64,000 bases of DNA from Ferrovibrio sp. MS7 (GTDB taxonomy: Bacteria; Pseudomonadota; Alphaproteobacteria; Ferrovibrionales; Ferrovibrionaceae). The notes beneath the pieces were generated by a model. That model made no database searches. It was given only the letters and a program-made list of their open reading frames with translations, and was not told the DNA's origin. Positions 1 through 64,000 of the stretch are shown here, in pieces. The stretch covers positions 2,074,001 through 2,138,000 of the forward strand of contig NZ_JBBKBA010000001.1 of assembly GCF_038404985.1 (NCBI RefSeq), in the 5' to 3' direction. The translations under genes were made by a program, and so were the position numbers. Each line of letters opens with the position of its first letter. Position 1 is the stretch's first letter.

Positions 1-801
1 GTAGATCGGCGACAGGTAGAGCATCAGCCCGGTCTTGCTGGGGCCGAGATGCTTGGTCATGTAGCCATAGGTGCCGTAGGCGCCGATGCCGGGCACGATC
101 ACCAGGGTGATGATCGCCAGCAGGGTGCGACCATCCAGCGCCGGTGGCCCGGCCAGGGCGGTTTCCGCTGCCAGAAGCGGCAGCAGCAGCAAGGCGCCGG
201 CGCCGGTAATGCAGGCCAGCCGGGCATTGATGCTCAAGCGGCTGGGCCAGCGCTTGAGCAGCACGGCATACACCGCCCAGGCCGCCGAGGCCGCCAGGAT
301 CAGCAGGTCGCCGAGCGAGAAGGAGAGGCTGAACATCAGGCCGATATCACCGCGCAGCACGATCACCAGCACGCCGATCAGGGCCAGTGCCGTGCCGAGC
401 CCCTGGCGCAGGCTCATCGCCTCGCCGAACCAGATGCGCGAGAGGAGAATGATGATCACCGGTGAGGTGGCATAGATCAGGCCGATATTGGTGGCCGTGG
501 TGCTGGCCGCGCCCCAATAGACGCCGGCACCACAGATCACCATGCCGAGGAAGCCGAGCATCAGGCATTGCCCTGCCTCGGCACGGATGGCGCTGCGCAG
601 GCGCCACAATTCGCGGCCATAGAGTAGGGCGAGGACCAGGAACACGCCGCTCCAGCGCCAAAAGGCCAGCGCCACTGGCGGGATGAAATCGGCGGTGGCG
701 CGCGCCATCACCATGTTGGTGGTGAACATGGCGGGCGTAATGAACAGCAGAATCTGCGCCAGTTGCTGTTCGCGGGCGGTGGCAGCCGGGGGAGGGGTCA
801 T
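1..801 (-). CDS. DMT/EamA family transporter (3' end outside window)
   Basis: Partial inner-membrane transporter of the drug/metabolite transporter superfamily, a family that exports or imports small metabolites; substrate unknown. The minus-strand frame is open from ATG 801-799 to base 1 (267 codons), so the C-terminus lies beyond the left edge. The translation begins MTPPPAATAREQQL and continues as successive hydrophobic helices in two EamA-like repeats, including the LGTALALIGVLVIV stretch that closes the first repeat. It is divergent from the gene at 857 with 55 bp between starts. Family assignment is firm. Confidence 0.85.
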   Translation of the reverse strand, partial: MTPPPAATAREQQLAQILLFITPAMFTTNMVMARATADFIPPVALAFWRWSGVFLVLALLYGRELWRLRSAIRAEAGQCLMLGFLGMVICGAGVYWGAASTTATNIGLIYATSPVIIILLSRIWFGEAMSLRQGLGTALALIGVLVIVLRGDIGLMFSLSFSLGDLLILAASAAWAVYAVLLKRWPSRLSINARLACITGAGALLLLPLLAAETALAGPPALDGRTLLAIITLVIVPGIGAYGTYGYMTKHLGPSKTGLMLYLSPIY

Positions 802-856
802 GGCGGCGGAGAATAGGCCGGGTGGCGGGTGCTTTCCAGGCTTCGGGAATATTGCT

Positions 857-1600
857 ATGCCAGCCGCCATGCGCCGCTTTCCCGCCGAATTCGCCGATCT
901 GCTGAGCCGCCAGGGCCAGGCCCTGCTGCTGGGCCGCCATGCGGCTGCCGGCAAGCTCGCCGAGCCGCGCACCCGGTTCCTGGCCCTGGCCGGCCTGATC
1001 GATGCCCGCCAGGCCAAGGGTGCCGCCGCTTTGCTGGAGACGGCGCTGGCGCCGCATCTGCGGCTGATGGCGCAACCGATCCCGCCGGAAAGCATCTGGG
1101 AGATGCGCGAGAACTACGCCGAGCAACTGCCCAAGGTGATGCGCCAGCGCACGCTGCACCTGGATGGCGGCAAGGGCATCGGCCTGAAGGCGGCGACCGA
1201 TATCGGCCTGATCGCCATGCTGCGCTCGGCCAGCTACCGCGCCTTCGCCGAGGCACTGGCGGGCCGGAAGCTGCGGCGCAAGTATGGCCTGCAGGCCATT
1301 GCCTATCATCCCGGCGACTATGCCGGGCCGCATAACGACCATCACCCGGAAGAACCGCTGGCGCGTCAGGGCTATGTCGACATGCATATCGGCTTTTGCA
1401 CGCCCGGCGCCAAAAGCCAGCTATTGGTCTATGCCAAGGCCGGGCATTTCAGCGAAGCCGTGGAAGTGGTCGGCAACGGGCTGGTGAATGCCTACCGGCT
1501 GCCGTTCTGGCATTACACCACGCCGCTTATCCCAAAGCGCGGCCAGGCGGACACCGCCCGGCGCTGGATCCTGCTCGGCACGTTCCTGTACGGAACGTGA
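857..1600 (+). CDS. 2OG-Fe(II) oxygenase-like protein of unknown function
   Basis: Predicted 247-residue soluble protein I cannot place in a named family. It has a pattern seen in Fe(II)/2-oxoglutarate dioxygenases: GPHNDHH gives an HxD pair at H159/D161, FWHYTTPL gives a third His at H219, and Arg 235/236 follow about 16 residues later, where the 2OG-binding Arg/Lys usually lies. The first 120 residues are helical and show no known motif. ATG 857 is chosen; a second ATG at 869 is possible, and a longer frame from 683 would run into the divergent transporter gene. The stop abuts the convergent gene at 1601 with no gap. The oxygenase call is inference from motif spacing. Confidence 0.6.
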   Translation: MPAAMRRFPAEFADLLSRQGQALLLGRHAAAGKLAEPRTRFLALAGLIDARQAKGAAALLETALAPHLRLMAQPIPPESIWEMRENYAEQLPKVMRQRTLHLDGGKGIGLKAATDIGLIAMLRSASYRAFAEALAGRKLRRKYGLQAIAYHPGDYAGPHNDHHPEEPLARQGYVDMHIGFCTPGAKSQLLVYAKAGHFSEAVEVVGNGLVNAYRLPFWHYTTPLIPKRGQADTARRWILLGTFLYGT

Positions 1601-2350
1601 TTACGGCGCCAGATAGCCACCTTTCGGTTCCGGCCCCAGGCTGCCGCCGGCTTCCTTCACGGCCTTCTTATAGGCGGCTTCGGACTTGTAGGCGCCACGC
1701 GGCTTGAAATCCGCCATGGTGGCCGGGCGCAGTTCATGGGTGCGCGGCATCACCTTGAAGATGCCGCCATCGCGGCCCAGGATCGGGATCGGGCGGTTCC
1801 AGCGCGAATAGACCCGGCGCGTCGAGGCGCCATGACTCTTCATGCTTTCCCATTCCTCGGGATCGAAGGCGAAAATCTTCTCAAACGAGGCCACCATCTC
1901 CTTGATGAAGGCCTGCTCTGCCAGGTCCATGCGGGCGATCATCCAGCAGCGGTCCTCGAAGATCCAGTAGACCGAAAGCCCGATGAATTCGCCCTTGGCG
2001 GTGATGTAGGGGAAGAACGGGAAGGCGCGGCAGGCGATGGTGCGGTTGTCGCGTTCGCAGAAGGCGGCGCCCTTGCATTCGATGGCGCAGGTCGAAGCCG
2101 GCAGTTCCTTCACGATCTTGCGCGAGGTGGCGTCCTTGGCCTTGAAGCTGGACCAGAGATCGGTGCGGCTTTTCAGCAAGGCGAATTCCGCCTTGTGTAC
2201 CACCGGAATGGCATTGCCGGTGGTACAGCAGACCGGCTGGCCGCCATTCAGCGGGGCGCATTTTCGACCGCAATCGTATTTCGAGATCGAGGCGTTGAAT
2301 TGCTTGTAGACGTCGCCGAAATGCTCCGGCGTGATTCGGGTCTTGGTCAT
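1601..2350 (-). CDS. YkgJ-like CxxxC cysteine-cluster protein
   Basis: 249-residue soluble protein with a Cys-rich N-terminal half: YDCGRKC near residue 20, PVCC shortly after, then CAIEC and FCERDNRTIACRAFPFFPY around residues 85-115. This arrangement is typical of the YkgJ/UPF0153 family, thought to bind zinc or an Fe-S cluster; biochemical function is not established. Start at ATG 2350, since the longer frame to 2440 runs into ubiA. It lies 20 bp downstream of ubiA on the same strand and is probably cotranscribed. It converges on the 857-1600 gene with zero spacing. Confidence 0.75.
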   Translation of the reverse strand: MTKTRITPEHFGDVYKQFNASISKYDCGRKCAPLNGGQPVCCTTGNAIPVVHKAEFALLKSRTDLWSSFKAKDATSRKIVKELPASTCAIECKGAAFCERDNRTIACRAFPFFPYITAKGEFIGLSVYWIFEDRCWMIARMDLAEQAFIKEMVASFEKIFAFDPEEWESMKSHGASTRRVYSRWNRPIPILGRDGGIFKVMPRTHELRPATMADFKPRGAYKSEAAYKKAVKEAGGSLGPEPKGGYLAP

Positions 2351-2370
2351 GCCCGTACTATAAAGAACAA

Positions 2371-3309
2371 TCAGCCGATCAGGAAACCGAGAAACACGAT
2401 CAGGCCGGCATCGCGGTTTGCCCTGAATTTGATCAGGCAATCGGCGGGATCGTCAGGTTGCAAGGTCAGCACCTGCCACGCCATATGGCCAGCCAGGGCG
2501 GCAAGGCAGAGCCAGAAGCCAATGCCCATGCCGGCAAGGGCGCCGCAAAGCCCGATGCCGAGCCAGGCGAGGGCGAAGAAACCGGCGATCCATTGCCTTG
2601 ATTGCTGCCCGAACAGCCGCGCGGTGGATTTCACACCGATCAGCGCGTCATCTTCCTTGTCCTGCAGCGCATAGATCGTGTCGTAGCCGAGCGTCCAGAT
2701 GATGCCGGCGGCATAGAGCACCAGCGGCGCAAGGTCGAGCCGGCCGGCGACAGCGGCATAGCCCAGCACCGCGCCCCAGTTGAAGGCGAGGCCAAGGAAG
2801 AATTGCGGCCACCAGGTGACGCGTTTCATGAACGGGTAGATCGCCACCAGCAGCAGTGAGGCGACGCCGAGGCCGATGGCCAGCCGGTTCATGCTGACCA
2901 GGATGACAAAGCCGAGCAGCGACTGCGCCACCAGCCAGGCCCAGGCCTGCCATGGTTTCACCTGGCCCGATGGCAGTGGGCGGTTGCGGGTGCGCTCAAC
3001 CCGTGCATCGAAATCGCGGTCGACGATATCGTTGAAGGTGCAGCCGGCACCGCGCATGGTCAGGGCGCCGATGCCGAACAGCAGGATCAGCCCGATATCC
3101 AGGCTGCTTCCTGGCGGGCGGGCCAGGGCGATGGACCACCAGCCCGGCAGCAGCAGCAGCCAGGTACCGATTGGGCGGTCGAGACGCGAAAGCCGGGCAT
3201 AGGGCCGCCAGGACGCCGGCAGCCAGCGCCCGACCCAATGATTGTCGAGGGCATCGGCAGGGGCCGTATCAGGGGCGGCAGACGTGACTTCCGGGTCGGG
3301 CTTTGCCAT
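2371..3309 (-). CDS. ubiA: 4-hydroxybenzoate polyprenyltransferase UbiA
   Basis: 312-residue integral membrane enzyme that prenylates 4-hydroxybenzoate in ubiquinone biosynthesis. The first Asp-rich motif, NDIVDRDFDARVERTRNRPL, is present around residues 103-122, and the second appears as YDTIYALQDKEDD around residue 207. About eight hydrophobic helices follow the usual UbiA pattern. Start at ATG 3309; the upstream frame to 3348 uses codons inside the divergent promoter gap. Divergent from rsmE (45 bp apart) and followed by the ykgJ-like gene. Confidence 0.95.
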   Translation of the reverse strand: MAKPDPEVTSAAPDTAPADALDNHWVGRWLPASWRPYARLSRLDRPIGTWLLLLPGWWSIALARPPGSSLDIGLILLFGIGALTMRGAGCTFNDIVDRDFDARVERTRNRPLPSGQVKPWQAWAWLVAQSLLGFVILVSMNRLAIGLGVASLLLVAIYPFMKRVTWWPQFFLGLAFNWGAVLGYAAVAGRLDLAPLVLYAAGIIWTLGYDTIYALQDKEDDALIGVKSTARLFGQQSRQWIAGFFALAWLGIGLCGALAGMGIGFWLCLAALAGHMAWQVLTLQPDDPADCLIKFRANRDAGLIVFLGFLIG

Positions 3310-3353
3310 AACGCTTCTCCGATAGTCCAAAACCGCGAGGCGGCACAAGCGCC

Positions 3354-4070
3354 ATGGCCAGTGTGGCCCGACTTTACGTTACCGCCGATCTCAAGGCCGG
3401 CGCCGATCTGGCGCTGGATGAGGCGGCGGCGCATTACCTGCGCCATGTGCTGCGGCTGGAACCCGGCGCGGGTGTCGCGTTGTTCAATGGCCGCGATGGC
3501 GAATTCGCTGCCGAACTCACTATTGCTGCCAAGCGCGAGACGCGCGTTACGGTGGGAGAGTGCCTGCGGCCATTCCAGGCACCGCGCGATATCTGGCTCT
3601 GCTTCGCGCCGATCCGCCAGGGCCGTATCGAATTCATCATCGAGAAGGCGACTGAACTTGGCGCCGCCCGGCTGCTGCCGGTGCTGACCAAGCGCTGCCA
3701 GGTGCGGCAGATCAACGCACAACGCCTCGAGGCGCATGCGCGCGAAGCCGCCGAGCAATGCGAACGGCTGGATGTGCCGCCGCTCTCGCCTTTGCAAAGC
3801 CTGGAGGCGTTGCTTGCCGCTTGGCCGCAGGAACGGCGATTATTCGCCTGCCTGGAGCGCGAGGCGGCAACGCCCTTGCTTGTCGCCTTGCAGGCCTTGC
3901 CGACCGGTGCGCCATTGGCGATGCTGGTGGGGCCGGAAGGTGGCTTCGCACCGGAGGAAGCCGCCTTGCTGAAGGCCCGGGCCTTCGTCACGCCGGTGTC
4001 GCTTGGGGCGGGTATATTGCGGGCGGAAACTGCGGCCCTGGCTGCCCTTGCGGTGGCGGCGGCCCTCTAA
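3354..4070 (+). CDS. rsmE: 16S rRNA m3U1498 methyltransferase RsmE
   Basis: 238-residue SPOUT-class methyltransferase that methylates N3 of U1498 in 16S rRNA using S-adenosylmethionine. An N-terminal PUA-like part (residues 1-70, with AAHYLRHVLRLEPG) is followed by the SPOUT domain with the conserved GPEGGF motif near residue 190 and the knot-forming SLGAGILRAETAALAAL at the C-terminus. Length is normal. The ubiA-rsmE-gshA neighbourhood is familiar in alphaproteobacteria. Confidence 0.95.
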   Translation: MASVARLYVTADLKAGADLALDEAAAHYLRHVLRLEPGAGVALFNGRDGEFAAELTIAAKRETRVTVGECLRPFQAPRDIWLCFAPIRQGRIEFIIEKATELGAARLLPVLTKRCQVRQINAQRLEAHAREAAEQCERLDVPPLSPLQSLEALLAAWPQERRLFACLEREAATPLLVALQALPTGAPLAMLVGPEGGFAPEEAALLKARAFVTPVSLGAGILRAETAALAALAVAAAL

Positions 4071-4211
4071 GGGCGGCCCCTGGACTTTCCGGGATTTCTG
4101 CGCCATATGCGCAAAGCCCCAGGCGTCCTCCGGGAAGCCCAATGAATGTCCTGGTGGAAGCCGCGATTTCTGGCGAAGTTTGGAACGAGAACAAGAAGCA
4201 ACGAGGTTTTT

Positions 4212-5576
4212 ATGTCCGGACCGGCACAAGCCCCCGAGACCCCGGTTACCGATATTTCCCAGCTCGTTGCCTATGTTGCCGAGGGCTCGAAGCCGAAAGA
4301 GGCGTGGCGGATTGGCACCGAACACGAAAAGCTTGGCTACAACACCCAGGATTTCCGCCCGCTGCCCTATGAGGGCCCCGCGGGCATCCAGCGGCTGCTC
4401 ACCGAATTGCAGCGTTTCGGCTGGCAGCCGGTGGAAGAGGCCGGCAAGGTCATTGCCCTGACCCTGGACAACCAGTCGATCACGCTGGAGCCGGGCGGCC
4501 AGTTCGAACTTTCCGGCGCGCCGCTGGAGACGATTCATCAGACCTGTATCGAGGTCAGCACCCATCTGCGCCAGGTGCGCGAAGTGGGGCAGGAGCTTGG
4601 CATCGCCATGGCCGGCCTTGGCATGCAGCCGAAATGGCGCCGCGCCGACATCCCGATGATGCCGAAGGGCCGCTACAAGATCATGACCGAGTATATGCCG
4701 AAGAAGGGCAATCTTGGCCTCGACATGATGTATCGCACCTGTACCGTGCAGGTGAATCTGGACTACGCCTCCGAAGCCGACATGGTGAAGAAATTCCGCG
4801 TCGGCTTGGCCTTGCAGCCGGCAGCGACGGCGATGTTCGCCAATTCGCCGTTCACCGAAGGCAAGCCGAACGGCTTCTTGAGTTTCCGCAGCCATATCTG
4901 GACCGACACCGACCCCGACCGCAGCGGCATGCTGCCATTCGTGTTTGAGGACGGCATGGGCTTCGAGCGCTATGTGCAGCACGCGCTCGATGTGCCGATG
5001 TATTTCGTCTACCGCGATGGCCAGTATATCGATGCCACCGGCCAGAGTTTCCGCGATTTCCTGGCCGGCAGGTTGCCCGCCGCGCCCGGTGAAATCCCCA
5101 CGCTGCGGCACTGGGCGGATCATCTCACCACGTTGTTCCCAGAAGTGCGCATGAAGCGTTTCCTGGAAATGCGCGGCGCCGATGGCGGCCCGTGGTCCAG
5201 GCTTTGCGCACTGCCCGCTCTCTGGGTCGGCCTGCTCTATGACCAGACCGCGCTGGATGCGGCCTGGGATCTCTGCAAGGACTGGACGCACGAAGAACGC
5301 GCCCGCCTGCGTGTCGAGGCGCCGAAATACGGCCTGCATACGCCGTTCCGCAACGGTACGCTCCAGGATGTGGCGCGCGAAGTGGTGAAGATTGCCCAGG
5401 CCGGTCTGCGTGCCCGCAAGCGCATCTCGCCGGCTGGCGAGGACGAGACGCATTTCCTGGCGCCGCTGCAAGCCATCGTGGAAAGCGGCGAGACGCCGGC
5501 GGAAGCCTTGCTCAAGCTCTATAACGGTCGCTGGAACCGTTCGGTCGATCCGGTCTTTACCGAACTGGCTTACTAA
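4212..5576 (+). CDS. gshA: Glutamate-cysteine ligase (plant/alphaproteobacterial type)
   Basis: 454-residue cytosolic enzyme that joins glutamate and cysteine with ATP, the first step of glutathione synthesis. Family marks include [11 protein letters not shown] near residue 34, [13 protein letters not shown] near 98, the [10 protein letters not shown] block and [14 protein letters not shown]. The sequence matches the plant-like GshA group rather than the E. coli type. ATG 4212 is chosen because the residues encoded from 4146 to 4211 do not resemble the family; the upstream purine-rich cgagg is a modest ribosome-binding site. The 3' end overlaps the convergent cytochrome gene by 20 bp. Confidence 0.93.
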
Positions 5577-6531
5577 GCCAAGTACGGAGTCTTTCAGGAT
5601 CATAGAGCGAGCGCGCCGCCGCTGCCGTCAGGGCGGCGGGCGGCTGCACGGCTTGGCGCTGTAGGGCATTGTGCTTCTCGCGTGCCTCGGGCCAGCGGCC
5701 CGCATCGGCCAGAGCCACGACGCCGCGCAATTCCTGCGACCAGCTTTCCAGAATCTGTTGCGGCGCCGCCGCCTCGAAGCGTTCATGCATGAAGCCGACC
5801 TGGCTGCGCAGCATGGTGGCGATGCGCTCGGTGAGCGGTGCGTTCTCTTCCGCCAGCGGCAGGCGCAATGCGCCGAGGGCACGGGCGAAATCGCCGAGAT
5901 CATCTTCGAAACGCAAGGGCTGCTCCGGCGCCTGACCGGGGGCAAGGGTCTGCTGATAGGCCACCAGGGCATCGAGCAGCAGCGGATCCGGCTCGGCGCC
6001 ATCGAATTCCAGCACAATGACATTGCGGGTGAATTCGCGCAGTGAACCGAGGCGGCGGTCGAAGCCGAGGCGCGGCTTGTCCTTGACGCCGCGCAGCGAC
6101 GGAATCTGCAGCGGATTGGCGCGGCCATCCTCGGCCTTCGCCGACCACAGCGAATGAGTGACATCGATATGGCCGGGGCGGTCTGACAGGCCGGGAATGA
6201 AGAAATGCCGGTTGGCGTCGCCATTGGGATGGCAGGCGTGGCAGGAGAGGCCGGCCTTGCGCGCGTTGCCGCCCAGCACATCGGGGCTGCGGAAGGCGAG
6301 CCGGCCATATTCGGCGAAGAAGCTCTGCTGCGTGCCGCCGGTCTGGATTTCCTGCGGTCGCCGGGTCAGTTCCTCGAGATTGAGCGAACCCGGCGGCAGC
6401 CAGTCGAGCGCGCCGCGCAGGGATTGCGCCGCTGCCGCCTGAACAAATAAGGCCTGGGCAAACAAGCAAAGGGCCAGCAGCAAAGCCGCTGGCCCGCAAT
6501 GCCTGATCAGGAAAGCCTCAGCCCGGCGCAT
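5557..6531 (-). CDS. Secreted mono-haem c-type cytochrome, peroxidase-like
   Basis: 324-residue exported protein. A signal peptide (residues 1-36, ending AAAAQ) precedes a single CxxCH haem site, [16 protein letters not shown], near residue 95. Beyond it, [22 protein letters not shown] resembles the segment after the haem in di-haem cytochrome c peroxidases/MauG proteins (usually TPSLRGV...HDGR). Only one CxxCH is present, so it is not a complete di-haem peroxidase. The start overlaps the cysE stop by 14 bp, which suggests translational coupling; the 3' end overlaps gshA by 20 bp. Function is unknown; a periplasmic redox role is inferred. Confidence 0.75.
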
Positions 6532-7330
6532 CCGGCAGATTATGGTTCATCTCGCGCGCCGGCTGCTCGCATTCGCAATCGCCCATCAGCTTGGCCGGCA
6601 CGCCGGCCGCCGTGCAATGCGGTGGCACCGGGATCAGCACCACGCTGCCGGCGCCGATCTTGGCGCCTTCGCCGATCTCGATATTGCCTAGGATGTTGGC
6701 GCCGGCGCCGATCAGCACGCCGCGCCGGATCTTCGGATGGCGGTCGCCGGTTTCCTTGCCGGTGCCGCCCAGCGTCACATTCTGCAGCAGCGACACGTTA
6801 TCCTCGATCACGGCGGTCTCGCCGATCACCACGCCGGTGCCATGGTCGATCAGGATGCCGCGACCGAACTTGGTCGCCGGATGAATGTCGACGCCGAACA
6901 CTTCCGAACAGCGGCTCTGGATCAGGAAGGCCATGGTCTCGCGGCCCTGATGCCACAGCCAATGCGCCACGCGGTGGCTCTGGATGGCAAGGAAGCCCTT
7001 GAAGAACAGCAGCGGCTTCATGTAGCTGCGGCAGGCCGGGTCGCGCTCGTTCACCGCCACCAGATCGGCGCGCACGGCATTGCCGATATCCGGATCGGCG
7101 GTCAGCGCCTCGTTGATCACTTCGCGCATCACCAGCGCGGACACGTCGGTGTTGCCGAGCCGCTGCGCGAGCTGATAGCTCAGCGCATCTTCCAGCCGCT
7201 GGTGATGCAGCACGGAGGCATGCACCAGGCTGGCGAGCAGCGGTTCCTGGGTCACGGCTTCCGCCGCTTCAGTGCGGATGCGGGTCCACACCGGATCGTG
7301 GGTGGCAATCTTGGTTACACTGGCAGGCAT
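6518..7330 (-). CDS. cysE: Serine O-acetyltransferase CysE
   Basis: 270-residue enzyme that transfers acetyl from acetyl-CoA to L-serine, the entry step of cysteine synthesis. The helical N-terminal domain is followed by left-handed beta-helix hexapeptide repeats. Diagnostic blocks are DIHPATKFGRGILIDHGTG, VVIGETAVIEDNVSLLQNV and GDRHPKIRRGVLIGAGA. A TATAAT -10-like element (plus-strand 7362-7367) lies upstream. The last 14 bp overlap the cytochrome gene start. The closeness of gshA, although on the other strand, gives a loose thiol-metabolism theme. Confidence 0.96.
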   Translation of the reverse strand: MPASVTKIATHDPVWTRIRTEAAEAVTQEPLLASLVHASVLHHQRLEDALSYQLAQRLGNTDVSALVMREVINEALTADPDIGNAVRADLVAVNERDPACRSYMKPLLFFKGFLAIQSHRVAHWLWHQGRETMAFLIQSRCSEVFGVDIHPATKFGRGILIDHGTGVVIGETAVIEDNVSLLQNVTLGGTGKETGDRHPKIRRGVLIGAGANILGNIEIGEGAKIGAGSVVLIPVPPHCTAAGVPAKLMGDCECEQPAREMNHNLPDAPG

Positions 7331-7402
7331 GTGGGGCTCCCCCTGCTTGGCATGCGCTAAAATTATAACACCGGGCGGGTTAACCGCCCATGATTGTTTG
7401 GT

Positions 7403-8839
7403 TCAGGCGGCGGCGGTGCCGCCAACCGTGAGGCCTTCGATCAGCAAGGTCGGCTGGCCGACGCCGACCGGCACGCCCTGGCCGTTCTTGCCACAGGTAC
7501 CGATGCCGTCATCCAGCTTCAGATCGTTGCCCACCGCGCGCACCTTGGTCAGCACGTCGGCACCGGCGCCGATCAGCGTCGCGCCCTTGATCGGGGCGCC
7601 GACCTTGCCGTTCTCGATCAGGTAGGCCTCGGTACACGAGAACACGAATTTGCCCGAGGTGATATCGACCTGGCCGCCGCCGAAATTCACCGCATAGACG
7701 CCCTTCTTCACGCCGGAGAGAATCTCCGCCGGATCGCGGTCGCCGCCTAGCATGTAGGTGTTGGTCATGCGCGGCATCGGGCTATGGGCGAAGCTCTGGC
7801 GCCGGCCATTGCCGGTCGGCTTCATGCCCATCAGCCGCGCGTTGAGGCGGTCCTGCATGTAGCCCTTGAGGATGCCATCCTCAATCAGCACGGTATTCTC
7901 GGTCGGCGTGCCTTCGTCATCGACGCTGAGCGAGCCGCGGCGGCGGTCCAGCGTGCCGTCATCGACGATGGTGACGCCGGGGGCGGCAACGCGCTGGCCC
8001 ATCAGGCCGGCGAACACGGATGTCTTCTTGCGGTTGAAGTCGCCTTCCAGGCCATGGCCGATGGCTTCGTGCAGCAGGATGCCGGGCCAGCCGGGGCCAA
8101 GCACCACCGGCATTTCGCCAGCGGGTGCAGGCACCGATTCCAGATTGGTCAGTGCCATGCGGAGGGCCTCATCCACTTCCGCCTGCCAATGGCTCGGATC
8201 GAAATACTTGGCGAAGCTGACGCGGCCCCCGGCGCCCCGGCTGCCGCTTTCCTGGCGGTCGCCCTGGCCGGCAACGACGGCAATGTTCAGCCGCACCAGC
8301 GGGCGGATGTCTTCCACCAGGGTACCGTCGGCGCGCAGGATCGCCACCGCCTGCCATGAGCCCGCGAGGCTGGCACTGACCTGCCGCACGCGGCTGTCCT
8401 TGCCGCGCGCATAGGCGTCGATGTCCTGCAGCAGCTTCACCTTGCGGTCGAAGGAAATCTCGGCCAGCGGATTGTCGTCGCCATAGAGGTGGCGGTTGGT
8501 CGCCAGCGGCGGCGCGCTCATCTCGCCGCCATGGCCGGCGCGCACCGCACGCACGGTGCTGGCGGCACGGCGGATGGCTTCCTCGCTCAATTCGGATGCA
8601 TGGGCATAGCCGGTCTGCTCGCCGGAGACGGCGCGCAGGCCGAAGCCCTGGCTGGTGTCGTAGCTGGCCGATTTCAGGCGGCCATCGTCAAAGCTCAAGG
8701 ATTCCGACTGGGCATATTCGAGATACAGCTCGCCGTCATCGGCGCCATGCAATGCGTCGCCCACAAGCCGGTCCAGCCGGGCGCGGTCGAGGCCGGCGCG
8801 GGTGAAAAAGAGCTGCTGGGCGGTGTCGATACCACTCAT
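7403..8839 (-). CDS. tldD: Metalloprotease TldD
   Basis: 478-residue TldD subunit of the TldD/PmbA (TldE) metalloprotease, which degrades small unfolded peptides and matures some peptide antibiotics. The zinc motif HEAIGHGLEGD is present near residue 260, and the C-terminal GTCGKNGQGVPVGVGQP block is typical. No pmbA lies in the window. A TATAAT-like -10 (8875-8880, reverse strand) precedes the gene. A short hairpin (GGGCGG/CCGCCC at 7373-7389) lies just past the stop but lacks a clear U-tract. Confidence 0.95.
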   Translation of the reverse strand: MSGIDTAQQLFFTRAGLDRARLDRLVGDALHGADDGELYLEYAQSESLSFDDGRLKSASYDTSQGFGLRAVSGEQTGYAHASELSEEAIRRAASTVRAVRAGHGGEMSAPPLATNRHLYGDDNPLAEISFDRKVKLLQDIDAYARGKDSRVRQVSASLAGSWQAVAILRADGTLVEDIRPLVRLNIAVVAGQGDRQESGSRGAGGRVSFAKYFDPSHWQAEVDEALRMALTNLESVPAPAGEMPVVLGPGWPGILLHEAIGHGLEGDFNRKKTSVFAGLMGQRVAAPGVTIVDDGTLDRRRGSLSVDDEGTPTENTVLIEDGILKGYMQDRLNARLMGMKPTGNGRRQSFAHSPMPRMTNTYMLGGDRDPAEILSGVKKGVYAVNFGGGQVDITSGKFVFSCTEAYLIENGKVGAPIKGATLIGAGADVLTKVRAVGNDLKLDDGIGTCGKNGQGVPVGVGQPTLLIEGLTVGGTAAA

Positions 8840-8901
8840 GGCGGTTTCCTCGGAAAAACGAACGGTCTTAACGGATTATATGGGGCACGGCAGGGGAAAG
8901 A

Positions 8902-8932
8902 ACAGGCCTGAAGCGTGCTTCAGGGAACCTGT
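8902..8932 (-). terminator. Intrinsic terminator of the large sensor gene
   Basis: Read on the minus strand, ACAGG-TTC-CCTGAAG-CACG-CTTCAGG-CCTGT folds into a 12-bp stem with a 3-nt bulge and a 4-nt loop, followed by TCTTT. It begins five bases beyond the sensor gene's stop codon. Confidence 0.65.
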
Positions 8933-8936
8933 CGGC

Positions 8937-11900
8937 TCAGTGGCGGCGGCGGTCGGCCTGGCGCAGCATGTCGGCCATGGCCTCGGCCGGCATCGGCCGG
9001 CTGATCAGGTAGCCCTGCAACTCGCTACAGCCGACGCCGCGCAGGAAGTCGCGCTGCGCTGTGGTCTCGACGCCCTCGGCGACGACGGGCAGATCGAGAC
9101 CTTTGGCCATACCGACCATGGCGCGGACCAGGGCGACATCCTTCTCATTGGTCGGCAGGTCGGCGATGAAGGCGCGGTCGAGCTTGATCTTGCGGATCGG
9201 CAGCCGCTGGATGTAGCTCAAGCTTGAATAGCCGGTGCCGAAATCGTCCAGCGCCGCATCGATGCCGATATCCGCCAGTTCCTGAATGGCGCGCACGGTT
9301 TCTTCCATATTCTCGATCGCCGCCTGTTCGGTCAGTTCGATGCCGAGATAGGGGATCAGGTCGGGTTCCTGGTGCGCCATGCGGCGGAAGAAGCCGGGCA
9401 GGTCGTCGCGCACGAATTGCTGGCCGGAGACGTTGACGAACACGCGGCGCGGCTCGATCTCTTGCGCCCGCCATTGCCGTATCTGCTCGGCGACATGGCC
9501 GATGACCCAGCGGGTGATCGGCACGATGGCACCGCTTTCTTCTGCCAGCGGGATGAATTCCGCTGGCGACACGGCACCGAGTTCGGGATGGTTCCAGCGC
9601 AGCAGGGCTTCCAGCGCGGCGATGGCGTTGCTGCCAGCTTCCACCACCGGCTGGTAGACGAGGCTGAACTCCTGGTTCTCGATGGCAGCATCGAGATTGA
9701 GCGTCAGGCGCAGGCGGCGCTCGGCGGCACGGGTCATTTCCGGGCTGTAGAAGCGGGTGGAGTCGCCTCCCGAGGAACGCACCAGCTTCTGCGCCAGCTC
9801 GGCTTTTGCCAGGGCTTCGTTCACCTTCTCGGCGGGATCGTCGATGATCGCCGCGCCCATGGAAATCTTCATCGTCAGCACGCGGCTCTCGGCCGATACC
9901 GGCCGGGTGAGATGGGCATGCAGCGATTGCGCCAGGTTCAGCGCATTGTTGAGGTCGTTCACGGCGGCCAATGCCGCGAACTGGTCGGCGGCGATGCGGC
10001 CGACTAGCGCCTCGCGCGGCAAACCTTCGCCGAGCCGCTCGGCCACCGTCTTCAGCACCGTATCGCCGATATGGTAGCCGAAGCCTTCGTTGATATCGCG
10101 GAAGGAGTCGACGTCGAGGTCGAGCAGCACCCACAGGCCGGGATCGACGCGATGCTGGGCGCCGAGCATGCGTTCGGCCTCGGCGATGAAGCTGGCGCGG
10201 TTGAGCACGCCGGTGAGTGGATCGTTGCGGCTGGCGAATTCGGCCCGCAGTTCCACGTCGCGGCGGTCGGAGATATCGCGGATCACGCCGATGAAGGCCG
10301 GCTCGCCGTTGTCGTCGAATTCACCGACGCTGATGTGGATCGGGAAAATCTCGCCGTTCTTGCGCCGTCCTAGCGTGTCGCGGCCCAGGCCCAGAATCTT
10401 GGCGCGCTTGGTGTTGAGGTAATTGCGGATATAGCTGTCATGGCCGGAGCGGAACGGCTCAGGCATCAGCACGCGCACATTCTGGCCCACGATGTCGAGC
10501 GGGTCGTAGCCGAACAGACCGGCGCCGATGGCGCTCATTGAAACAATGGTGCCCTGCCGGTCGATGACGATGACGCCTTCGCCCATGGTGTCGAGCAGCA
10601 CGCGCAGGGTGTCTCCCGCCGAGGCATCGAGCTGGCCGGGCTGGCGCTCGGGCTCCTGGCTGGTGCTGGCCGGGCGGGTCTGGGCCGCGCGCGGCGCGGG
10701 GGCAGGGGGCGGAGGCACATGCTCGCGCGGCGCCACCCAGCTATCGTCCATATCGTCGATCAGGCGCCAGGCCGGAAAATTGAGGCGTGCCTCGGTGCCG
10801 ACGCCCACCGTGCTGCTCAGGATCAGGGTGCCGCCATGCAGCTCCATCAGCCGCTTGGAAATGCTCAAGCCCAGGCCGGTGCCGCCATGCTGGCGTGCCA
10901 CCTCGGCCTTGGCGAGCTGGAACGGCTCGAAGATATGTTCCAGCCGGTCCGGCGGGATGCCGATGCCGGTATCGACCACGCCCAGTACCAGCCCGCCGTC
11001 ATGGTCCAGGCGGTAGATCACATCGATGGTGCCGCCTGACGGGGTGAATTTCACCGCATTGCCGAGCAGGTTGATCAGCACCTGTTTCAGCACGCGCTCG
11101 TCGGCGCGCAGCTTCGGCAGGGCCTCGGGGCAGAGGTTGCGCAGCATCGCGCCGGCGCGCTCGGCCTGGGGCCGCACCATGGTCAGGGCCGAGCCGATTA
11201 CGGCGCCGAGATCGACCGACTTCTCATCCAGGGCATAATAGCCCGCCTCGATGCGCGACATGTCCAGGATGTCACCAATCACCGCCAGCAGATGGCTGCC
11301 CGAGGCATTGATGTCGCGGGCATAGTCGACATAGCGCGGGATGCCGACCGAGCCGAACATCTGGTCACGGATGATTTCCGAGAAGCCGATGATCGCGTTC
11401 AGCGGCGTGCGCAGCTCATGGCTCATATTGGCCAGGAACTGGCTCTTGGCCCGGCTGGCTTCCTCGGCCCGGCGCAGGGCGGCTTCGATGCGGCGCTGCT
11501 GGCGGTATTGCTCGGTGATGTCACGGCCCGAACCGCGATAGCCCATGAAGCGGCCCGCCGCATCGAAGATCGGCTTGCCGTTGATCTCGATCCACATTTC
11601 CTGGTTGTTGAATACCGAGCAGTAGCGGAAGCCCCGGAACGGCTCCCTGCGCTCGAGCTGGCGCCGGTGCTCCTGCCAGAAGGCCTCTTCCTCCTCGCTG
11701 GAGACAACACCGACCTCCCAGCGCCGGCGGCCCAGCAGGCGCGGTCGGAATTCGTTGGTAATGATGCTGGCGCTCTCGGAAATCCAGGAAAAACGATGCT
11801 CTGAGTCGGTTTCCCAGAACCAGTCGGAGGCCAGTTCGGCGAAATCCCGGATTTTGTGCTCGGCAACCTGCAGGGCGGCATGGTGCACCGCCTCCGGCTG

Positions 11901-12266
11901 GGTCGCCTCGGCGATCACGATCAGCGCCGCGATGCCGCCTTCCTCGTCGCGGATCGGAGCGATGGTAACGGTCTGACACAACCAGCCGTTGGCCCAGCGC
12001 AGCAATTCGTTGACCACCTGGCGACTGCCCGAGTCGCAGACCAGTTCCAGGGCGCCGCGCAGCTTTTCCGCCTCGCCGAGGGCGAAGCCGATGGAAAAAT
12101 CCTGTCCCACCAGGCCAGCCACGGGCAGGCCGGCGATGGCGGCATAGGCATTGTTGCAGGCGAGGTAGGTGAAGCTGCCGGGGGTGCGACATTCGACGGC
12201 GAAGCCCGGCCGGTCGAGCCATTCCAGCACGTCTTGCGTCAGCTTTTTCTGCGCCGGATCGAGCAT
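8937..12266 (-). CDS. PAS-PAS-histidine kinase-PAS-GGDEF-EAL hybrid sensor
   Basis: 1109-residue multidomain signalling protein without obvious membrane segments. Order: PAS (about 10-120), PAS (135-255), HisKA with MSHELRTPLN (phospho-accepting His 283), HATPase with NAVKFTP, DTGIGIPPDRLEHIF and GGTGLGLSIS, a Pro-rich linker (about 520-550), PAS3 (555-670), GGDEF-type domain, EAL domain to the end. PAS3 matches FixL haem-PAS: SGHDSYI gives His 609 and GLGR gives Arg 629, the same 20-residue spacing as His200/Arg220 of Bradyrhizobium FixL. The GGDEF signature is AADQF (degenerate); the EAL residues look intact (LEALLRW, NVSGQQF, ELTEQ, DDFGTGYSSL, KLDRAFI, AEGVET, LQGYL). It probably hydrolyses c-di-GMP. 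ATG 12266 is chosen because GAGGGGG precedes it by 7 bp; the longer frame needs a TTG at 12317. Confidence 0.88.
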   Translation of the reverse strand: MLDPAQKKLTQDVLEWLDRPGFAVECRTPGSFTYLACNNAYAAIAGLPVAGLVGQDFSIGFALGEAEKLRGALELVCDSGSRQVVNELLRWANGWLCQTVTIAPIRDEEGGIAALIVIAEATQPEAVHHAALQVAEHKIRDFAELASDWFWETDSEHRFSWISESASIITNEFRPRLLGRRRWEVGVVSSEEEEAFWQEHRRQLERREPFRGFRYCSVFNNQEMWIEINGKPIFDAAGRFMGYRGSGRDITEQYRQQRRIEAALRRAEEASRAKSQFLANMSHELRTPLNAIIGFSEIIRDQMFGSVGIPRYVDYARDINASGSHLLAVIGDILDMSRIEAGYYALDEKSVDLGAVIGSALTMVRPQAERAGAMLRNLCPEALPKLRADERVLKQVLINLLGNAVKFTPSGGTIDVIYRLDHDGGLVLGVVDTGIGIPPDRLEHIFEPFQLAKAEVARQHGGTGLGLSISKRLMELHGGTLILSSTVGVGTEARLNFPAWRLIDDMDDSWVAPREHVPPPPAPAPRAAQTRPASTSQEPERQPGQLDASAGDTLRVLLDTMGEGVIVIDRQGTIVSMSAIGAGLFGYDPLDIVGQNVRVLMPEPFRSGHDSYIRNYLNTKRAKILGLGRDTLGRRKNGEIFPIHISVGEFDDNGEPAFIGVIRDISDRRDVELRAEFASRNDPLTGVLNRASFIAEAERMLGAQHRVDPGLWVLLDLDVDSFRDINEGFGYHIGDTVLKTVAERLGEGLPREALVGRIAADQFAALAAVNDLNNALNLAQSLHAHLTRPVSAESRVLTMKISMGAAIIDDPAEKVNEALAKAELAQKLVRSSGGDSTRFYSPEMTRAAERRLRLTLNLDAAIENQEFSLVYQPVVEAGSNAIAALEALLRWNHPELGAVSPAEFIPLAEESGAIVPITRWVIGHVAEQIRQWRAQEIEPRRVFVNVSGQQFVRDDLPGFFRRMAHQEPDLIPYLGIELTEQAAIENMEETVRAIQELADIGIDAALDDFGTGYSSLSYIQRLPIRKIKLDRAFIADLPTNEKDVALVRAMVGMAKGLDLPVVAEGVETTAQRDFLRGVGCSELQGYLISRPMPAEAMADMLRQADRRRH

Positions 12267-12272
12267 CGGCAG

Positions 12273-12280
12273 CCCCCTCG
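12273..12280 (-). promoter_or_regulatory. Ribosome-binding site fixing the sensor start
   Basis: On the minus strand CGAGGGGG lies 6-7 bases before ATG 12266. No comparable site precedes the TTG at 12317, so the shorter product is preferred. Confidence 0.6.
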
Positions 12281-12479
12281 GTTCCCGCAGCTTACGGGTA
12301 GCCCGGCCCTGGCGCAAGCATGAGCAAAATCAAAGCGTAAGCAGGTGAAAACCGTGCTGCCGAACGGTCGCGACAAATCGTCGCACAAAGGGCCGGGACT
12401 GTCCGTGAAATAGGCTTCGGTGTATGTTCTGCCCTTGAAAAACACGAACCCTGCCCGAGCAGTAGCGAGGAATTGGACA

Positions 12480-13388
12480 ATGCGGCGGATTTTGGATCGG
12501 CGGACCCGGCTTGATCAGGTTGGCCTGGTGGCCCGGCTGGGCATGGGCGCGGCGGCTTTTGTGGCCATGCTGACGGTTATGTTCGGCAATGTGGCGCAAG
12601 CCCTGGCGCAGCAGGTGCCGCAGCAATTGCCGCATGCCTGGGGCCTGAACTTCCAGGATGCCGCCAGCCCGGTGATGCGCGAAGTGCATAACTTCCACCA
12701 CATGCTGATGTGGGTCATCACCCTGATCACCATCTTCGTGCTGGCGCTGCTGGTTTACGTCATGGTGCGCTTCCGCGCCTCGGCGAATCCGGTGCCGTCC
12801 AAGACCTCGCACAACACCCTGGTCGAGGTCGCCTGGACCGTGGTGCCGATCCTGATCCTGATCGTGATCGCGGTGCCGTCGTTCAAGCTGCTGTATTTCG
12901 GCGACAAGACCAAGGAAGCCGGCCTGACCATCAAGGCGATCGGCAAGCAGTGGTTCTGGAGCTACGAATATCCGGATAACGGCAACTTCACCTTCGACGC
13001 CATCATGGTGGCGGAGAAGGACCTCAAGCCGGGCCAGCCGCGCCTGCTCGAGACCGACAACACCGTGGTGGTGCCGGTGGACACCAATATCCGCCTGCTG
13101 GTGACGGCCGCCGACGTGATCCATGCCTGGGCCATGCCGGCCTTCGGCGTGAAGAAGGACGCGGTGCCCGGCCGCCTGAACGAGACCTGGTTCCGCGCTG
13201 AGCGCGAGGGTCTGTTCTACGGCCAGTGCTCGGAAATCTGTGGTGCCTATCACGGCTATATGCCGATCAAGCTGCAGGTTGTCTCGAAGGAGGCCTTCGC
13301 CAAGTGGGCGGAGGAAGCCAAGCAGAAATTCGCTTCCGTCGACGGTCCGTCGCCGCGGCTCGCCGCCGCCGACGCTGCCGCGCAGTAA
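12480..13388 (+). CDS. ctaC: Cytochrome c oxidase subunit II
   Basis: 302-residue subunit II of the aa3-type oxidase; it takes electrons from cytochrome c through the CuA centre and passes them to subunit I. After a leader and two transmembrane helices (about 70-95 and 118-138), the periplasmic cupredoxin domain carries the CuA ligands H215, C250, C254, H258 and M261 in DVIHAWAMP and YGQCSEICGAYHGYM. Start at ATG 12480, ten bases after gcgagg; the longer frame from 12420 lacks such a site. First gene of the oxidase operon, divergent from the big sensor gene. Confidence 0.96.
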   Translation: MRRILDRRTRLDQVGLVARLGMGAAAFVAMLTVMFGNVAQALAQQVPQQLPHAWGLNFQDAASPVMREVHNFHHMLMWVITLITIFVLALLVYVMVRFRASANPVPSKTSHNTLVEVAWTVVPILILIVIAVPSFKLLYFGDKTKEAGLTIKAIGKQWFWSYEYPDNGNFTFDAIMVAEKDLKPGQPRLLETDNTVVVPVDTNIRLLVTAADVIHAWAMPAFGVKKDAVPGRLNETWFRAEREGLFYGQCSEICGAYHGYMPIKLQVVSKEAFAKWAEEAKQKFASVDGPSPRLAAADAAAQ

Positions 13389-15041
<1,653 letters not shown>

Positions 15042-15107
15042 GAAGTCCCGGCTGGCGGTGGCCGTCATCGGTCGCCGCCGGTCAGGTTCTGGAGTGAATG
15101 AAGTCCC

Positions 15108-16094
15108 GTGACTGACGCGAGCTATACCAGCAAAAGCCCCGAGGCCGGCCAAACCGGCCTCGGCGTCGCTTATGGCGCCGGCAATTTCGCTGGCGAGGGA
15201 GACGCGCGCGCTTCCGATTACATCGCGCTGCTCAAGCCGCGCGTGATGTCGCTGGTGGTGTTCACCGGTCTGGTCGGCATGGTGCTGGCGCCGGGTTCGC
15301 TGCATCCGGTGCTGGCCTTCACGGCGCTGCTTTGCATCGCCATCGGCGCCGGTGCCTCGGGCGCGATCAACATGTGGTACGATGCCGATATCGATGCGGT
15401 GATGTCGCGCACCCGTGGCCGTCCGATTCCTCAAGGGCGTATCGGCGCCAATGAGGCGCTCGGCTTCGGCGTGGTGCTGTCGGTGGCTTCCATCGCCGTG
15501 ATGGGCCTGGCGCTGAACTGGTCGGCCGCCGCGCTGCTGGCGCTCACCATCGGTTTCTACGTTTTCATCTACACCATGTGGCTGAAGCGCCGCACGCCGC
15601 AGAATATCGTCATTGGCGGTGCCGCCGGTGCCTTCCCGCCGATGATCGGCTGGGCCGCCGTCACCGGCGATATCGGCCTGCTGCCGGCCTTGCTGTTCGG
15701 CATCATCTTCATGTGGACGCCGCCGCATTTCTGGGCCCTGGCGCTGTACCGCTCGGAAGACTATCAGCGCGCCGGCGTGCCGATGCTGCCGGTGGTGGCG
15801 GGCGAGGCCGAGACGCGCCGCCAGATCCTGATCTATTCGCTGCTGCTGGTACCGCTCACGCTCGCGCCGTGGCTGCTCGGCCTGGTCGGACCGGTCTATG
15901 GCATCGGCACGACTTTGCTTGGCGGCGGTCTGCTGCTGCTCGCCTTCCGCATCTGGCGCGGCCAGGACATGCGAGCGCCGAAGCAGATGTTTGGCTATTC
16001 GATCCTCTACCTTTTCCTGCTGTTCGCGCTGCTGCTGGCTGAACGCGGCCTTGGTGTCGCGCCGGGCTTTCCAGGCTTTGTGGTGACGCCATGA
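15108..16094 (+). CDS. ctaB: Protohaem IX farnesyltransferase (haem O synthase)
   Basis: 328-residue UbiA-superfamily membrane enzyme that farnesylates haem B to haem O for the oxidase. Motifs: [20 protein letters not shown] near residue 86 and the [17 protein letters not shown] block. It starts at GTG 15108; an ATG at 15098 in another frame opens only a five-codon ORF that stops at 15113-15115 across this start, so it may damp initiation. The stop overlaps the next start as ATGA. Confidence 0.95.
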
Positions 16095-16237
16095 GCCAGG
16101 AGAAGAAGCCGAGCCAGCCCCCGCGCCGTGGGCGCAATATCGCGCTGGCGCTCGTCCTCGGTGGCTTGGCGATCCTGTTCTACCTGATCACCATCGCCAA
16201 GATGACCGGGCCGATGCTGAAGGGGGGCGCCGGATGA
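16091..16237 (+). CDS. Small single-helix CoxF-like protein
   Basis: 48-codon gene starting [16 protein letters not shown], followed by one hydrophobic helix (about residues 17-36) and a short tail. It overlaps ctaB upstream (ATGA at 16091-16094) and ctaG downstream (ATGA at 16234-16237), so all three are probably translationally coupled. Small membrane proteins called CoxF occupy this exact position between ctaB and ctaG in many alphaproteobacteria. Its role in oxidase assembly is not established; the call rests on position and a basic N-terminus followed by one helix. Confidence 0.8.
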
Positions 16238-16860
16238 GCCACGCCGACACCACGCCTGTCAGCAGCAAGGCCACCCGCAATAACGCAAACCGCCGCGTCG
16301 CCATGATCTGCGTCGGCGTGGTCGCCTTCATGACCGCCGGTGCTTTCGCCTCGGCGCCGCTCTATGACCTGTTCTGCCGCGTCACCGGCTTTGCGGGCAC
16401 GCCGCAGCGTTCGGCGGCAGCGCCAGGCAGCCAGGGTGTGATGCCGGGCCAACTCGTCACCGTGCGCTTCAATTCCGATACCGCGCCTGACATGCCCTGG
16501 CGTTTCCAGCCGGTGCAGCGCGAGGTGAAGGTGGTGCCGGGCGAGGAGACACTGATCTTCTACCGCGCCACCAACCCCACCGATAAGCCCATCGTCGGCA
16601 CCGCCACCTTCAACGTGGTGCCGGAAAAGGCCGGGCCGTATTTCGACAAGATCGCCTGCTTCTGTTTCAGCGAGCAGGTGTTGCAGCCGGGCGAAAGCGT
16701 CGACATGCCGGTGTCGTTCTTCGTTGATCCGCAGATGCTGAAGGATCCGAAGGCGCGCGACGTGAAGACCATCACGCTCAGCTATACGTTCTTCCGCAAG
16801 CCGGAAACCCGCGTATCCGACCGTGGCGCTGGCACTCAGCCGGCGAAGGCGGTGAACTGA
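16234..16860 (+). CDS. ctaG: Cytochrome c oxidase assembly protein CtaG/Cox11
   Basis: 208-residue copper chaperone that delivers copper to CuB of subunit I. One N-terminal membrane anchor (about residues 20-43) is followed by a periplasmic immunoglobulin-like domain with the copper-binding CFCF motif in KIACFCFSEQVLQPGE. Standard length. Coupled by ATGA to the small CoxF-like gene. Confidence 0.96.
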   Translation: MSHADTTPVSSKATRNNANRRVAMICVGVVAFMTAGAFASAPLYDLFCRVTGFAGTPQRSAAAPGSQGVMPGQLVTVRFNSDTAPDMPWRFQPVQREVKVVPGEETLIFYRATNPTDKPIVGTATFNVVPEKAGPYFDKIACFCFSEQVLQPGESVDMPVSFFVDPQMLKDPKARDVKTITLSYTFFRKPETRVSDRGAGTQPAKAVN

Positions 16861-16894
16861 TGTTAACTCGTGAAGTACTGAGGGGGTAAAAGCC

Positions 16895-17707
16895 ATGTCC
16901 GCTGGCAGCGCACGCAACCACGACTACCATCTCGTAGACCCGAGCCCGTGGCCGTTCATCGGTTCCATGGGCGCCTTCATCCTGGCCATCGGTTCGGTCG
17001 CCTATTTCCATGGCGCCAGCCTGTGGTGGACCGCGCCGGGCTTCGCCATCGTGATCTACACCATGATCGCCTGGTGGTCGGATGTGGTGCGCGAGGCAGA
17101 GCATGACGGCCACCATACCCCGGTGGTGCAGCTTCACATGCGCTACGGCATGGTGATGTTCATCGCCTCCGAGGTGATGTTCTTCGTTGCCTGGTTCTGG
17201 GCCTATTTCGGCGCCGCGCTGTATCCCACCGAGGCTATCGGCCACCAGTGGCCGCCGGCTTCGATCGAGACCTTCAATCCCTGGGAACTGCCGTTCATCA
17301 ACACCCTGATCCTGCTGCTCTCGGGCACCACGGTCACCTGGGCGCACCATGCGCTGCTGCATGGCGACCGCAAGGGCCTGATCCAGGGCCTCACGGTCAC
17401 CGTGATCCTGGGCGTGCTGTTCACCGCCTGCCAGGCGTTCGAATACAGCCATGCCGCTTTCGGCTTCAAGGATGGCATCTACGCTTCGACCTTCTACATG
17501 GCCACCGGGTTCCACGGCTTCCATGTGCTGGTCGGCACCATCTTCCTCGCCGTCTGCCTGGGCCGCGCGCTGAAGGGCCACTTCAAGCCGGATCACCATT
17601 TCGGCTTCGAGGCGGCTGCCTGGTACTGGCATTTCGTCGACGTGGTGTGGCTGTTCCTGTTCGCCTGCATCTACTGGTGGGGTTCGGCTCCGTCGGTAGC
17701 CCATTGA
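16895..17707 (+). CDS. ctaE: Cytochrome c oxidase subunit III
   Basis: 270-residue seven-helix subunit III. Family blocks include [20 protein letters not shown] with the lipid-proximal Glu, [16 protein letters not shown], and the C-terminal [16 protein letters not shown] strong ribosome-binding site (gaggggg) lies just before ATG 16895. Contributes to stability and proton uptake of the oxidase. Confidence 0.97.
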
Positions 17708-17729
17708 TGATCCAAAAGGCGCGATAGCG

Positions 17730-18101
17730 GTGCTGTATCCGCCGCTATCGCCGGTTTCCACGGGGCTTCGCTGCCGCTGCCCCCGCTGCGGCGAAGCCCC
17801 GCTCTTTTCCGGCCTGCTGACCGTGCGGCCGACCTGCCCGGCCTGCGGCCTGGATTACGCCAAGGTCGATTCCGGCGATGGCCCGGCGGTCTTTGTCATC
17901 CTGATCCTCGGTTTCATCGTCGTCGGCCTGGCGCTGTGGCTTGAATTGAAATACGAGCCCCCTATGTGGGTGCATATGGTGCTCTGGGTGCCGCTGATCC
18001 TGGGCGGTTCAATCGCCATGCTGCGGCCGTTCAAGGCGATCCTGATCGCGCTGCAGTTCCGCCATAAGGCGTCCTCCGATATCGAGTTGCTCGACGAGTA
18101 A
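17730..18101 (+). CDS. DUF983 family membrane protein
   Basis: 123-residue protein with two N-terminal Cys pairs (RCPRCGEAPLF and RPTCPACGLDY) that look like a small zinc ribbon, then two hydrophobic helices. Members of DUF983 sit between ctaE and SURF1 in alphaproteobacterial oxidase operons; function is unknown but an assembly role is likely from position. GTG start at 17730. Confidence 0.88.
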   Translation: MLYPPLSPVSTGLRCRCPRCGEAPLFSGLLTVRPTCPACGLDYAKVDSGDGPAVFVILILGFIVVGLALWLELKYEPPMWVHMVLWVPLILGGSIAMLRPFKAILIALQFRHKASSDIELLDE

Positions 18102-18105
18102 TGCC

Positions 18106-18828
18106 GTGACCATTTTCGGTTTCCGCCCGGCCTTCTGGCCCACCCTGATCACTGTGCCGGCCCTGGTGCTGCTGCTCTGCCTCGGCACCTGGCAGGTGCA
18201 GCGCCTGTTCTGGAAGCTGGACCTGATCGAGCATATGGAACGCGGCCTGGCGGCCGAGCCGGTCGCCTTGCCGCCGGGCAAGCTCGACCCGCATGAATGG
18301 ATGTACCGCCGCGTCACGCTGCGCGGCACCTTCGACTATGCCAACGAATTCCACATGCTGGCGCATTCCGAGCGCGGTAATTTCGGCTACCTGATTATCG
18401 TGCCGATGCGGCGGGCCGATGGCCAGGGCCATGTGCTGGTGCGCCGTGGCTGGGTGCCGCCGGAATTCAAGGCGCCGGAAACCCGCGCCGCCGGCCAGGT
18501 GGCGGGCGAGGTCACGGTTACCGGCGTGGTGCATGTGCCCGGTATCCGCGGCTGGATGATCCCCGATACCGACCTCAAGGCCAACCTGTGGTATTATGCC
18601 GATGCCCAGGCGATGCTGGCCAAGGCCGGCATCCAGGATGCGCCGCTGCTGTTCGTCGATGCCGATGCCACGCCCCCGGTGCCGGGCGGCTGGCCGCGTG
18701 GTGGCCATGCCCGGCTGAATATCCCGAATAACCACCTGGCCTATGCCTTCACCTGGTACAGCGCCGCCGTGGTGCTGGCTGTGATCTACGTGTTGTGGCA
18801 TCGTCGGCGGCAGCGCAACCTGCTGTGA
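18106..18828 (+). CDS. SURF1 family oxidase assembly protein
   Basis: 240-residue protein with two membrane helices, one at each end (about 10-30 and 212-232), and a periplasmic loop containing the YRRVTLRGTFDYANEF and GYLIIVPMRRADG blocks typical of SURF1/Shy1. It helps insert haem a into subunit I. GTG start at 18106, five bases after the DUF983 stop; the ATG overlapping that stop leads at once to TGA. Confidence 0.93.
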   Translation: MTIFGFRPAFWPTLITVPALVLLLCLGTWQVQRLFWKLDLIEHMERGLAAEPVALPPGKLDPHEWMYRRVTLRGTFDYANEFHMLAHSERGNFGYLIIVPMRRADGQGHVLVRRGWVPPEFKAPETRAAGQVAGEVTVTGVVHVPGIRGWMIPDTDLKANLWYYADAQAMLAKAGIQDAPLLFVDADATPPVPGGWPRGGHARLNIPNNHLAYAFTWYSAAVVLAVIYVLWHRRRQRNLL

Positions 18829-18870
18829 CAGGTCGCCCCGGGATACCTGAACGATGAAACCCCCTGAGCT

Positions 18871-20358
18871 ATGAAACCCTATGCTGCCCTTGAACAGCGA
18901 TTCCGCCGCCTCTCGGCGCTGAACGGCGCGCTGGCCATGCTCGGCTGGGATCAGTCGGCGATGATGCCGGAGGGCGGCGCCGGGGCGCGGGCCGAACAGC
19001 TCGCCACGCTCAGCGTGATCCGCCATGAATGGCTCACCGACCCGGCCTTGGGCGACCTGATCCAGGGCGCCGAGGCGCAAGCGGGCTTAAGCGACTGGCA
19101 GCAGGCCAATCTGCGCGAGATCAGCCGCAAATGGCGCCATGCCACGGCGCTGAACACCGATCTGGTGGAGGCTTTGAGCAAGGCCGCCAATGCTTGCGAG
19201 ATGGTGTGGCGCAAGGCCAAGCCGGCGAATGACTTCAAGGCTTTTGCCAAGGCCTTCGCGCCGGTGCTGGACCTCACCCGCGAGGCCGCTGCCGCCAAGG
19301 CCGAGGCTTTCGGCTGCTCGCCCTACGATGCGCTGCTGGATGAGTATGAGCCCGGCGGCTCGGCGGCGCGGATCGACAAGCTGTTCGCCGATCTCGGCAA
19401 ATTCCTGCCCGGCTTCATCGACAAGGCGTTGGCCCGCCAGGCCAAGCGGCCCGAGCCGCTGTCGCTGGAAGGCCCGTTCGCGGTGGACAAGCAGCGCGAG
19501 GCCGGCCTGGCGCTGATGAAGGCGCTCGGCTTCGATTTCAAGCATGGCCGCCTGGATGTCTCGGCGCATCCTTTCACCGGCGGCGTGCCGCAGGATGTGC
19601 GCATCACCACGCGCTATGCCGAGGCCGATTTCACCAAGGCGCTGATGGGCGTGCTGCACGAGACCGGCCATGCGCTCTACGAGCTGGGCCTGCCGCGCAA
19701 ATGGGCCGACCAGCCGGTGGGCGAGGCGCGCGGCATGGTGCTGCATGAGAGCCAGAGCCTGCTGGTGGAAATGCAGGTCTGCCGCGGCCGCGACTTTCTC
19801 ACCTTCGCCGCGCCGCTGCTGCGTCGCATCTTCGGCGGCAAGGGCCCGGCCTGGGAATTGGATAACCTGCAGAGCCTCTATGCCCGGGTGAAGCCGGATT
19901 TGATCCGTGTCGATGCCGATGAAGTGACTTATCCGGCGCATGTCATCCTGCGCTACCGGCTGGAGCAGGCGATGCTGGCCGGCGACCTCGCCATCAACGA
20001 CCTGCCCGATGCCTGGGCCGATGGCATGCAGACTTTGCTGGGTGTCGATGTGCCGGACCACGCTCATGGTTGCCTGCAGGATATCCATTGGCCGGCAGGC
20101 TCGATCGGCTATTTCCCCACCTACACGCTCGGCGCCCTGGCGGCGGCGCAGCTTTATGCCGCCGCGCGCGAGGCCGATCCGGGTATCGCGCCCGGCATTG
20201 CCCGGGGCGATTTCAAGCCGCTGCTGCGCTGGCTGCGCGCCAATGTGCACGGCCAGGGTTCGCTGCTGTCCACCGACGACCTCGTGCGCCATGCCACCGG
20301 CAAGCCGCTCGGCACCGATGCCTTCAAGGCGCATCTCAAGGCGCGCTACCTGAATTGA
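18871..20358 (+). CDS. M32 family carboxypeptidase (Taq type)
   Basis: 495-residue cytosolic zinc metallocarboxypeptidase. The HExxH zinc motif occurs in GVLHETGHALYELGLP near residue 260, and the further family blocks HESQSLLVEMQV and DEVTYPAHVILRYRLEQ follow. Length matches the family. It removes C-terminal residues from peptides; physiological substrates are unknown. It lies between the oxidase operon and thrC on the same strand. Confidence 0.94.
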   Translation: MKPYAALEQRFRRLSALNGALAMLGWDQSAMMPEGGAGARAEQLATLSVIRHEWLTDPALGDLIQGAEAQAGLSDWQQANLREISRKWRHATALNTDLVEALSKAANACEMVWRKAKPANDFKAFAKAFAPVLDLTREAAAAKAEAFGCSPYDALLDEYEPGGSAARIDKLFADLGKFLPGFIDKALARQAKRPEPLSLEGPFAVDKQREAGLALMKALGFDFKHGRLDVSAHPFTGGVPQDVRITTRYAEADFTKALMGVLHETGHALYELGLPRKWADQPVGEARGMVLHESQSLLVEMQVCRGRDFLTFAAPLLRRIFGGKGPAWELDNLQSLYARVKPDLIRVDADEVTYPAHVILRYRLEQAMLAGDLAINDLPDAWADGMQTLLGVDVPDHAHGCLQDIHWPAGSIGYFPTYTLGALAAAQLYAAAREADPGIAPGIARGDFKPLLRWLRANVHGQGSLLSTDDLVRHATGKPLGTDAFKAHLKARYLN

Positions 20359-20360
20359 GT

Positions 20361-21770
20361 ATGACCATGCGATATGTTTCCACACGGGGCCTGGCCCCGG
20401 TTCTCGACTTCGAAGGCGTGCTGCTGGCGGGCCTTGCCAGCGATGGCGGCCTCTACTTGCCGGAAAGCTGGCCGCAATTCTCGGTGGCCGAATGGCGGGC
20501 CATGCGCGGGCTGTCCTATAACGAGCTGGCCTTCCGCCTGATGCGGCCATTCCTCGGCGGGCTGATTCCGGATGCCGATTTCCGCCGCATGATTGCCGAG
20601 GCCTATGGCACCTTCGGCCACAAGGCGGTGACACCTTTAAGCCAGCTCGATGCCAATGACTGGCTGCTCGAGCTCTATCACGGCCCGACCATCGCCTTTA
20701 AGGACGTCGCGCTGCAGTTGCTCGGCCGGCTGTTCGACTGGGCCTTGGCACGTTCAGGCAAGAAGGCGACCATTCTCGGCGCTACCTCGGGCGATACCGG
20801 CTCGGCGGCGATCGAGGGCTGCCGTGGCCGCAAGGCGCTGGAGATTTTCATTCTCTTCCCGCACGGCCGGGTATCCGATGTGCAGCGCCGGCAGATGACC
20901 ACGGTGCCGGATGCCAATGTGCATGCCATCGCGCTGGAAGGCACCTTCGATGATGCCCAGGCGATGGTGAAGGCGCTGTTCGGCGATGCCGGCTTCCGCG
21001 ACCGCGCCGGCCTCACGGCGGTGAACTCGATCAACTGGGCGCGCGTGATGGCGCAGATCGTCTATTACGCGGCGGCTGCCCTCAGCCTCGGTGCGCCTGA
21101 TCGCCCGGTGTCGTTCTGCGTGCCCACCGGCAATTTCGGCGACATTTTCGCCGGCTATTGCGCCCAGCGCATGGGCCTGCCGATCCACAAGCTGATCGTC
21201 GCCACCAACCGCAACGACATTCTCACCCGCTTCTTCGAGACCGGCGATTACCGCAAGGGCGGCGTCGCCCCCACCATCAGCCCGAGCATGGACATCCAGG
21301 TGGCGAGCAATTTCGAGCGCCTGCTGTTCGATTTGCATGGCCGCGACGGCGCCGTGCTGCGCGACATGATGGCGGCGCTGGATGGCAGCGGCGGCTTCAG
21401 CGTCTCGTCCAATGCCCTGGCCGAAACGCGGCAGCTTTTCGCCGCCGGCCGAGCCGATGAAGCGGCGACGAAAGCCGCCATCACCCAGGGCTTCCGTGAT
21501 ACCGGCCGGCTGATCGACCCGCATACCGCTGTCGGCCTGCATGTGGCGGCCGAGGCGCGCGCCAAGGGCGTAGTGCCGTCGGATATCCCGCTGGTGACGC
21601 TGGCCACCGCCGATGCCGCGAAATTCCCCGCAGCCGTGCAGCAGGCCACCGGCCAGCATCCGCCGCTGCCGGCCCGCATGGCCGATCTGTTCGAACGCCC
21701 GGAGCGCATGACCATCCTGCCCAATGATGCCAACGCGGTACGCCGCTTTATCGACAGCGTGATCGCATGA
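20361..21770 (+). CDS. thrC: Threonine synthase
   Basis: 469-residue PLP enzyme converting O-phospho-L-homoserine to threonine. The PLP lysine is in GPTIAFKDVALQLL near residue 113, and the SGDTGSAAIEG phosphate-binding loop follows. ATG 20361 is two bases past the previous stop; a second ATG at 20367 is possible. Longer upstream readings would sit inside the carboxypeptidase gene. The stop overlaps the peptidase start (ATGA). The homoserine kinase gene is at 29.8-30.8 kb. Confidence 0.96.
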   Translation: MTMRYVSTRGLAPVLDFEGVLLAGLASDGGLYLPESWPQFSVAEWRAMRGLSYNELAFRLMRPFLGGLIPDADFRRMIAEAYGTFGHKAVTPLSQLDANDWLLELYHGPTIAFKDVALQLLGRLFDWALARSGKKATILGATSGDTGSAAIEGCRGRKALEIFILFPHGRVSDVQRRQMTTVPDANVHAIALEGTFDDAQAMVKALFGDAGFRDRAGLTAVNSINWARVMAQIVYYAAAALSLGAPDRPVSFCVPTGNFGDIFAGYCAQRMGLPIHKLIVATNRNDILTRFFETGDYRKGGVAPTISPSMDIQVASNFERLLFDLHGRDGAVLRDMMAALDGSGGFSVSSNALAETRQLFAAGRADEAATKAAITQGFRDTGRLIDPHTAVGLHVAAEARAKGVVPSDIPLVTLATADAAKFPAAVQQATGQHPPLPARMADLFERPERMTILPNDANAVRRFIDSVIA

Positions 21771-23026
21771 GCCCGCGCCTTACCACGCTGCCCAGCGGCC
21801 TGCGCATTGTCAGCGAGACCATGCCGCATGTGAAAACCGCCTCCGTCGGCGTCTGGGTTGATGCCGGTGCGCGCGACGAGACGCCGGAAATCAATGGCGT
21901 GGCGCATATGCTGGAGCATATGGCCTTCAAGGGCACCGAGCGGCGCAATGCGCGCGCCATCGCCGAGGAGATCGAGGCGGCGGGCGGGCATCTCAATGCT
22001 TTCACCTCGCGCGAGCAGACCGCCTATTACGCCCGCGTGATGCAGCCCGATATGCCGCTGGCGCTGGATATGCTGGCCGATATCCTGCAGCACTCGACCT
22101 TTGATCCGGAGGAACTGGAGCGCGAGCGCGAGGTTATCATCCAGGAAATCGGCCAGTCGGAAGACACGCCGGACGACATCATCTTCGACCATCTGCAGGA
22201 GCAGGCTTTCCCCGACCAGGCCTTGGGCCGTGCCATTCTCGGCACCGTCGAGCGCGTCGAGGGCATGCGCCGCGAGGATTTGCAGGGCTTCCTGGATCGC
22301 CATTATCATGCGCCCAATCTTGTGGTCGCGGCGGCGGGTGCGGTGGATCATGACGCCCTGGTGGACATGGCAGCGAAGCATTTCGCCGGCCTGCCGACCA
22401 CGCGGCGGCGGCCGAACGAAGCCGCCAGCTATAGCGGTGGCGAGCGGCGTGAGGAGCGCGATCTCGAGCAGGCGCATATCGCCTTCTCGGTGCCGGCCTT
22501 TGCCTTCGGCGATCCGGATTTCTATGCCCTGCAGGTCTATGCCACGGTGCTCGGCGGCGGCATGTCCTCGCGGCTGTTCCAGGAAGTGCGCGAGAAGCGC
22601 GGCTTGGCCTATTCGGTCTATGCCTATCCCACCAGTTACCGCGATACCGGCCTGCTCACCATCTATGCCGGCACTGGTGGCGACAAGCTCGGCGAACTGA
22701 CGCCGGTGCTGGCCGATGAAATGGCGGCGCTGACCCAGTCTGTCGGCGCTGATGAAGTGATGCGTGCGCGCAACCAGCTCAAGGTCGGCCTGGTGATGTC
22801 GCTGGAAAGCTCCGGCTCCCGCCTGGAGCAATTGGGCCGCCAGATGCTGGTCTATGGCCGCACGCTGGATATCGACGAGATCCTCGCCGCTGTCGAACGC
22901 GTCGACGAAGCGGCGGTGAAGCGGGTGGCCGAACGCATCATGCGCGCTGGCAAGCCGGCGGTGGCCGCCCTGGGGCCGATACAGCAGCTCGAAGCCTATG
23001 ACCGCTTCGCGGCGCGGTTCGGCTGA
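21767..23026 (+). CDS. M16 zinc peptidase, processing-peptidase type
   Basis: 419-residue insulinase-like peptidase related to the beta subunit of mitochondrial processing peptidase. The inverted zinc motif HMLEHMAFKGTERR (HxxEH) lies near residue 46, and the distal part ends with GSRLEQLGRQMLVYGR and MRAGKPAVAALGP. It overlaps thrC by ATGA, an order common in alphaproteobacteria. Substrate unknown. Confidence 0.94.
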   Translation: MSPRLTTLPSGLRIVSETMPHVKTASVGVWVDAGARDETPEINGVAHMLEHMAFKGTERRNARAIAEEIEAAGGHLNAFTSREQTAYYARVMQPDMPLALDMLADILQHSTFDPEELEREREVIIQEIGQSEDTPDDIIFDHLQEQAFPDQALGRAILGTVERVEGMRREDLQGFLDRHYHAPNLVVAAAGAVDHDALVDMAAKHFAGLPTTRRRPNEAASYSGGERREERDLEQAHIAFSVPAFAFGDPDFYALQVYATVLGGGMSSRLFQEVREKRGLAYSVYAYPTSYRDTGLLTIYAGTGGDKLGELTPVLADEMAALTQSVGADEVMRARNQLKVGLVMSLESSGSRLEQLGRQMLVYGRTLDIDEILAAVERVDEAAVKRVAERIMRAGKPAVAALGPIQQLEAYDRFAARFG

Positions 23027-23035
23027 GGCGGACCG

Positions 23036-23608
23036 ATGATCTTCGGGCGCTTCCTCTCGCAGCCAGCGCCCGCGATGACGACCGACCGGCTGTATCTGCG
23101 CAGCCCCGATGCCGGTGATTTCGAGGCCTGGGCGGCCTTGCGCGCGGTCAGCCGCGAGCATCTGCAGCCCTGGGAGCCGAGCTGGGCCGAGGATGCGCTG
23201 ACCCGCGATGGCTTTCGCCGCCGCCTGATCTGGTTCGACCGCCTGCGTCGCACCGATACCGGCGCCGCCTTTTTCATCTTCGCCCGCCAGAACAACGCAC
23301 TGCTGGGTGGAATTACCCTGTCTAATCTTCGCCGTGGCGCAGCGCAGTGTGGTGAATTCGGCTATTGGATCGGCAAGCCCTATGCCGGACAGGGCCATAT
23401 GAGCGAGGCCATCACCATGATGGTGGCGTGGAGTTTTGCCGAACTGAAGCTGCATCGGCTGGAGGCTGCCACCTTGCCTGAGAATCAGCCCAGCCAGCGC
23501 CTGCTGCTGCGCGCCGGTTTCAAGCCGGAAGGGCTGATGCGCGAATACCTCAAGATCGATGGCGTGTGGCGCGATCATCGCCTCTATGCGCGCCTCGTCA
23601 CGGACTAG
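23036..23608 (+). CDS. RimJ-type GNAT N-acetyltransferase
   Basis: 190-residue GNAT acetyltransferase. MTTDRLYLRSPDAGDFEAW at the N-terminus, IGKPYAGQGHMSEAI (acetyl-CoA loop) and LHRLEAATLPENQPSQRLL place it with RimJ/RimL enzymes that acetylate ribosomal protein N-termini. Ten bases after the M16 gene, so probably the last gene of this operon. Exact substrate is not decided by sequence. Confidence 0.9.
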   Translation: MIFGRFLSQPAPAMTTDRLYLRSPDAGDFEAWAALRAVSREHLQPWEPSWAEDALTRDGFRRRLIWFDRLRRTDTGAAFFIFARQNNALLGGITLSNLRRGAAQCGEFGYWIGKPYAGQGHMSEAITMMVAWSFAELKLHRLEAATLPENQPSQRLLLRAGFKPEGLMREYLKIDGVWRDHRLYARLVTD

Positions 23609-23709
23609 TTTGACTACCAACATCCTCTTGTTTGCTTTGCGCACGTTGCCGTTTTAAGGTTGCGTGAAACCCGGCACAGACCGTGGTGCGCAGAAGTGGG
23701 GAGGGTGTG

Positions 23710-24882
23710 ATGGCTGGCAGCAGAATTGCGCGCTTGCGCCTGATCGCGGCAGGCATGATGGCGGGCCTTGGCTTCGCCACGGCTGCGCAGGCGGCTGATC
23801 CCGGCGTATTTTCCGACCGGATCGTTTTCGGCCAGGCAGCGGTGATGGAAGGGCCGGCCTCGGCGCTCGGCACCGGCATGCGCGATGGCATCCTGGCGGC
23901 TTTCGGCGAAGCCAATGCCGCCGGCGGCGTGAAGGGCCGCAAGCTGCAGCTTGTGGTGCGCGACGATGGCTACGAGCCCAGCAAGGCGGCAGTAGCGGCA
24001 CGCCAGCTTCTGAATGAAGACAAGGTCTTTGCCCTGATCGGCCCGGTCGGCACGCCGACCTCGGCCGCCATGGAGCCGATTGTCGCCGCCGAGAAGGTGC
24101 CGTTCATCGGGCCGTTTACGGGGGCGGAATTCCTGCGCAATCCCTACAAGCCGCATGTGGTGAATGTGCGCGCCTCGTATTTTCAGGAAACCGAGGAAAT
24201 GGTGGAGCGCCTCACCACCGACCTGAAGCATGAGCGCATCGCTATTCTGTATCAGAATGATTCCTTCGGCCGTGCCGGCCTTGCCGGCATCCAGCGCGCG
24301 CTGGCCAAGCGCAAGATGGAACTGGCCGGCGAGGCGACTTTCGAGCGCAACACCACCGCCGTGAAGCGGGCGCTGCTGGAACTGCGCAAGGGCAATCCGC
24401 AGGCCATCATCATCATCGGCCCCTATGCGCCCTCCGGCGAATTCATTCGCGCCGCCAAGAAGATCAATCTCAAGGCGGTGTTCGTGAACATCTCCTTCGT
24501 CGGCTCCGATGCGCTGGCCGCCGATCTTGGCACGGATGGTGCCGGCGTGGTGGTGACGCAGGTGGTGCCGTTCCCGCGTGATACCAGCATTCCGCTGGTC
24601 GCGGCCTACCAGAAAGCCCTGGCCGAACATGTGCCGAAGGCCTGGGGCGGCTTCATCTCGCTGGAAGGCTACATGGTCGGCAAGCTGGTGATCATGGCGT
24701 TGCAGAAGCTGGACGGCGAACCGACGCGGGCCAATCTGCTGAAGGCGCTGAATGCAGGCAGCTATGACCTCGGCGGTGTCACGCTGACCTTCGGGGAAAA
24801 TGACAACCAGGGCTCGGACGCGGTGTTCCTCACCGTGATTGGTGCCGATGGCAGTTTCAAAGCGATCAAGGCCCTGCAATGA
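23710..24882 (+). CDS. Leucine-type (PBP1) periplasmic binding protein
   Basis: 390-residue exported binding protein of the branched-chain amino acid (LivJ-like) type, with a signal peptide ending ATAAQA near residue 28. Two-lobe blocks include [35 protein letters not shown] and [13 protein letters not shown]. Start at ATG 23710 after ggagggtg, rather than the GTG at 23683. No ABC permease or ATPase lies nearby; instead the stop overlaps the start of a chemoreceptor (ATGA at 24879), which suggests the protein senses a ligand for that receptor. Ligand unknown. Confidence 0.9.
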
Positions 24883-27308
24883 CCACGATGACCGAGACTC
24901 AGCCGGTGGAGGCCGATATGGATCATGCCGTGACCGCTCCGGTAGCCGCAAACCGTCCCGCCGCCCGGCGCCACGCCCGGGGCATGGGCATCCGCCAGAA
25001 GCTGTTCCTGGCCTTCGGCGCCATTGCCGCGCTTACCGTGGTCTGCGCGCTCAGCGCCGGCCTGTTCATGAACCGGATCAATGACACGCTGGATCATGTG
25101 ATGAAGGATAGCCTGCCGGCGGTGACCGCATCGCTGAATCTGGCGGCGTTGTCCTCCCAGCTCGCCGCCGCCGCGCCGGCCCTTGGTGCCGCGCGCAGCG
25201 AGGCGGATCGCAACGATCAGGAGCAGCAGATTCACAAGCGCATCGACGCCATTGCCAATGCGCTGACCCGGATCAAGCAGAGCGGCGCCACCAGCGATAC
25301 CGGCCGGATCGAGGCGGCGATTTCCACCATGGATCGCCAGATCAACACCATCGGCGAGCGCACCGCCTTGCGGCTGCGGCTAGCCGAACAGCGCGGCGAT
25401 ATCATCCGCAATGTCAACCGCACGCTCGATGCCTATACCGCTTCCACCGCCAAGCTGTTGGACGACACGGTATTCTCCGTCGTCATGACGCTAGAAGGCG
25501 TTGCCCAGAGTGGCCGCAATCTGAGGGATGTGGCCGAGTATATGAAAGGCGTGTCCGAGTTCGAATTCGCCCTGGTCGATGGCCTATCGGAACTGACCGC
25601 CGGCATGAACCAGGCGGCAAGCCTGCTGGAAGCCATGGCGAATGCGCCGGGTGAGGCGGCATTGAACGGCCTGGTGGACCGTTTCCAGAGCACCGAGACG
25701 CGTATGCGTGGTGCGCTGAAAAGGGTGAGTGATGCCTATAACGACGAGGCGATCCGCAAGGCCGTGGATGACATGATCAGCTTTGGCACGGCACGTGATG
25801 GCATCATCGCGCTGCGTCGCCGTGAGTTGCAGGCCCAGACCCAGGTCGACAATGCGCTGGCCTCGGCACGCCAGGCGGCATCGACACTCGCCCAGCAGAC
25901 CGAAGCGATTGTAGCCATTGCAGAGCAAGGTGCCAGCGCGGCGGCGGATGCCTCTTATGCCACGGTGAAAACTGGCATTGCTGTGCTGGCGGTGCTGACC
26001 GGCCTGAGCCTGCTGGCGGCAGCGCTGATCGGCTGGCTCTATGTCGGCCGTCGTGTGGTCGACACCATGGTCGGCCTGACCGGCGTGATGGACCGCCTAG
26101 CGCATCGCGACTGGAGCACCGAGGTGCCGGACCGCACCCGGCTGGATGAAATCGGCGACATGGCGCGTGCGGTGCAGGTGTTCAAGGAGAACGGCATCGA
26201 GAACGAGCAATTGCAGCGGCAGGTCGAGGATAACCGCCAGCGTTTCGAGCGCGAACGCGAGGCGCAGGAGGAACTGATCGACCGCTCGGTCGGCCAGATT
26301 GTCTCGGCGGCGGCGGCCGGCGATTTGACCCAGCGCATTGATGCCTCGGCCCTGGATGGCGTGATGCAGCGTCTGGCGGAAGGCGTGAACACGCTGCTGG
26401 ATAGTTTCGCCGGTGCCATCGAGGCGGTGAACCGCACGCTTGACCAGATGGCCCATGGCGACATGACGGGCCGTGTGCAGGGCGAGTTCAAGGGCGTGTT
26501 CGCGGCTTTGCAAGGTAATGTGAATCAGACCGCAGAGCGGCTTGCCGGCGTGGTGCAGCGTATCAGCCAAACTGCCCAGGCAGTGCGCGAGGCGGCGGCT
26601 GAAATCTCCGCCGGTTCCACCGATCTTGCCGGGCGCACCGAACAGCAGGCGGCGAGCCTGGAGCAGACAGCGGCCTCGATGCATGAGATCACTTCCACGG
26701 TGAAGCAAAATGCCGAGAGCGCGGAAGCCGCCAACCGGCTCAGCCAGGTGGCGCGCAACACTGCCAATACCGGCGGTGATGTGGTGGAGAAAGCGGTGGT
26801 TGCCATGGCCGGCATTGAGGCCAGCGCCGGCAAGATTGTCGATATCGTCGGCCTGATCGATGAGATCGCCTTCCAGACCAACCTGCTGGCGCTGAATGCC
26901 AGCGTGGAAGCAGCACGCGCCGGCGAGGCCGGCAAAGGCTTTGCCGTTGTGGCACAGGAAGTCCGTGCACTTGCTCAGCGCTCGGCCAATGCCTCAAAGG
27001 ACATCAAGGCGCTGATCAACGAGTCCAATGTGCAGGTGCGTCAGGGTGCCGATCTGGTGAAACGCGCCGGCGAGGCGCTGACCGAGATCGTGACATCGGT
27101 GAAAAAGGTGGCGGACATCGTCGCCGAGATCGCTTCGGCGAGCCAGGAGCAGGCGACGGGACTTGATGAGGTCAACACCGCCGTATCGAACATGGATGAG
27201 ATGACCCAGCGCAATGGCGCCCTGGTGGAGCAGACCACAGCCTCGGCCCAGGCGATGTCGACCCAGGCCGATCAGCTCAACGAACTGGTGGCGTATTTCA
27301 GGCTTTAG
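24879..27308 (+). CDS. Methyl-accepting chemotaxis protein, large sensor domain
   Basis: 809-residue transmembrane chemoreceptor. TM1 at about 41-65, a helical periplasmic domain of about 295 residues, TM2 at about 362-391, HAMP near 390-445, a second HAMP-like unit near 470-555, and the signalling hairpin with [20 protein letters not shown] near 662. The periplasmic start, [20 protein letters not shown] then APALGAAR, resembles TorS-type sensor domains, which read a periplasmic binding protein. Overlap with the binding-protein gene supports the pairing; the partnership is inference. ATG 24879 or 24888 may be the start. Its stop overlaps the convergent yqgE stop by 4 bp. Confidence 0.93.
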
Positions 27309-27892
27309 GCGTGACCGGCGACGCCTGAGAGATGGCTCAGGTTGATGCCGAGCGTGGCAATCGAGCGTTCCCACAGCGAGTCGAGATCGGGATCGAATAC
27401 CAGATCGAAATCCGCCGGCACGGTCAGCCAGCCATTCTGCTGCAACTCGGTATCGAGCTGTCCGGCACTCCAGCCGGCATAGCCGAGCGCGAACAGGCGA
27501 TGTTGCGGCCCGGTGCCGCTGGCGATGGCGCGCAGCACATCCAGTGTGGCGGTGAGGCCGATGCCGCTGCGCTCATCTATCGGCACGCTGCCGGGCTGCA
27601 TGTAATCGGTGGAATGCAGCACGAAGCCACGGCCGGTTTCGACGGGACCGCCGAGCCGCACGGTGATGTTTGATTCCACCGTGGTTTCGATGCTGAGCTG
27701 GCGCAGCAGGTTCGGGAAGGTGAGGCCGGGATAGGGCTTGTTGATCACCAGGCCCATCGCGCCTTCGGCGTTATGTGAACACATATAGATGACGGTGCGG
27801 GCGAAACGCGGATCGCCCATCCCGGGCATCGCCACCAGAAGCTGACGCTCCAGGTAGCCAGACATTTTCTTGCCTTTGGCCGATCGTTTCAT
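27305..27892 (-). CDS. yqgE: YqgE/AlgH family protein
   Basis: 195-residue cytosolic protein with the family's opening [18 protein letters not shown] and [10 protein letters not shown], then [15 protein letters not shown] and [16 protein letters not shown]. Function is unknown; relatives were linked to alginate regulation in Pseudomonas. ATG 27892 is preceded by GGAG at a good distance; ATG 27865 (MSGYLERQ) is an alternative. Convergent with the chemoreceptor gene by a 4-bp overlap. Confidence 0.93.
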
Positions 27893-27988
27893 ACCGATCT
27901 CCGGACTTGCGAGTCTCACCCGAATGTTACCCCCTTGGGCGGCAATGTCCATATGGCGGCGCCGGTTGATCTTGCCTAAAAAGGGACC

Positions 27989-28747
27989 ATGCGAATCGGG
28001 ATATGGGCAGTTGTGGCGGCTTTGGGCCTGTTATTGCTGGATGCTGGCGGCAGCCTGGCAGCCGAGCCGGTGCGCGCGCGTCTGGTGCAGGGCACGGCGG
28101 GTTCTGCCGGATTGCATTTTCAGTTGGAGCCGGGCTGGAAATTCTACTGGCGCCAGCCGGGTGAGGGCGGAGTGCCGCCGCGTTTCGACTGGTCGGGCTC
28201 GCGCAATCTCGCCGGCGTCGATGTGGAATGGCCGGCGCCTCGGCGCATGTCCATCGGCGGTGTCGATCTGATCGGCTACAAGGGCGAGGTGGTGCTGCCG
28301 CTGCGCTATCAGGCGCATAAGGCGGGCAAGCCGGTGACGTTGAAGCTGCTGGCCGAATTCGGCGTCTGCAAGGAAATCTGTGTGCTGCGCGAGGAACGCC
28401 TGACGCTGACCATCAACCCGGGCGAGGGCCCGGCGGCGGCGCTGATCGAGCGGTTCCGTGCCGACGTGCCGGGCAATCTCGCCGCCGCCGGCCTGGAGCC
28501 GCCGGCGCTGCGGCTGAAGGAAGGCAAGCTGCTGCTGCGCTTCGGCCCGCAGGCTGGCCTGCAGGCGCCGGATATCTTTGTTGAAGGTCCGGCGGAATAC
28601 TGGTTTGGCAAGCCGAAACTGCTGCCACAGGGCGATGGCGGCCTGGAACTGGCCTTGCCCTATACGCCGGCAGCCCAACCGCCGGTTCTCGGCGGCTTGC
28701 GTTTCACCCTGGTGGATGGTCGCCGCAGCGCCGAATTCACACCGTGA
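27989..28747 (+). CDS. Stand-alone DsbD-alpha-like thiol protein
   Basis: 252-residue exported protein with a signal peptide ending SLAA near residue 25. It aligns in pattern with the N-terminal (alpha) domain of the thiol-disulfide interchange protein DsbD: HFQLEPGWKFYWRQPGEGG, GYKGEVVLPLRY, and the Cys pair CKEIC (C127/C131). No membrane beta domain or thioredoxin gamma domain follows, so an electron donor must be encoded elsewhere. A peroxiredoxin follows 95 bp downstream on the same strand. Periplasmic redox role inferred. Confidence 0.82.
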   Translation: MRIGIWAVVAALGLLLLDAGGSLAAEPVRARLVQGTAGSAGLHFQLEPGWKFYWRQPGEGGVPPRFDWSGSRNLAGVDVEWPAPRRMSIGGVDLIGYKGEVVLPLRYQAHKAGKPVTLKLLAEFGVCKEICVLREERLTLTINPGEGPAAALIERFRADVPGNLAAAGLEPPALRLKEGKLLLRFGPQAGLQAPDIFVEGPAEYWFGKPKLLPQGDGGLELALPYTPAAQPPVLGGLRFTLVDGRRSAEFTP

Positions 28748-28841
28748 GCGGCTTGTTTCCGGCTCATTCCCGACCCATGTTATGGGCGCCTTGGCACCGC
28801 CATGCGGCTGCCCCACGAACCATAAGCAGAACGAGGACATC

Positions 28842-29324
28842 ATGACGATCAAGGTCGGCGACAGCATCCCTGACGTGACCATTTTCACCCAGGGCGCCAA
28901 TGGCCCGGAAGCGGTGAAGACCGGTGAGCTGTTCAAGGGCAAGAAGGTGGCGTTGTTCGCCCTGCCGGGTGCTTTCACCCCCACCTGCTCGGCCAAGCAC
29001 CTGCCGGGCTATATCGAGAAGGCGGCGGAATTCAAGGGCAAGGGCTTCGACCTGATCGCCTGCCTGTCGGTCAACGATGCCTTCGTCATGGGCGCCTGGG
29101 GCAAGCAGCAGGAAGCCGGCGAAAAGGTGATGATGCTGGCCGATGGCAGCGGCGAATTCACCAAGGCCATCGGCATGGAATTCGACCTCACCGCGCGCGG
29201 CCTCGGCGTGCGCTCGCAGCGTTATTCGATGATTGTCGATAACGGCAAGGTTACCAGCCTGAATCTGGAAAAGCCGGGTGCTTTCGAAGTCTCGGATGCC
29301 GCCACGCTGCTCGGTCAGGCTTAA
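28842..29324 (+). CDS. Peroxiredoxin (Prx5 type)
   Basis: 160-residue thiol peroxidase of the Prx5/AhpE-like class that reduces hydroperoxides. The peroxidatic Cys lies in LPGAFTPTCSAKHLPGY near residue 49, with SVNDAFVMGAWGK downstream. No signal peptide, so cytosolic. Start at ATG 28842 after acgagga. Converges on rnhA with 8 bp between stops. Confidence 0.94.
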   Translation: MTIKVGDSIPDVTIFTQGANGPEAVKTGELFKGKKVALFALPGAFTPTCSAKHLPGYIEKAAEFKGKGFDLIACLSVNDAFVMGAWGKQQEAGEKVMMLADGSGEFTKAIGMEFDLTARGLGVRSQRYSMIVDNGKVTSLNLEKPGAFEVSDAATLLGQA

Positions 29325-29332
29325 GTAAAAGG

Positions 29333-29797
29333 CTAGCCGCTGCCATCGCGCTGGGCGGTGGCGGCGGTTCTGGCCAGCACATCGACGCGTTCATTCTCGG
29401 CATGGCCGCTATGGCCGCGCACCCATTCCCATTCCACTTTATGCGGCGCCATGGCCGCTTCCAGCCGCTGCCATAGATCCACATTCTTCACCGGCTGGCG
29501 GTCGGCGGTTTTCCAGCCACGCGCCTTCCAGGGCCGAAGCCACTTGGTCACGCCATCGATCACATAGCGGCTATCGGTGAACAGATGCACCGCGCAGGGG
29601 CGTTTCAGTGCCTCGAGCGCCGAGATCGCCGCCATCAGCTCCATGCGGTTATTGGTCGTGGTCGGGCCTTCGGCGCCGGATAATTCGCGCTCATTGCTGC
29701 CAAAGCGCAGCAGCACGCCCCAGCCGCCGGGGCCGGGATTTCCCAAACAGGCGCCATCGGTGAAGGCTTCGACGCGGGTGAGTTCATCCACGCTCAT
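29333..29797 (-). CDS. rnhA: Ribonuclease HI
   Basis: 154-residue endonuclease that cleaves RNA in RNA-DNA hybrids. The acidic residues are seen in [17 protein letters not shown] (first Asp), [15 protein letters not shown] (Glu), [16 protein letters not shown] (second Asp) and the C-terminal [14 protein letters not shown]. The start overlaps the thrB stop (ATGA), giving the ispH-thrB-rnhA order common in alphaproteobacteria. Confidence 0.97.
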
Positions 29798-30789
29798 GAC
29801 GAGCGTTCGATGCCATAGGCGCTGGGGCCAAGCACCAGGCGATGGAAATTCAGCTTCTGCCAGTATTCCATCGGGTCTTTCGGCCGCACCAGGGCGCCGG
29901 GCACCTGGTTCAGCCAGTCATACAGCCGGGTCAGCAGGAAACGCAAAGCGGCACCGCGCGCAAACAGCGGCAAGCTGTGAACTTCGCCATCGGTCAGTAC
30001 CCGCACGCTTTCATAGCCGCTGATTAAGGCCCGGCCCTTGGTGACATTGAAGGCGCCATCGGCCTCGAAGCACCAGGCATTCAGCAGCACCGCCAGGTCA
30101 TAGGCATAGTAATCGTTGCAGGCGAAGTAGAAATCGAACATGCCGCTGAAGCTGTCGCCGATGAAAAAGATGTTGTCGGGGAACAGGTCGGCATGGATCA
30201 CGCCATGCGGAAGCGGGCGCTCACCTTGACGGCCCGGCTGTTCGGGCCATGTGGCGCGCAGGCTGTCCCATTCACGCGCCAGTTCCACTTCCAGGCCGGC
30301 GCGCACCTTGCTGGCGCGCGGGCCGCAGGCATCGATCAGGCTTTTCCAGCCATCGATGCTCAGTGCATTGGCGCGCTGGCCGGGGAAATCGGCGCCGGCG
30401 ATATGCAGCCGGGCGGTGGCGGCGCCCACTTCGAAGCAATGTTTCGGGGTCAGCCGTTTCGGCGACACACCATTGAGGAAGCTGATGATGGCGCAGGGCC
30501 GGCCGGCCACTTCGCGCAGGATCTTGCCGTCGCGGCCATGCACCGGCACCGGGCAGGGCAGGCCCTTCTGGGCCAGATGATCCATCAGGCTGAGGAAATA
30601 CGGCAATTCCTCGCGGTTCACGCGCTTCTCATACAGCGTGAGGAAGTAATTGCCCTTATCGGTGCCGAGCATGTAGTTGGAATTCTCGACGCCTTCGGCG
30701 ATGCCCTTGCAGGACAGCAGCATGCCCAGATCGTATTCGGCAAGCAGGGTGCAGAGCTGGTCTTCGTTGATTTCGGTGTAAACGGCCAT
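29794..30789 (-). CDS. thrB: Homoserine kinase (APH-fold type)
   Basis: 331-residue kinase of the choline/aminoglycoside kinase fold that phosphorylates homoserine for threonine synthase. Visible: [21 protein letters not shown] (nucleotide-binding Lys region), [15 protein letters not shown] (catalytic loop) and [19 protein letters not shown] (metal-binding Asp). Start at ATG 30789. Coupled to rnhA; ispH is 5 bp upstream. Confidence 0.96.
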
Positions 30790-30794
30790 GGCTG

Positions 30795-31796
30795 TTATGC
30801 GGCGCTGCTTTCCAGGGCCGAAGGCAGCTTGAACTGCACGGCCTCGGTGGCGGTGGTGACTTCGCGCAAGGTGACGCGGAAGCGGGCGCGGATCGCGTCG
30901 ATGACTTCTTCCACCAGCAATTCCGGCGCGCTGGCACCGGCGGTAATACCAATGCGCTGCGGCTGGCCGAGCGCCGCCCAGTCGATCTCGCTGGCGCGCT
31001 GCACCAGCAAGGCGACGCGGCAGCCGCTGCGCTGCGCCACTTCCACCAGCCGCAGCGAATTCGAGGAATTCGGCGCACCGATCACCAGCAGGGCATCGCA
31101 TTCCGCGGCAATGGCCTTCACCGCGGCCTGGCGGTTGGTGGTGGCATAGCAGATGTCTTCCTTTTTCGGGCCTTCGATGCCGGGGAAGCGCTGCTGCAAG
31201 GCGGCAATGATCTCGGCGGTATCGTCCACCGAAAGCGTGGTCTGGGTGATATAGGCGAGCGGCAGGTCCGGTCGCTCGGGCAGCTTGGCGACATCCGCCA
31301 CGGTCTCCACCAGGCTGACGGCGCCATCGGGCAACTGGCCCATGGTGCCGATCACTTCCGGATGGCCGGCATGGCCGATCAACAGGATATGGTGGCCCTC
31401 GCGGTGATGCCGCTCGGCTTCGCGATGCACCTTGCTGACCAGCGGGCAGGTGGCATCGAGATAGAATAGGGCGCGCGCCTTGGCCGCCGCCGGCACCGAT
31501 TTCGGCACGCCATGGGCGGAGAAGACTACCGGCACGCCGGCCGGCACCTGGTCCAGTTCATCGACGAAAACCGCGCCCTTGGCGGCCAGGCTTTCGACCA
31601 CGAAGCGGTTATGCACGATCTCATGGCGGACATAGACCGGGGCGCCATATTTCTCGATGGCGCGTTCCACGATCTGGATGGCGCGGTCCACCCCGGCGCA
31701 AAAGCCGCGCGGCGCCGCCAGCACGATTTCCACTGCCGGAAGTGGCGATTCGGCCGTCCTGGTCTCGTGTTGCGGGGGGCTAAGCGGGCTGTCCAT
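30795..31796 (-). CDS. ispH: 4-hydroxy-3-methylbut-2-enyl diphosphate reductase IspH
   Basis: 333-residue Fe-S enzyme of the last step of the MEP isoprenoid pathway, making IPP and DMAPP. The three cluster Cys are C33 (PRGFCAGV), C117 (LDATCPLV) and C216 ([11 protein letters not shown]). Start at ATG 31796; the longer frame has no family similarity. It feeds the prenyl chain that UbiA attaches. Confidence 0.97.
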
Positions 31797-31909
31797 CCGG
31801 GCCTTGGGGGCTGTCGCTTGTAAGGGGGCGGGGCCTCTTCTATACAGGAATTCGGCCCGCCAAACTGCCGGGCAAGCTATCGTACCTGACGCGGGAAGGA
31901 AAGTGCGCC

Positions 31910-32503
31910 ATGACCAGTCCGGCCGGTTCCGGAAGCCTTGTCCGCCGTCTGCGTCCGGCTGCCCTGCTGCTGCCCCTGGTGCTGCTGGCGAGCTGCGGTT
32001 CGGGCGGCTGGTTCGGCAAGAAGGAGGTCGAACCGCCATTGCCCTGCCCCCGTATCGGCATTCTGGGCGATGCGCGCAAGGCTGTGCAGTTCCGCCCCGG
32101 CCCGGGCCGCGACCTGACCGATGTGGCCTATGAGGTCGAGCTGCTGGACTATAACGGCGGCTGCAAATTCGAGGACAAGGACAAGGTCAAGAATGTTGCC
32201 GTAACGGTGACCTTCACCTTGCAGATCGCCGCCACGCGCGGCCCCGCTGCTGGCGACAGCCGCGAGTCGGTGGTGCCGTATTTCATCGCCGTGGTCGACA
32301 AGCAGCAGAATATTCTCTCGCGCGATGCCTTCTCGGCGCGGATACCGTTGCCGCCGGGCCGCCGCCGCGTCGCCGTGGGCGACGAACTGGAGCAGCGCAT
32401 TCCGCTGCCCGCCGGTCGCAGCACGCGGGATATCGAAATCCTGATCGGCCTGCAGCTCGATAACGAGCAGCTCGACTTCAACCGCAAGCAGCGCGGCTTC
32501 TAA
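31910..32503 (+). CDS. Conserved-looking lipoprotein of unknown function
   Basis: 197-residue predicted lipoprotein: a hydrophobic leader ending [15 protein letters not shown], with the lipobox Cys near residue 29, then a beta-rich body with [20 protein letters not shown] and [19 protein letters not shown]. No known domain recognised. The leader predicts lipid modification; Ser after Cys does not suggest inner-membrane retention, so outer-membrane placement is likely. Its stop overlaps the convergent hxlR-type gene by 4 bp. Confidence 0.8.
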
Positions 32504-32835
32504 CTTGCTTCTGCCGCCCAGTCGGCAGCCCAGCGGTCCAGCGCCAACAGCAGCGGTTGCAGCTTCATGGCCTGATCGGTGAGCGCGTAGCCGCTTTCGC
32601 CGTCATGCCCCACCAGCCGTGCCTCGCGCAGATCGTTCAGCCGCTGTTGCAGCACGCTGGGCGATAGCTGACCGCAGGCCGCCTGCAGGGCGCGGAAGCT
32701 AAGCGGTCCACCGCGCAATTCCCACAAGATCCGTAGGCTCCAGCGCCGCCCCAGCAGATCCAGCGCCACCATGATCGGGCGGCCGGTGCTGGAGCCACGC
32801 ACACGCTTTGCTGTTTTGGTCGTCGTTTTTGCCAT
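32500..32835 (-). CDS. HxlR family transcriptional regulator
   Basis: 111-residue winged-helix regulator. The HxlR core is seen in LLGRRWSLRILWELRGGPLSFRAL and LSPSVLQQRLNDLREARLV, followed by ALTDQAMKLQPLLLALDRWA. The single Cys (AACGQ) is in the DNA-binding domain; the N-terminal redox Cys of YodB-type members is missing, so the signal is probably not thiol oxidation at that site. Divergent from the decarboxylase-like gene, with two palindromes in the 81-bp gap, so it likely represses itself and that neighbour. Confidence 0.9.
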   Translation of the reverse strand: MAKTTTKTAKRVRGSSTGRPIMVALDLLGRRWSLRILWELRGGPLSFRALQAACGQLSPSVLQQRLNDLREARLVGHDGESGYALTDQAMKLQPLLLALDRWAADWAAEAS

Positions 32836-32848
32836 GCCGGCCTCTTGC

Positions 32849-32865
32849 GCTACTAAAACAGTAGC
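32849..32865. promoter_or_regulatory. Palindromic operator 1 (candidate HxlR site)
   Basis: GCTACT-AAAAC-AGTAGC is a perfect 6-5-6 inverted repeat, 17 bp, placed 13 bp before the HxlR start codon. Confidence 0.65.
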
Positions 32866-32879
32866 GGTATGGTTTGATT

Positions 32880-32896
32880 GCTACGGAAAAAGTAGC
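32880..32896. promoter_or_regulatory. Palindromic operator 2 (candidate HxlR site)
   Basis: GCTAC-GGAAAAA-GTAGC is a 5-7-5 inverted repeat of the same 17-bp length. Its centre is 31 bp from that of operator 1, about three helical turns, so both face the same side of DNA. Confidence 0.65.
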
Positions 32897-32916
32897 ATAA
32901 AGGAAGGGGCCTTGCC

Positions 32917-33456
32917 ATGACCGAACCACGCCTTGCGCCATTGCAGCCACCCTATGACGAAGCGGTGGCCGCCGAATTCGCCCGCATCATGCCGCCGGGC
33001 GTGCCGCCGATCGCCCTGTTCCGCCAGGTGGCACATAACCCGCGCGTGCTTGGCCGCTGGCGCGGCGGCAGCCTGCTCGATCCCGGTTCGATCAGCCTGC
33101 GGCAACGGGAAATCGTGATCCTGCGCGTCACCGCGCGGCTCAATGCCGAATATGAATGGAGCGTGCATGTCGCCTTCTTCGCCGCCAAGGCCGGTTTCAC
33201 GCCAGCCGAAATCGCCGGCACCCGGCTGGGTGGCGGCTTCGCGGCAGATGCGGACAAGCTGCTGCTGCGCATCGTCGATACGTTGATCGATGCCAAGGGT
33301 CTGGATGATATGCTCTGGGAAGAGGCCAGCGCGGTCTTCTCACCGGCGCAGTTGGTGGAAATCCTCAGCCTTGTCGGCTTTTATCACACGGTATCCTTCA
33401 CCGTGAACACACTGCGCACCCCGCTGGAGCCGGGTGCGCCGCGTTTCCCGCAGTGA
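32917..33456 (+). CDS. Carboxymuconolactone decarboxylase-like protein
   Basis: 179-residue AhpD-fold protein with the conserved block LRQREIVILRVTARLNAEYEWSVH and AFFAAKAGFTPAEI. No CxxC pair is present, so AhpD-type peroxidase activity is excluded; the YEWSVH Glu/His are kept. Members act on lactones or are of unknown function. Strong ribosome-binding site (aaggaagggg). Probably regulated by the divergent HxlR protein. Confidence 0.85.
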   Translation: MTEPRLAPLQPPYDEAVAAEFARIMPPGVPPIALFRQVAHNPRVLGRWRGGSLLDPGSISLRQREIVILRVTARLNAEYEWSVHVAFFAAKAGFTPAEIAGTRLGGGFAADADKLLLRIVDTLIDAKGLDDMLWEEASAVFSPAQLVEILSLVGFYHTVSFTVNTLRTPLEPGAPRFPQ

Positions 33457-33463
33457 TCCAGGC

Positions 33464-35074
33464 TCAATAAGCGAGCGCGCAGCCGTCCTTGCGCGGATCG
33501 GAGCCGGCCATCAGCACGCCATTGGCGTTGAGCATGATGGCCTGGCCGCCGCCATGGGGCATTTCCGCCATCTTGATTTCATGGCCCAAAGCGGCGAGGC
33601 CGGTCAGCACTTCCTTTGGGATGCCGCGCTCAGCCTCGAACTTGCCGGCGACATGGAAACCGCGCGGGCTATCGATGGCTTCCTGCACATCCATGCCGAA
33701 ATCGACGATGTTGGTCAGCACATGGGTCTGCCCGACCGGCTGGAAGCCGCCGCCCATCACGCCATAGCAGAGCCAGGGTTTGCCGTCTTTCAGCGCCATC
33801 GCCGGGATGATGGTATGCATCGGGCGCTTGCCCGGCGCCACGTTGTTCGGATGCTTCGGATCGACGCGGAAGCCGGCGCCGCGGTTCTGCAGCAGCAGGC
33901 CGGTCTTCGGGCTGCTCAAGCCGGTGCCGAAGGGCCAGAACAGCGAATTGATGAAGGAGCAGCAATTGCCCTCGCCATCCACCACCGAGATATACACCGT
34001 GTCGCGATAGACAGCGCCATTGCCGGCCGGGCCGGGCGAGGCCATGGCGCGCTTGAGGTCGATGCGGCTACGCAACTCATCGGCGAAGGCGGCGGAGAGC
34101 AGCTTTTCCACCGGCACATCGGCGAAGGCCGGATCGGCGACATAGGTGTCGCGGGCCTGGAAGGCCAGCCGGGTCGCCTCGGCTTCGAGATGGAAACGCT
34201 CGACGCTGTGCGGCGCGTATTTGCCCAAATCCAGGCCGGCCAGGATGTTGAGCATGATCAGCGTGGTGATGCCCTGGCCCGAGGGCGGGATTTCCAGCAA
34301 TTCGACGCCGCGATACTGCGTCGCGATCGGCTCGACCCAAAAAGCCTCCTGGGTGGCGAAATCCTCCAGGCTGTGGGTGCCGCCGAGGCTCTGGCAATAG
34401 CTGACAATATCTTCCGCCACCCAGCCGGTATAGAAGCCATCGCGGCCTTTGGCGGCGATTTCGCGCAACACCTTGGCATAGGCTTCAAGCTGCATCAGGT
34501 CGCCTGCCTTCGGTGGCTTGCCGCCGGGCAGGTAGACGACGGCGGAATTCTTGTCGGCGCTCAGCTTGTCGATATTGATCTGGCGGCCGAAATCGACGCT
34601 GACGCGCTCGGTGATCGGAAAGCCTTCTTCCGCGAATTTAATCGCCGGCTGCAGCAGGTCGGCCAGCGGCAGCTTGCCGAAGCGCTGGTTCAGCTTCGCC
34701 CAGGCATCGACGGCACCGGGAATGGTGACGGCATGCACGCTGTTGAGGCCGATTTCCTTGAAGCCCTTTTCGAGCAGGAAATCCGAGGACAGGCCGGCGG
34801 GCGCACGGCCGGAGCCGTTCAGGCCGTAGACCTTGCCGCCCTTGCGGGTATCGGTGCCCGCCGGAGCATAGAGCACGAAATTGTCGCCGCCGATGCCGGT
34901 GGATTCCGGCTCGACGATACATTGCACGGCGCAGGCGGCAATGGCGGCATCGGTGGCATTGCCGCCGCGCTTCAGGATATCGAGCGCGGTAATGGTGGCG
35001 AGCGAATGCGAGGTGGCGGCGGCGCCGTGGCGGCCCATGGCGACGGAACGGCCGGGCAGGTGCAGGTCACGCAT
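33464..35074 (-). CDS. Gamma-glutamyltransferase family protein, cytoplasmic
   Basis: 536-residue Ntn-hydrolase of the GGT family, which splits gamma-glutamyl bonds such as that of glutathione. The N-terminal block HSLATITALDILKRGGNATDAAIAA and the predicted self-cleavage/nucleophile Thr in RDTVYISVVDGEGNCCSF are present, with NRGAGF downstream. There is no signal peptide, unlike periplasmic E. coli GGT. Start ATG 35074 has GGAG nine bases ahead and overlaps oppF by 8 bp; ATG 35098 is an alternative. Last gene of the peptide-importer operon, so it may process imported gamma-glutamyl peptides (inference). Confidence 0.88.
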   Translation of the reverse strand: MRDLHLPGRSVAMGRHGAAATSHSLATITALDILKRGGNATDAAIAACAVQCIVEPESTGIGGDNFVLYAPAGTDTRKGGKVYGLNGSGRAPAGLSSDFLLEKGFKEIGLNSVHAVTIPGAVDAWAKLNQRFGKLPLADLLQPAIKFAEEGFPITERVSVDFGRQINIDKLSADKNSAVVYLPGGKPPKAGDLMQLEAYAKVLREIAAKGRDGFYTGWVAEDIVSYCQSLGGTHSLEDFATQEAFWVEPIATQYRGVELLEIPPSGQGITTLIMLNILAGLDLGKYAPHSVERFHLEAEATRLAFQARDTYVADPAFADVPVEKLLSAAFADELRSRIDLKRAMASPGPAGNGAVYRDTVYISVVDGEGNCCSFINSLFWPFGTGLSSPKTGLLLQNRGAGFRVDPKHPNNVAPGKRPMHTIIPAMALKDGKPWLCYGVMGGGFQPVGQTHVLTNIVDFGMDVQEAIDSPRGFHVAGKFEAERGIPKEVLTGLAALGHEIKMAEMPHGGGQAIMLNANGVLMAGSDPRKDGCALAY

Positions 35075-36037
35075 GATGGGGAACTCCGGAATGAACATGG
35101 CAGGCGACGCCGCCCACGAGCGCGGGCATGGCCGTGCGGCAGGTATTTATGGCATCGCCGCAGCGGGGATGGAACGGGCAGCCGGGGGGCGGATTAAGCG
35201 GATCGGGGAAGGCGAGGCCGAGCCCGGTATCGGGCACGCCGAGCTGTGGCTCCGGCGTCAGCACCGAGGCCAGCAGCGCCCTGGTATAGGGGTGGCGCGG
35301 GTTTGCAAAAAGTTGCCGCGTCTCCGCCTGTTCGACAACACGGCCCAGATACATCACCGCCACGCGGGTGGCGATATGCTCCACCACGGCCAGGTTATGG
35401 CTGATGAAGACATAGGTGAGCGAGAAGTCGCGGCGCAGGTCGAGCAGCAGGTTGATGATCTGCGACTGCACCGACACATCGAGCGCCGAGGTCGGCTCGT
35501 CGCAGACCACGATATCGGGCCGCATCACCAGGGCACGGGCGATGGCGACGCGCTGGCGCTGGCCGCCGGAAAGTTCGCGCGCATAGCGGTCGGCGTAGCG
35601 GCTGCTCAGGCCCACCCGTTCCAGCATTTCGATGGCCTGGCGGCGGCGCGAGACGGCATCGCCGATGCCATGCACTTCCAGCGGCAAGGCCACCAGGGAG
35701 GCCAGGCTGCGGCGCGGATTGAGCGAGGAATACGGGTCCTGGAAAATCGGCTGCACCCGGCGGGCCACGGCACGGCGGCCCAAGGCCGCCAGCGGCTGGC
35801 CGTCCAGGGTGATTTCGCCGGCATTGGGCGGCAGCAAGCCGAGCAGGATGCGGGCCAGCGTGGATTTGCCACAGCCGCTCTCGCCGACAATGCCGAGCAC
35901 GTCGCCGCGTTGGATTTCCAGCTCCACGCCGTTCACCGCATGCAGCAGCCGCTTCGGCTTGAACATGCCCTGGCCGACCGTGAAGCTCTTGGTCACGCCC
36001 TTGATGGCGAGCAGCGGCGCAGTTGATGCCATGTCGC

Positions 36038-36041
<4 letters not shown>
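35067..36041 (-). CDS. Peptide ABC importer ATPase (OppF/DppF type)
   Basis: 324-residue ATPase: Walker A GESGCGKSTLAR, Q-loop FQDPYSSLNPR, signature ELSGGQRQRVAIARAL, Walker B IVVCDEPTSALD, then the oligopeptide-type C-terminus with CPFHPRCGDAINTC, whose cysteines may bind an Fe-S cluster as in other Opp ATPases. Overlaps its neighbours on both sides (ATGA with oppD-type, 8 bp with the GGT gene). Confidence 0.94.
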
Positions 36042-37000
<959 letters not shown>

Positions 37001-37001
37001 T

Positions 37002-37883
37002 TCAGCCCCGCCCGTCCGGCGAGAGGAAATCGCGCAGGCCATCGCCGGCCAGATTGATGCAGAAAACCAGCAAAGCCAGCATGGTGCCGGGAATGGCAAT
37101 CAGCCAGAAGCTGAAGAACATGTAGGTCTTGGCTTCGGCGATCATCAGGCCCCAGGAGGGCAGCGGCGGCTGCACGCCAAGGCCGAGGAAGGACAACGCG
37201 GCCTCCAGCAGGATGGCGCTGGCGGCTTCCAGCGTGGCAATCACGATCAAATGCGGCGCCACGTTGGGCAGCACTTCGCCAAGGATGATGCGCGGTGTCG
37301 AGGCGCCTGCCGCTTCGGCGGCCGCGATATAGTCGAGCGCACGGGTCTGCTGCGTAGCGCTGCGCATCACCACGGCGAAGCGGTCCCATTTCAGCAGGCC
37401 AAGGGTGAGGATCACGACAACGAGCGAGGAGCCGAGGATCGCTACCACTGCCAGCGCCACCAGGATCACCGGCATCGCCAGCCGGGTGGTGGTGATGAAG
37501 GTGACGATCATGTCGATGCGGCCGCCGAAATAGCCGGCGCAGAGGCCAATGGCGGTGCCGATGGCGCCCGAAATCGCCACCACCGAGAGGCCGATCAGCA
37601 GCGAGATGCGGGCGCCATAGATGGTGCGCGAGAAATAGTCACGGCCGAGATTGTCGGTGCCGAGCGGATAGAGCCATTGGCCCTTCTCATGCCAGATCGG
37701 TGGGATCAGCCGGCGTGTCAGGTCCTGGGCATAGGGATCATGCGGCGCCAGCAAAGGCGCCAGGATCGCCATGATGATGATCAGCAGCAGCAGGCCACCA
37801 CCCCAGAGCAGGCTGGGATTGCCGCGCAAGCGGCGCAGCATTTTGGCGCGCGGCGAGATTTCGGTGAGTACGGCGTCGGTCAT
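37002..37883 (-). CDS. Peptide ABC importer permease (DppC type)
   Basis: 293-residue inner-membrane permease with about six helices. PLGTDNLGRDYFSRTIYGARISL is typical of DppC/OppC, and the EAAxxxG coupling loop appears as EAAGASTPRIILGEVLPN. Follows the DppB-type permease by one base. Confidence 0.94.
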   Translation of the reverse strand: MTDAVLTEISPRAKMLRRLRGNPSLLWGGGLLLLIIIMAILAPLLAPHDPYAQDLTRRLIPPIWHEKGQWLYPLGTDNLGRDYFSRTIYGARISLLIGLSVVAISGAIGTAIGLCAGYFGGRIDMIVTFITTTRLAMPVILVALAVVAILGSSLVVVILTLGLLKWDRFAVVMRSATQQTRALDYIAAAEAAGASTPRIILGEVLPNVAPHLIVIATLEAASAILLEAALSFLGLGVQPPLPSWGLMIAEAKTYMFFSFWLIAIPGTMLALLVFCINLAGDGLRDFLSPDGRG

Positions 37884-37884
37884 G

Positions 37885-38802
37885 TCACGATACCCGGATG
37901 CGCGGATCAAGCCAGGCATTGGCCAGATCGGCGAGCAGGGTGAGCAGCACATAGAATACCGAGAGCAGCATCACCACGGCCTGGGTGACGGGGAAATCCT
38001 TGTGCGTGATGCTCTGGTAGGCGAGGTAGCCAAGGCCATCGAGGGCGAAGATCGCCTCGATCACCACCGAGCCGCCGAGCAGGAAGCCGAGTTGTACGGC
38101 GGCCAGCGCCACCACGGGAATGGCGGCATTGCGCAGGCCATGCTTGAACACCACCATGCCCTCGTTCAGCCCCTTGGCCCGCGCGGTGCGGATATAATCG
38201 GCGGACAGCACCTCCACCATGCCGGCGCGCACCAGGCGCATGAAGGCCGGCGCGATATAATAGCCGAGCGCGATGGTCGGCATCACGAAATGCGCCCAGG
38301 ACTCGCTGCCCGAGACTGGCAGCCAGCGCAGCTGGATGGCGAACAGCATGATCAGCAGCAGGGCGAAGAAGAAATTCGGCAACGCCTGGCCGAGCACGGC
38401 GATGCCGAGCGCCAGGCGGTCGATCCAGCTATTGGCGAAGATCGCCGCCGCGACGCCGAGCGGGATCGAGATGGCCAGGGCGAATAGCAGCGAGCAGAGG
38501 CCGAGCATCAGGGTAGTGGGCAGTTTGGCGAAGATCAGCGCGGTGACGTCGGTCTTGAAATACAGCGAGGTGCCGAAATCGCCCTGCAATGTGCGCCACA
38601 GCCAGTCGAGATACTGCACGATCAGCGGTCGGTCGAGGCCGTAATTCTTGCGCACGGCATCGATATCGACCTGGCGCGCGCCTTCGCCGGCCAGGGCGGC
38701 GGCAACATCGCCGGAAAGCCGCACCAGCAGGAAACAGACAACGGAGACGGCAAGCGCGACGAGCAGCGCAAGGCCGAGCCGCTTGGCAATGAACATCAGC
38801 AT
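37885..38802 (-). CDS. Peptide ABC importer permease (DppB type)
   Basis: 305-residue inner-membrane permease with about six helices. NYGLDRPLIVQYLDWL and GDFGTSLYFKTDV are DppB/OppB marks, and the coupling loop appears as RTARAKGLNEGMVVFKHGLRN. ATG 38802 or 38796 may be used. Follows the binding-protein gene by 28 bp. Confidence 0.94.
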   Translation of the reverse strand: MLMFIAKRLGLALLVALAVSVVCFLLVRLSGDVAAALAGEGARQVDIDAVRKNYGLDRPLIVQYLDWLWRTLQGDFGTSLYFKTDVTALIFAKLPTTLMLGLCSLLFALAISIPLGVAAAIFANSWIDRLALGIAVLGQALPNFFFALLLIMLFAIQLRWLPVSGSESWAHFVMPTIALGYYIAPAFMRLVRAGMVEVLSADYIRTARAKGLNEGMVVFKHGLRNAAIPVVALAAVQLGFLLGGSVVIEAIFALDGLGYLAYQSITHKDFPVTQAVVMLLSVFYVLLTLLADLANAWLDPRIRVS

Positions 38803-38830
38803 GCCAGCGGCCCAGCGCTATCGCTTGGCC

Positions 38831-40357
38831 TCACTTCCAGGTCATTTCCCAGAAGCGCGGCAGTTCATCCGGATAGGCCTTGAACACCAAGTCGGATGTT
38901 GCGGCGTAGAACACGGGAAGCGAATAGAGCGGCACCGCATAGGCGCGCTCGGCGATCAGCGCCAGCGCCTTGCGGTAGGCATCCTTGCGCGCCGCCGGGT
39001 CCACGGTGTTGTTGCCCTGCTTCAGCAGGTCGCGCACCTCGGGGTCACGGGTGATGTCCTCGCCCTCGAAGGCATAATAGTTCGGCGTCGAAGCCGACAC
39101 GTCATTGACCGAGAAGGAGCCCCAGGTCTGGTGCGTCAGTGCCGCCTTGTTGGAGCGGATCTGCTCGCGCATTGCCGCGTATTGCAGGAAGTTCAGGTTG
39201 GCGGTGATGCCGACGGCCTTGAGGTAGCCGATGATGGCTTCCGATTGCGGCCGTTCGCGGTAGGCGACGAAGGGCAGTTCCAGGCCATTGGGGAAGCCGG
39301 CTTCGGCGAGAAGCTGCTTGGCCTTGGCCGGATTATACTCATACCGCTTGGCGCCTTCATCAGTGCAGCCGAACTGGCTCGGGAAGCAGATCGTGTGCAG
39401 CACGCGCGAGCCTTCGCCGACCAGCGCCTTGACCATTGCTTCGCGGTCGATGGCATGGTTCACCGCCTGGCGCACGCGGATATCCTTCAGCGCCGGGAAG
39501 GCGCTTTCGGCCTGGCTGTTCATCTGCATGAACACGATGCGCATGGTCTCGCCGCTTACCACCTGCAGGCCGGGCTGACCTTTGAGCTGGTCGGCCTGAT
39601 CCTTCGGCACATGCATCAGGAAGTCGGCGCCCCGGCTCATCAGCTCGGCAAGCTGGGTCTGGCGGTCCGGGATGAAGCGGATCTCGATCTTCTCGATCTT
39701 CGGCACGCCCTTGGGCGAGGCCTTGAAGTAATCCGGGTTGCGCTCCAGCGAGATCGACTTGCCGGCGATATGCTGCACCACGCGATAGGGGCCGGAGCCG
39801 ACCGGCTTTTCGTTCTGCCCCTTCGGCCCGACCTTCTCGTAATACTCATTCGGGTGGATCACCACTGGGCCGGACAGGTATTCCAGGATCGGCGGGAAGA
39901 TGCCCTTGGTGGTGACACGCACCTTGTACTTGTCGACCTTCTCGGCCTTTTCGATCCAGTTGACGTTGCTTTGGGTCGTGACCTTGTTTTCCGCCTTGCC
40001 GACGAAATTCAGGGTGTAGACCACGTCATCGGCGTCGAATTCCTCGTCGTTGTGGAATTTGATGCCCTGGCGCAGGTCGAATTCAGTGGTGCGCTCGTCG
40101 ATCTGGCGCCAGCCGGAGGCGAGTTGGCCCTTGTATTCGTTGGTATTCGGGTCGCGGTAGACCAGCGTGTCCCAGACATGCTGGCCGATGATCACGCCGA
40201 TGCGCACATTGTTGAAGAAGGGATCGACATTCTCCGGCACCTGATCGTAGACGAAGCGCAGCGTATTGCTGCGCTTGTCGGCCATCGCGGGACCGGAAAG
40301 GCAGACCGCCAGGGCCGCCGCTGCCATCAGGCTATTACGCCAAGTGACTGATTTCAT
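38831..40357 (-). CDS. Peptide-type (SBP family 5) binding protein
   Basis: 508-residue periplasmic binding protein, first gene of the importer operon. Signal peptide residues 1-26 (ending GPAMA), then LRFVYDQVPENVDPF and the family block VGSGPYRVVQHIAGKSISLERNPDYF. Start at ATG 40357 after GAGGGG; the upstream frame is not exported in character. With the GGT-type gene in the same operon, gamma-glutamyl peptides or glutathione are possible ligands, but sequence does not decide this. Confidence 0.92.
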   Translation of the reverse strand: MKSVTWRNSLMAAAALAVCLSGPAMADKRSNTLRFVYDQVPENVDPFFNNVRIGVIIGQHVWDTLVYRDPNTNEYKGQLASGWRQIDERTTEFDLRQGIKFHNDEEFDADDVVYTLNFVGKAENKVTTQSNVNWIEKAEKVDKYKVRVTTKGIFPPILEYLSGPVVIHPNEYYEKVGPKGQNEKPVGSGPYRVVQHIAGKSISLERNPDYFKASPKGVPKIEKIEIRFIPDRQTQLAELMSRGADFLMHVPKDQADQLKGQPGLQVVSGETMRIVFMQMNSQAESAFPALKDIRVRQAVNHAIDREAMVKALVGEGSRVLHTICFPSQFGCTDEGAKRYEYNPAKAKQLLAEAGFPNGLELPFVAYRERPQSEAIIGYLKAVGITANLNFLQYAAMREQIRSNKAALTHQTWGSFSVNDVSASTPNYYAFEGEDITRDPEVRDLLKQGNNTVDPAARKDAYRKALALIAERAYAVPLYSLPVFYAATSDLVFKAYPDELPRFWEMTWK

Positions 40358-40572
40358 TGTCGTTCCCCTCGTTATCTGGTCCTGCCGGGCGGCGCTGTCC
40401 GCCGTCCCTTTCAGGCCATTGTCATCCAGGCCGCCGTTGAGTCGCAATGATTATATGTGCGCGAATGGCGAGGCGGCCGTGAAATAGCACTTCAAAGTGT
40501 TGGGGGCTGTCTCTACACTCCCCTATCAGGCGCAAAGCCGATAACGACAAAAGCTATAACCGGGAGCAACGC

Positions 40573-41544
40573 ATGAATCGCCTGGCCACTCTGTGTGCCG
40601 CCGGCCTGCTGGCCGTCTTACCCTTCGCCAATTCTTATGCGCAGGCCACTTACCCAAACGGCCCGGTGAAATTCATCGTGCCGTATCCGGCCGGCGGCAG
40701 CACCGACATCATCGGCCGCCTGATCGGGCAGAATCTTTCCGATAACTGGAAACAGCCGGTGGTGGTGGAAAACCGCACCGGCGCCTCGGGCACCATCGGT
40801 ACCAGCGCGGTGATCGCCGCCCCGCCGGATGGCTACAATCTGCTGATGGGCATCACGGTGCTGATCCAGATGCCGCATCTGAAGAACGATCTGCCCTACG
40901 ATGCCTTGCGCGACCTGACGCCGATTTCCCAGGTGGCGCTCTCCACCGACCTGCTCGCGGTGAGCAACAGCCTGCCGGTCAATACGCTGGAAGAGCTGAT
41001 CGCACTGGTGAAGGCCAATCCGAAGAAATACAGCTACGGCTCCTATGGCAATGCCACCTCGTCGCATATCCGTGGCGAGACGCTGAACCGCGAAGCCAAG
41101 ATCGACATGACCCATGTGCCCTATCGCGGCAGCGCACCGATGCTGGCCGATCTGATGGGCGGCCATCTGCCGATTGCCTTCGTCGATGTCGGCTCGGCCT
41201 ATGGCCATCTCAACAGCGGCAAGTTCAAGGTACTGGCGGTGAGCGGCACGCAAAGGCTGCCCTTCCTGCCGAATGCGCCGACCATGCAGGAACGTGGCTA
41301 CAAGGGCTTCGAGCCCTATGGCTGGTTCGCCGTGTTCGTGAAGGCCGGCACGCCGAAGGAGATCGTCGACAAGCTGTCGCGTGAAGTCTCGGCCATCGTG
41401 AAGAAGCCGGAAATCAGCGCCAAGCTGATCGAACTCGGCCTCGTGCCGGTCGGCGGCTCCAGCGAAGAACTGGCCGCCGCGATGAAGCGCGATTCTGCCA
41501 TCTGGGGCCAGCTCATCCAGGGCGGCGGCATCAAGCTTGAGTGA
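40573..41544 (+). CDS. Bug/TctC-type tricarboxylate-like binding protein
   Basis: 323-residue periplasmic binding protein of the Bug (TctC) family, with signal peptide ending NSYAQ near residue 24. Family marks: YPNGPVKFIVPYPAGGSTDIIGR, VENRTGASGTIGT and PPDGYNLLMG. No TctA or TctB membrane genes are nearby, which is usual for orphan Bug proteins; ligand unknown. Divergent from the peptide-importer operon, 215 bp apart. In that gap CACTT-CA-AAGTG (40488-40499) is a short inverted repeat. Confidence 0.92.
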   Translation: MNRLATLCAAGLLAVLPFANSYAQATYPNGPVKFIVPYPAGGSTDIIGRLIGQNLSDNWKQPVVVENRTGASGTIGTSAVIAAPPDGYNLLMGITVLIQMPHLKNDLPYDALRDLTPISQVALSTDLLAVSNSLPVNTLEELIALVKANPKKYSYGSYGNATSSHIRGETLNREAKIDMTHVPYRGSAPMLADLMGGHLPIAFVDVGSAYGHLNSGKFKVLAVSGTQRLPFLPNAPTMQERGYKGFEPYGWFAVFVKAGTPKEIVDKLSREVSAIVKKPEISAKLIELGLVPVGGSSEELAAAMKRDSAIWGQLIQGGGIKLE

Positions 41545-41594
41545 TCGCCGTCACGCGTCAGGAGCACTAACACCTAAGTATCATCACGGTAACC

Positions 41595-41642
41595 GGCTGG
41601 TGAATGGACACCAGCCGGGGCCTGCGGTGTGATGGCAGGCAC
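41595..41642. other. Two adjacent hairpins in the intergenic gap
   Basis: CCGGCTGGTG-AATGGA-CACCAGCCGG (41595-41620) is a perfect 10-bp stem with a six-base loop; GCCTGC...GCAGGC (41622-41642) follows with a nine-base loop. No U-tract follows, so this is not a standard terminator. It lies 94 bp before the small secreted protein start. Confidence 0.5.
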
Positions 41643-41735
41643 AGGCGCGGCGGATGGCGCGGCGAGGGCGGTTTACTTCCCCGCAACTCGGATCATCTTC
41701 TGCGGCAGCCAACATCACCCGGAAAGGCTTGTGCC

Positions 41736-42080
41736 ATGTCCATCCGCAGTACGCTTTTCGCCAGTGCGCTTACCTTCGCGCTGATCCTGTTCGCCTATGC
41801 CGCCCATGCCGGTCAATACACCCTGGCGCCGGGCGCGCAGACTTATATCGATGTCAGCACGCAAGGCAGCTACACCACCATCACCGTGGTGAATACCGGT
41901 TCGGCGCCGGCCGTGGTCGAATTCGATGCACCGCTCAATCGCCGCGTCGACGTGGCGCCGGGCCAGCGCAACGAGTTTTACGGTTCGATCCGCACGCGCG
42001 GCAGCCTGCTGGTGCGCAATAGCGGCCAGAGCGCCGTCACCGTCACCTCGAGCTATCAGGATCGTCCGCCATCGCCGTAA
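41736..42080 (+). CDS. Small secreted protein of unknown function
   Basis: 114-residue protein with a clear signal peptide (residues 1-25, ending YAAHA) and a beta-rich mature part of about 89 residues: YTLAPGAQTYIDVSTQGSYT, then TITVVNTGSAPAVVEF. It has no cysteine and no recognised domain. ATG 41736 follows ggaaagg at a good distance. Its stop is 4 bp from the convergent cpdA stop. The export prediction is firm; function is unknown. Confidence 0.65.
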   Translation: MSIRSTLFASALTFALILFAYAAHAGQYTLAPGAQTYIDVSTQGSYTTITVVNTGSAPAVVEFDAPLNRRVDVAPGQRNEFYGSIRTRGSLLVRNSGQSAVTVTSSYQDRPPSP

Positions 42081-42084
42081 TGCG

Positions 42085-42894
42085 TCAGGCGAAAGGATAC
42101 GGCCCGGGGAAATCGCCGACCGGGACGAAATGCGTGATCAGGCCGGTTTCCGCCCGCCAGTGATGCAGCAGGAAAGCCGGCGGCTCGATATAGGAGCGCG
42201 GCTTTGCGGCAGGATCGAGTTGCAGGGCAATCGCCGTGGTGGTGCTGGGCGTCGTGCAAAGAAAAGTACCGCCGAAGCGTAGCTGCATGAAGCGGTGCAC
42301 GTGGCCGCAGACGACGCGCTCTACTGACCGATAGCGCGCCAGCAGTTCGGCCAGGCCATCGCCGCCCTCGCACCAGTATTTATCCAGATAGGGAATGCCG
42401 CAGGCAAAGGGCGGCTGGTGCAGCATGACAATCGAGGGCCGTTGCGGCTCTTGGGCGAGCGCCTGTTCCAGCCAGGCAAGCCGTGCTGAGTCGATGAGGC
42501 CGTGATGCAGGCCGGGCAGGGTGACATCCAGCGCCAGGATGCGCAGCGGCCCGGCTTCCACTACATAGTGGAAGGGATGCGCCGCCGGCAGATAGGCGTG
42601 ATCCTGGAAAGCGTCGCGGAAAGCGGCATGGCCTGCGGCAAAGCCGCCGTCATGATTGCCCGGAATCACCAGGTAGGGTACGCGCAGTTCGCTCAGCAAC
42701 GCGCGCGCCATCTTGTATTCCGCCGGCTGGCCTTCATCCACGATATCGCCGCTCAGCAGTACCAGGTCGATGGCCGGGCTGAAGGCATTCACCTGGGCGA
42801 TGGCGGCGGCGAACATGGCATTGGAATCGACCACGCCCTGATACAGTTCGCCGCACGGCCGGATATGCGGGTCGGATAGCTGCGCGATCAGCAT
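42085..42894 (-). CDS. cpdA: CpdA-type metallophosphoesterase (cAMP phosphodiesterase)
   Basis: 269-residue class III phosphodiesterase/calcineurin-like enzyme. Metal ligands: QLSDPHI (Asp, His) near residue 8, LLSGDIVDEG, VIPGNHDGG, MLHQPP and CGHVHRF. Relatives hydrolyse cAMP, although some prefer other cyclic nucleotides. Start at ATG 42894 overlaps the upstream hydrolase gene by 7 bp, so the two are coupled. Confidence 0.88.
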   Translation of the reverse strand: MLIAQLSDPHIRPCGELYQGVVDSNAMFAAAIAQVNAFSPAIDLVLLSGDIVDEGQPAEYKMARALLSELRVPYLVIPGNHDGGFAAGHAAFRDAFQDHAYLPAAHPFHYVVEAGPLRILALDVTLPGLHHGLIDSARLAWLEQALAQEPQRPSIVMLHQPPFACGIPYLDKYWCEGGDGLAELLARYRSVERVVCGHVHRFMQLRFGGTFLCTTPSTTTAIALQLDPAAKPRSYIEPPAFLLHHWRAETGLITHFVPVGDFPGPYPFA

Positions 42895-43712
42895 GGCGTA
42901 TTCAACTGCTTCAGGAAAGACAGCAGCCGCTCCGAGATAAGGGCCGGCTGTTCCAGGCTTGGCAGGTGCGCGGTGCCGGGCAGCGGTTCGAAGCTGGCCT
43001 TCGGCATCATCCGAGCGATCTGCCGGCCACGCTCCTGGATATAGGGAAAGTCGTAAGCGCCGCAGAGGATCATCGCCGGCGCCGCTATCTCGCCAAGACG
43101 CAGGTAATTGGCAACGGCATCGGTATTCGCGCCAACAGGCGGCGCGCGCAAAGCGATGCCATTCATCTCCAGAAACAACTCGCGCGCCGCACCAGACACG
43201 CGGCCTTCCGGCTGCAATGGGCCATCGAGCCATAGCCGCGCTTTGAGTTGGTTCAGCGCCGCCGCATCGCCAGCCGCCTCGGCCCGCTTCTGCTCTGCCA
43301 GCAGGGCAGCGATTTCCGGCGCGTGCTGCGGTTCCGGCGCGCCGATCAGCGACGGCGAGATCAGGAACAGGCCACGGATGCGCTCCGGATGCAGGATCGC
43401 CGCATCCAGCGCGATGCGGCCGCCCTGGGAGCAGGCAACCAGGATGGCCGGTTTGCCATCGGCCAGGGCGTCGATCACCGCCAGCAGGTCGCCGACCGCC
43501 GAATGATCCTGCTTTTCAGCATGGCTGGCGCCAAAGCCGCGCCGGTCATAGGCGATGGCGCGGTATTGCCCGCCAACCGCCTGCCATTGCGCCTGCCACT
43601 TGCGGCTGTCGCAGATCGCCGCATGCAGGAATACTACTGGAATGCCGTCGCCAGTGACGGCAGCGGCGAGATGGGCCTGGCCGGAAGTGACTTGATGGCT
43701 ATATCGCATCAT
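42888..43712 (-). CDS. Alpha/beta hydrolase
   Basis: 274-residue alpha/beta hydrolase. Nucleophile elbow ACSQGG (Ser), acid in [10 protein letters not shown] (Asp), catalytic His in [11 protein letters not shown], oxyanion region [11 protein letters not shown]. The pattern is like 3-oxoadipate enol-lactonase/esterase relatives, but no such pathway genes are near. Two adjacent ATG codons (43712, 43709) may start it. It follows gyrB by 27 bp. Confidence 0.9.
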
Positions 43713-43739
43713 CCACTCCGGGCAGGGGCAATGGGCCGA

Positions 43740-47432
<3,693 letters not shown>

Positions 47433-47433
<1 letters not shown>

Positions 47434-48551
47434 CACACACGCATCGGCATCAGCACGTAGAGCACGCCATCATCGGCGGGATCGCGCACGATGGTCGGCG
47501 CCAGGGCGTCGGCCAGCAGGAAGCGGGCATTCTCGCCTTCGATCTGGCCGGCGATATCCAGCAGATAGCGCGAATTGTAGCCGACCTCGATCGGCGCCGC
47601 GCTGTAGGCGATGGTAAGCTGCTCGGTGGCGGAACCCTGGTCCGGGCTGGTCGCCGACAGTTCAAGCCCTTCCGGCTTGAGCGTCAGCTTCACGGCGCGG
47701 CTCTTCTCGGTAGAGATGGTGGCGACGCGGTCGACGGCGGCCGAGAAGGCCTTGCTGTCGACTTCCATCACCTTGTCATTCTCGCGCGGGATGACGCGCT
47801 CGTATTCGGGGAAGGAACCGTCGATCAGCTTCGACACCAGCACCAGATCGCCGAAGGTGAAGCGGATCTTGGTGTCGCTGAGTTCGATGCGCACTTCGGC
47901 GCCGCTGCCATCCAGCAGCTTCTGCAATTCGTTCACCGTCTTGCGCGGCACGATCACGCCGGGCATGCCGCTGGCGCCAGTGGGCAGCGGCGTCTCGACG
48001 CGGGCGAGGCGATGGCCATCGGTGGCAACAGCGCGCAGCATCGGCACGCCGGCGGAAGCGGCGGCATGCAGGTAGATGCCGTTGAGGTAATAGCGCGTCT
48101 CTTCCGTCGAGATCGCGAAGCGGGTCTTGTCCACCAGGCGGCGCAGCTGATCGGCCGGCAGCGGGAAGCTGTTCGGCAGCTCGCCCGGCGCCATCACCGG
48201 GAAATCTTCCTTCGGCAGGCAGGAGAGTTTGAAGCTGGAGCGGCCGGCACGCAGCTCAAGCCGCTGGTCGCCGGCAGAGTAGGTGAGCTCCACTTCCGAG
48301 CCATCGGGCAGCTTGCGCACGATGTCGTAGAAAGTATGCGCGGCAACGGTGGTGGCGCCCGGTTTGCTCACCTTGGCGGCGAGTTTCTCCACCACGGCGA
48401 TGTCGAGGTCGGTGGCGGTCAGCGCCAGCTTTTCGCCCTCGGCCTCGAGCAGCACGTTGGAGAGGATCGGGATGGTGTTGCGGCGCTCCACCACGCTCTG
48501 CACATGGCTCAGGGCAGTCAACAGAACGGCACGCTCGATGGTGAGTTTCAT
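47433..48551 (-). CDS. dnaN: DNA polymerase III beta clamp
   Basis: 372-residue sliding clamp. It opens MKLTIERAVLLTALSHVQSV and RRNTIPILSNVLLEA, and contains FAISTEETRYYLNGIYLH and the C-terminal VLMPMRV. Three repeated clamp domains are expected over this length. Start ATG 48551. It is separated from dnaA by 167 bp holding a strong terminator, so it must have its own promoter or depend on readthrough. Confidence 0.98.
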
Positions 48552-48648
48552 GGCTGAAAACCGGGAATGTTGCCTCCCCCGGCGGCGGTTCCGCCGAGTC
48601 TGGCGAGTATAGCAAACGGAGACGGCGGAAGCTATTGAAACGCAACGC

Positions 48649-48685
48649 AAAAACGGGCCGCTGGGGATAATCCGGCGGCCCGTTT
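48649..48685 (-). terminator. Rho-independent terminator after dnaA
   Basis: An 11-bp perfect stem (AAACGGGCCGC / GCGGCCCGTTT) around a 13-nt loop is followed on the minus strand by TTTTTGCG. It lies 33 bp beyond the dnaA stop and before dnaN. Confidence 0.85.
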
Positions 48686-48718
48686 AAGTGGTTGATTTCT
48701 TAAGGAAATGTTACGCCG

Positions 48719-50305
48719 TCAGCCTTCCAGTTTGCGGCGCAGCAAATCGATATCCTCGGCAAAGGCGCTGTCGATCTCGCGCAGCTCCTCGATCTTGCGC
48801 ACGGCATGCATCACCGTGGTGTGGTCGCGGCCGCCGAACTTGCGCCCGATCTCGGGCAGGCTGCGCGAGGTGAGCTGCTTGGCCAGATACATCGCCACCT
48901 GGCGCGGGCGGGCCACGGCGCGGGCGCGGCGCGGCGAATGCATGTCGGCGAAGCGGATCGAGAAATGCTCGGCGACGCGCTTCTGGATTTCCTCGATCGT
49001 GACCTTGCGGTCATTGGCGCGAAGCAGGTCGGACAGCACTTCCTGCGCCGACTGCACGGTGATCGGGCGGCCGACCAGGCTGGAATAGGCCGAGATGCGG
49101 TTCAGCGCGCCTTCCAGCTCGCGGATATTGGACGTAATGCGGCGGGCGAGGAAATCCATCACCTCCGGCGGCACGCCGCGCAGGCCGCTGCGCTCCGCCT
49201 TGGCCTGCAGGATGGAAAGCCGCAGTTCGAAATCGGTCGGGTGGATGTCCACCACCAGGCCCCAGCCGAGGCGCGAGCGCATGCGCTCCTCGATGCCCTC
49301 GAGATCGGACGGCGAGCGGTCGCCAGAGACGATGATCTGGCGGTTCTGGTCGCACAGCGCATTGAAGGTGTGGAAGAACTCTTCCTGCGTGCTTTCCTTG
49401 CCGGCGATGAACTGGATGTCGTCGATCATCAGCACATCAACCGAGCGGAACTGCTCCTTGAACGCCATCGTGTCCTTGAAGCGCAGCGCCCGGATGAACT
49501 GGTACATGAACTTCTCGGCCGAGAGATAGACCACGCGGCGCTCCGGGAAGCGCTGGCGGATATGCCAGCCGATGGCATGCATCAGATGGGTCTTGCCCAA
49601 GCCCACGCCGCTGTAGAGGAACAGCGGATTGTAGGCGACCTGCGGGCTTTCGGCGACGCGGAGCGCCGCGGCGCGGGCCAGTTCATTCGACTTGCCGGTG
49701 ATGAAGCTGTCGAAGGTGAAGCGCGGATCGAGCGGCGCGGAAAGCTCGCGCTCGACATCGTCCATGTCGCGCGCCGGCATCGCCACGCCGCGTTCGGCGG
49801 CCACAGCGCGCTCGGAGAGGCGGTCGGCGCCATCGAAGCTGGCAGCAGGGCGCAGCAGTGAGGCCTGCTTGGCCGGAACTGCTGCCTGGGCCTGGCCGGG
49901 AACATTCGCCTGGGCGGCTGCGGCCGAACCCTGGGCGGCCGGTGCCGTGGCGGCAACACGGACATGGATCAGCACCCGGCGCACATCCGGGTTTTCCAGC
50001 CGCCAGATTTCGCGCAGGCGTTCGCTGTAGTGGTTCGCCACCCAGTCGCGCATGAAGCGGGTCGGCACCGAAAGATGCACGTCGCCATCGCCCAGCGTCG
50101 CCTTGGCCAGCGCCAGCGGCTTGAGCCAGGAATTGAACGCCGCCTCGCCGAAGGCGACGCGAAGCCGGCTGCGCACGCGCTGCCATTGCGGCTCCAGCGC
50201 GGCAGTGGCCTCGGCGGTGGTGTCGATCTGGATCTCGCTATCCTCGGGGCTGATGAGACCCTTGGCGGAGACGGATTTGGGCTGCGGCTGCGAAGACTTC
50301 ACCAT
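48719..50305 (-). CDS. dnaA: Chromosomal replication initiator DnaA
   Basis: 528-residue AAA+ initiator that opens oriC. Domain I about 38-115; domain II is an Ala/Gln-rich linker (118-160); domain III has Walker A SGVGLGKTHLMHAIG near 232 and VLMIDDIQFIAGKESTQEEFF; domain IV has RPRQVAMYLAKQLTSRSLPEI and the DNA-contact motif GGRDHTTVMHAVRK. The N-terminus is about 35 residues longer than usual. A rhodanese gene ends only 9 bp upstream on the same strand. Confidence 0.98.
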   Translation of the reverse strand: MVKSSQPQPKSVSAKGLISPEDSEIQIDTTAEATAALEPQWQRVRSRLRVAFGEAAFNSWLKPLALAKATLGDGDVHLSVPTRFMRDWVANHYSERLREIWRLENPDVRRVLIHVRVAATAPAAQGSAAAAQANVPGQAQAAVPAKQASLLRPAASFDGADRLSERAVAAERGVAMPARDMDDVERELSAPLDPRFTFDSFITGKSNELARAAALRVAESPQVAYNPLFLYSGVGLGKTHLMHAIGWHIRQRFPERRVVYLSAEKFMYQFIRALRFKDTMAFKEQFRSVDVLMIDDIQFIAGKESTQEEFFHTFNALCDQNRQIIVSGDRSPSDLEGIEERMRSRLGWGLVVDIHPTDFELRLSILQAKAERSGLRGVPPEVMDFLARRITSNIRELEGALNRISAYSSLVGRPITVQSAQEVLSDLLRANDRKVTIEEIQKRVAEHFSIRFADMHSPRRARAVARPRQVAMYLAKQLTSRSLPEIGRKFGGRDHTTVMHAVRKIEELREIDSAFAEDIDLLRRKLEG

Positions 50306-50314
50306 GGCGCGGCC

Positions 50315-50758
50315 TCAGCTCTGCGACCAGGCGAGGCCGGCGGCCTTCCAACCATTGAGGTGGCCACGCTGCTTCTGGGCATCCATGTCGCCTTCGAAGC
50401 CGCCAGCGATATTGTAGCAGGGGCCGAAGCCCGCGGCGGTCATGGCGATAGCCGCGGCGCGCGAGCGGGCGCCAGAACGGCAGAGGAAGTAAAGCGGCTG
50501 ACCCGGCGCGATATTCTTTGCGCGCAGTTCGTCAGCGAAATGCGAATTCACGGTCATCTCGGGATACACTTGCCAGGAAATCAAAAGAGGAGACTTGGAC
50601 AGAGCGTTCAGGTCGGGCGTGCCGACATAGCTCCATTCCGGCTTGGTACGTACGTCTATCAGAATTGCGGCCGGATCTTGCTGCAGCTTCGACCAGGTAT
50701 CGTTCGGTGTGATATCGCCTGCATAGCTATCTACCCCCGTCGTTGCCGCCGCCTGCAT
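50315..50758 (-). CDS. Rhodanese-like protein upstream of dnaA
   Basis: 147-residue single-domain rhodanese, a fold that moves sulfane sulfur through an active-site Cys. The loop is FLCRSGARSRAAA (Cys 93), with ILIDVRTKPEWSYVG near residue 32. Start at ATG 50758 has gaggttgggg ahead; the longer frame to 50902 begins with low-complexity sequence unlike rhodanese. Nine bases separate its stop from the dnaA start, so dnaA is probably cotranscribed with it. Confidence 0.88.
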   Translation of the reverse strand: MQAAATTGVDSYAGDITPNDTWSKLQQDPAAILIDVRTKPEWSYVGTPDLNALSKSPLLISWQVYPEMTVNSHFADELRAKNIAPGQPLYFLCRSGARSRAAAIAMTAAGFGPCYNIAGGFEGDMDAQKQRGHLNGWKAAGLAWSQS

Positions 50759-51285
50759 CCCCAACCTCGCGCCACGTGATTTGTAACTCGTTTTTGTCGT
50801 GCGTAACGCGCTGCCTGCGTCGCCATCACTGCTTGCAAAAAACACGTTCTCAACAAAAACGCGACCACTCACCCCCGCAAACCCAATAGCTTCAGCCTTC
50901 ATTCATGTCGTCTGTTGCGGTCGGCGCGGCGACCGTTTCCTTATGAGCGCGGGCTTTCGAGATGTCGAAAAACGCACAAAGAAAACTCAATCACCGCACC
51001 GCCTGTCGCGTCATGTAATGTCAGCGTCCACCGCGAGGCAGCGGTGCATTAAAGGCAAAAACGCCGGAGCGAAGCAAGCAGACTATTCGCGACTCCGGAA
51101 AATAATTTTTCGGTGTTGCAACATTAGAACTTGTCGCGTGGTTTTGCGGCATTTGATGCGTGTTCCATTCGATGCAAGGGAATTGTTGCCGCGCGAAAGA
51201 AACAGCAGTGAACATCGCTGCGCGGAGTCGCAACGCGCCATCTCGTTCATAAGGATAAGGCGGCGCCCAAGCCACGGCAGAAGCA
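50759..51285. other. Non-coding, A/T-richer region with several hairpins
   Basis: Between the rhodanese start and the rpsT terminator I find no convincing gene. The stretch is visibly richer in A/T than its coding neighbours. Hairpins: CGGTCG/CGACCG (50918-50935), CACCGC/GCGGTG with a six-base loop (51029-51046), CCGGAG/CTCCGG (51064-51098), and CCGCGC/GCGCGG (51190-51225). No TTATNCACA-type DnaA box was found on either strand. It must hold the promoter of the rhodanese-dnaA unit; an sRNA or replication-origin role is possible but unproven. Confidence 0.5.
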
Positions 51286-51286
51286 C

Positions 51287-51330
51287 AAAAAAATATCGCC
51301 ACGCACTTAGGGTTAAGTGCGTGGCGATAT
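51287..51330 (-). terminator. Strong rho-independent terminator of rpsT
   Basis: A perfect 17-bp stem (51293-51309 with 51314-51330) and a GGGT loop, followed on the minus strand by seven T. It lies 47 bp after the rpsT stop and isolates rpsT from the dnaA region. A weaker T-run at 51336-51340 could serve the other strand. Confidence 0.93.
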
Positions 51331-51377
51331 CGGAATTTTTATGCGGGCGGCGACGGCCAGGCCGGCGCCAGCGCCGA

Positions 51378-51641
51378 TCAACCCATCGTCTTGATGGCGG
51401 CGTTCAGACGCGACAGCTTGCGCGAGGCGGTGCCCTTGTGGACCACGCCCTTGTTCACGCTCTTGTCGAGAGCCGGCTGCGCCAGCTTGAAGGCGGCCTG
51501 CGCGGCAGCCTTGTCGCCGCTGGCGATAGCGGTCTCGACCTGCTTCACAGCGCTGCGCACCTTGGTGCGGCGGGCGCGGTTGACGGCAGTGCGCTTCGGG
51601 GTTTGGCGGGCGCGCTTCTCCGCGGACTTATGCTGAGCCAT
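51378..51641 (-). CDS. rpsT: 30S ribosomal protein S20
   Basis: 87-residue basic ribosomal protein that binds 16S rRNA. Begins [22 protein letters not shown] and ends [19 protein letters not shown]. Start at ATG 51641; the longer frame crosses the promoter. It has its own promoter and terminator. Confidence 0.97.
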
Positions 51642-51696
51642 GGATAGTGTATTCCAGTTGCTTGGATCGTGCCTTGCGGCGAAATCAGAGGGGCGC

Positions 51697-51725
51697 GTTA
51701 TAGCCCCCATGCCCCCCGCCGTCAA
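51697..51725 (-). promoter_or_regulatory. Sigma-70-type promoter of rpsT
   Basis: On the minus strand TTGACG, a 17-bp spacer, then TATAAC: close to consensus and about 55 bp before the rpsT ATG. The inverted repeat GCCGTCA/TGACGGC (51718-51739) covers the -35 element. Confidence 0.8.
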
Positions 51726-51827
51726 CCCCATGTGACGGCCTGTATTTTTCCGCCTTCGGGGTCCGCATCGGCGCTGGGCCTCGGGGCTGCCTTGCCGGGC
51801 TCGGCGGCGCTGGGGCATAGTGCCGCC

Positions 51828-52427
51828 ATGGGCGGATTTTCCTTTCCAGATGTGGGGCTTGTGGCCCAGGCGCTATGCCTGCTCGGCACCCTCGCCGGCT
51901 TGCTGCTGGCAGCCGGCAGTCCGCTGCCGGCGGCTTTCTTCTGGGGCATCGGCATCGGCCTGCAGGCGGCGCTGGCCGCAGCGGAACTGGCGGATCGCCT
52001 GGATCTGCCTGGAATCGCCGGCCTGTTGCCGCTGCTGCGGTTTCACAGCCTCACGCTGGGCGGCCTCGCCCTGGCACTGGGCGCCCTGCTCGGGCTGGTG
52101 TTGCCGCCGGGCAACAAGCGCACCGGGCTGCTCACTGCCATCGGTATCGCGCTGCTGATCGCCGTGGCGGCGGAACGCCTGTCGCTGGGGTCGCTGCCGT
52201 TGCCGCTGATCGTGCTGGGCGTGCTGATGCTGGCGGTGCTGATCGGTCTGCGCCACCGTCCGGCCCCCGCCCGCTGGCTGCTGCTGGGCACATTATTACT
52301 GGCGCTGGCTGAACTGGCCCGCTACCGCTATCTCGGCGGCCTGCCGATCGCGCCCGAGGCGCTGGCGCGGCTCTGCCTCGGCGGCGGCTTCCTCTGTTGC
52401 GGGCTCGCGGCGCGAGCGACGCGGTAG
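51828..52427 (+). CDS. Multi-helix membrane protein of unknown function
   Basis: 199-residue very hydrophobic protein with about six predicted transmembrane helices separated by short loops; the few charged residues sit in the loops ([23 protein letters not shown]). No family recognised. ATG 51828 is the first plausible start because translation further upstream would sit on the rpsT promoter; no good ribosome-binding site precedes it. Converges on the amidohydrolase gene with 18 bp between. Confidence 0.6.
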
Positions 52428-52445
52428 CTTGAGCGACACGCTAAA

Positions 52446-53297
52446 CTAGAAGCCGTATATTTCCGCCGGGTTGTCGACGAAGATGCGCCGCCGGTCGGCT
52501 TCGTTCGGCGCCCATTCCAGCATCAGGTCGAGCAGTTTGGCTTCGTCGGGATAGCCGAACTTGTCGGCCTGGGCATGGGGGAAGTTGCTGGCCCAGATCA
52601 TGCGCTCGGGCGCGTGCCGCACCAGGGCAGAGGCCAGGGCGCCGACATCCTCGTAGCGCGGCTTGCCGGCCTTCGAGGTCTCATACACGCCGGCCAGCTT
52701 GACCCAGACATTGCCGGTATCCACCAAGCGCAGCAGGCATTGGAAGGAAGGATGGTCCACCGGCACCGGATCGATGAACTTGCCGACATGGTCGATGATC
52801 ACCTTGCAGGGCAGGCGGCGGATCATCGCTTCATGCTCAGGTAATTCACGGCCATTCAATTGCAGCAGGATGCTCCAGCCGAACGGTGCGATGCGGTTGG
52901 CCATTTGCTCGGCCACGTCCAGCCGCAGCATGCCGCCATAGAGGTTCATGGTGCGCAGCCCGCGTGCACCGCCCTTGGTCAGGCGTTCAAGTTCGGCATC
53001 ATTCACGCCGGGTTTCACCACCACCACGGCGCGGGCGCGCTCCAGGCCAAGCTCGGCGGTGCAATCCATCGCCAGGCGGTTGTCGTCGCCATAGGCATTG
53101 GCCTGCACCACGATCACGCGCTCGATGCCCAGCCAGTCCATCACCTGGCGATATTCGGCCACGCCCACTGCCGGCGGCGTCGGCGTGTTCGGCAAAGCCG
53201 TGTAGCTGTCGGAATAGAAATGGATATGGCTGTCGCAGGCGCCCTTGGGCATCACAAGCTTCGGCTTCGGGCCGGTGAAGACACGGGTATAGGTCAT
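52446..53297 (-). CDS. LigI-like amidohydrolase (COG3618), sugar-lactone enzyme
   Basis: 283-residue metal-dependent hydrolase of the COG3618 amidohydrolase group. Marks: PKGACDSHIHFY near residue 20 (metal His pair), KVIIDHVGKF, and MIWASNFPHAQADKF. The group includes 2-pyrone-4,6-dicarboxylate lactonase (LigI) and D-galactarolactone isomerase. Because a uronate-dehydrogenase-like gene lies 44 bp upstream in the same operon and a TRAP transporter is close, action on a hexaric-acid lactone is the better guess; this is inference. Confidence 0.82.
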   Translation of the reverse strand: MTYTRVFTGPKPKLVMPKGACDSHIHFYSDSYTALPNTPTPPAVGVAEYRQVMDWLGIERVIVVQANAYGDDNRLAMDCTAELGLERARAVVVVKPGVNDAELERLTKGGARGLRTMNLYGGMLRLDVAEQMANRIAPFGWSILLQLNGRELPEHEAMIRRLPCKVIIDHVGKFIDPVPVDHPSFQCLLRLVDTGNVWVKLAGVYETSKAGKPRYEDVGALASALVRHAPERMIWASNFPHAQADKFGYPDEAKLLDLMLEWAPNEADRRRIFVDNPAEIYGF

Positions 53298-53341
53298 GGT
53301 CGCAACCCCGATACTATATGTGCGGCTACTTCTTCACGCGC

Positions 53342-54157
53342 CTACTTCTTCAGACGGGCGAGATCGCTGGAGAATTCCTGGGAGCAGAACGGGCTGCCGC
53401 CCTGGAAATAATCGCCGATGGGATCGGCGGGGAGGGCTTTCTGCGCTTCCAGCGCTTCCGCCGCGAAAGCCTCGGACTGGCCTTCCGGCCTGTAGCCGAG
53501 GCTCAAGGCATGGCCGTTATCCCACCAGGCGCGCTTGTTATCCGACATGCCATAGACGACTTCATAGACCAGGCCGGGCTTTTCCAGGCCGATGCAGATG
53601 AGCTGCACCAGGTCGGCGGGTTTCAGCCAGATCGCCAGGCGGCGCTCGTCGATCGGCTTGTCGCCGAAATTGCCGATGCGGATGCTCAGCACGCCCAGGC
53701 CATGCTTGTGGGCATAGAGCGAGCCGAGGCCCTCGCCAAACAACTTGGACAGGCCATAGCGCGTATCGGGCAGCGGCACGGCCTCGATGCCGATTTTCCG
53801 CTGGCGCGGGTGGAAACCCATCACATGGTTGGAGGAGGCGAAGACCACGCGCTGCACACCCTGGCGCCGCGCGGCTTCAAACAGGTTGTAGCAGCCGATG
53901 ATATTTGCGTTGAGGATGGTGTCCCACGGCCCTTCCACGGAAAAGCCGCCCAGATGCACGATGCCATCCACGCCCGCGCAGGCTTTTTCCACGGCGGCGG
54001 CATCGGCCAGATCGGCGGCGATGAAGCGTTCGTCTGGCCCAAGGTCGGCCGGCGCCTTGATGTCGCTTAAAATCAGCTCGGGGTAGAGCGGCTTGAGCAA
54101 CGGGCGCAGGCGGCTGCCGATGCCGCCGGCGGCGCCTGTGAGCAGAACGCGCTTCAT
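53342..54157 (-). CDS. udh: Uronate dehydrogenase-like NAD-dependent enzyme
   Basis: 271-residue short-chain/extended Rossmann enzyme. LLTGAAGGIGSRLRPLL is the NAD-binding loop, VHLGGFSVEGPWDTILNANI and VFASSNHVMGF match bacterial uronate dehydrogenases, and the catalytic Tyr/Lys are in RYGLSKLFGE. Udh oxidises D-galacturonate or D-glucuronate to the aldaro-lactone. The paired lactone-type amidohydrolase fits. An 11-bp direct repeat (CTACTTCTTCA, at 53326 and 53342) duplicates its last codons just past the stop. Confidence 0.82.
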   Translation of the reverse strand: MKRVLLTGAAGGIGSRLRPLLKPLYPELILSDIKAPADLGPDERFIAADLADAAAVEKACAGVDGIVHLGGFSVEGPWDTILNANIIGCYNLFEAARRQGVQRVVFASSNHVMGFHPRQRKIGIEAVPLPDTRYGLSKLFGEGLGSLYAHKHGLGVLSIRIGNFGDKPIDERRLAIWLKPADLVQLICIGLEKPGLVYEVVYGMSDNKRAWWDNGHALSLGYRPEGQSEAFAAEALEAQKALPADPIGDYFQGGSPFCSQEFSSDLARLKK

Positions 54158-54246
54158 CGGTTTTCACTCCCCAGTTATTGCCGCCCCATTTTTTCGGTCA
54201 GGGCTTGCGGCATAGTATGTCTTCTTCCGGGCAATCCACCAGCGGC

Positions 54247-54261
54247 GTCAGCCTGGCTGAC
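54247..54261. repeat. Perfect 15-bp palindrome between udh and fadR-type gene
   Basis: GTCAGCC-T-GGCTGAC lies 90 bp upstream of udh and 12 bp past the regulator stop. No U-tract follows on the minus strand, so an operator is as likely as a terminator. Confidence 0.5.
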
Positions 54262-54272
54262 TTGGGCTAAGG

Positions 54273-55001
54273 CTATGGCGGACTGGCGGCACTCTGTTCC
54301 ATCGCCTTGCGCAGCCGCTCGCGGCTGTTGCTCAGGTGCAGCCGCATCGCCGAGCGGGCGGCGTCGCTGTCCTGGCGCAGTATCGCCTGATAGATGTCTT
54401 CATGCTCGCGGTTGACGCGGCTGAGATATTCGCTGCGGTCGTCGGCGAAGAAGCGGAAGGTTTGCAGCCGGGTACGCGGAATCATCAGCGCGCCGAGATA
54501 GCTGAATAGATGCGTGAAATGCGCGTTGCCGGTGGCTTCGGCGATGGTGCGGTGGAAATCGAGATCCGGCGCCACGGCATCCTCGGATGCCGCGATGGCG
54601 GCCTCCATGCGGTCGAGCGCCACGCGCATCGCCTCCAGATGCGCCTCGCCGCGCCTTTGTGCCGCCAGCGCGCAGGCCTCCGCCTCCAGCGCGATACGCA
54701 GTTCCAGCACACTGATCACTTCCTTCAGCAGGTCGAGATTGGCTTCATCGATGCGGAAGGGCTGGGTGAGGGCATCGGCCTGCACGAAGGCGCCGACACC
54801 CTGCTGCGTCGTGACCATGCCGGCGGCGCGCAGCGACGAAATCGCCTCGCGCACCACGGTTCGGCTGACGCCGAATTCTCCGATCAGTTCCTGCTCGCTT
54901 GGCAGCTTGTCGCCGGGTTTCAGCATGCCCTGGGCGATCCGCCCGGTGAGGGTGCGGGTGAGCTGCGAGGTCAGGGTTTCTCGTCGGCGCAGAGCCGTCA
55001 C
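54273..55001 (-). CDS. FadR-subfamily GntR transcriptional regulator
   Basis: 242-residue regulator. Winged helix: GRIAQGMLKPGDKLPSEQEL and FGVSRTVVREAISSLRAAGM; helical FCD ligand domain: ISVLELRIALEAEACALAA, DLDFHRTIAEATGN, NREHEDIYQAIL (Asp and His metal ligands). The start is GTG 55001, six bases after GGAGG; the longer frame needs a TTG at 55037 inside a palindrome. It lies divergent from dctPQM and upstream of udh, so it probably represses both and itself, released by a sugar acid. Confidence 0.9.
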   Translation of the reverse strand: MTALRRRETLTSQLTRTLTGRIAQGMLKPGDKLPSEQELIGEFGVSRTVVREAISSLRAAGMVTTQQGVGAFVQADALTQPFRIDEANLDLLKEVISVLELRIALEAEACALAAQRRGEAHLEAMRVALDRMEAAIAASEDAVAPDLDFHRTIAEATGNAHFTHLFSYLGALMIPRTRLQTFRFFADDRSEYLSRVNREHEDIYQAILRQDSDAARSAMRLHLSNSRERLRKAMEQSAASPP

Positions 55002-55024
55002 GATATCCTCCGAATGACTGGCTA

Positions 55025-55039
55025 ACTTGTATGACAAGT
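55025..55039. promoter_or_regulatory. FadR-type operator upstream of the regulator
   Basis: ACTTGT-ATG-ACAAGT is a perfect palindrome matching the FadR-subfamily consensus TNGTNNNACNA (here TTGTATGACAA), 24 bp before the GTG start. Confidence 0.7.
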
Positions 55040-55067
55040 GGGGGTGCGTGTAAAGTCATCGTATACG

Positions 55068-55088
55068 TTTTAGTTGGTTTTACTAAAA
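55068..55088. repeat. 7-7-7 inverted repeat in the divergent promoter
   Basis: TTTTAGT-TGGTTTT-ACTAAAA lies between the regulator and dctP, next to the 8-bp palindrome CGTATACG (55060-55067). It abuts the dctP -35 region. Confidence 0.5.
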
Positions 55089-55091
55089 TTC

Positions 55092-55126
55092 TTGACGGCC
55101 TGCCGGCGATCACTTGTATGATGACA
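55092..55126 (+). promoter_or_regulatory. dctP promoter with overlapping operator half-site
   Basis: TTGACG (55092-55097) with a -10-like TGTATG or TATGAT at 55115-55122. ACTTGTATGA (55112-55121) repeats ten bases of the operator at 55025 and covers the -10, as expected for a repressor site. Confidence 0.55.
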
Positions 55127-55181
55127 CAACAATATGCCGGCGACTCAGCAGAACCAGACCGGCGTGCAACAGGAGGAAATC

Positions 55182-56147
55182 ATGCACAAGCTTATTGCCG
55201 CCGCGGTCCTCGCGGCGCTGGCTGCCACGGGTGCGACTGCCAAGGAATTCCGCTCATCCGATGTTCATCCCATGGATTACCCCACCGTTCAGGCGGTGGT
55301 GCATATGGGCAAGCTGATCAACGAGCGCACCACCGGCAAGCATAGCGTGAAGGTGTTCGGCCAGAGCGTGCTCGGTTCGGAGAAGGACACGATCGAGCAG
55401 ACCAAGATCGGCGCGCTCGACATGGTGCGCGTCAACATTTCCGCCTTCAACAACATCGTGCCGGAAACCAACGTGCCGGCGCTGCCCTTCGTGTTCAAGT
55501 CGAAGGCGCATATGCGCAAGGTGCTGGATGGCGCCGTGGGCGACGACATCCTCAAGGCGCTGGAAGCCCAGGGCTTCATCGGCCTGGCCTTCTACGACAG
55601 CGGCTCGCGCAGCTTCTACACCACCAAGAAGCAGATCAAGACCGTGGAAGACATGAAGGGCATGAAGATCCGCGTGCAGCAATCGGATATGTGGGTGGCG
55701 ATGATGCAGGCGCTGGGTGCCAATGCCACGCCGCTGCCCTATGCCGAGGTCTATACCGCGCTGAAAACCGGCGTGGTGGATGGTGCAGAGAATAACTGGC
55801 CGTCCTATGAATCCTCGCGGCATTATGAAGTGGCGCAGACCTATTCGATCACCGAACATTCGATGGCGCCGGAACTGCTGGTGTTCTCCAAGCGGGTCTG
55901 GGATGGCCTGCCGGTGAATGAGCGCGACATCATCCGACAGGCGGCGAAGGATTCCGTGCCAGTGATGCGGAAATTGTGGGACGACCGCGAGGCGGCGGCG
56001 GAGAAAACCGTCACTGCCGGCGGCGCCAAGATACTCACCGATGTTGACAAGAAGGCTTTCGCCACTGCCATGCAGCCGGTCTATGCCAAGTTCGCGGCGG
56101 ATGCCAAGCTGCAGGATCTGGTGAAGCGCATCCAGGCCATCGACTGA
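55182..56147 (+). CDS. dctP: TRAP transporter substrate-binding protein DctP
   Basis: 321-residue periplasmic binding protein, signal peptide ending ATGATA near residue 20. TRAP marks: GQSVLGSEKDTIEQTKIGALD, GMKIRVQQSDMWVAMM with the carboxylate-binding Arg, and GVVDGAENNWPSYESSRHYE. The mature start SSDVHPMDYPTV is like TRAP proteins that bind uronates. Start at ATG 55182 after AGGAGG. With udh and the lactone-type enzyme nearby, a hexuronate ligand is the best guess. Confidence 0.93.
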   Translation: MHKLIAAAVLAALAATGATAKEFRSSDVHPMDYPTVQAVVHMGKLINERTTGKHSVKVFGQSVLGSEKDTIEQTKIGALDMVRVNISAFNNIVPETNVPALPFVFKSKAHMRKVLDGAVGDDILKALEAQGFIGLAFYDSGSRSFYTTKKQIKTVEDMKGMKIRVQQSDMWVAMMQALGANATPLPYAEVYTALKTGVVDGAENNWPSYESSRHYEVAQTYSITEHSMAPELLVFSKRVWDGLPVNERDIIRQAAKDSVPVMRKLWDDREAAAEKTVTAGGAKILTDVDKKAFATAMQPVYAKFAADAKLQDLVKRIQAID

Positions 56148-56152
56148 GCCAA

Positions 56153-56662
56153 ATGCTGGGTTTGCTGCGTTTCATCACGCCGCTCAACGCCACGGTTGCG
56201 CGCCTGTGCATGATCGTGGCGGTATGCGGCCTGTTCGCCATCGTCGGCGTGGTGGCGTTGCAGGTCTTTGGCCGCTATGTGCTGAACGACACGCCGACCT
56301 GGGCGGAAAGTCTGGCGCTGGTGCTGATCCTCTATGTCACCATGCTTGGCGCGGCAGTTGGCGTGCGCGATGCTGGCCATATCGGCCTGGAATCGCTCCT
56401 CGCCATGCTGCTCCCCGAAGCGCACCGGATCTGGGTCGAAATCCTGATCCATGTCCTGGTGGCCTGTTTCGGCATCGCTATGGCCTGGCATGCTGGCGAA
56501 CTGGCGGCTTCCGTGATGCCCTACAAGATTCCCAATCTCGGCCTGCCGGAAGGCATCAACCATGTGTCGTTGAGCCTCGCCGGCGGGCTGATCGTGCTGT
56601 TCTCGATTGAACATATCCTGGCGCTCCTGGCGGGCGAGAAGGTGCGTCCGGCATGGCATTGA
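56153..56662 (+). CDS. dctQ: TRAP transporter small permease DctQ
   Basis: 169-residue membrane protein with four helices, including VVALQVFGRYVLNDTPTWAE, the typical DctQ segment. Five bases after dctP and overlapping dctM by 10 bp. Confidence 0.93.
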   Translation: MLGLLRFITPLNATVARLCMIVAVCGLFAIVGVVALQVFGRYVLNDTPTWAESLALVLILYVTMLGAAVGVRDAGHIGLESLLAMLLPEAHRIWVEILIHVLVACFGIAMAWHAGELAASVMPYKIPNLGLPEGINHVSLSLAGGLIVLFSIEHILALLAGEKVRPAWH

Positions 56663-57945
56663 CGATTCTGGCCGTCAGCTTCTTCGGCTTTCTCATCCTC
56701 GGCGTACCGGTCGCTTTCTCCATCGGCCTCTCGGCGGTGGCGACCATTCTCTACGAGGGCCTGCCGCTGGCCGTGGTGTTCCAGCGCATGGCAGCAGGAA
56801 TGAACATCTTTTCCTTCCTCGCCATTCCGTTCTTCATCTTTGCCGGCGAATTGATGCTCTATGGCGGCGTCGCCGACCGCATCGTGCGTTTCGCCAAGGA
56901 TGCCATCGGCCATATCCGTGGCGGGCTGGGCATGTCGAATGTGGTTGCCTGCACGCTATTCGGCGGTGTTTCCGGCTCGCCGGTGGCCGATGTCTCGGCC
57001 ATGGGCGCGGTGATGATCCCGATGATGAAGAAGGAGGGGTATGACGCCGACTATGCCGTCAACGTCACCACCCATGCCTCGCTGGTGGGCGCGCTGATGC
57101 CTACCAGCCACAACATGATCATCTATTCGCTGGCGGCGGGCGGCAAGGTATCGATTGCGGCGCTGATCCTGGCCGGGCTTATTCCCGCAGCACTGCTTAC
57201 ACTCTGCATGCTGGTGGCGGCCTATCTGGTGGCGATCAAGCGAGGCTATCCGGCCGGCATATTTCCCGGCTGGCACCAGGTGGCGCGGTCGGCCGCCGCC
57301 GCCATTCCTGGCCTGTTCATCATTGTCATCATCCTGTTCGGCATCCTGCAGGGCATCTTCACCGCCACGGAAGCAGCGGCGGTGGCGGTGATCTACGCCA
57401 TCCTGCTCGCCAGCCTGGTCTACCGCTCGCTCACCTGGGCGCATCTGGTGAAGGCGGCGGCCAAGGCGGTGAAAACCACCGGCATCGTGCTGCTGCTGAT
57501 CGGCGTGTCGAACACCTTTGGCTATCTGATCAGCCTGTACGAAGCCGCCGAGCTTACCGGCAAGGCACTCTCCAGCATTTCCACCTCGCCCTGGGTGATC
57601 TTCCTGCTGGTGAATGTCATCCTGTTCGTGCTCGGCACTTTCCTGGATATGGCGGCGACGATCCTGATCTGCACGCCGATCTTCCTGCCGATCTGCATTC
57701 AATACGGCATGGGGCCGGTGCAGTTCGGTATGCTGATGCTGATCAACTGCGCACTCGGCCTCAACACGCCGCCGGTCGGCACCACGCAATTCGTCGGCTG
57801 CGCCATCGGCGAAGTCAGCATCGGCCATGTCATGCGCACGATCTGGCCGTTCTACGGCGCACTGATCGCCGCGCTATTCCTCGTCACCTATGTGCCGGGC
57901 TTTTCGCTCTGGCTGCCGGATCTATTTCTGGGTGGCAAGCACTAG
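56653..57945 (+). CDS. dctM: TRAP transporter large permease DctM
   Basis: 430-residue membrane subunit with about twelve helices that carries the substrate with Na+. Marks: FLAIPFFIFAGELMLYGG, SNVVACTLFGGVSGSPVADV, and the repeat near the C-terminus GLNTPPVGTTQFVGC. Converges on the ParB-like gene with 3 bp between stops. Confidence 0.95.
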   Translation: MALTILAVSFFGFLILGVPVAFSIGLSAVATILYEGLPLAVVFQRMAAGMNIFSFLAIPFFIFAGELMLYGGVADRIVRFAKDAIGHIRGGLGMSNVVACTLFGGVSGSPVADVSAMGAVMIPMMKKEGYDADYAVNVTTHASLVGALMPTSHNMIIYSLAAGGKVSIAALILAGLIPAALLTLCMLVAAYLVAIKRGYPAGIFPGWHQVARSAAAAIPGLFIIVIILFGILQGIFTATEAAAVAVIYAILLASLVYRSLTWAHLVKAAAKAVKTTGIVLLLIGVSNTFGYLISLYEAAELTGKALSSISTSPWVIFLLVNVILFVLGTFLDMAATILICTPIFLPICIQYGMGPVQFGMLMLINCALGLNTPPVGTTQFVGCAIGEVSIGHVMRTIWPFYGALIAALFLVTYVPGFSLWLPDLFLGGKH

Positions 57946-57948
57946 GTT

Positions 57949-58197
57949 CTAGAACTTGCGCGCCGCCACCACCAGGGCCGGGATCGCCGCTTCGCCAAGG
58001 AAGCGGAAGGCTTCCAGCCGGTGCAGCCCGGCCACCAGCACATAGCGGTCCTTGTCGACACGCACCTGGATTGGTATCTGCAGGCCGTTCTGCACGATAT
58101 CGTCGGCCAGGGCTTCCATCTTGGCCGGTTCCAGCGTGCCTTTGAATTTCTGCGGCACGTAGATTTTCGCGAGCGGGATCGGTACGGGCTTCATCAT
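57949..58197 (-). CDS. Stand-alone ParB/sulfiredoxin-fold protein
   Basis: 82-residue protein made of little more than a ParB N-terminal fold: [19 protein letters not shown], then [20 protein letters not shown] and [16 protein letters not shown]. The AGLHRLEA segment matches the ParB nucleotide-binding box; sulfiredoxin's GCHR Cys is absent, so it is not a sulfiredoxin. No DNA-binding or dimer domain follows. ATG 58197 or 58194. It overlaps the DUF188 gene stop, so the two are coupled. Function unknown. Confidence 0.8.
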
Positions 58198-58661
58198 GCG
58201 GGTAATCTCCGGTGCAGCCGCAGGATGGCCTCATGCAGCGCGGAAAGGAAGGTCGAGCGGTCTTTAGCCGAGAAGGGCCGCGGGCCACGGGTGGCTTCGC
58301 CGGCCGAACGCAGGTCGGTCATCAGGTTGCGGGTGGCCAGCGCCATGCCGATGTTGTTTTCGTCGAATGCCTTTCCTGTGGGGGCCAGCACGGTGGCGCC
58401 GGTCTTGACGCAGCGCGCGGCGAGCGGAATGTCGGCGGTGATCACGATGCTGGCAGGATTGGCGCGGGCGGCGATCCAGTCATCAGCCACATCTAGGCCT
58501 TCCGCCACCTGCTCCAGGCGGATCCATGGCACGCGCGGCAGATTGATGAAGCTGTTCGCCACCACCTGCACGCCGATGCCATGGCGTTCTGCCACCTTGA
58601 ATATCTCCGCCTTCACCGGGCAGGCATCGGCATCCACCAGTATCTCGATTGCGGTCGGCAT
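58194..58661 (-). CDS. DUF188/YaiI-YqxD family protein
   Basis: 155-residue protein of the UPF0178 family, a PIN-like nuclease fold. It begins [22 protein letters not shown] with the acidic pair DAD, and carries [14 protein letters not shown] and [22 protein letters not shown], all typical. Function is not established. The 3' end overlaps the small ParB-like gene by 4 bp. Divergent from nasT, 120 bp apart. Confidence 0.9.
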
Positions 58662-58700
58662 TATCCCCCAAGCACCGTCAACGGGTTAGCGCAAATTAAC

Positions 58701-58726
58701 AGCGGCAATGGTGCGACTTTGCCGCT
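58701..58726. repeat. Hairpin in the DUF188-nasT gap
   Basis: AGCGGCAA-N10-TTGCCGCT, an 8-bp perfect stem 55 bp before the nasT start. No U-tract of length follows. Could be an operator or a leader structure. Confidence 0.45.
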
Positions 58727-58781
58727 TTGGTATGCGAATTGCTAGTCTGTAAGGCATAAAGCCTGACTTGGGTGAAGCATT

Positions 58782-59369
58782 GTGAGTGGTTTGCGTATCC
58801 TTCTGATCGACGAGAACCCGGAACGGGCCGCGGTATTGAACGAGGCGTTGCGGGCTCAGGGCTATGAACTGGTGGCACGCATGGCGCCACGCGAACTGAG
58901 TGCGCGCCGCGTCGCCGAGATTGCTCCCGATGTGGTGATCGTCGACATGGATTCGCCCAGCCGCGACACCATCGACAGCATGCGACAGATCAACGACGAC
59001 CAGCCGCGTCCCATCGTTATGTTCGTCGATCAGTCCGATGTCGGCATGATCGAACAGGCCATGCAGGCTGGCGTTTCGGCCTATATCATCGACGGTCTGA
59101 ACGTGAAGCGGGTGAAGCCGATCCTCGATGTTGCCATCGCGCGCTTCCGTGAATTCCAGGCGTTGCGCGATGAACTGAAGAAGACCAAGGCGACGCTGCA
59201 TGAGCGCAAGCTGATCGAGCGCGCCAAGGGCATGCTGATGCGCGAGAAGAAGCTGAGCGAGGAGGAGGCCTATGCCGCGCTCCGCAAGCTCGCCATGGAC
59301 CGGCAGCAGCGCCTTGTCGATGTGGCCGAAACACTGCTCGCTTTCGCTGATCTACTGAAGAAGGATTGA
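58782..59369 (+). CDS. nasT: ANTAR RNA-binding antiterminator NasT
   Basis: 195-residue regulator. Receiver-like N-terminal half with LLIDENPERAAVL and VVIVDMDSPSRDTIDSMRQ, a coiled linker, then an ANTAR domain (about 130-190) with ERKLIERAKGMLMREKKLSEEEAYAALRKLA. It binds RNA leaders with paired hexaloop hairpins and prevents termination; exactly such a leader lies downstream. In known systems NasS holds NasT inactive without nitrate. GTG start at 58782 after gggtgaag. The usual receiver Lys position reads IIDGL, so phosphorylation is unlikely. Confidence 0.93.
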   Translation: MSGLRILLIDENPERAAVLNEALRAQGYELVARMAPRELSARRVAEIAPDVVIVDMDSPSRDTIDSMRQINDDQPRPIVMFVDQSDVGMIEQAMQAGVSAYIIDGLNVKRVKPILDVAIARFREFQALRDELKKTKATLHERKLIERAKGMLMREKKLSEEEAYAALRKLAMDRQQRLVDVAETLLAFADLLKKD

Positions 59370-59376
59370 GCCCGTC

Positions 59377-59393
59377 TGCATAGTGCGCGTGCA
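59377..59393. promoter_or_regulatory. Possible NtrC enhancer site
   Basis: TGCA-N9-TGCA, the spacing of the NtrC consensus TGCACC-N5-GGTGCA, with only the right inner arm (CGTGCA) close. It lies about 125-140 bp before the predicted start of transcription, a normal enhancer distance. Further TGCA half-sites occur at 59412, 59417 and 59454. Confidence 0.35.
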
Positions 59394-59491
59394 GGCTTCG
59401 CCTGTTTTGTGTGCAGTGCAGCAGAGTCACACCCCCTTCGACTTTCGTCGTGGTGCAGCGGAAAACCGCCAATTTAACTGATTCTGCGACT

Positions 59492-59507
59492 TGGCACGCT
59501 TCATGCT
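59492..59507 (+). promoter_or_regulatory. Sigma-54 promoter of the nitrate-transport operon
   Basis: TGGCACG-CTTC-ATGCT matches TGGCACG-N4-TTGCT at every fixed base but one, with GG (59493-59494) and GC (59505-59506) ten bases apart. It predicts a start near 59517-59520, a few bases before the first leader hairpin. Confidence 0.8.
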
Positions 59508-59522
59508 TTGTTAATCCCGACC

Positions 59523-59570
59523 ACCTGCTGCAACGGCGCAGCAGGTTCATATGATCGGACAATGGCGTCC
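59523..59570 (+). promoter_or_regulatory. ANTAR-type double hexaloop leader (NasT target)
   Basis: P1: ACCTGCTGC (59523-59531), loop AACGGC, GCAGCAGGT (59538-59546), nine perfect pairs. Ten-base linker. P2: GGAC (59557-59560), loop AATGGC, GTCC (59567-59570). Both loops are six bases with A at position 1 and G at 4, the known ANTAR target signature. Confidence 0.85.
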
Positions 59571-59630
59571 TGCGATGCGGCTCCGGGCCTTTTTGGCTTC
59601 GGATCACCTGCATCGGAGGGCGCCTTTTTT
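59564..59630 (+). terminator. Leader terminator overlapping hairpin P2
   Basis: The 5' arm 59564-59578 pairs with 59610-59624 (15 positions, one G-G mismatch, one G-U), followed by six T. The arm includes the 3' half of P2, so P2 and the terminator exclude each other: the expected NasT antitermination switch. Confidence 0.85.
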
Positions 59631-59683
59631 GTTGCCGCGAGCACAAGTGGCAACGCAACGGACAACCAGCAGGAGGCTTCGAC

Positions 59684-60994
59684 ATGCGTGGCACGATTGG
59701 CAAGAAGGGTGTGAACCGGCGTCAGGTGTTCAAGGGGGCGGCGGGCGCGGCGGCTTTGTTCGCGTCTGCGAAGCTGGCTTTGCCGGCGGGTGCTTTCGCA
59801 CAGGCAGCGGGCCCGGAAGTGAAGGGCGCCAAGCTCGGCTATATCGCGCTCACCGATGCCTCGCCGCTGATCATCGCCAAGGAAAAGGGCTTTTTCGCCA
59901 AGTATGGCGTGCCCGACATGGTGATCGACAAGCAGGCTTCCTGGGGCGCCACGCGTGACAATATCGAACTCGGCGAAGCCGGCGGCGGCATCACCGGCGC
60001 GCATATCCTGACGCCGATGCCCTACCTGATCACGGTCGGCAAGATCACCAAGACCAAGATTCCGATGGCGATGCTGGCGCGGCTCAACACCAACGGTCAG
60101 TCGATCTCGGTGTCGAACACCTACGCCAATATGGGCGTCACCACCGATGCCAAGGCACTCGGCGCTGCCTTCAAGAAGGCCAAGGCGGAAGGCAAGGACA
60201 TCAAGTGCGCCATGACCTTCCCCGGCGGCACCCATGACATGTGGATCCGCTATTGGCTGGCCGCCAACGGTATCGATCCGGAGAAGGATGTTTCCACCAT
60301 CGTGGTGCCGCCGCCGCAGATGGTAGCGAACATGAAGGTGAACACCATGGAAGCCTTCTGTGTCGGCGAGCCGTGGAATTCGCAGCTTGTGCACCAGAAG
60401 ATCGGCTTCACCGCGCTCACCACCGGCGAGTTGTGGAAGGATCACCCCGAAAAGTCGCTCAGCCTGCGCGCCGATTGGGTGGAGAAGAACCCGAAGGCCG
60501 CCAAGGCGATTTTGATGGCGGTGATGGAAGCCCAGATGTGGTCCGACAAGATGGAGAACAAGGCCGAGCTGTGCAAGATCGTCGGCGGTCGCGACTGGTT
60601 CAAGGTGCCGGTGGAAGACATCCTCAACCGTCAGACCGGTGATATCGATTACGGCGATGGCGGCCGCAAGGTAAAGGTTGGCCTGGATAGCCCGCTGGTG
60701 ATGAAATTCTGGCGCGACTACGCTTCCTATCCGTTCCAGAGCCATGAACTCTGGTTCCTCACCGAGAATATGCGCTGGGGCTACTTGCCCGCCGATACCG
60801 ACACCAAGGCGCTGATCGGCCAGGTGAACCGCGAGGATCTGTGGCGCGATGCGGCCAAGACGCTGGGCGTGGCGGCGGCTGATATTCCGGCCTCCACCTC
60901 GCGCGGCAAGGAAACCTTCTTTGATGGCAAGGTGTTCGATCCGGCCGATCCGGCTGCGTATCTCAAGAGCCTCGCCATTTCCCGCGTCGCCTGA
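59684..60994 (+). CDS. nrtA: NrtA-like nitrate ABC binding protein, Tat-exported
   Basis: 436-residue binding protein of the nitrate/nitrite/cyanate class. A twin-arginine signal (NRRQVFKGAAGAAAL) heads the protein. GYIALTDASPLIIAKEKGFF, TPMPYLITVG and VGEPWNSQLVHQKIGF are NrtA marks. Start at ATG 59684 eight bases after GGAGG, about 165 nt into the predicted transcript. First gene governed by the NasT leader. Confidence 0.93.
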   Translation: MRGTIGKKGVNRRQVFKGAAGAAALFASAKLALPAGAFAQAAGPEVKGAKLGYIALTDASPLIIAKEKGFFAKYGVPDMVIDKQASWGATRDNIELGEAGGGITGAHILTPMPYLITVGKITKTKIPMAMLARLNTNGQSISVSNTYANMGVTTDAKALGAAFKKAKAEGKDIKCAMTFPGGTHDMWIRYWLAANGIDPEKDVSTIVVPPPQMVANMKVNTMEAFCVGEPWNSQLVHQKIGFTALTTGELWKDHPEKSLSLRADWVEKNPKAAKAILMAVMEAQMWSDKMENKAELCKIVGGRDWFKVPVEDILNRQTGDIDYGDGGRKVKVGLDSPLVMKFWRDYASYPFQSHELWFLTENMRWGYLPADTDTKALIGQVNREDLWRDAAKTLGVAAADIPASTSRGKETFFDGKVFDPADPAAYLKSLAISRVA

Positions 60995-61004
60995 TCAGGA
61001 AAGC

Positions 61005-61874
61005 ATGGCCATGAAAATGGAAAGCATCGACAAAGCGGCCCTCACGTATGAGGGCCGCGACTGGCGCGTCACCCTGCTGCCGAAACTGACGGCAGGCGCC
61101 AAGCATATCGCCGCACGCGTGTTGCCGCCGGTGCTGTTCCTCGCGCTGCTGCTCGGCATCTGGCAGATCGCCTGCTCCTCGCCCGGCGCCACCTTGCCGC
61201 CGCCGACCAAGGTGCTGGACGAAACCTGGATGCTGATCGTCGATCCGTTCTTCGACAAGGGCAACCTGGACAAGGGCCTGTTCTGGCATATTGCCTCCAG
61301 CCTCAAGCGCGTCGCCATCGGTTTCTCGCTGGCCGCCGTGATTGGCATCGCGCTTGGTGTGCTGATCGGCCAGTCGACCCTGGCTTTCCGCGGCCTCGAT
61401 CCGATCTTCCAGGTACTGCGCACGGTGCCGCCGCTGGCCTGGCTGCCGCTGTCGCTGGCGGCTTTCCGCCATGCCGATCCGTCGGCAATCTTCGTTATCG
61501 CCATCACCGCGATCTGGCCGATCATCCTCAACACCGCCGTCGGTATCCGCAATATTCCGCAGGATTACTGCAATGTCGCCAAGGTGCTGCAACTCAATGG
61601 CTTCGAGTTCTTCTTCAAGGTGATGCTGCCGGCGACCGTGCCGTTCATGTTCACTGGCCTCAAGATCGGCATCGGCCTGTCCTGGCTCGCCATCGTTGCC
61701 GCTGAAATGCTGATTGGCGGCGTCGGTATCGGCTTCTTCATCTGGGATGCCTGGAACTCCTCGCTGATCAGCGAGATCATCCTGGCGCTCATCTATGTCG
61801 GTCTGGTCGGCTTCATGCTCGACCGCCTGATCGGCTTCATCGGCAGCCGCGTCGGCGGCTACTCCCAGCAGTAA
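61005..61874 (+). CDS. nrtB: Nitrate ABC transporter permease NrtB
   Basis: 289-residue permease with about six helices. The coupling loop appears as AKVLQLNGFEFFFKVMLPAT, and IFQVLRTVPPLAWLPLSLA is typical of NrtB/SsuC. Start at ATG 61005; the earlier frame lies inside nrtA. Confidence 0.93.
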   Translation: MAMKMESIDKAALTYEGRDWRVTLLPKLTAGAKHIAARVLPPVLFLALLLGIWQIACSSPGATLPPPTKVLDETWMLIVDPFFDKGNLDKGLFWHIASSLKRVAIGFSLAAVIGIALGVLIGQSTLAFRGLDPIFQVLRTVPPLAWLPLSLAAFRHADPSAIFVIAITAIWPIILNTAVGIRNIPQDYCNVAKVLQLNGFEFFFKVMLPATVPFMFTGLKIGIGLSWLAIVAAEMLIGGVGIGFFIWDAWNSSLISEIILALIYVGLVGFMLDRLIGFIGSRVGGYSQQ

Positions 61875-61886
61875 CGGGGAACACGT

Positions 61887-63206
61887 ATGGCGCCGCGTCC
61901 GAAGAAGAGCAAGCGTGCGGCAGTCGCCAATGCGGCGGCTCCCCTCACGATGCGTATCGGCTTCATTGCTCTTTCCGACAGCGCGGCGCTGTTCGTTGCC
62001 CAGGAAAAAGGCTTCTTCGCCCAGCACGGCCTGAAAGTCGAACTGGTGCGGGAGCCCTCCTGGGCCAATATCCGCGACAAGGTGGCGCTCGGTGCGCTGG
62101 ATGCGGCGCATATGCTGGCGCCGATGCCGCTCGCCGCCACGTTGGGCGCCGGCGGTTGGAAGAAGCCGCAGATCACCTCGTTCGTGCTGGCGCTGAACGG
62201 CAACGCCGTCACCATTTCCGCCAAGCTGTGGGATCGCCTCGTTGCCATCGAGCCGAGCTTGCAGCATAGCCGGGCCGAAAGCGCCAATGCGTTGCGCCGT
62301 CTGATCAACCAGGACCGCAAGGCCGGCAAGCCGCCGCTCACCTTCGCCACCGTGTGGCCGTATTCTTCGCACCAGATCCAGCTCCGCTACTGGCTCGCTG
62401 CCGCCGGTATCGATCCGGACCGCGATGTCAACCTGGTGGTGGTGCCGCCGCCGCAGATGACCGACCGCCTCGGTGCCGGCGAGATCGACGGCTTCTGCGT
62501 CGGCGATCCCTGGAACACCCTGGCCGTGCTGCGTGGCGTCGGCCGCATCCTGATTTCCGGCTACGAGATCTGGAACAACCGCATGGAAAAGGTGGTTGGC
62601 GCCAACCGCGATTGGGTCGAGCGCAATCCCAATGCGCATAAGGCCATGCTGATGGCGCTGATCGAGGCCGGCGAATGGCTGGATAAGCCGGAGAACCGGC
62701 TTGAGGGCGTCGATATCATGGCGCGCGATGCCTATGTCGGCAGCCATGCGGCGGAAGCCATCCGGCTCGGCATGCTCGGCATCGTGCGCTATGGCCTCGA
62801 TACCAATCCGGAGCATATGCCGGATTTCCATGTCTTCAGCCGCTACACGGCGAATTTCCCCTGGCGTAGCCAGGCGGAATGGTATTTGAGCGAAATGCGG
62901 CGCTGGAATCTGATCGATCCGGCCACCGATATCGCGGCGCTGGCCGATCAGGTCTACCGCACCGATCTCTACCGCGAAGCCGCCGCCGCGCTGGACAAGC
63001 CTTTCCCGCTGATCGACCGCAAGCCGGAAGGCCTGCATGCCGGCCCCTGGCAGCTCGCTCAGGCCAGTGCCCCGATCCCGATGGGGCCGGATCTCTTCTT
63101 CGATGGCAGCTATGTCTCCTCGGCGCGTTCCCAGGCTATCGGCCTGCGCCGCGAGGCCGATGCTGCCGCCAATGCCTCTCCCCGCCGTTTGCCGGCCAAC
63201 CGCTGA
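61887..63206 (+). CDS. nasS: Cytoplasmic NrtA-like nitrate sensor NasS
   Basis: 439-residue relative of NrtA without any signal peptide: the N-terminus MAPRPKKSKRAAVANAAAP is charged, then MRIGFIALSDSAALFVAQEKGFF begins the binding fold, with LAPMPLAATLG and DGFCVGDPWNTLAVLRGVG as in NrtA. Lack of export and a nearby nasT identify it as NasS, which binds NasT and lets it go when nitrate is present. It lies between permease and ATPase, inside the operon NasT controls, rather than beside nasT. A spare binding protein is the alternative. Confidence 0.85.
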   Translation: MAPRPKKSKRAAVANAAAPLTMRIGFIALSDSAALFVAQEKGFFAQHGLKVELVREPSWANIRDKVALGALDAAHMLAPMPLAATLGAGGWKKPQITSFVLALNGNAVTISAKLWDRLVAIEPSLQHSRAESANALRRLINQDRKAGKPPLTFATVWPYSSHQIQLRYWLAAAGIDPDRDVNLVVVPPPQMTDRLGAGEIDGFCVGDPWNTLAVLRGVGRILISGYEIWNNRMEKVVGANRDWVERNPNAHKAMLMALIEAGEWLDKPENRLEGVDIMARDAYVGSHAAEAIRLGMLGIVRYGLDTNPEHMPDFHVFSRYTANFPWRSQAEWYLSEMRRWNLIDPATDIAALADQVYRTDLYREAAAALDKPFPLIDRKPEGLHAGPWQLAQASAPIPMGPDLFFDGSYVSSARSQAIGLRREADAAANASPRRLPANR

Positions 63207-63219
63207 CAGGAGTTGCCCC

Positions 63220-64000
63220 ATGTCCACTTATCTTGCCTTCGACGATGTCGGCATGAGCTTCAAGGGTGCCAACGGAACCTTCGTGGCGTTGCGCGAGATC
63301 AACCTGCAGATCAAGCAGGGTGAATTCGTTGCGCTGATCGGCCATTCCGGCTGCGGCAAGTCGACCCTGCTCAATATCGTTGCCGGCCTGTTGCGCGCCA
63401 CCACGGGCGGTGTGCTGCTGCAGGGCAAGGAAGTGAACGATCCCGGTCCGGATCGCGCCGTGGTGTTTCAGAACCATTCGCTGCTGCCCTGGCTGACGGT
63501 CTACGACAATGTCCGCCTGGCAGTGGACAAGGTGCACCGCAAGGCCAAGTCGGCGGCGGAGCGCGATGAATGGACCAAGCATAATCTCGCCCTGGTCGGC
63601 ATGGATCATGCGCTGGAGAAGCGGCCGCATGAAATCTCCGGCGGCATGAAGCAGCGCGTCGGCATCGCCCGCGCGCTGGCCATGGAGCCGAAGGTGCTGC
63701 TGCTGGACGAACCCTTTGGCGCGCTTGATGCGCTCACCCGCGCGACGTTGCAAGATACGGTCATGGAGTTGCAGGCAAAGCTGCAGAACACCGTGATCAT
63801 GATCACCCATGATGTGGATGAAGCCGTGCTGCTGTCCGACCGCGTGGTGATGATGACAAACGGCCCGGCGGCAACCATCGGCGAGGTGCTGAATGTCAAC
63901 CTGCCGCGTCCGCGCAATCGCCTCGCCATGGTCAGCGACCCGGAATACAACCGCTGCCGCAAGGAGATCATGAACTTCCTCTATGCCCGGCATCGTGCGC
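63220..64000 (+). CDS. nrtC: Nitrate ABC transporter ATPase NrtC/NasD (3' end outside window)
   Basis: At least 260 residues of an ABC ATPase: Walker A LIGHSGCGKSTLLNIVAG, Q-loop VVFQNHSLLPWLTVYDN, signature EISGGMKQRVGIARAL, Walker B VLLLDEPFGALDALT, and H-loop MITHDVDEAVLLSD, all typical of nitrate/taurine-type importers. Start at ATG 63220 after acaggag. Nitrite and nitrate reductase genes may lie beyond the right edge. Confidence 0.93.
   Translation, partial: MSTYLAFDDVGMSFKGANGTFVALREINLQIKQGEFVALIGHSGCGKSTLLNIVAGLLRATTGGVLLQGKEVNDPGPDRAVVFQNHSLLPWLTVYDNVRLAVDKVHRKAKSAAERDEWTKHNLALVGMDHALEKRPHEISGGMKQRVGIARALAMEPKVLLLDEPFGALDALTRATLQDTVMELQAKLQNTVIMITHDVDEAVLLSDRVVMMTNGPAATIGEVLNVNLPRPRNRLAMVSDPEYNRCRKEIMNFLYARHRA

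Follow-up and report, generated by a model that had tools for sequence, protein, structure and literature searches.

A binding protein gene overlapping a chemoreceptor gene

In Ferrovibrio sp. MS7, the gene of a periplasmic binding protein (PBP) overlaps that of a chemoreceptor, which raises the question of whether the protein serves an importer or a sensor. The pair lies on contig NZ_JBBKBA010000001.1 (assembly GCF_038404985.1), within a stretch of 64,000 nucleotides (positions 2,074,001 to 2,138,000), here called the window, to which all coordinates refer. Its features, each followed by its evidence in brackets, are:

23710..24882, + strand: PBP, 390 aa, LivJ/Peripla_BP_6 type (PF13458, AF2 model, PDB match)
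23710..23793, + strand: probable Sec signal peptide, PBP residues 1-28 (sequence reading, hydropathy, low model confidence)
24879..24882, + strand: ATGA stop/start overlap of PBP and receptor (sequence)
24879..27308, + strand: chemoreceptor, 809 aa, organized as TM1, TorS-type periplasmic domain, TM2, HAMP, HAMP_2 and MCPsignal (Pfam, NCBIfam, hydropathy)
25113..25931, + strand: TorS-type periplasmic sensor domain, receptor residues 79-351 (PF21689, fold match)
26046..26189, + strand: HAMP domain, receptor residues 390-437 (PF00672, E 4.8e-7)
26358..26534, + strand: second HAMP-type domain (HAMP_2), receptor residues 494-552 (PF18947, E 5.3e-13)
26739..27206, + strand: MCP signalling domain, receptor residues 621-776 (PF00015, E 1.2e-50)

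The PBP ORF extends from an ATG at 23710 to the TGA stop at 24880-24882, a GTG at 23683 being an alternative start, and the receptor ORF from an ATG at 24879 to a stop ending at 27308. These exact coordinates, along with the PF13458 and MCPsignal matches, bear out the initial annotation, made from the sequence alone, of a LivJ-type binding protein sharing ATGA with a chemoreceptor. As read from the sequence, the overlap suggests a single transcript and coupled translation; the same 4-base overlap recurs in related loci, such as L022 and L023. Among the 39 PBP and 21 MCP matches of the genome, this is the sole close pair, with 1.9 kb between the matched domains, the second-closest being 11.3 kb apart.

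The PBP matches PF13458 (Peripla_BP_6) with E 1.3e-63 and 216 bits, over a cut-off of 31.7, and its AF2 model has a pLDDT of 86.4. By sequence, its closest solved relatives are 4kv7 (253 bits), 3lop (124 bits) and 4m88 (114 bits), with LivJ and LivK well behind; the fold of the model matches the same three, with Z scores of 43.0 for 4kv7, the best PDB match (rmsd 3.1 A over 352 residues), 40.0 for 3lop and 39.2 for 4m88. A literature search found no paper on any of these structures. Hydropathy peaks within residues 6-29 and low model confidence over residues 1-26 mark the signal peptide region, and the protein is probably exported.

The predicted TorS-like domain of the receptor

The receptor features the MCPsignal and HAMP domains and the two transmembrane segments that define a methyl-accepting chemotaxis protein (MCP). 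Its hydropathy peaks, at residues 41-64 and 365-389, place the periplasmic part at about residues 65-364. Its Pfam matches include MCPsignal, HAMP, HAMP_2 and TorS_sensor_domain (PF21689), the latter covering residues 79-351 with E 9.9e-10 and 38.8 bits, over a curated cut-off of 27, and running through positions 1-272 of the 275 in the profile. The TorS model TIGR02956 aligns with residues 37-469 and reaches 113.3 bits, the equivalog cut-off being 676.5: since this score is far under the cut-off and the output is that of an MCP, the receptor is not TorS itself.

A set of 47 paired receptors served to build an AF2 model of residues 30-445 (mean pLDDT 83.7), which was compared with known structures. 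In VIA-align, the first five ranks are all TorS entries, with Z scores from 21.0 to 19.2, and three of them are TorS-TorT complexes; the top one, 3o1i_B, superimposes on the predicted model with Z 21.0 and an rmsd of 2.6 A over 266 residues. McpS (Z 16.4 for 2yfb, and 15.8), McpZ (15.3) and PilJ (15.2, two entries) come next. Similarly, all five Foldseek matches at E <= 0.001 are TorS, with an E of 1.5e-6 for the sensor domain. Judging from profile and predicted fold, the periplasmic domain is TorS-like. The initial annotation had likened the start of this domain, put at residues 66-361 and so close to the extent given by hydropathy, to TorS-type sensors, and both profile and fold searches now match residues 79-351 to TorS; a lack of any similarity to TorS-type profiles, which would have spoken against it, is excluded by PF21689, TIGR02956, VIA-align and Foldseek alike.

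The position of McpS, an HBM-type receptor, as next best structural match leaves room for a different reading, in which the sensor binds its ligand directly, as the HBM domain of McpS does, and the PBP gene is a mere neighbour. The McpS fold is similar, but lies below TorS, and the HBM domain (PF16591) is absent from the Pfam families of the receptor at E values up to 1.

Recurrence of the pair in other genomes

Related loci were taken as the best 80 of 416 PBP relatives, in named genomes, with PBP identities of 54-100%. All but one, L099, which stops at a contig end, are readable downstream of the PBP gene, and in 78 of these 79 loci a receptor with a TorS-type sensor follows directly on the same strand, with spacers of -4 to 211 nt. 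The exception is a Rhodomicrobium locus (L096), where no receptor is found beside the PBP. One of the loci, the Ferrovibrio MAG record L021, belongs to the same species and encodes a PBP with one residue different; it was replaced by the proteins of the window in the tree, in residue counts and in the Pfam scan.

ATGA overlaps are by themselves common in bacterial genomes, and the adjacency might, in principle, be an accident of genome packing. The recurrence of the pair in 78 of 79 readable loci indicates that it is not due to chance: its presence across orders and phyla, its frequency in a sample taken evenly across the class (pairing at 25 of 30 loci, see below) and the joint presence or absence of the two genes within the genus all contradict an accident, whose probability we consider negligible.

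The sensor was recognized by an HMM built from 47 receptors, that of the window and those of 46 loci. A first version, covering residues 30-445, was too broad: with TM2 and HAMP included, it also matched 12 of the 15 further MCPs that these loci encode. Loci were therefore recounted with an HMM restricted to the periplasmic part, and the paired ones are still 78 of 79 and, in the class sample, 25 of 30. As 46 loci had contributed to the HMM, the fair test is given by the remaining 33: 32 of these held-out receptors match the periplasmic-only HMM (weakest E 3.6e-24). Of the 15 control MCPs, 3 match as well, more weakly (best E 7.2e-13).

The class sample consisted of 386 evenly drawn genomes, 33 of which have a PBP match at E <= 1e-50, in 40 places. 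Thirty of these places were examined as loci, while most of the other 10 have PBPs of 34-41% identity; six of the 30 also appear in another search of this analysis, and others may overlap the named loci. Pairing was seen in 25 of 30, down to 47-48% PBP identity, and the five unpaired loci (L158, L159, L160, L163 and L174) have PBP identities of 43-54%. Second PBP copies, at 53-55% identity, are present in 3 of 13 genomes with no TorS-type receptor alongside, two of them adjoining a CHASE-GGDEF gene. Next to distant PBPs, at 34-40% identity (L105, L106 and L020), TorS-type receptors are absent too, and the pairing is thus claimed for the PBP subfamily.

The same layout can be recognized in four annotated records, those of Phaeobacter inhibens DSM 17395 (PGA1_RS18200/18205), Ruegeria sp. 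TM1040 (TM1040_RS01290/01295), Terrarubrum and Thioclava: in each, an "ABC transporter substrate-binding protein" precedes a "methyl-accepting chemotaxis protein". Their receptors match the periplasmic-only HMM with E 1.3e-10 in Phaeobacter, a value within the range of control MCPs, which makes its sensor type unsure, 1.9e-20 in Ruegeria, 2.6e-53 in Terrarubrum and 2.5e-15 in Thioclava. In three of them (Phaeobacter, Ruegeria and Thioclava), the Pfam TorS model falls short of E 0.001.

Joint presence and co-divergence

Within the genus, 5 of 10 genomes contain both the PBP and an adjacent orthologous sensor (at least 48% identity), and the other five contain neither the PBP nor the cognate sensor: four of these have only TorS-like receptors at no more than 27% identity, one has no match. 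At 15 other TorS-like MCP loci of the genus, no relative of the PBP is found within a flank of about 1.4 kb, so that a TorS-like domain is not always accompanied by a PBP.

Co-divergence was evaluated on 33 non-redundant pairs, obtained from the 47 by dropping PBPs more than 92% identical. PBP distances correlate with sensor distances (r 0.88, rank 0.63) and with MCP-domain distances (r 0.74, rank 0.45). The partial correlation of PBP and sensor, given the MCP domain, is 0.69, a value reached by none of 2000 permutations in a partial Mantel test and unchanged when either L085 or the Ferrovibrio rows are left out; that of PBP and MCP domain, given the sensor, is -0.03. The divergence of the PBP follows that of the sensor, not that of the signalling domain which the receptor also carries: although both are encoded by one gene, no co-divergence of the MCP domain with the PBP is left once the sensor is accounted for. 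Linked inheritance could contribute part of the co-divergence. The median identity of the PBP is 60%, compared with 45% in the MCP domain and 25% in the sensor; the PBP is the most conserved part, as would be expected if the ligand were the same throughout.

These results bear on direct ligand binding by the sensor. The TorS-like MCPs of the genus which lack a PBP of this type alongside are in agreement with it, but it accounts neither for pairing at the frequencies seen in the named loci and in the class sample, nor for a co-divergence specific to the sensor, nor for a fold nearer to TorS than to HBM, and we regard it as very improbable. The alternative, that PBP and sensor form a unit, is strongly supported.

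Transporter genes

The PBP is not encoded together with LivHM-type permeases, the arrangement that would characterize an ABC importer: the nearest match to PF02653, which describes such permeases, lies 341 kb away in the same genome, in keeping with the absence of nearby ABC permease genes first remarked in the initial annotation. In this genome, 33 of 39 PF13458 matches have a PF02653 permease no more than 7.5 kb away and six, including the PBP of the window, are permease orphans, at distances of more than 39 kb; with six such cases out of 39, orphan status alone is not rare.

The related loci, spanning 3.6 to 13 kb each, were searched for homologues of LivH/LivM-type proteins that are encoded in five regions of the Ferrovibrio genome. 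That homologues of these permeases are found in just 2 of 80 loci (L052 and L053) argues against a dual role, in which the PBP would feed a distant ABC importer and also report to the receptor, as maltose-binding protein does with Tar. A partner in trans is possible, the genome having 58 BPD_transp_2 matches; ABC ATPase homologues are present in 10 of 80 loci, though such ATPases serve many systems; and binding proteins are well documented as activators of chemoreceptors (excerpts of PMC6321045 and PMC9602780). Joint presence or absence of PBP and receptor in the genus, and the fact that the subfamily retains receptors of several output types and no transporter, weigh on the other side, so that a dual role appears improbable, if less so than direct binding.

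Taken with the pairing in 78 of 79 loci and the distribution within the genus, the scarcity of permeases makes service to a distant ABC transporter unlikely, as far as genome sequences tell, and supports the dedicated two-part receptor suggested at the outset. We thus consider it highly probable that PBP and receptor make up one sensor, the PBP being a dedicated co-receptor of the TorT/TorS kind which drives chemotaxis, and not an importer subunit. Relatives on annotated plasmids are labelled "ABC transporter substrate-binding protein"; for this PBP subfamily, the usual "ABC transporter" label is probably wrong.

Output modules

Pfam domains were searched in 77 receptors, one from the window and 76 from the 79 loci, L021, L078 (cut) and L096 (no receptor) being omitted. 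Chemoreceptors prevail, with 58 cases; the others are 10 histidine kinases (L044, L072, L086, L089, L090, L092, L094, L097, L098 and L100), five adenylate/guanylate cyclases (L037, L040, L041, L049 and L067), one SpoIIE phosphatase (L075), one GGDEF-EAL protein (L091) and two sequences ending before the output domain (L047 and L061). MCPsignal was found in all 58 receptors (that of the window and 57 loci) chosen by similarity to the MCP part. PF21689 was detected at E <= 0.001 in just 31 of the 58 MCPs scanned and at E <= 0.01 in 15 of the 19 members of the non-MCP set, ten of which are at or over the cut-off; in receptors with no PF21689 match, the sensor call rests on the HMM built in this analysis. 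A tandem double sensor is present in 16 of the receptors listed.

On a PBP tree of the window and 79 loci, at least 9 output changes are needed over 76 labelled rows, counting the lack of a receptor in L096 as one state; the exact number is soft, this being a quick tree with several long branches and clustered labels. One starred group of seven PBPs combines four cyclases with two kinases and the phosphatase; Microvirga (kinase) and Azospirillum canadense (phosphatase) form a starred sister pair.

The PBP-sensor pair is probably an old module, which elsewhere would control histidine kinases, adenylate/guanylate cyclases, a SpoIIE-type phosphatase and a GGDEF-EAL protein. On balance, we lean towards a single PBP/TorS-type module, probably tuned to one conserved ligand and re-attached to five output classes.

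Ligand and proposed mechanism

Across 80 PBP sequences, 53 of 390 residues are invariant. The residues of the LivJ pocket were placed in the PBP solely by profile alignment to 4gnr: Thr115, aligned to the Ser position of LivJ, is kept in 80 of 80, and at Asn260/Ile261, aligned to the acid position, no acid is present in any of the 80. In LivJ, the Ser binds the carboxylate and the acid holds the alpha-ammonium group; this hints, weakly, at a ligand other than a plain alpha-amino acid. The 18 largest neighbour clusters of the related loci contain no pointer to the ligand: those which can be interpreted correspond to one-genus synteny, ABC ATPases, other MCPs, short-chain-dehydrogenase-like ORFs (5 loci) and, at six histidine-kinase loci, a response regulator encoded upstream of the PBP.

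In the mechanism that we propose, the exported PBP would catch a small ligand in the periplasm and dock on the receptor at its helical TorS-type domain; either this docking or a closing of the bound PBP around its ligand would shift the receptor helices, and HAMP would relay the movement to the MCP domain, to CheA and, eventually, to swimming. Physical docking, the direction of the response and coupling to CheA are put forward by analogy with TorT-TorS.

Should one sensing module indeed have been re-attached to these outputs, the members of an entire subfamily now annotated as ABC transporter binding proteins would be dedicated co-receptors, and binding proteins would also control second-messenger cyclases and a phosphatase. 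Their common label would become a prediction that can be tested in many genomes, among them those of the cultured P. inhibens DSM 17395, with its weak sensor match, and Ruegeria sp. TM1040. Because the sensor cassette occurs with several outputs, the way in which a docked binding protein acts on unrelated ones through the same periplasmic domain could be directly tested, and identification of one ligand would probably annotate much of the PBP family.

Comparison with known systems

In the literature searched, no TorS-type chemoreceptor with a dedicated LivJ-type partner is described, nor is such a pair on adenylate cyclases or on a SpoIIE phosphatase; the excerpted text of PMC6321045, PMC6381276, PMC9602780, PMC11113362, PMC3831638 and PMC8846402 contains no description of the PBP-receptor pair. 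Classes known to be activated by binding proteins include chemoreceptors, kinases, diguanylate cyclases/phosphodiesterases and Ser/Thr kinases (PMC9602780, in excerpt), and the genes are neighbours in only 3 of 11 chemoreceptor couples studied (PMC11113362, in excerpt).

The pair resembles Tar-MBP, Trg-RBP/GBP, Tsr-LsrB and CtpL-PstS, where a chemoreceptor reads a ligand-loaded periplasmic protein (PMC6321045 and PMC9602780, in part). The sensors of Tar, Trg, Tsr and CtpL are 4HB, HBM or CACHE domains (PMC6321045, in part), while that of the window is of the TorS type. The PgtB kinase model NF047794 also matches the receptor, over residues 36-475, with E 5.2e-9 and a score of 34.9 against a cut-off of 1000; the output of PgtB differs from the MCP output found here. 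PgtB pairs with PgtC. For receptors of the Tar, Trg, Tsr and CtpL type, most partners are importer subunits.

A likeness is also seen to the TorT-TorS(-TorR) system for TMAO. There, too, a periplasmic binding protein goes with a receptor, and the helical periplasmic domain of the receptor from the window shows the TorS profile and, as predicted, the TorS fold. TorT is of the sugar-binding type, whereas the PBP of the window is a Peripla_BP_6 protein of the LivJ type; and TorS is a hybrid kinase, whereas the receptor described here has the output of an MCP.

Receptors and sensor domains

The genome of Ferrovibrio sp. MS7 itself encodes a second TorS-like MCP, with a PF21689 score of 23.8 bits, below the cut-off of 27, and no adjoining gene for a periplasmic binding protein (PBP): this receptor may share the PBP of the window, or may rely on a different, orphan one.

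L001:5111-7651 (C1, at about 2.53 Mb), second TorS-like MCP

In Rhodomicrobium (L096) the PBP is kept, and no receptor was found adjoining it.

The sensor domain occurs as a tandem duplicate in the receptors of loci L037, L040, L041, L046, L049, L054, L067, L074, L077, L079, L080, L081, L083, L084, L087 and L088. In a Bosea MAG, an additional ORF, truncated by the end of the contig, is located 3' of the paired receptor and is strongly matched by the sensor HMM, our profile of 47 paired receptors (E 1.2e-73).

L058:9995-11036, ORF of 347 aa

Gene neighborhoods

A conserved response-regulator-like gene lies 5' of the PBP in MAGs of Gemmatimonadota, Gammaproteobacteria and Binatia (L086, L089, L092, L094, L097, L100), where the three genes follow the order regulator-PBP-kinase. 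The Phaeobacter inhibens pair (L101) resides on plasmid pPGA1_262, flanked by glycosyltransferase genes on one side and by azlCD-type genes with an Lrp-type regulator on the other.

Some PBPs are found beside other proteins, listed here with PBP identities relative to that of the window.

L123:2363-4234 and L159:1-1452, protein with a signal-like stretch at its start and Asp-rich repeats, 3' of PBPs of 53-55% identity
L174:1-1431, ORF with an N-terminal hydrophobic stretch, adjoining a PBP of 43% identity

The L174 ORF, not matched by the sensor HMM, is perhaps a receptor of a different type. Two Bradyrhizobium genomes carry second, paralogous PBP copies (L124, L125), in both cases with a divergently oriented CHASE-GGDEF gene, a neighbor suggesting that PBPs of this family may, in addition, work with sensors of another fold.
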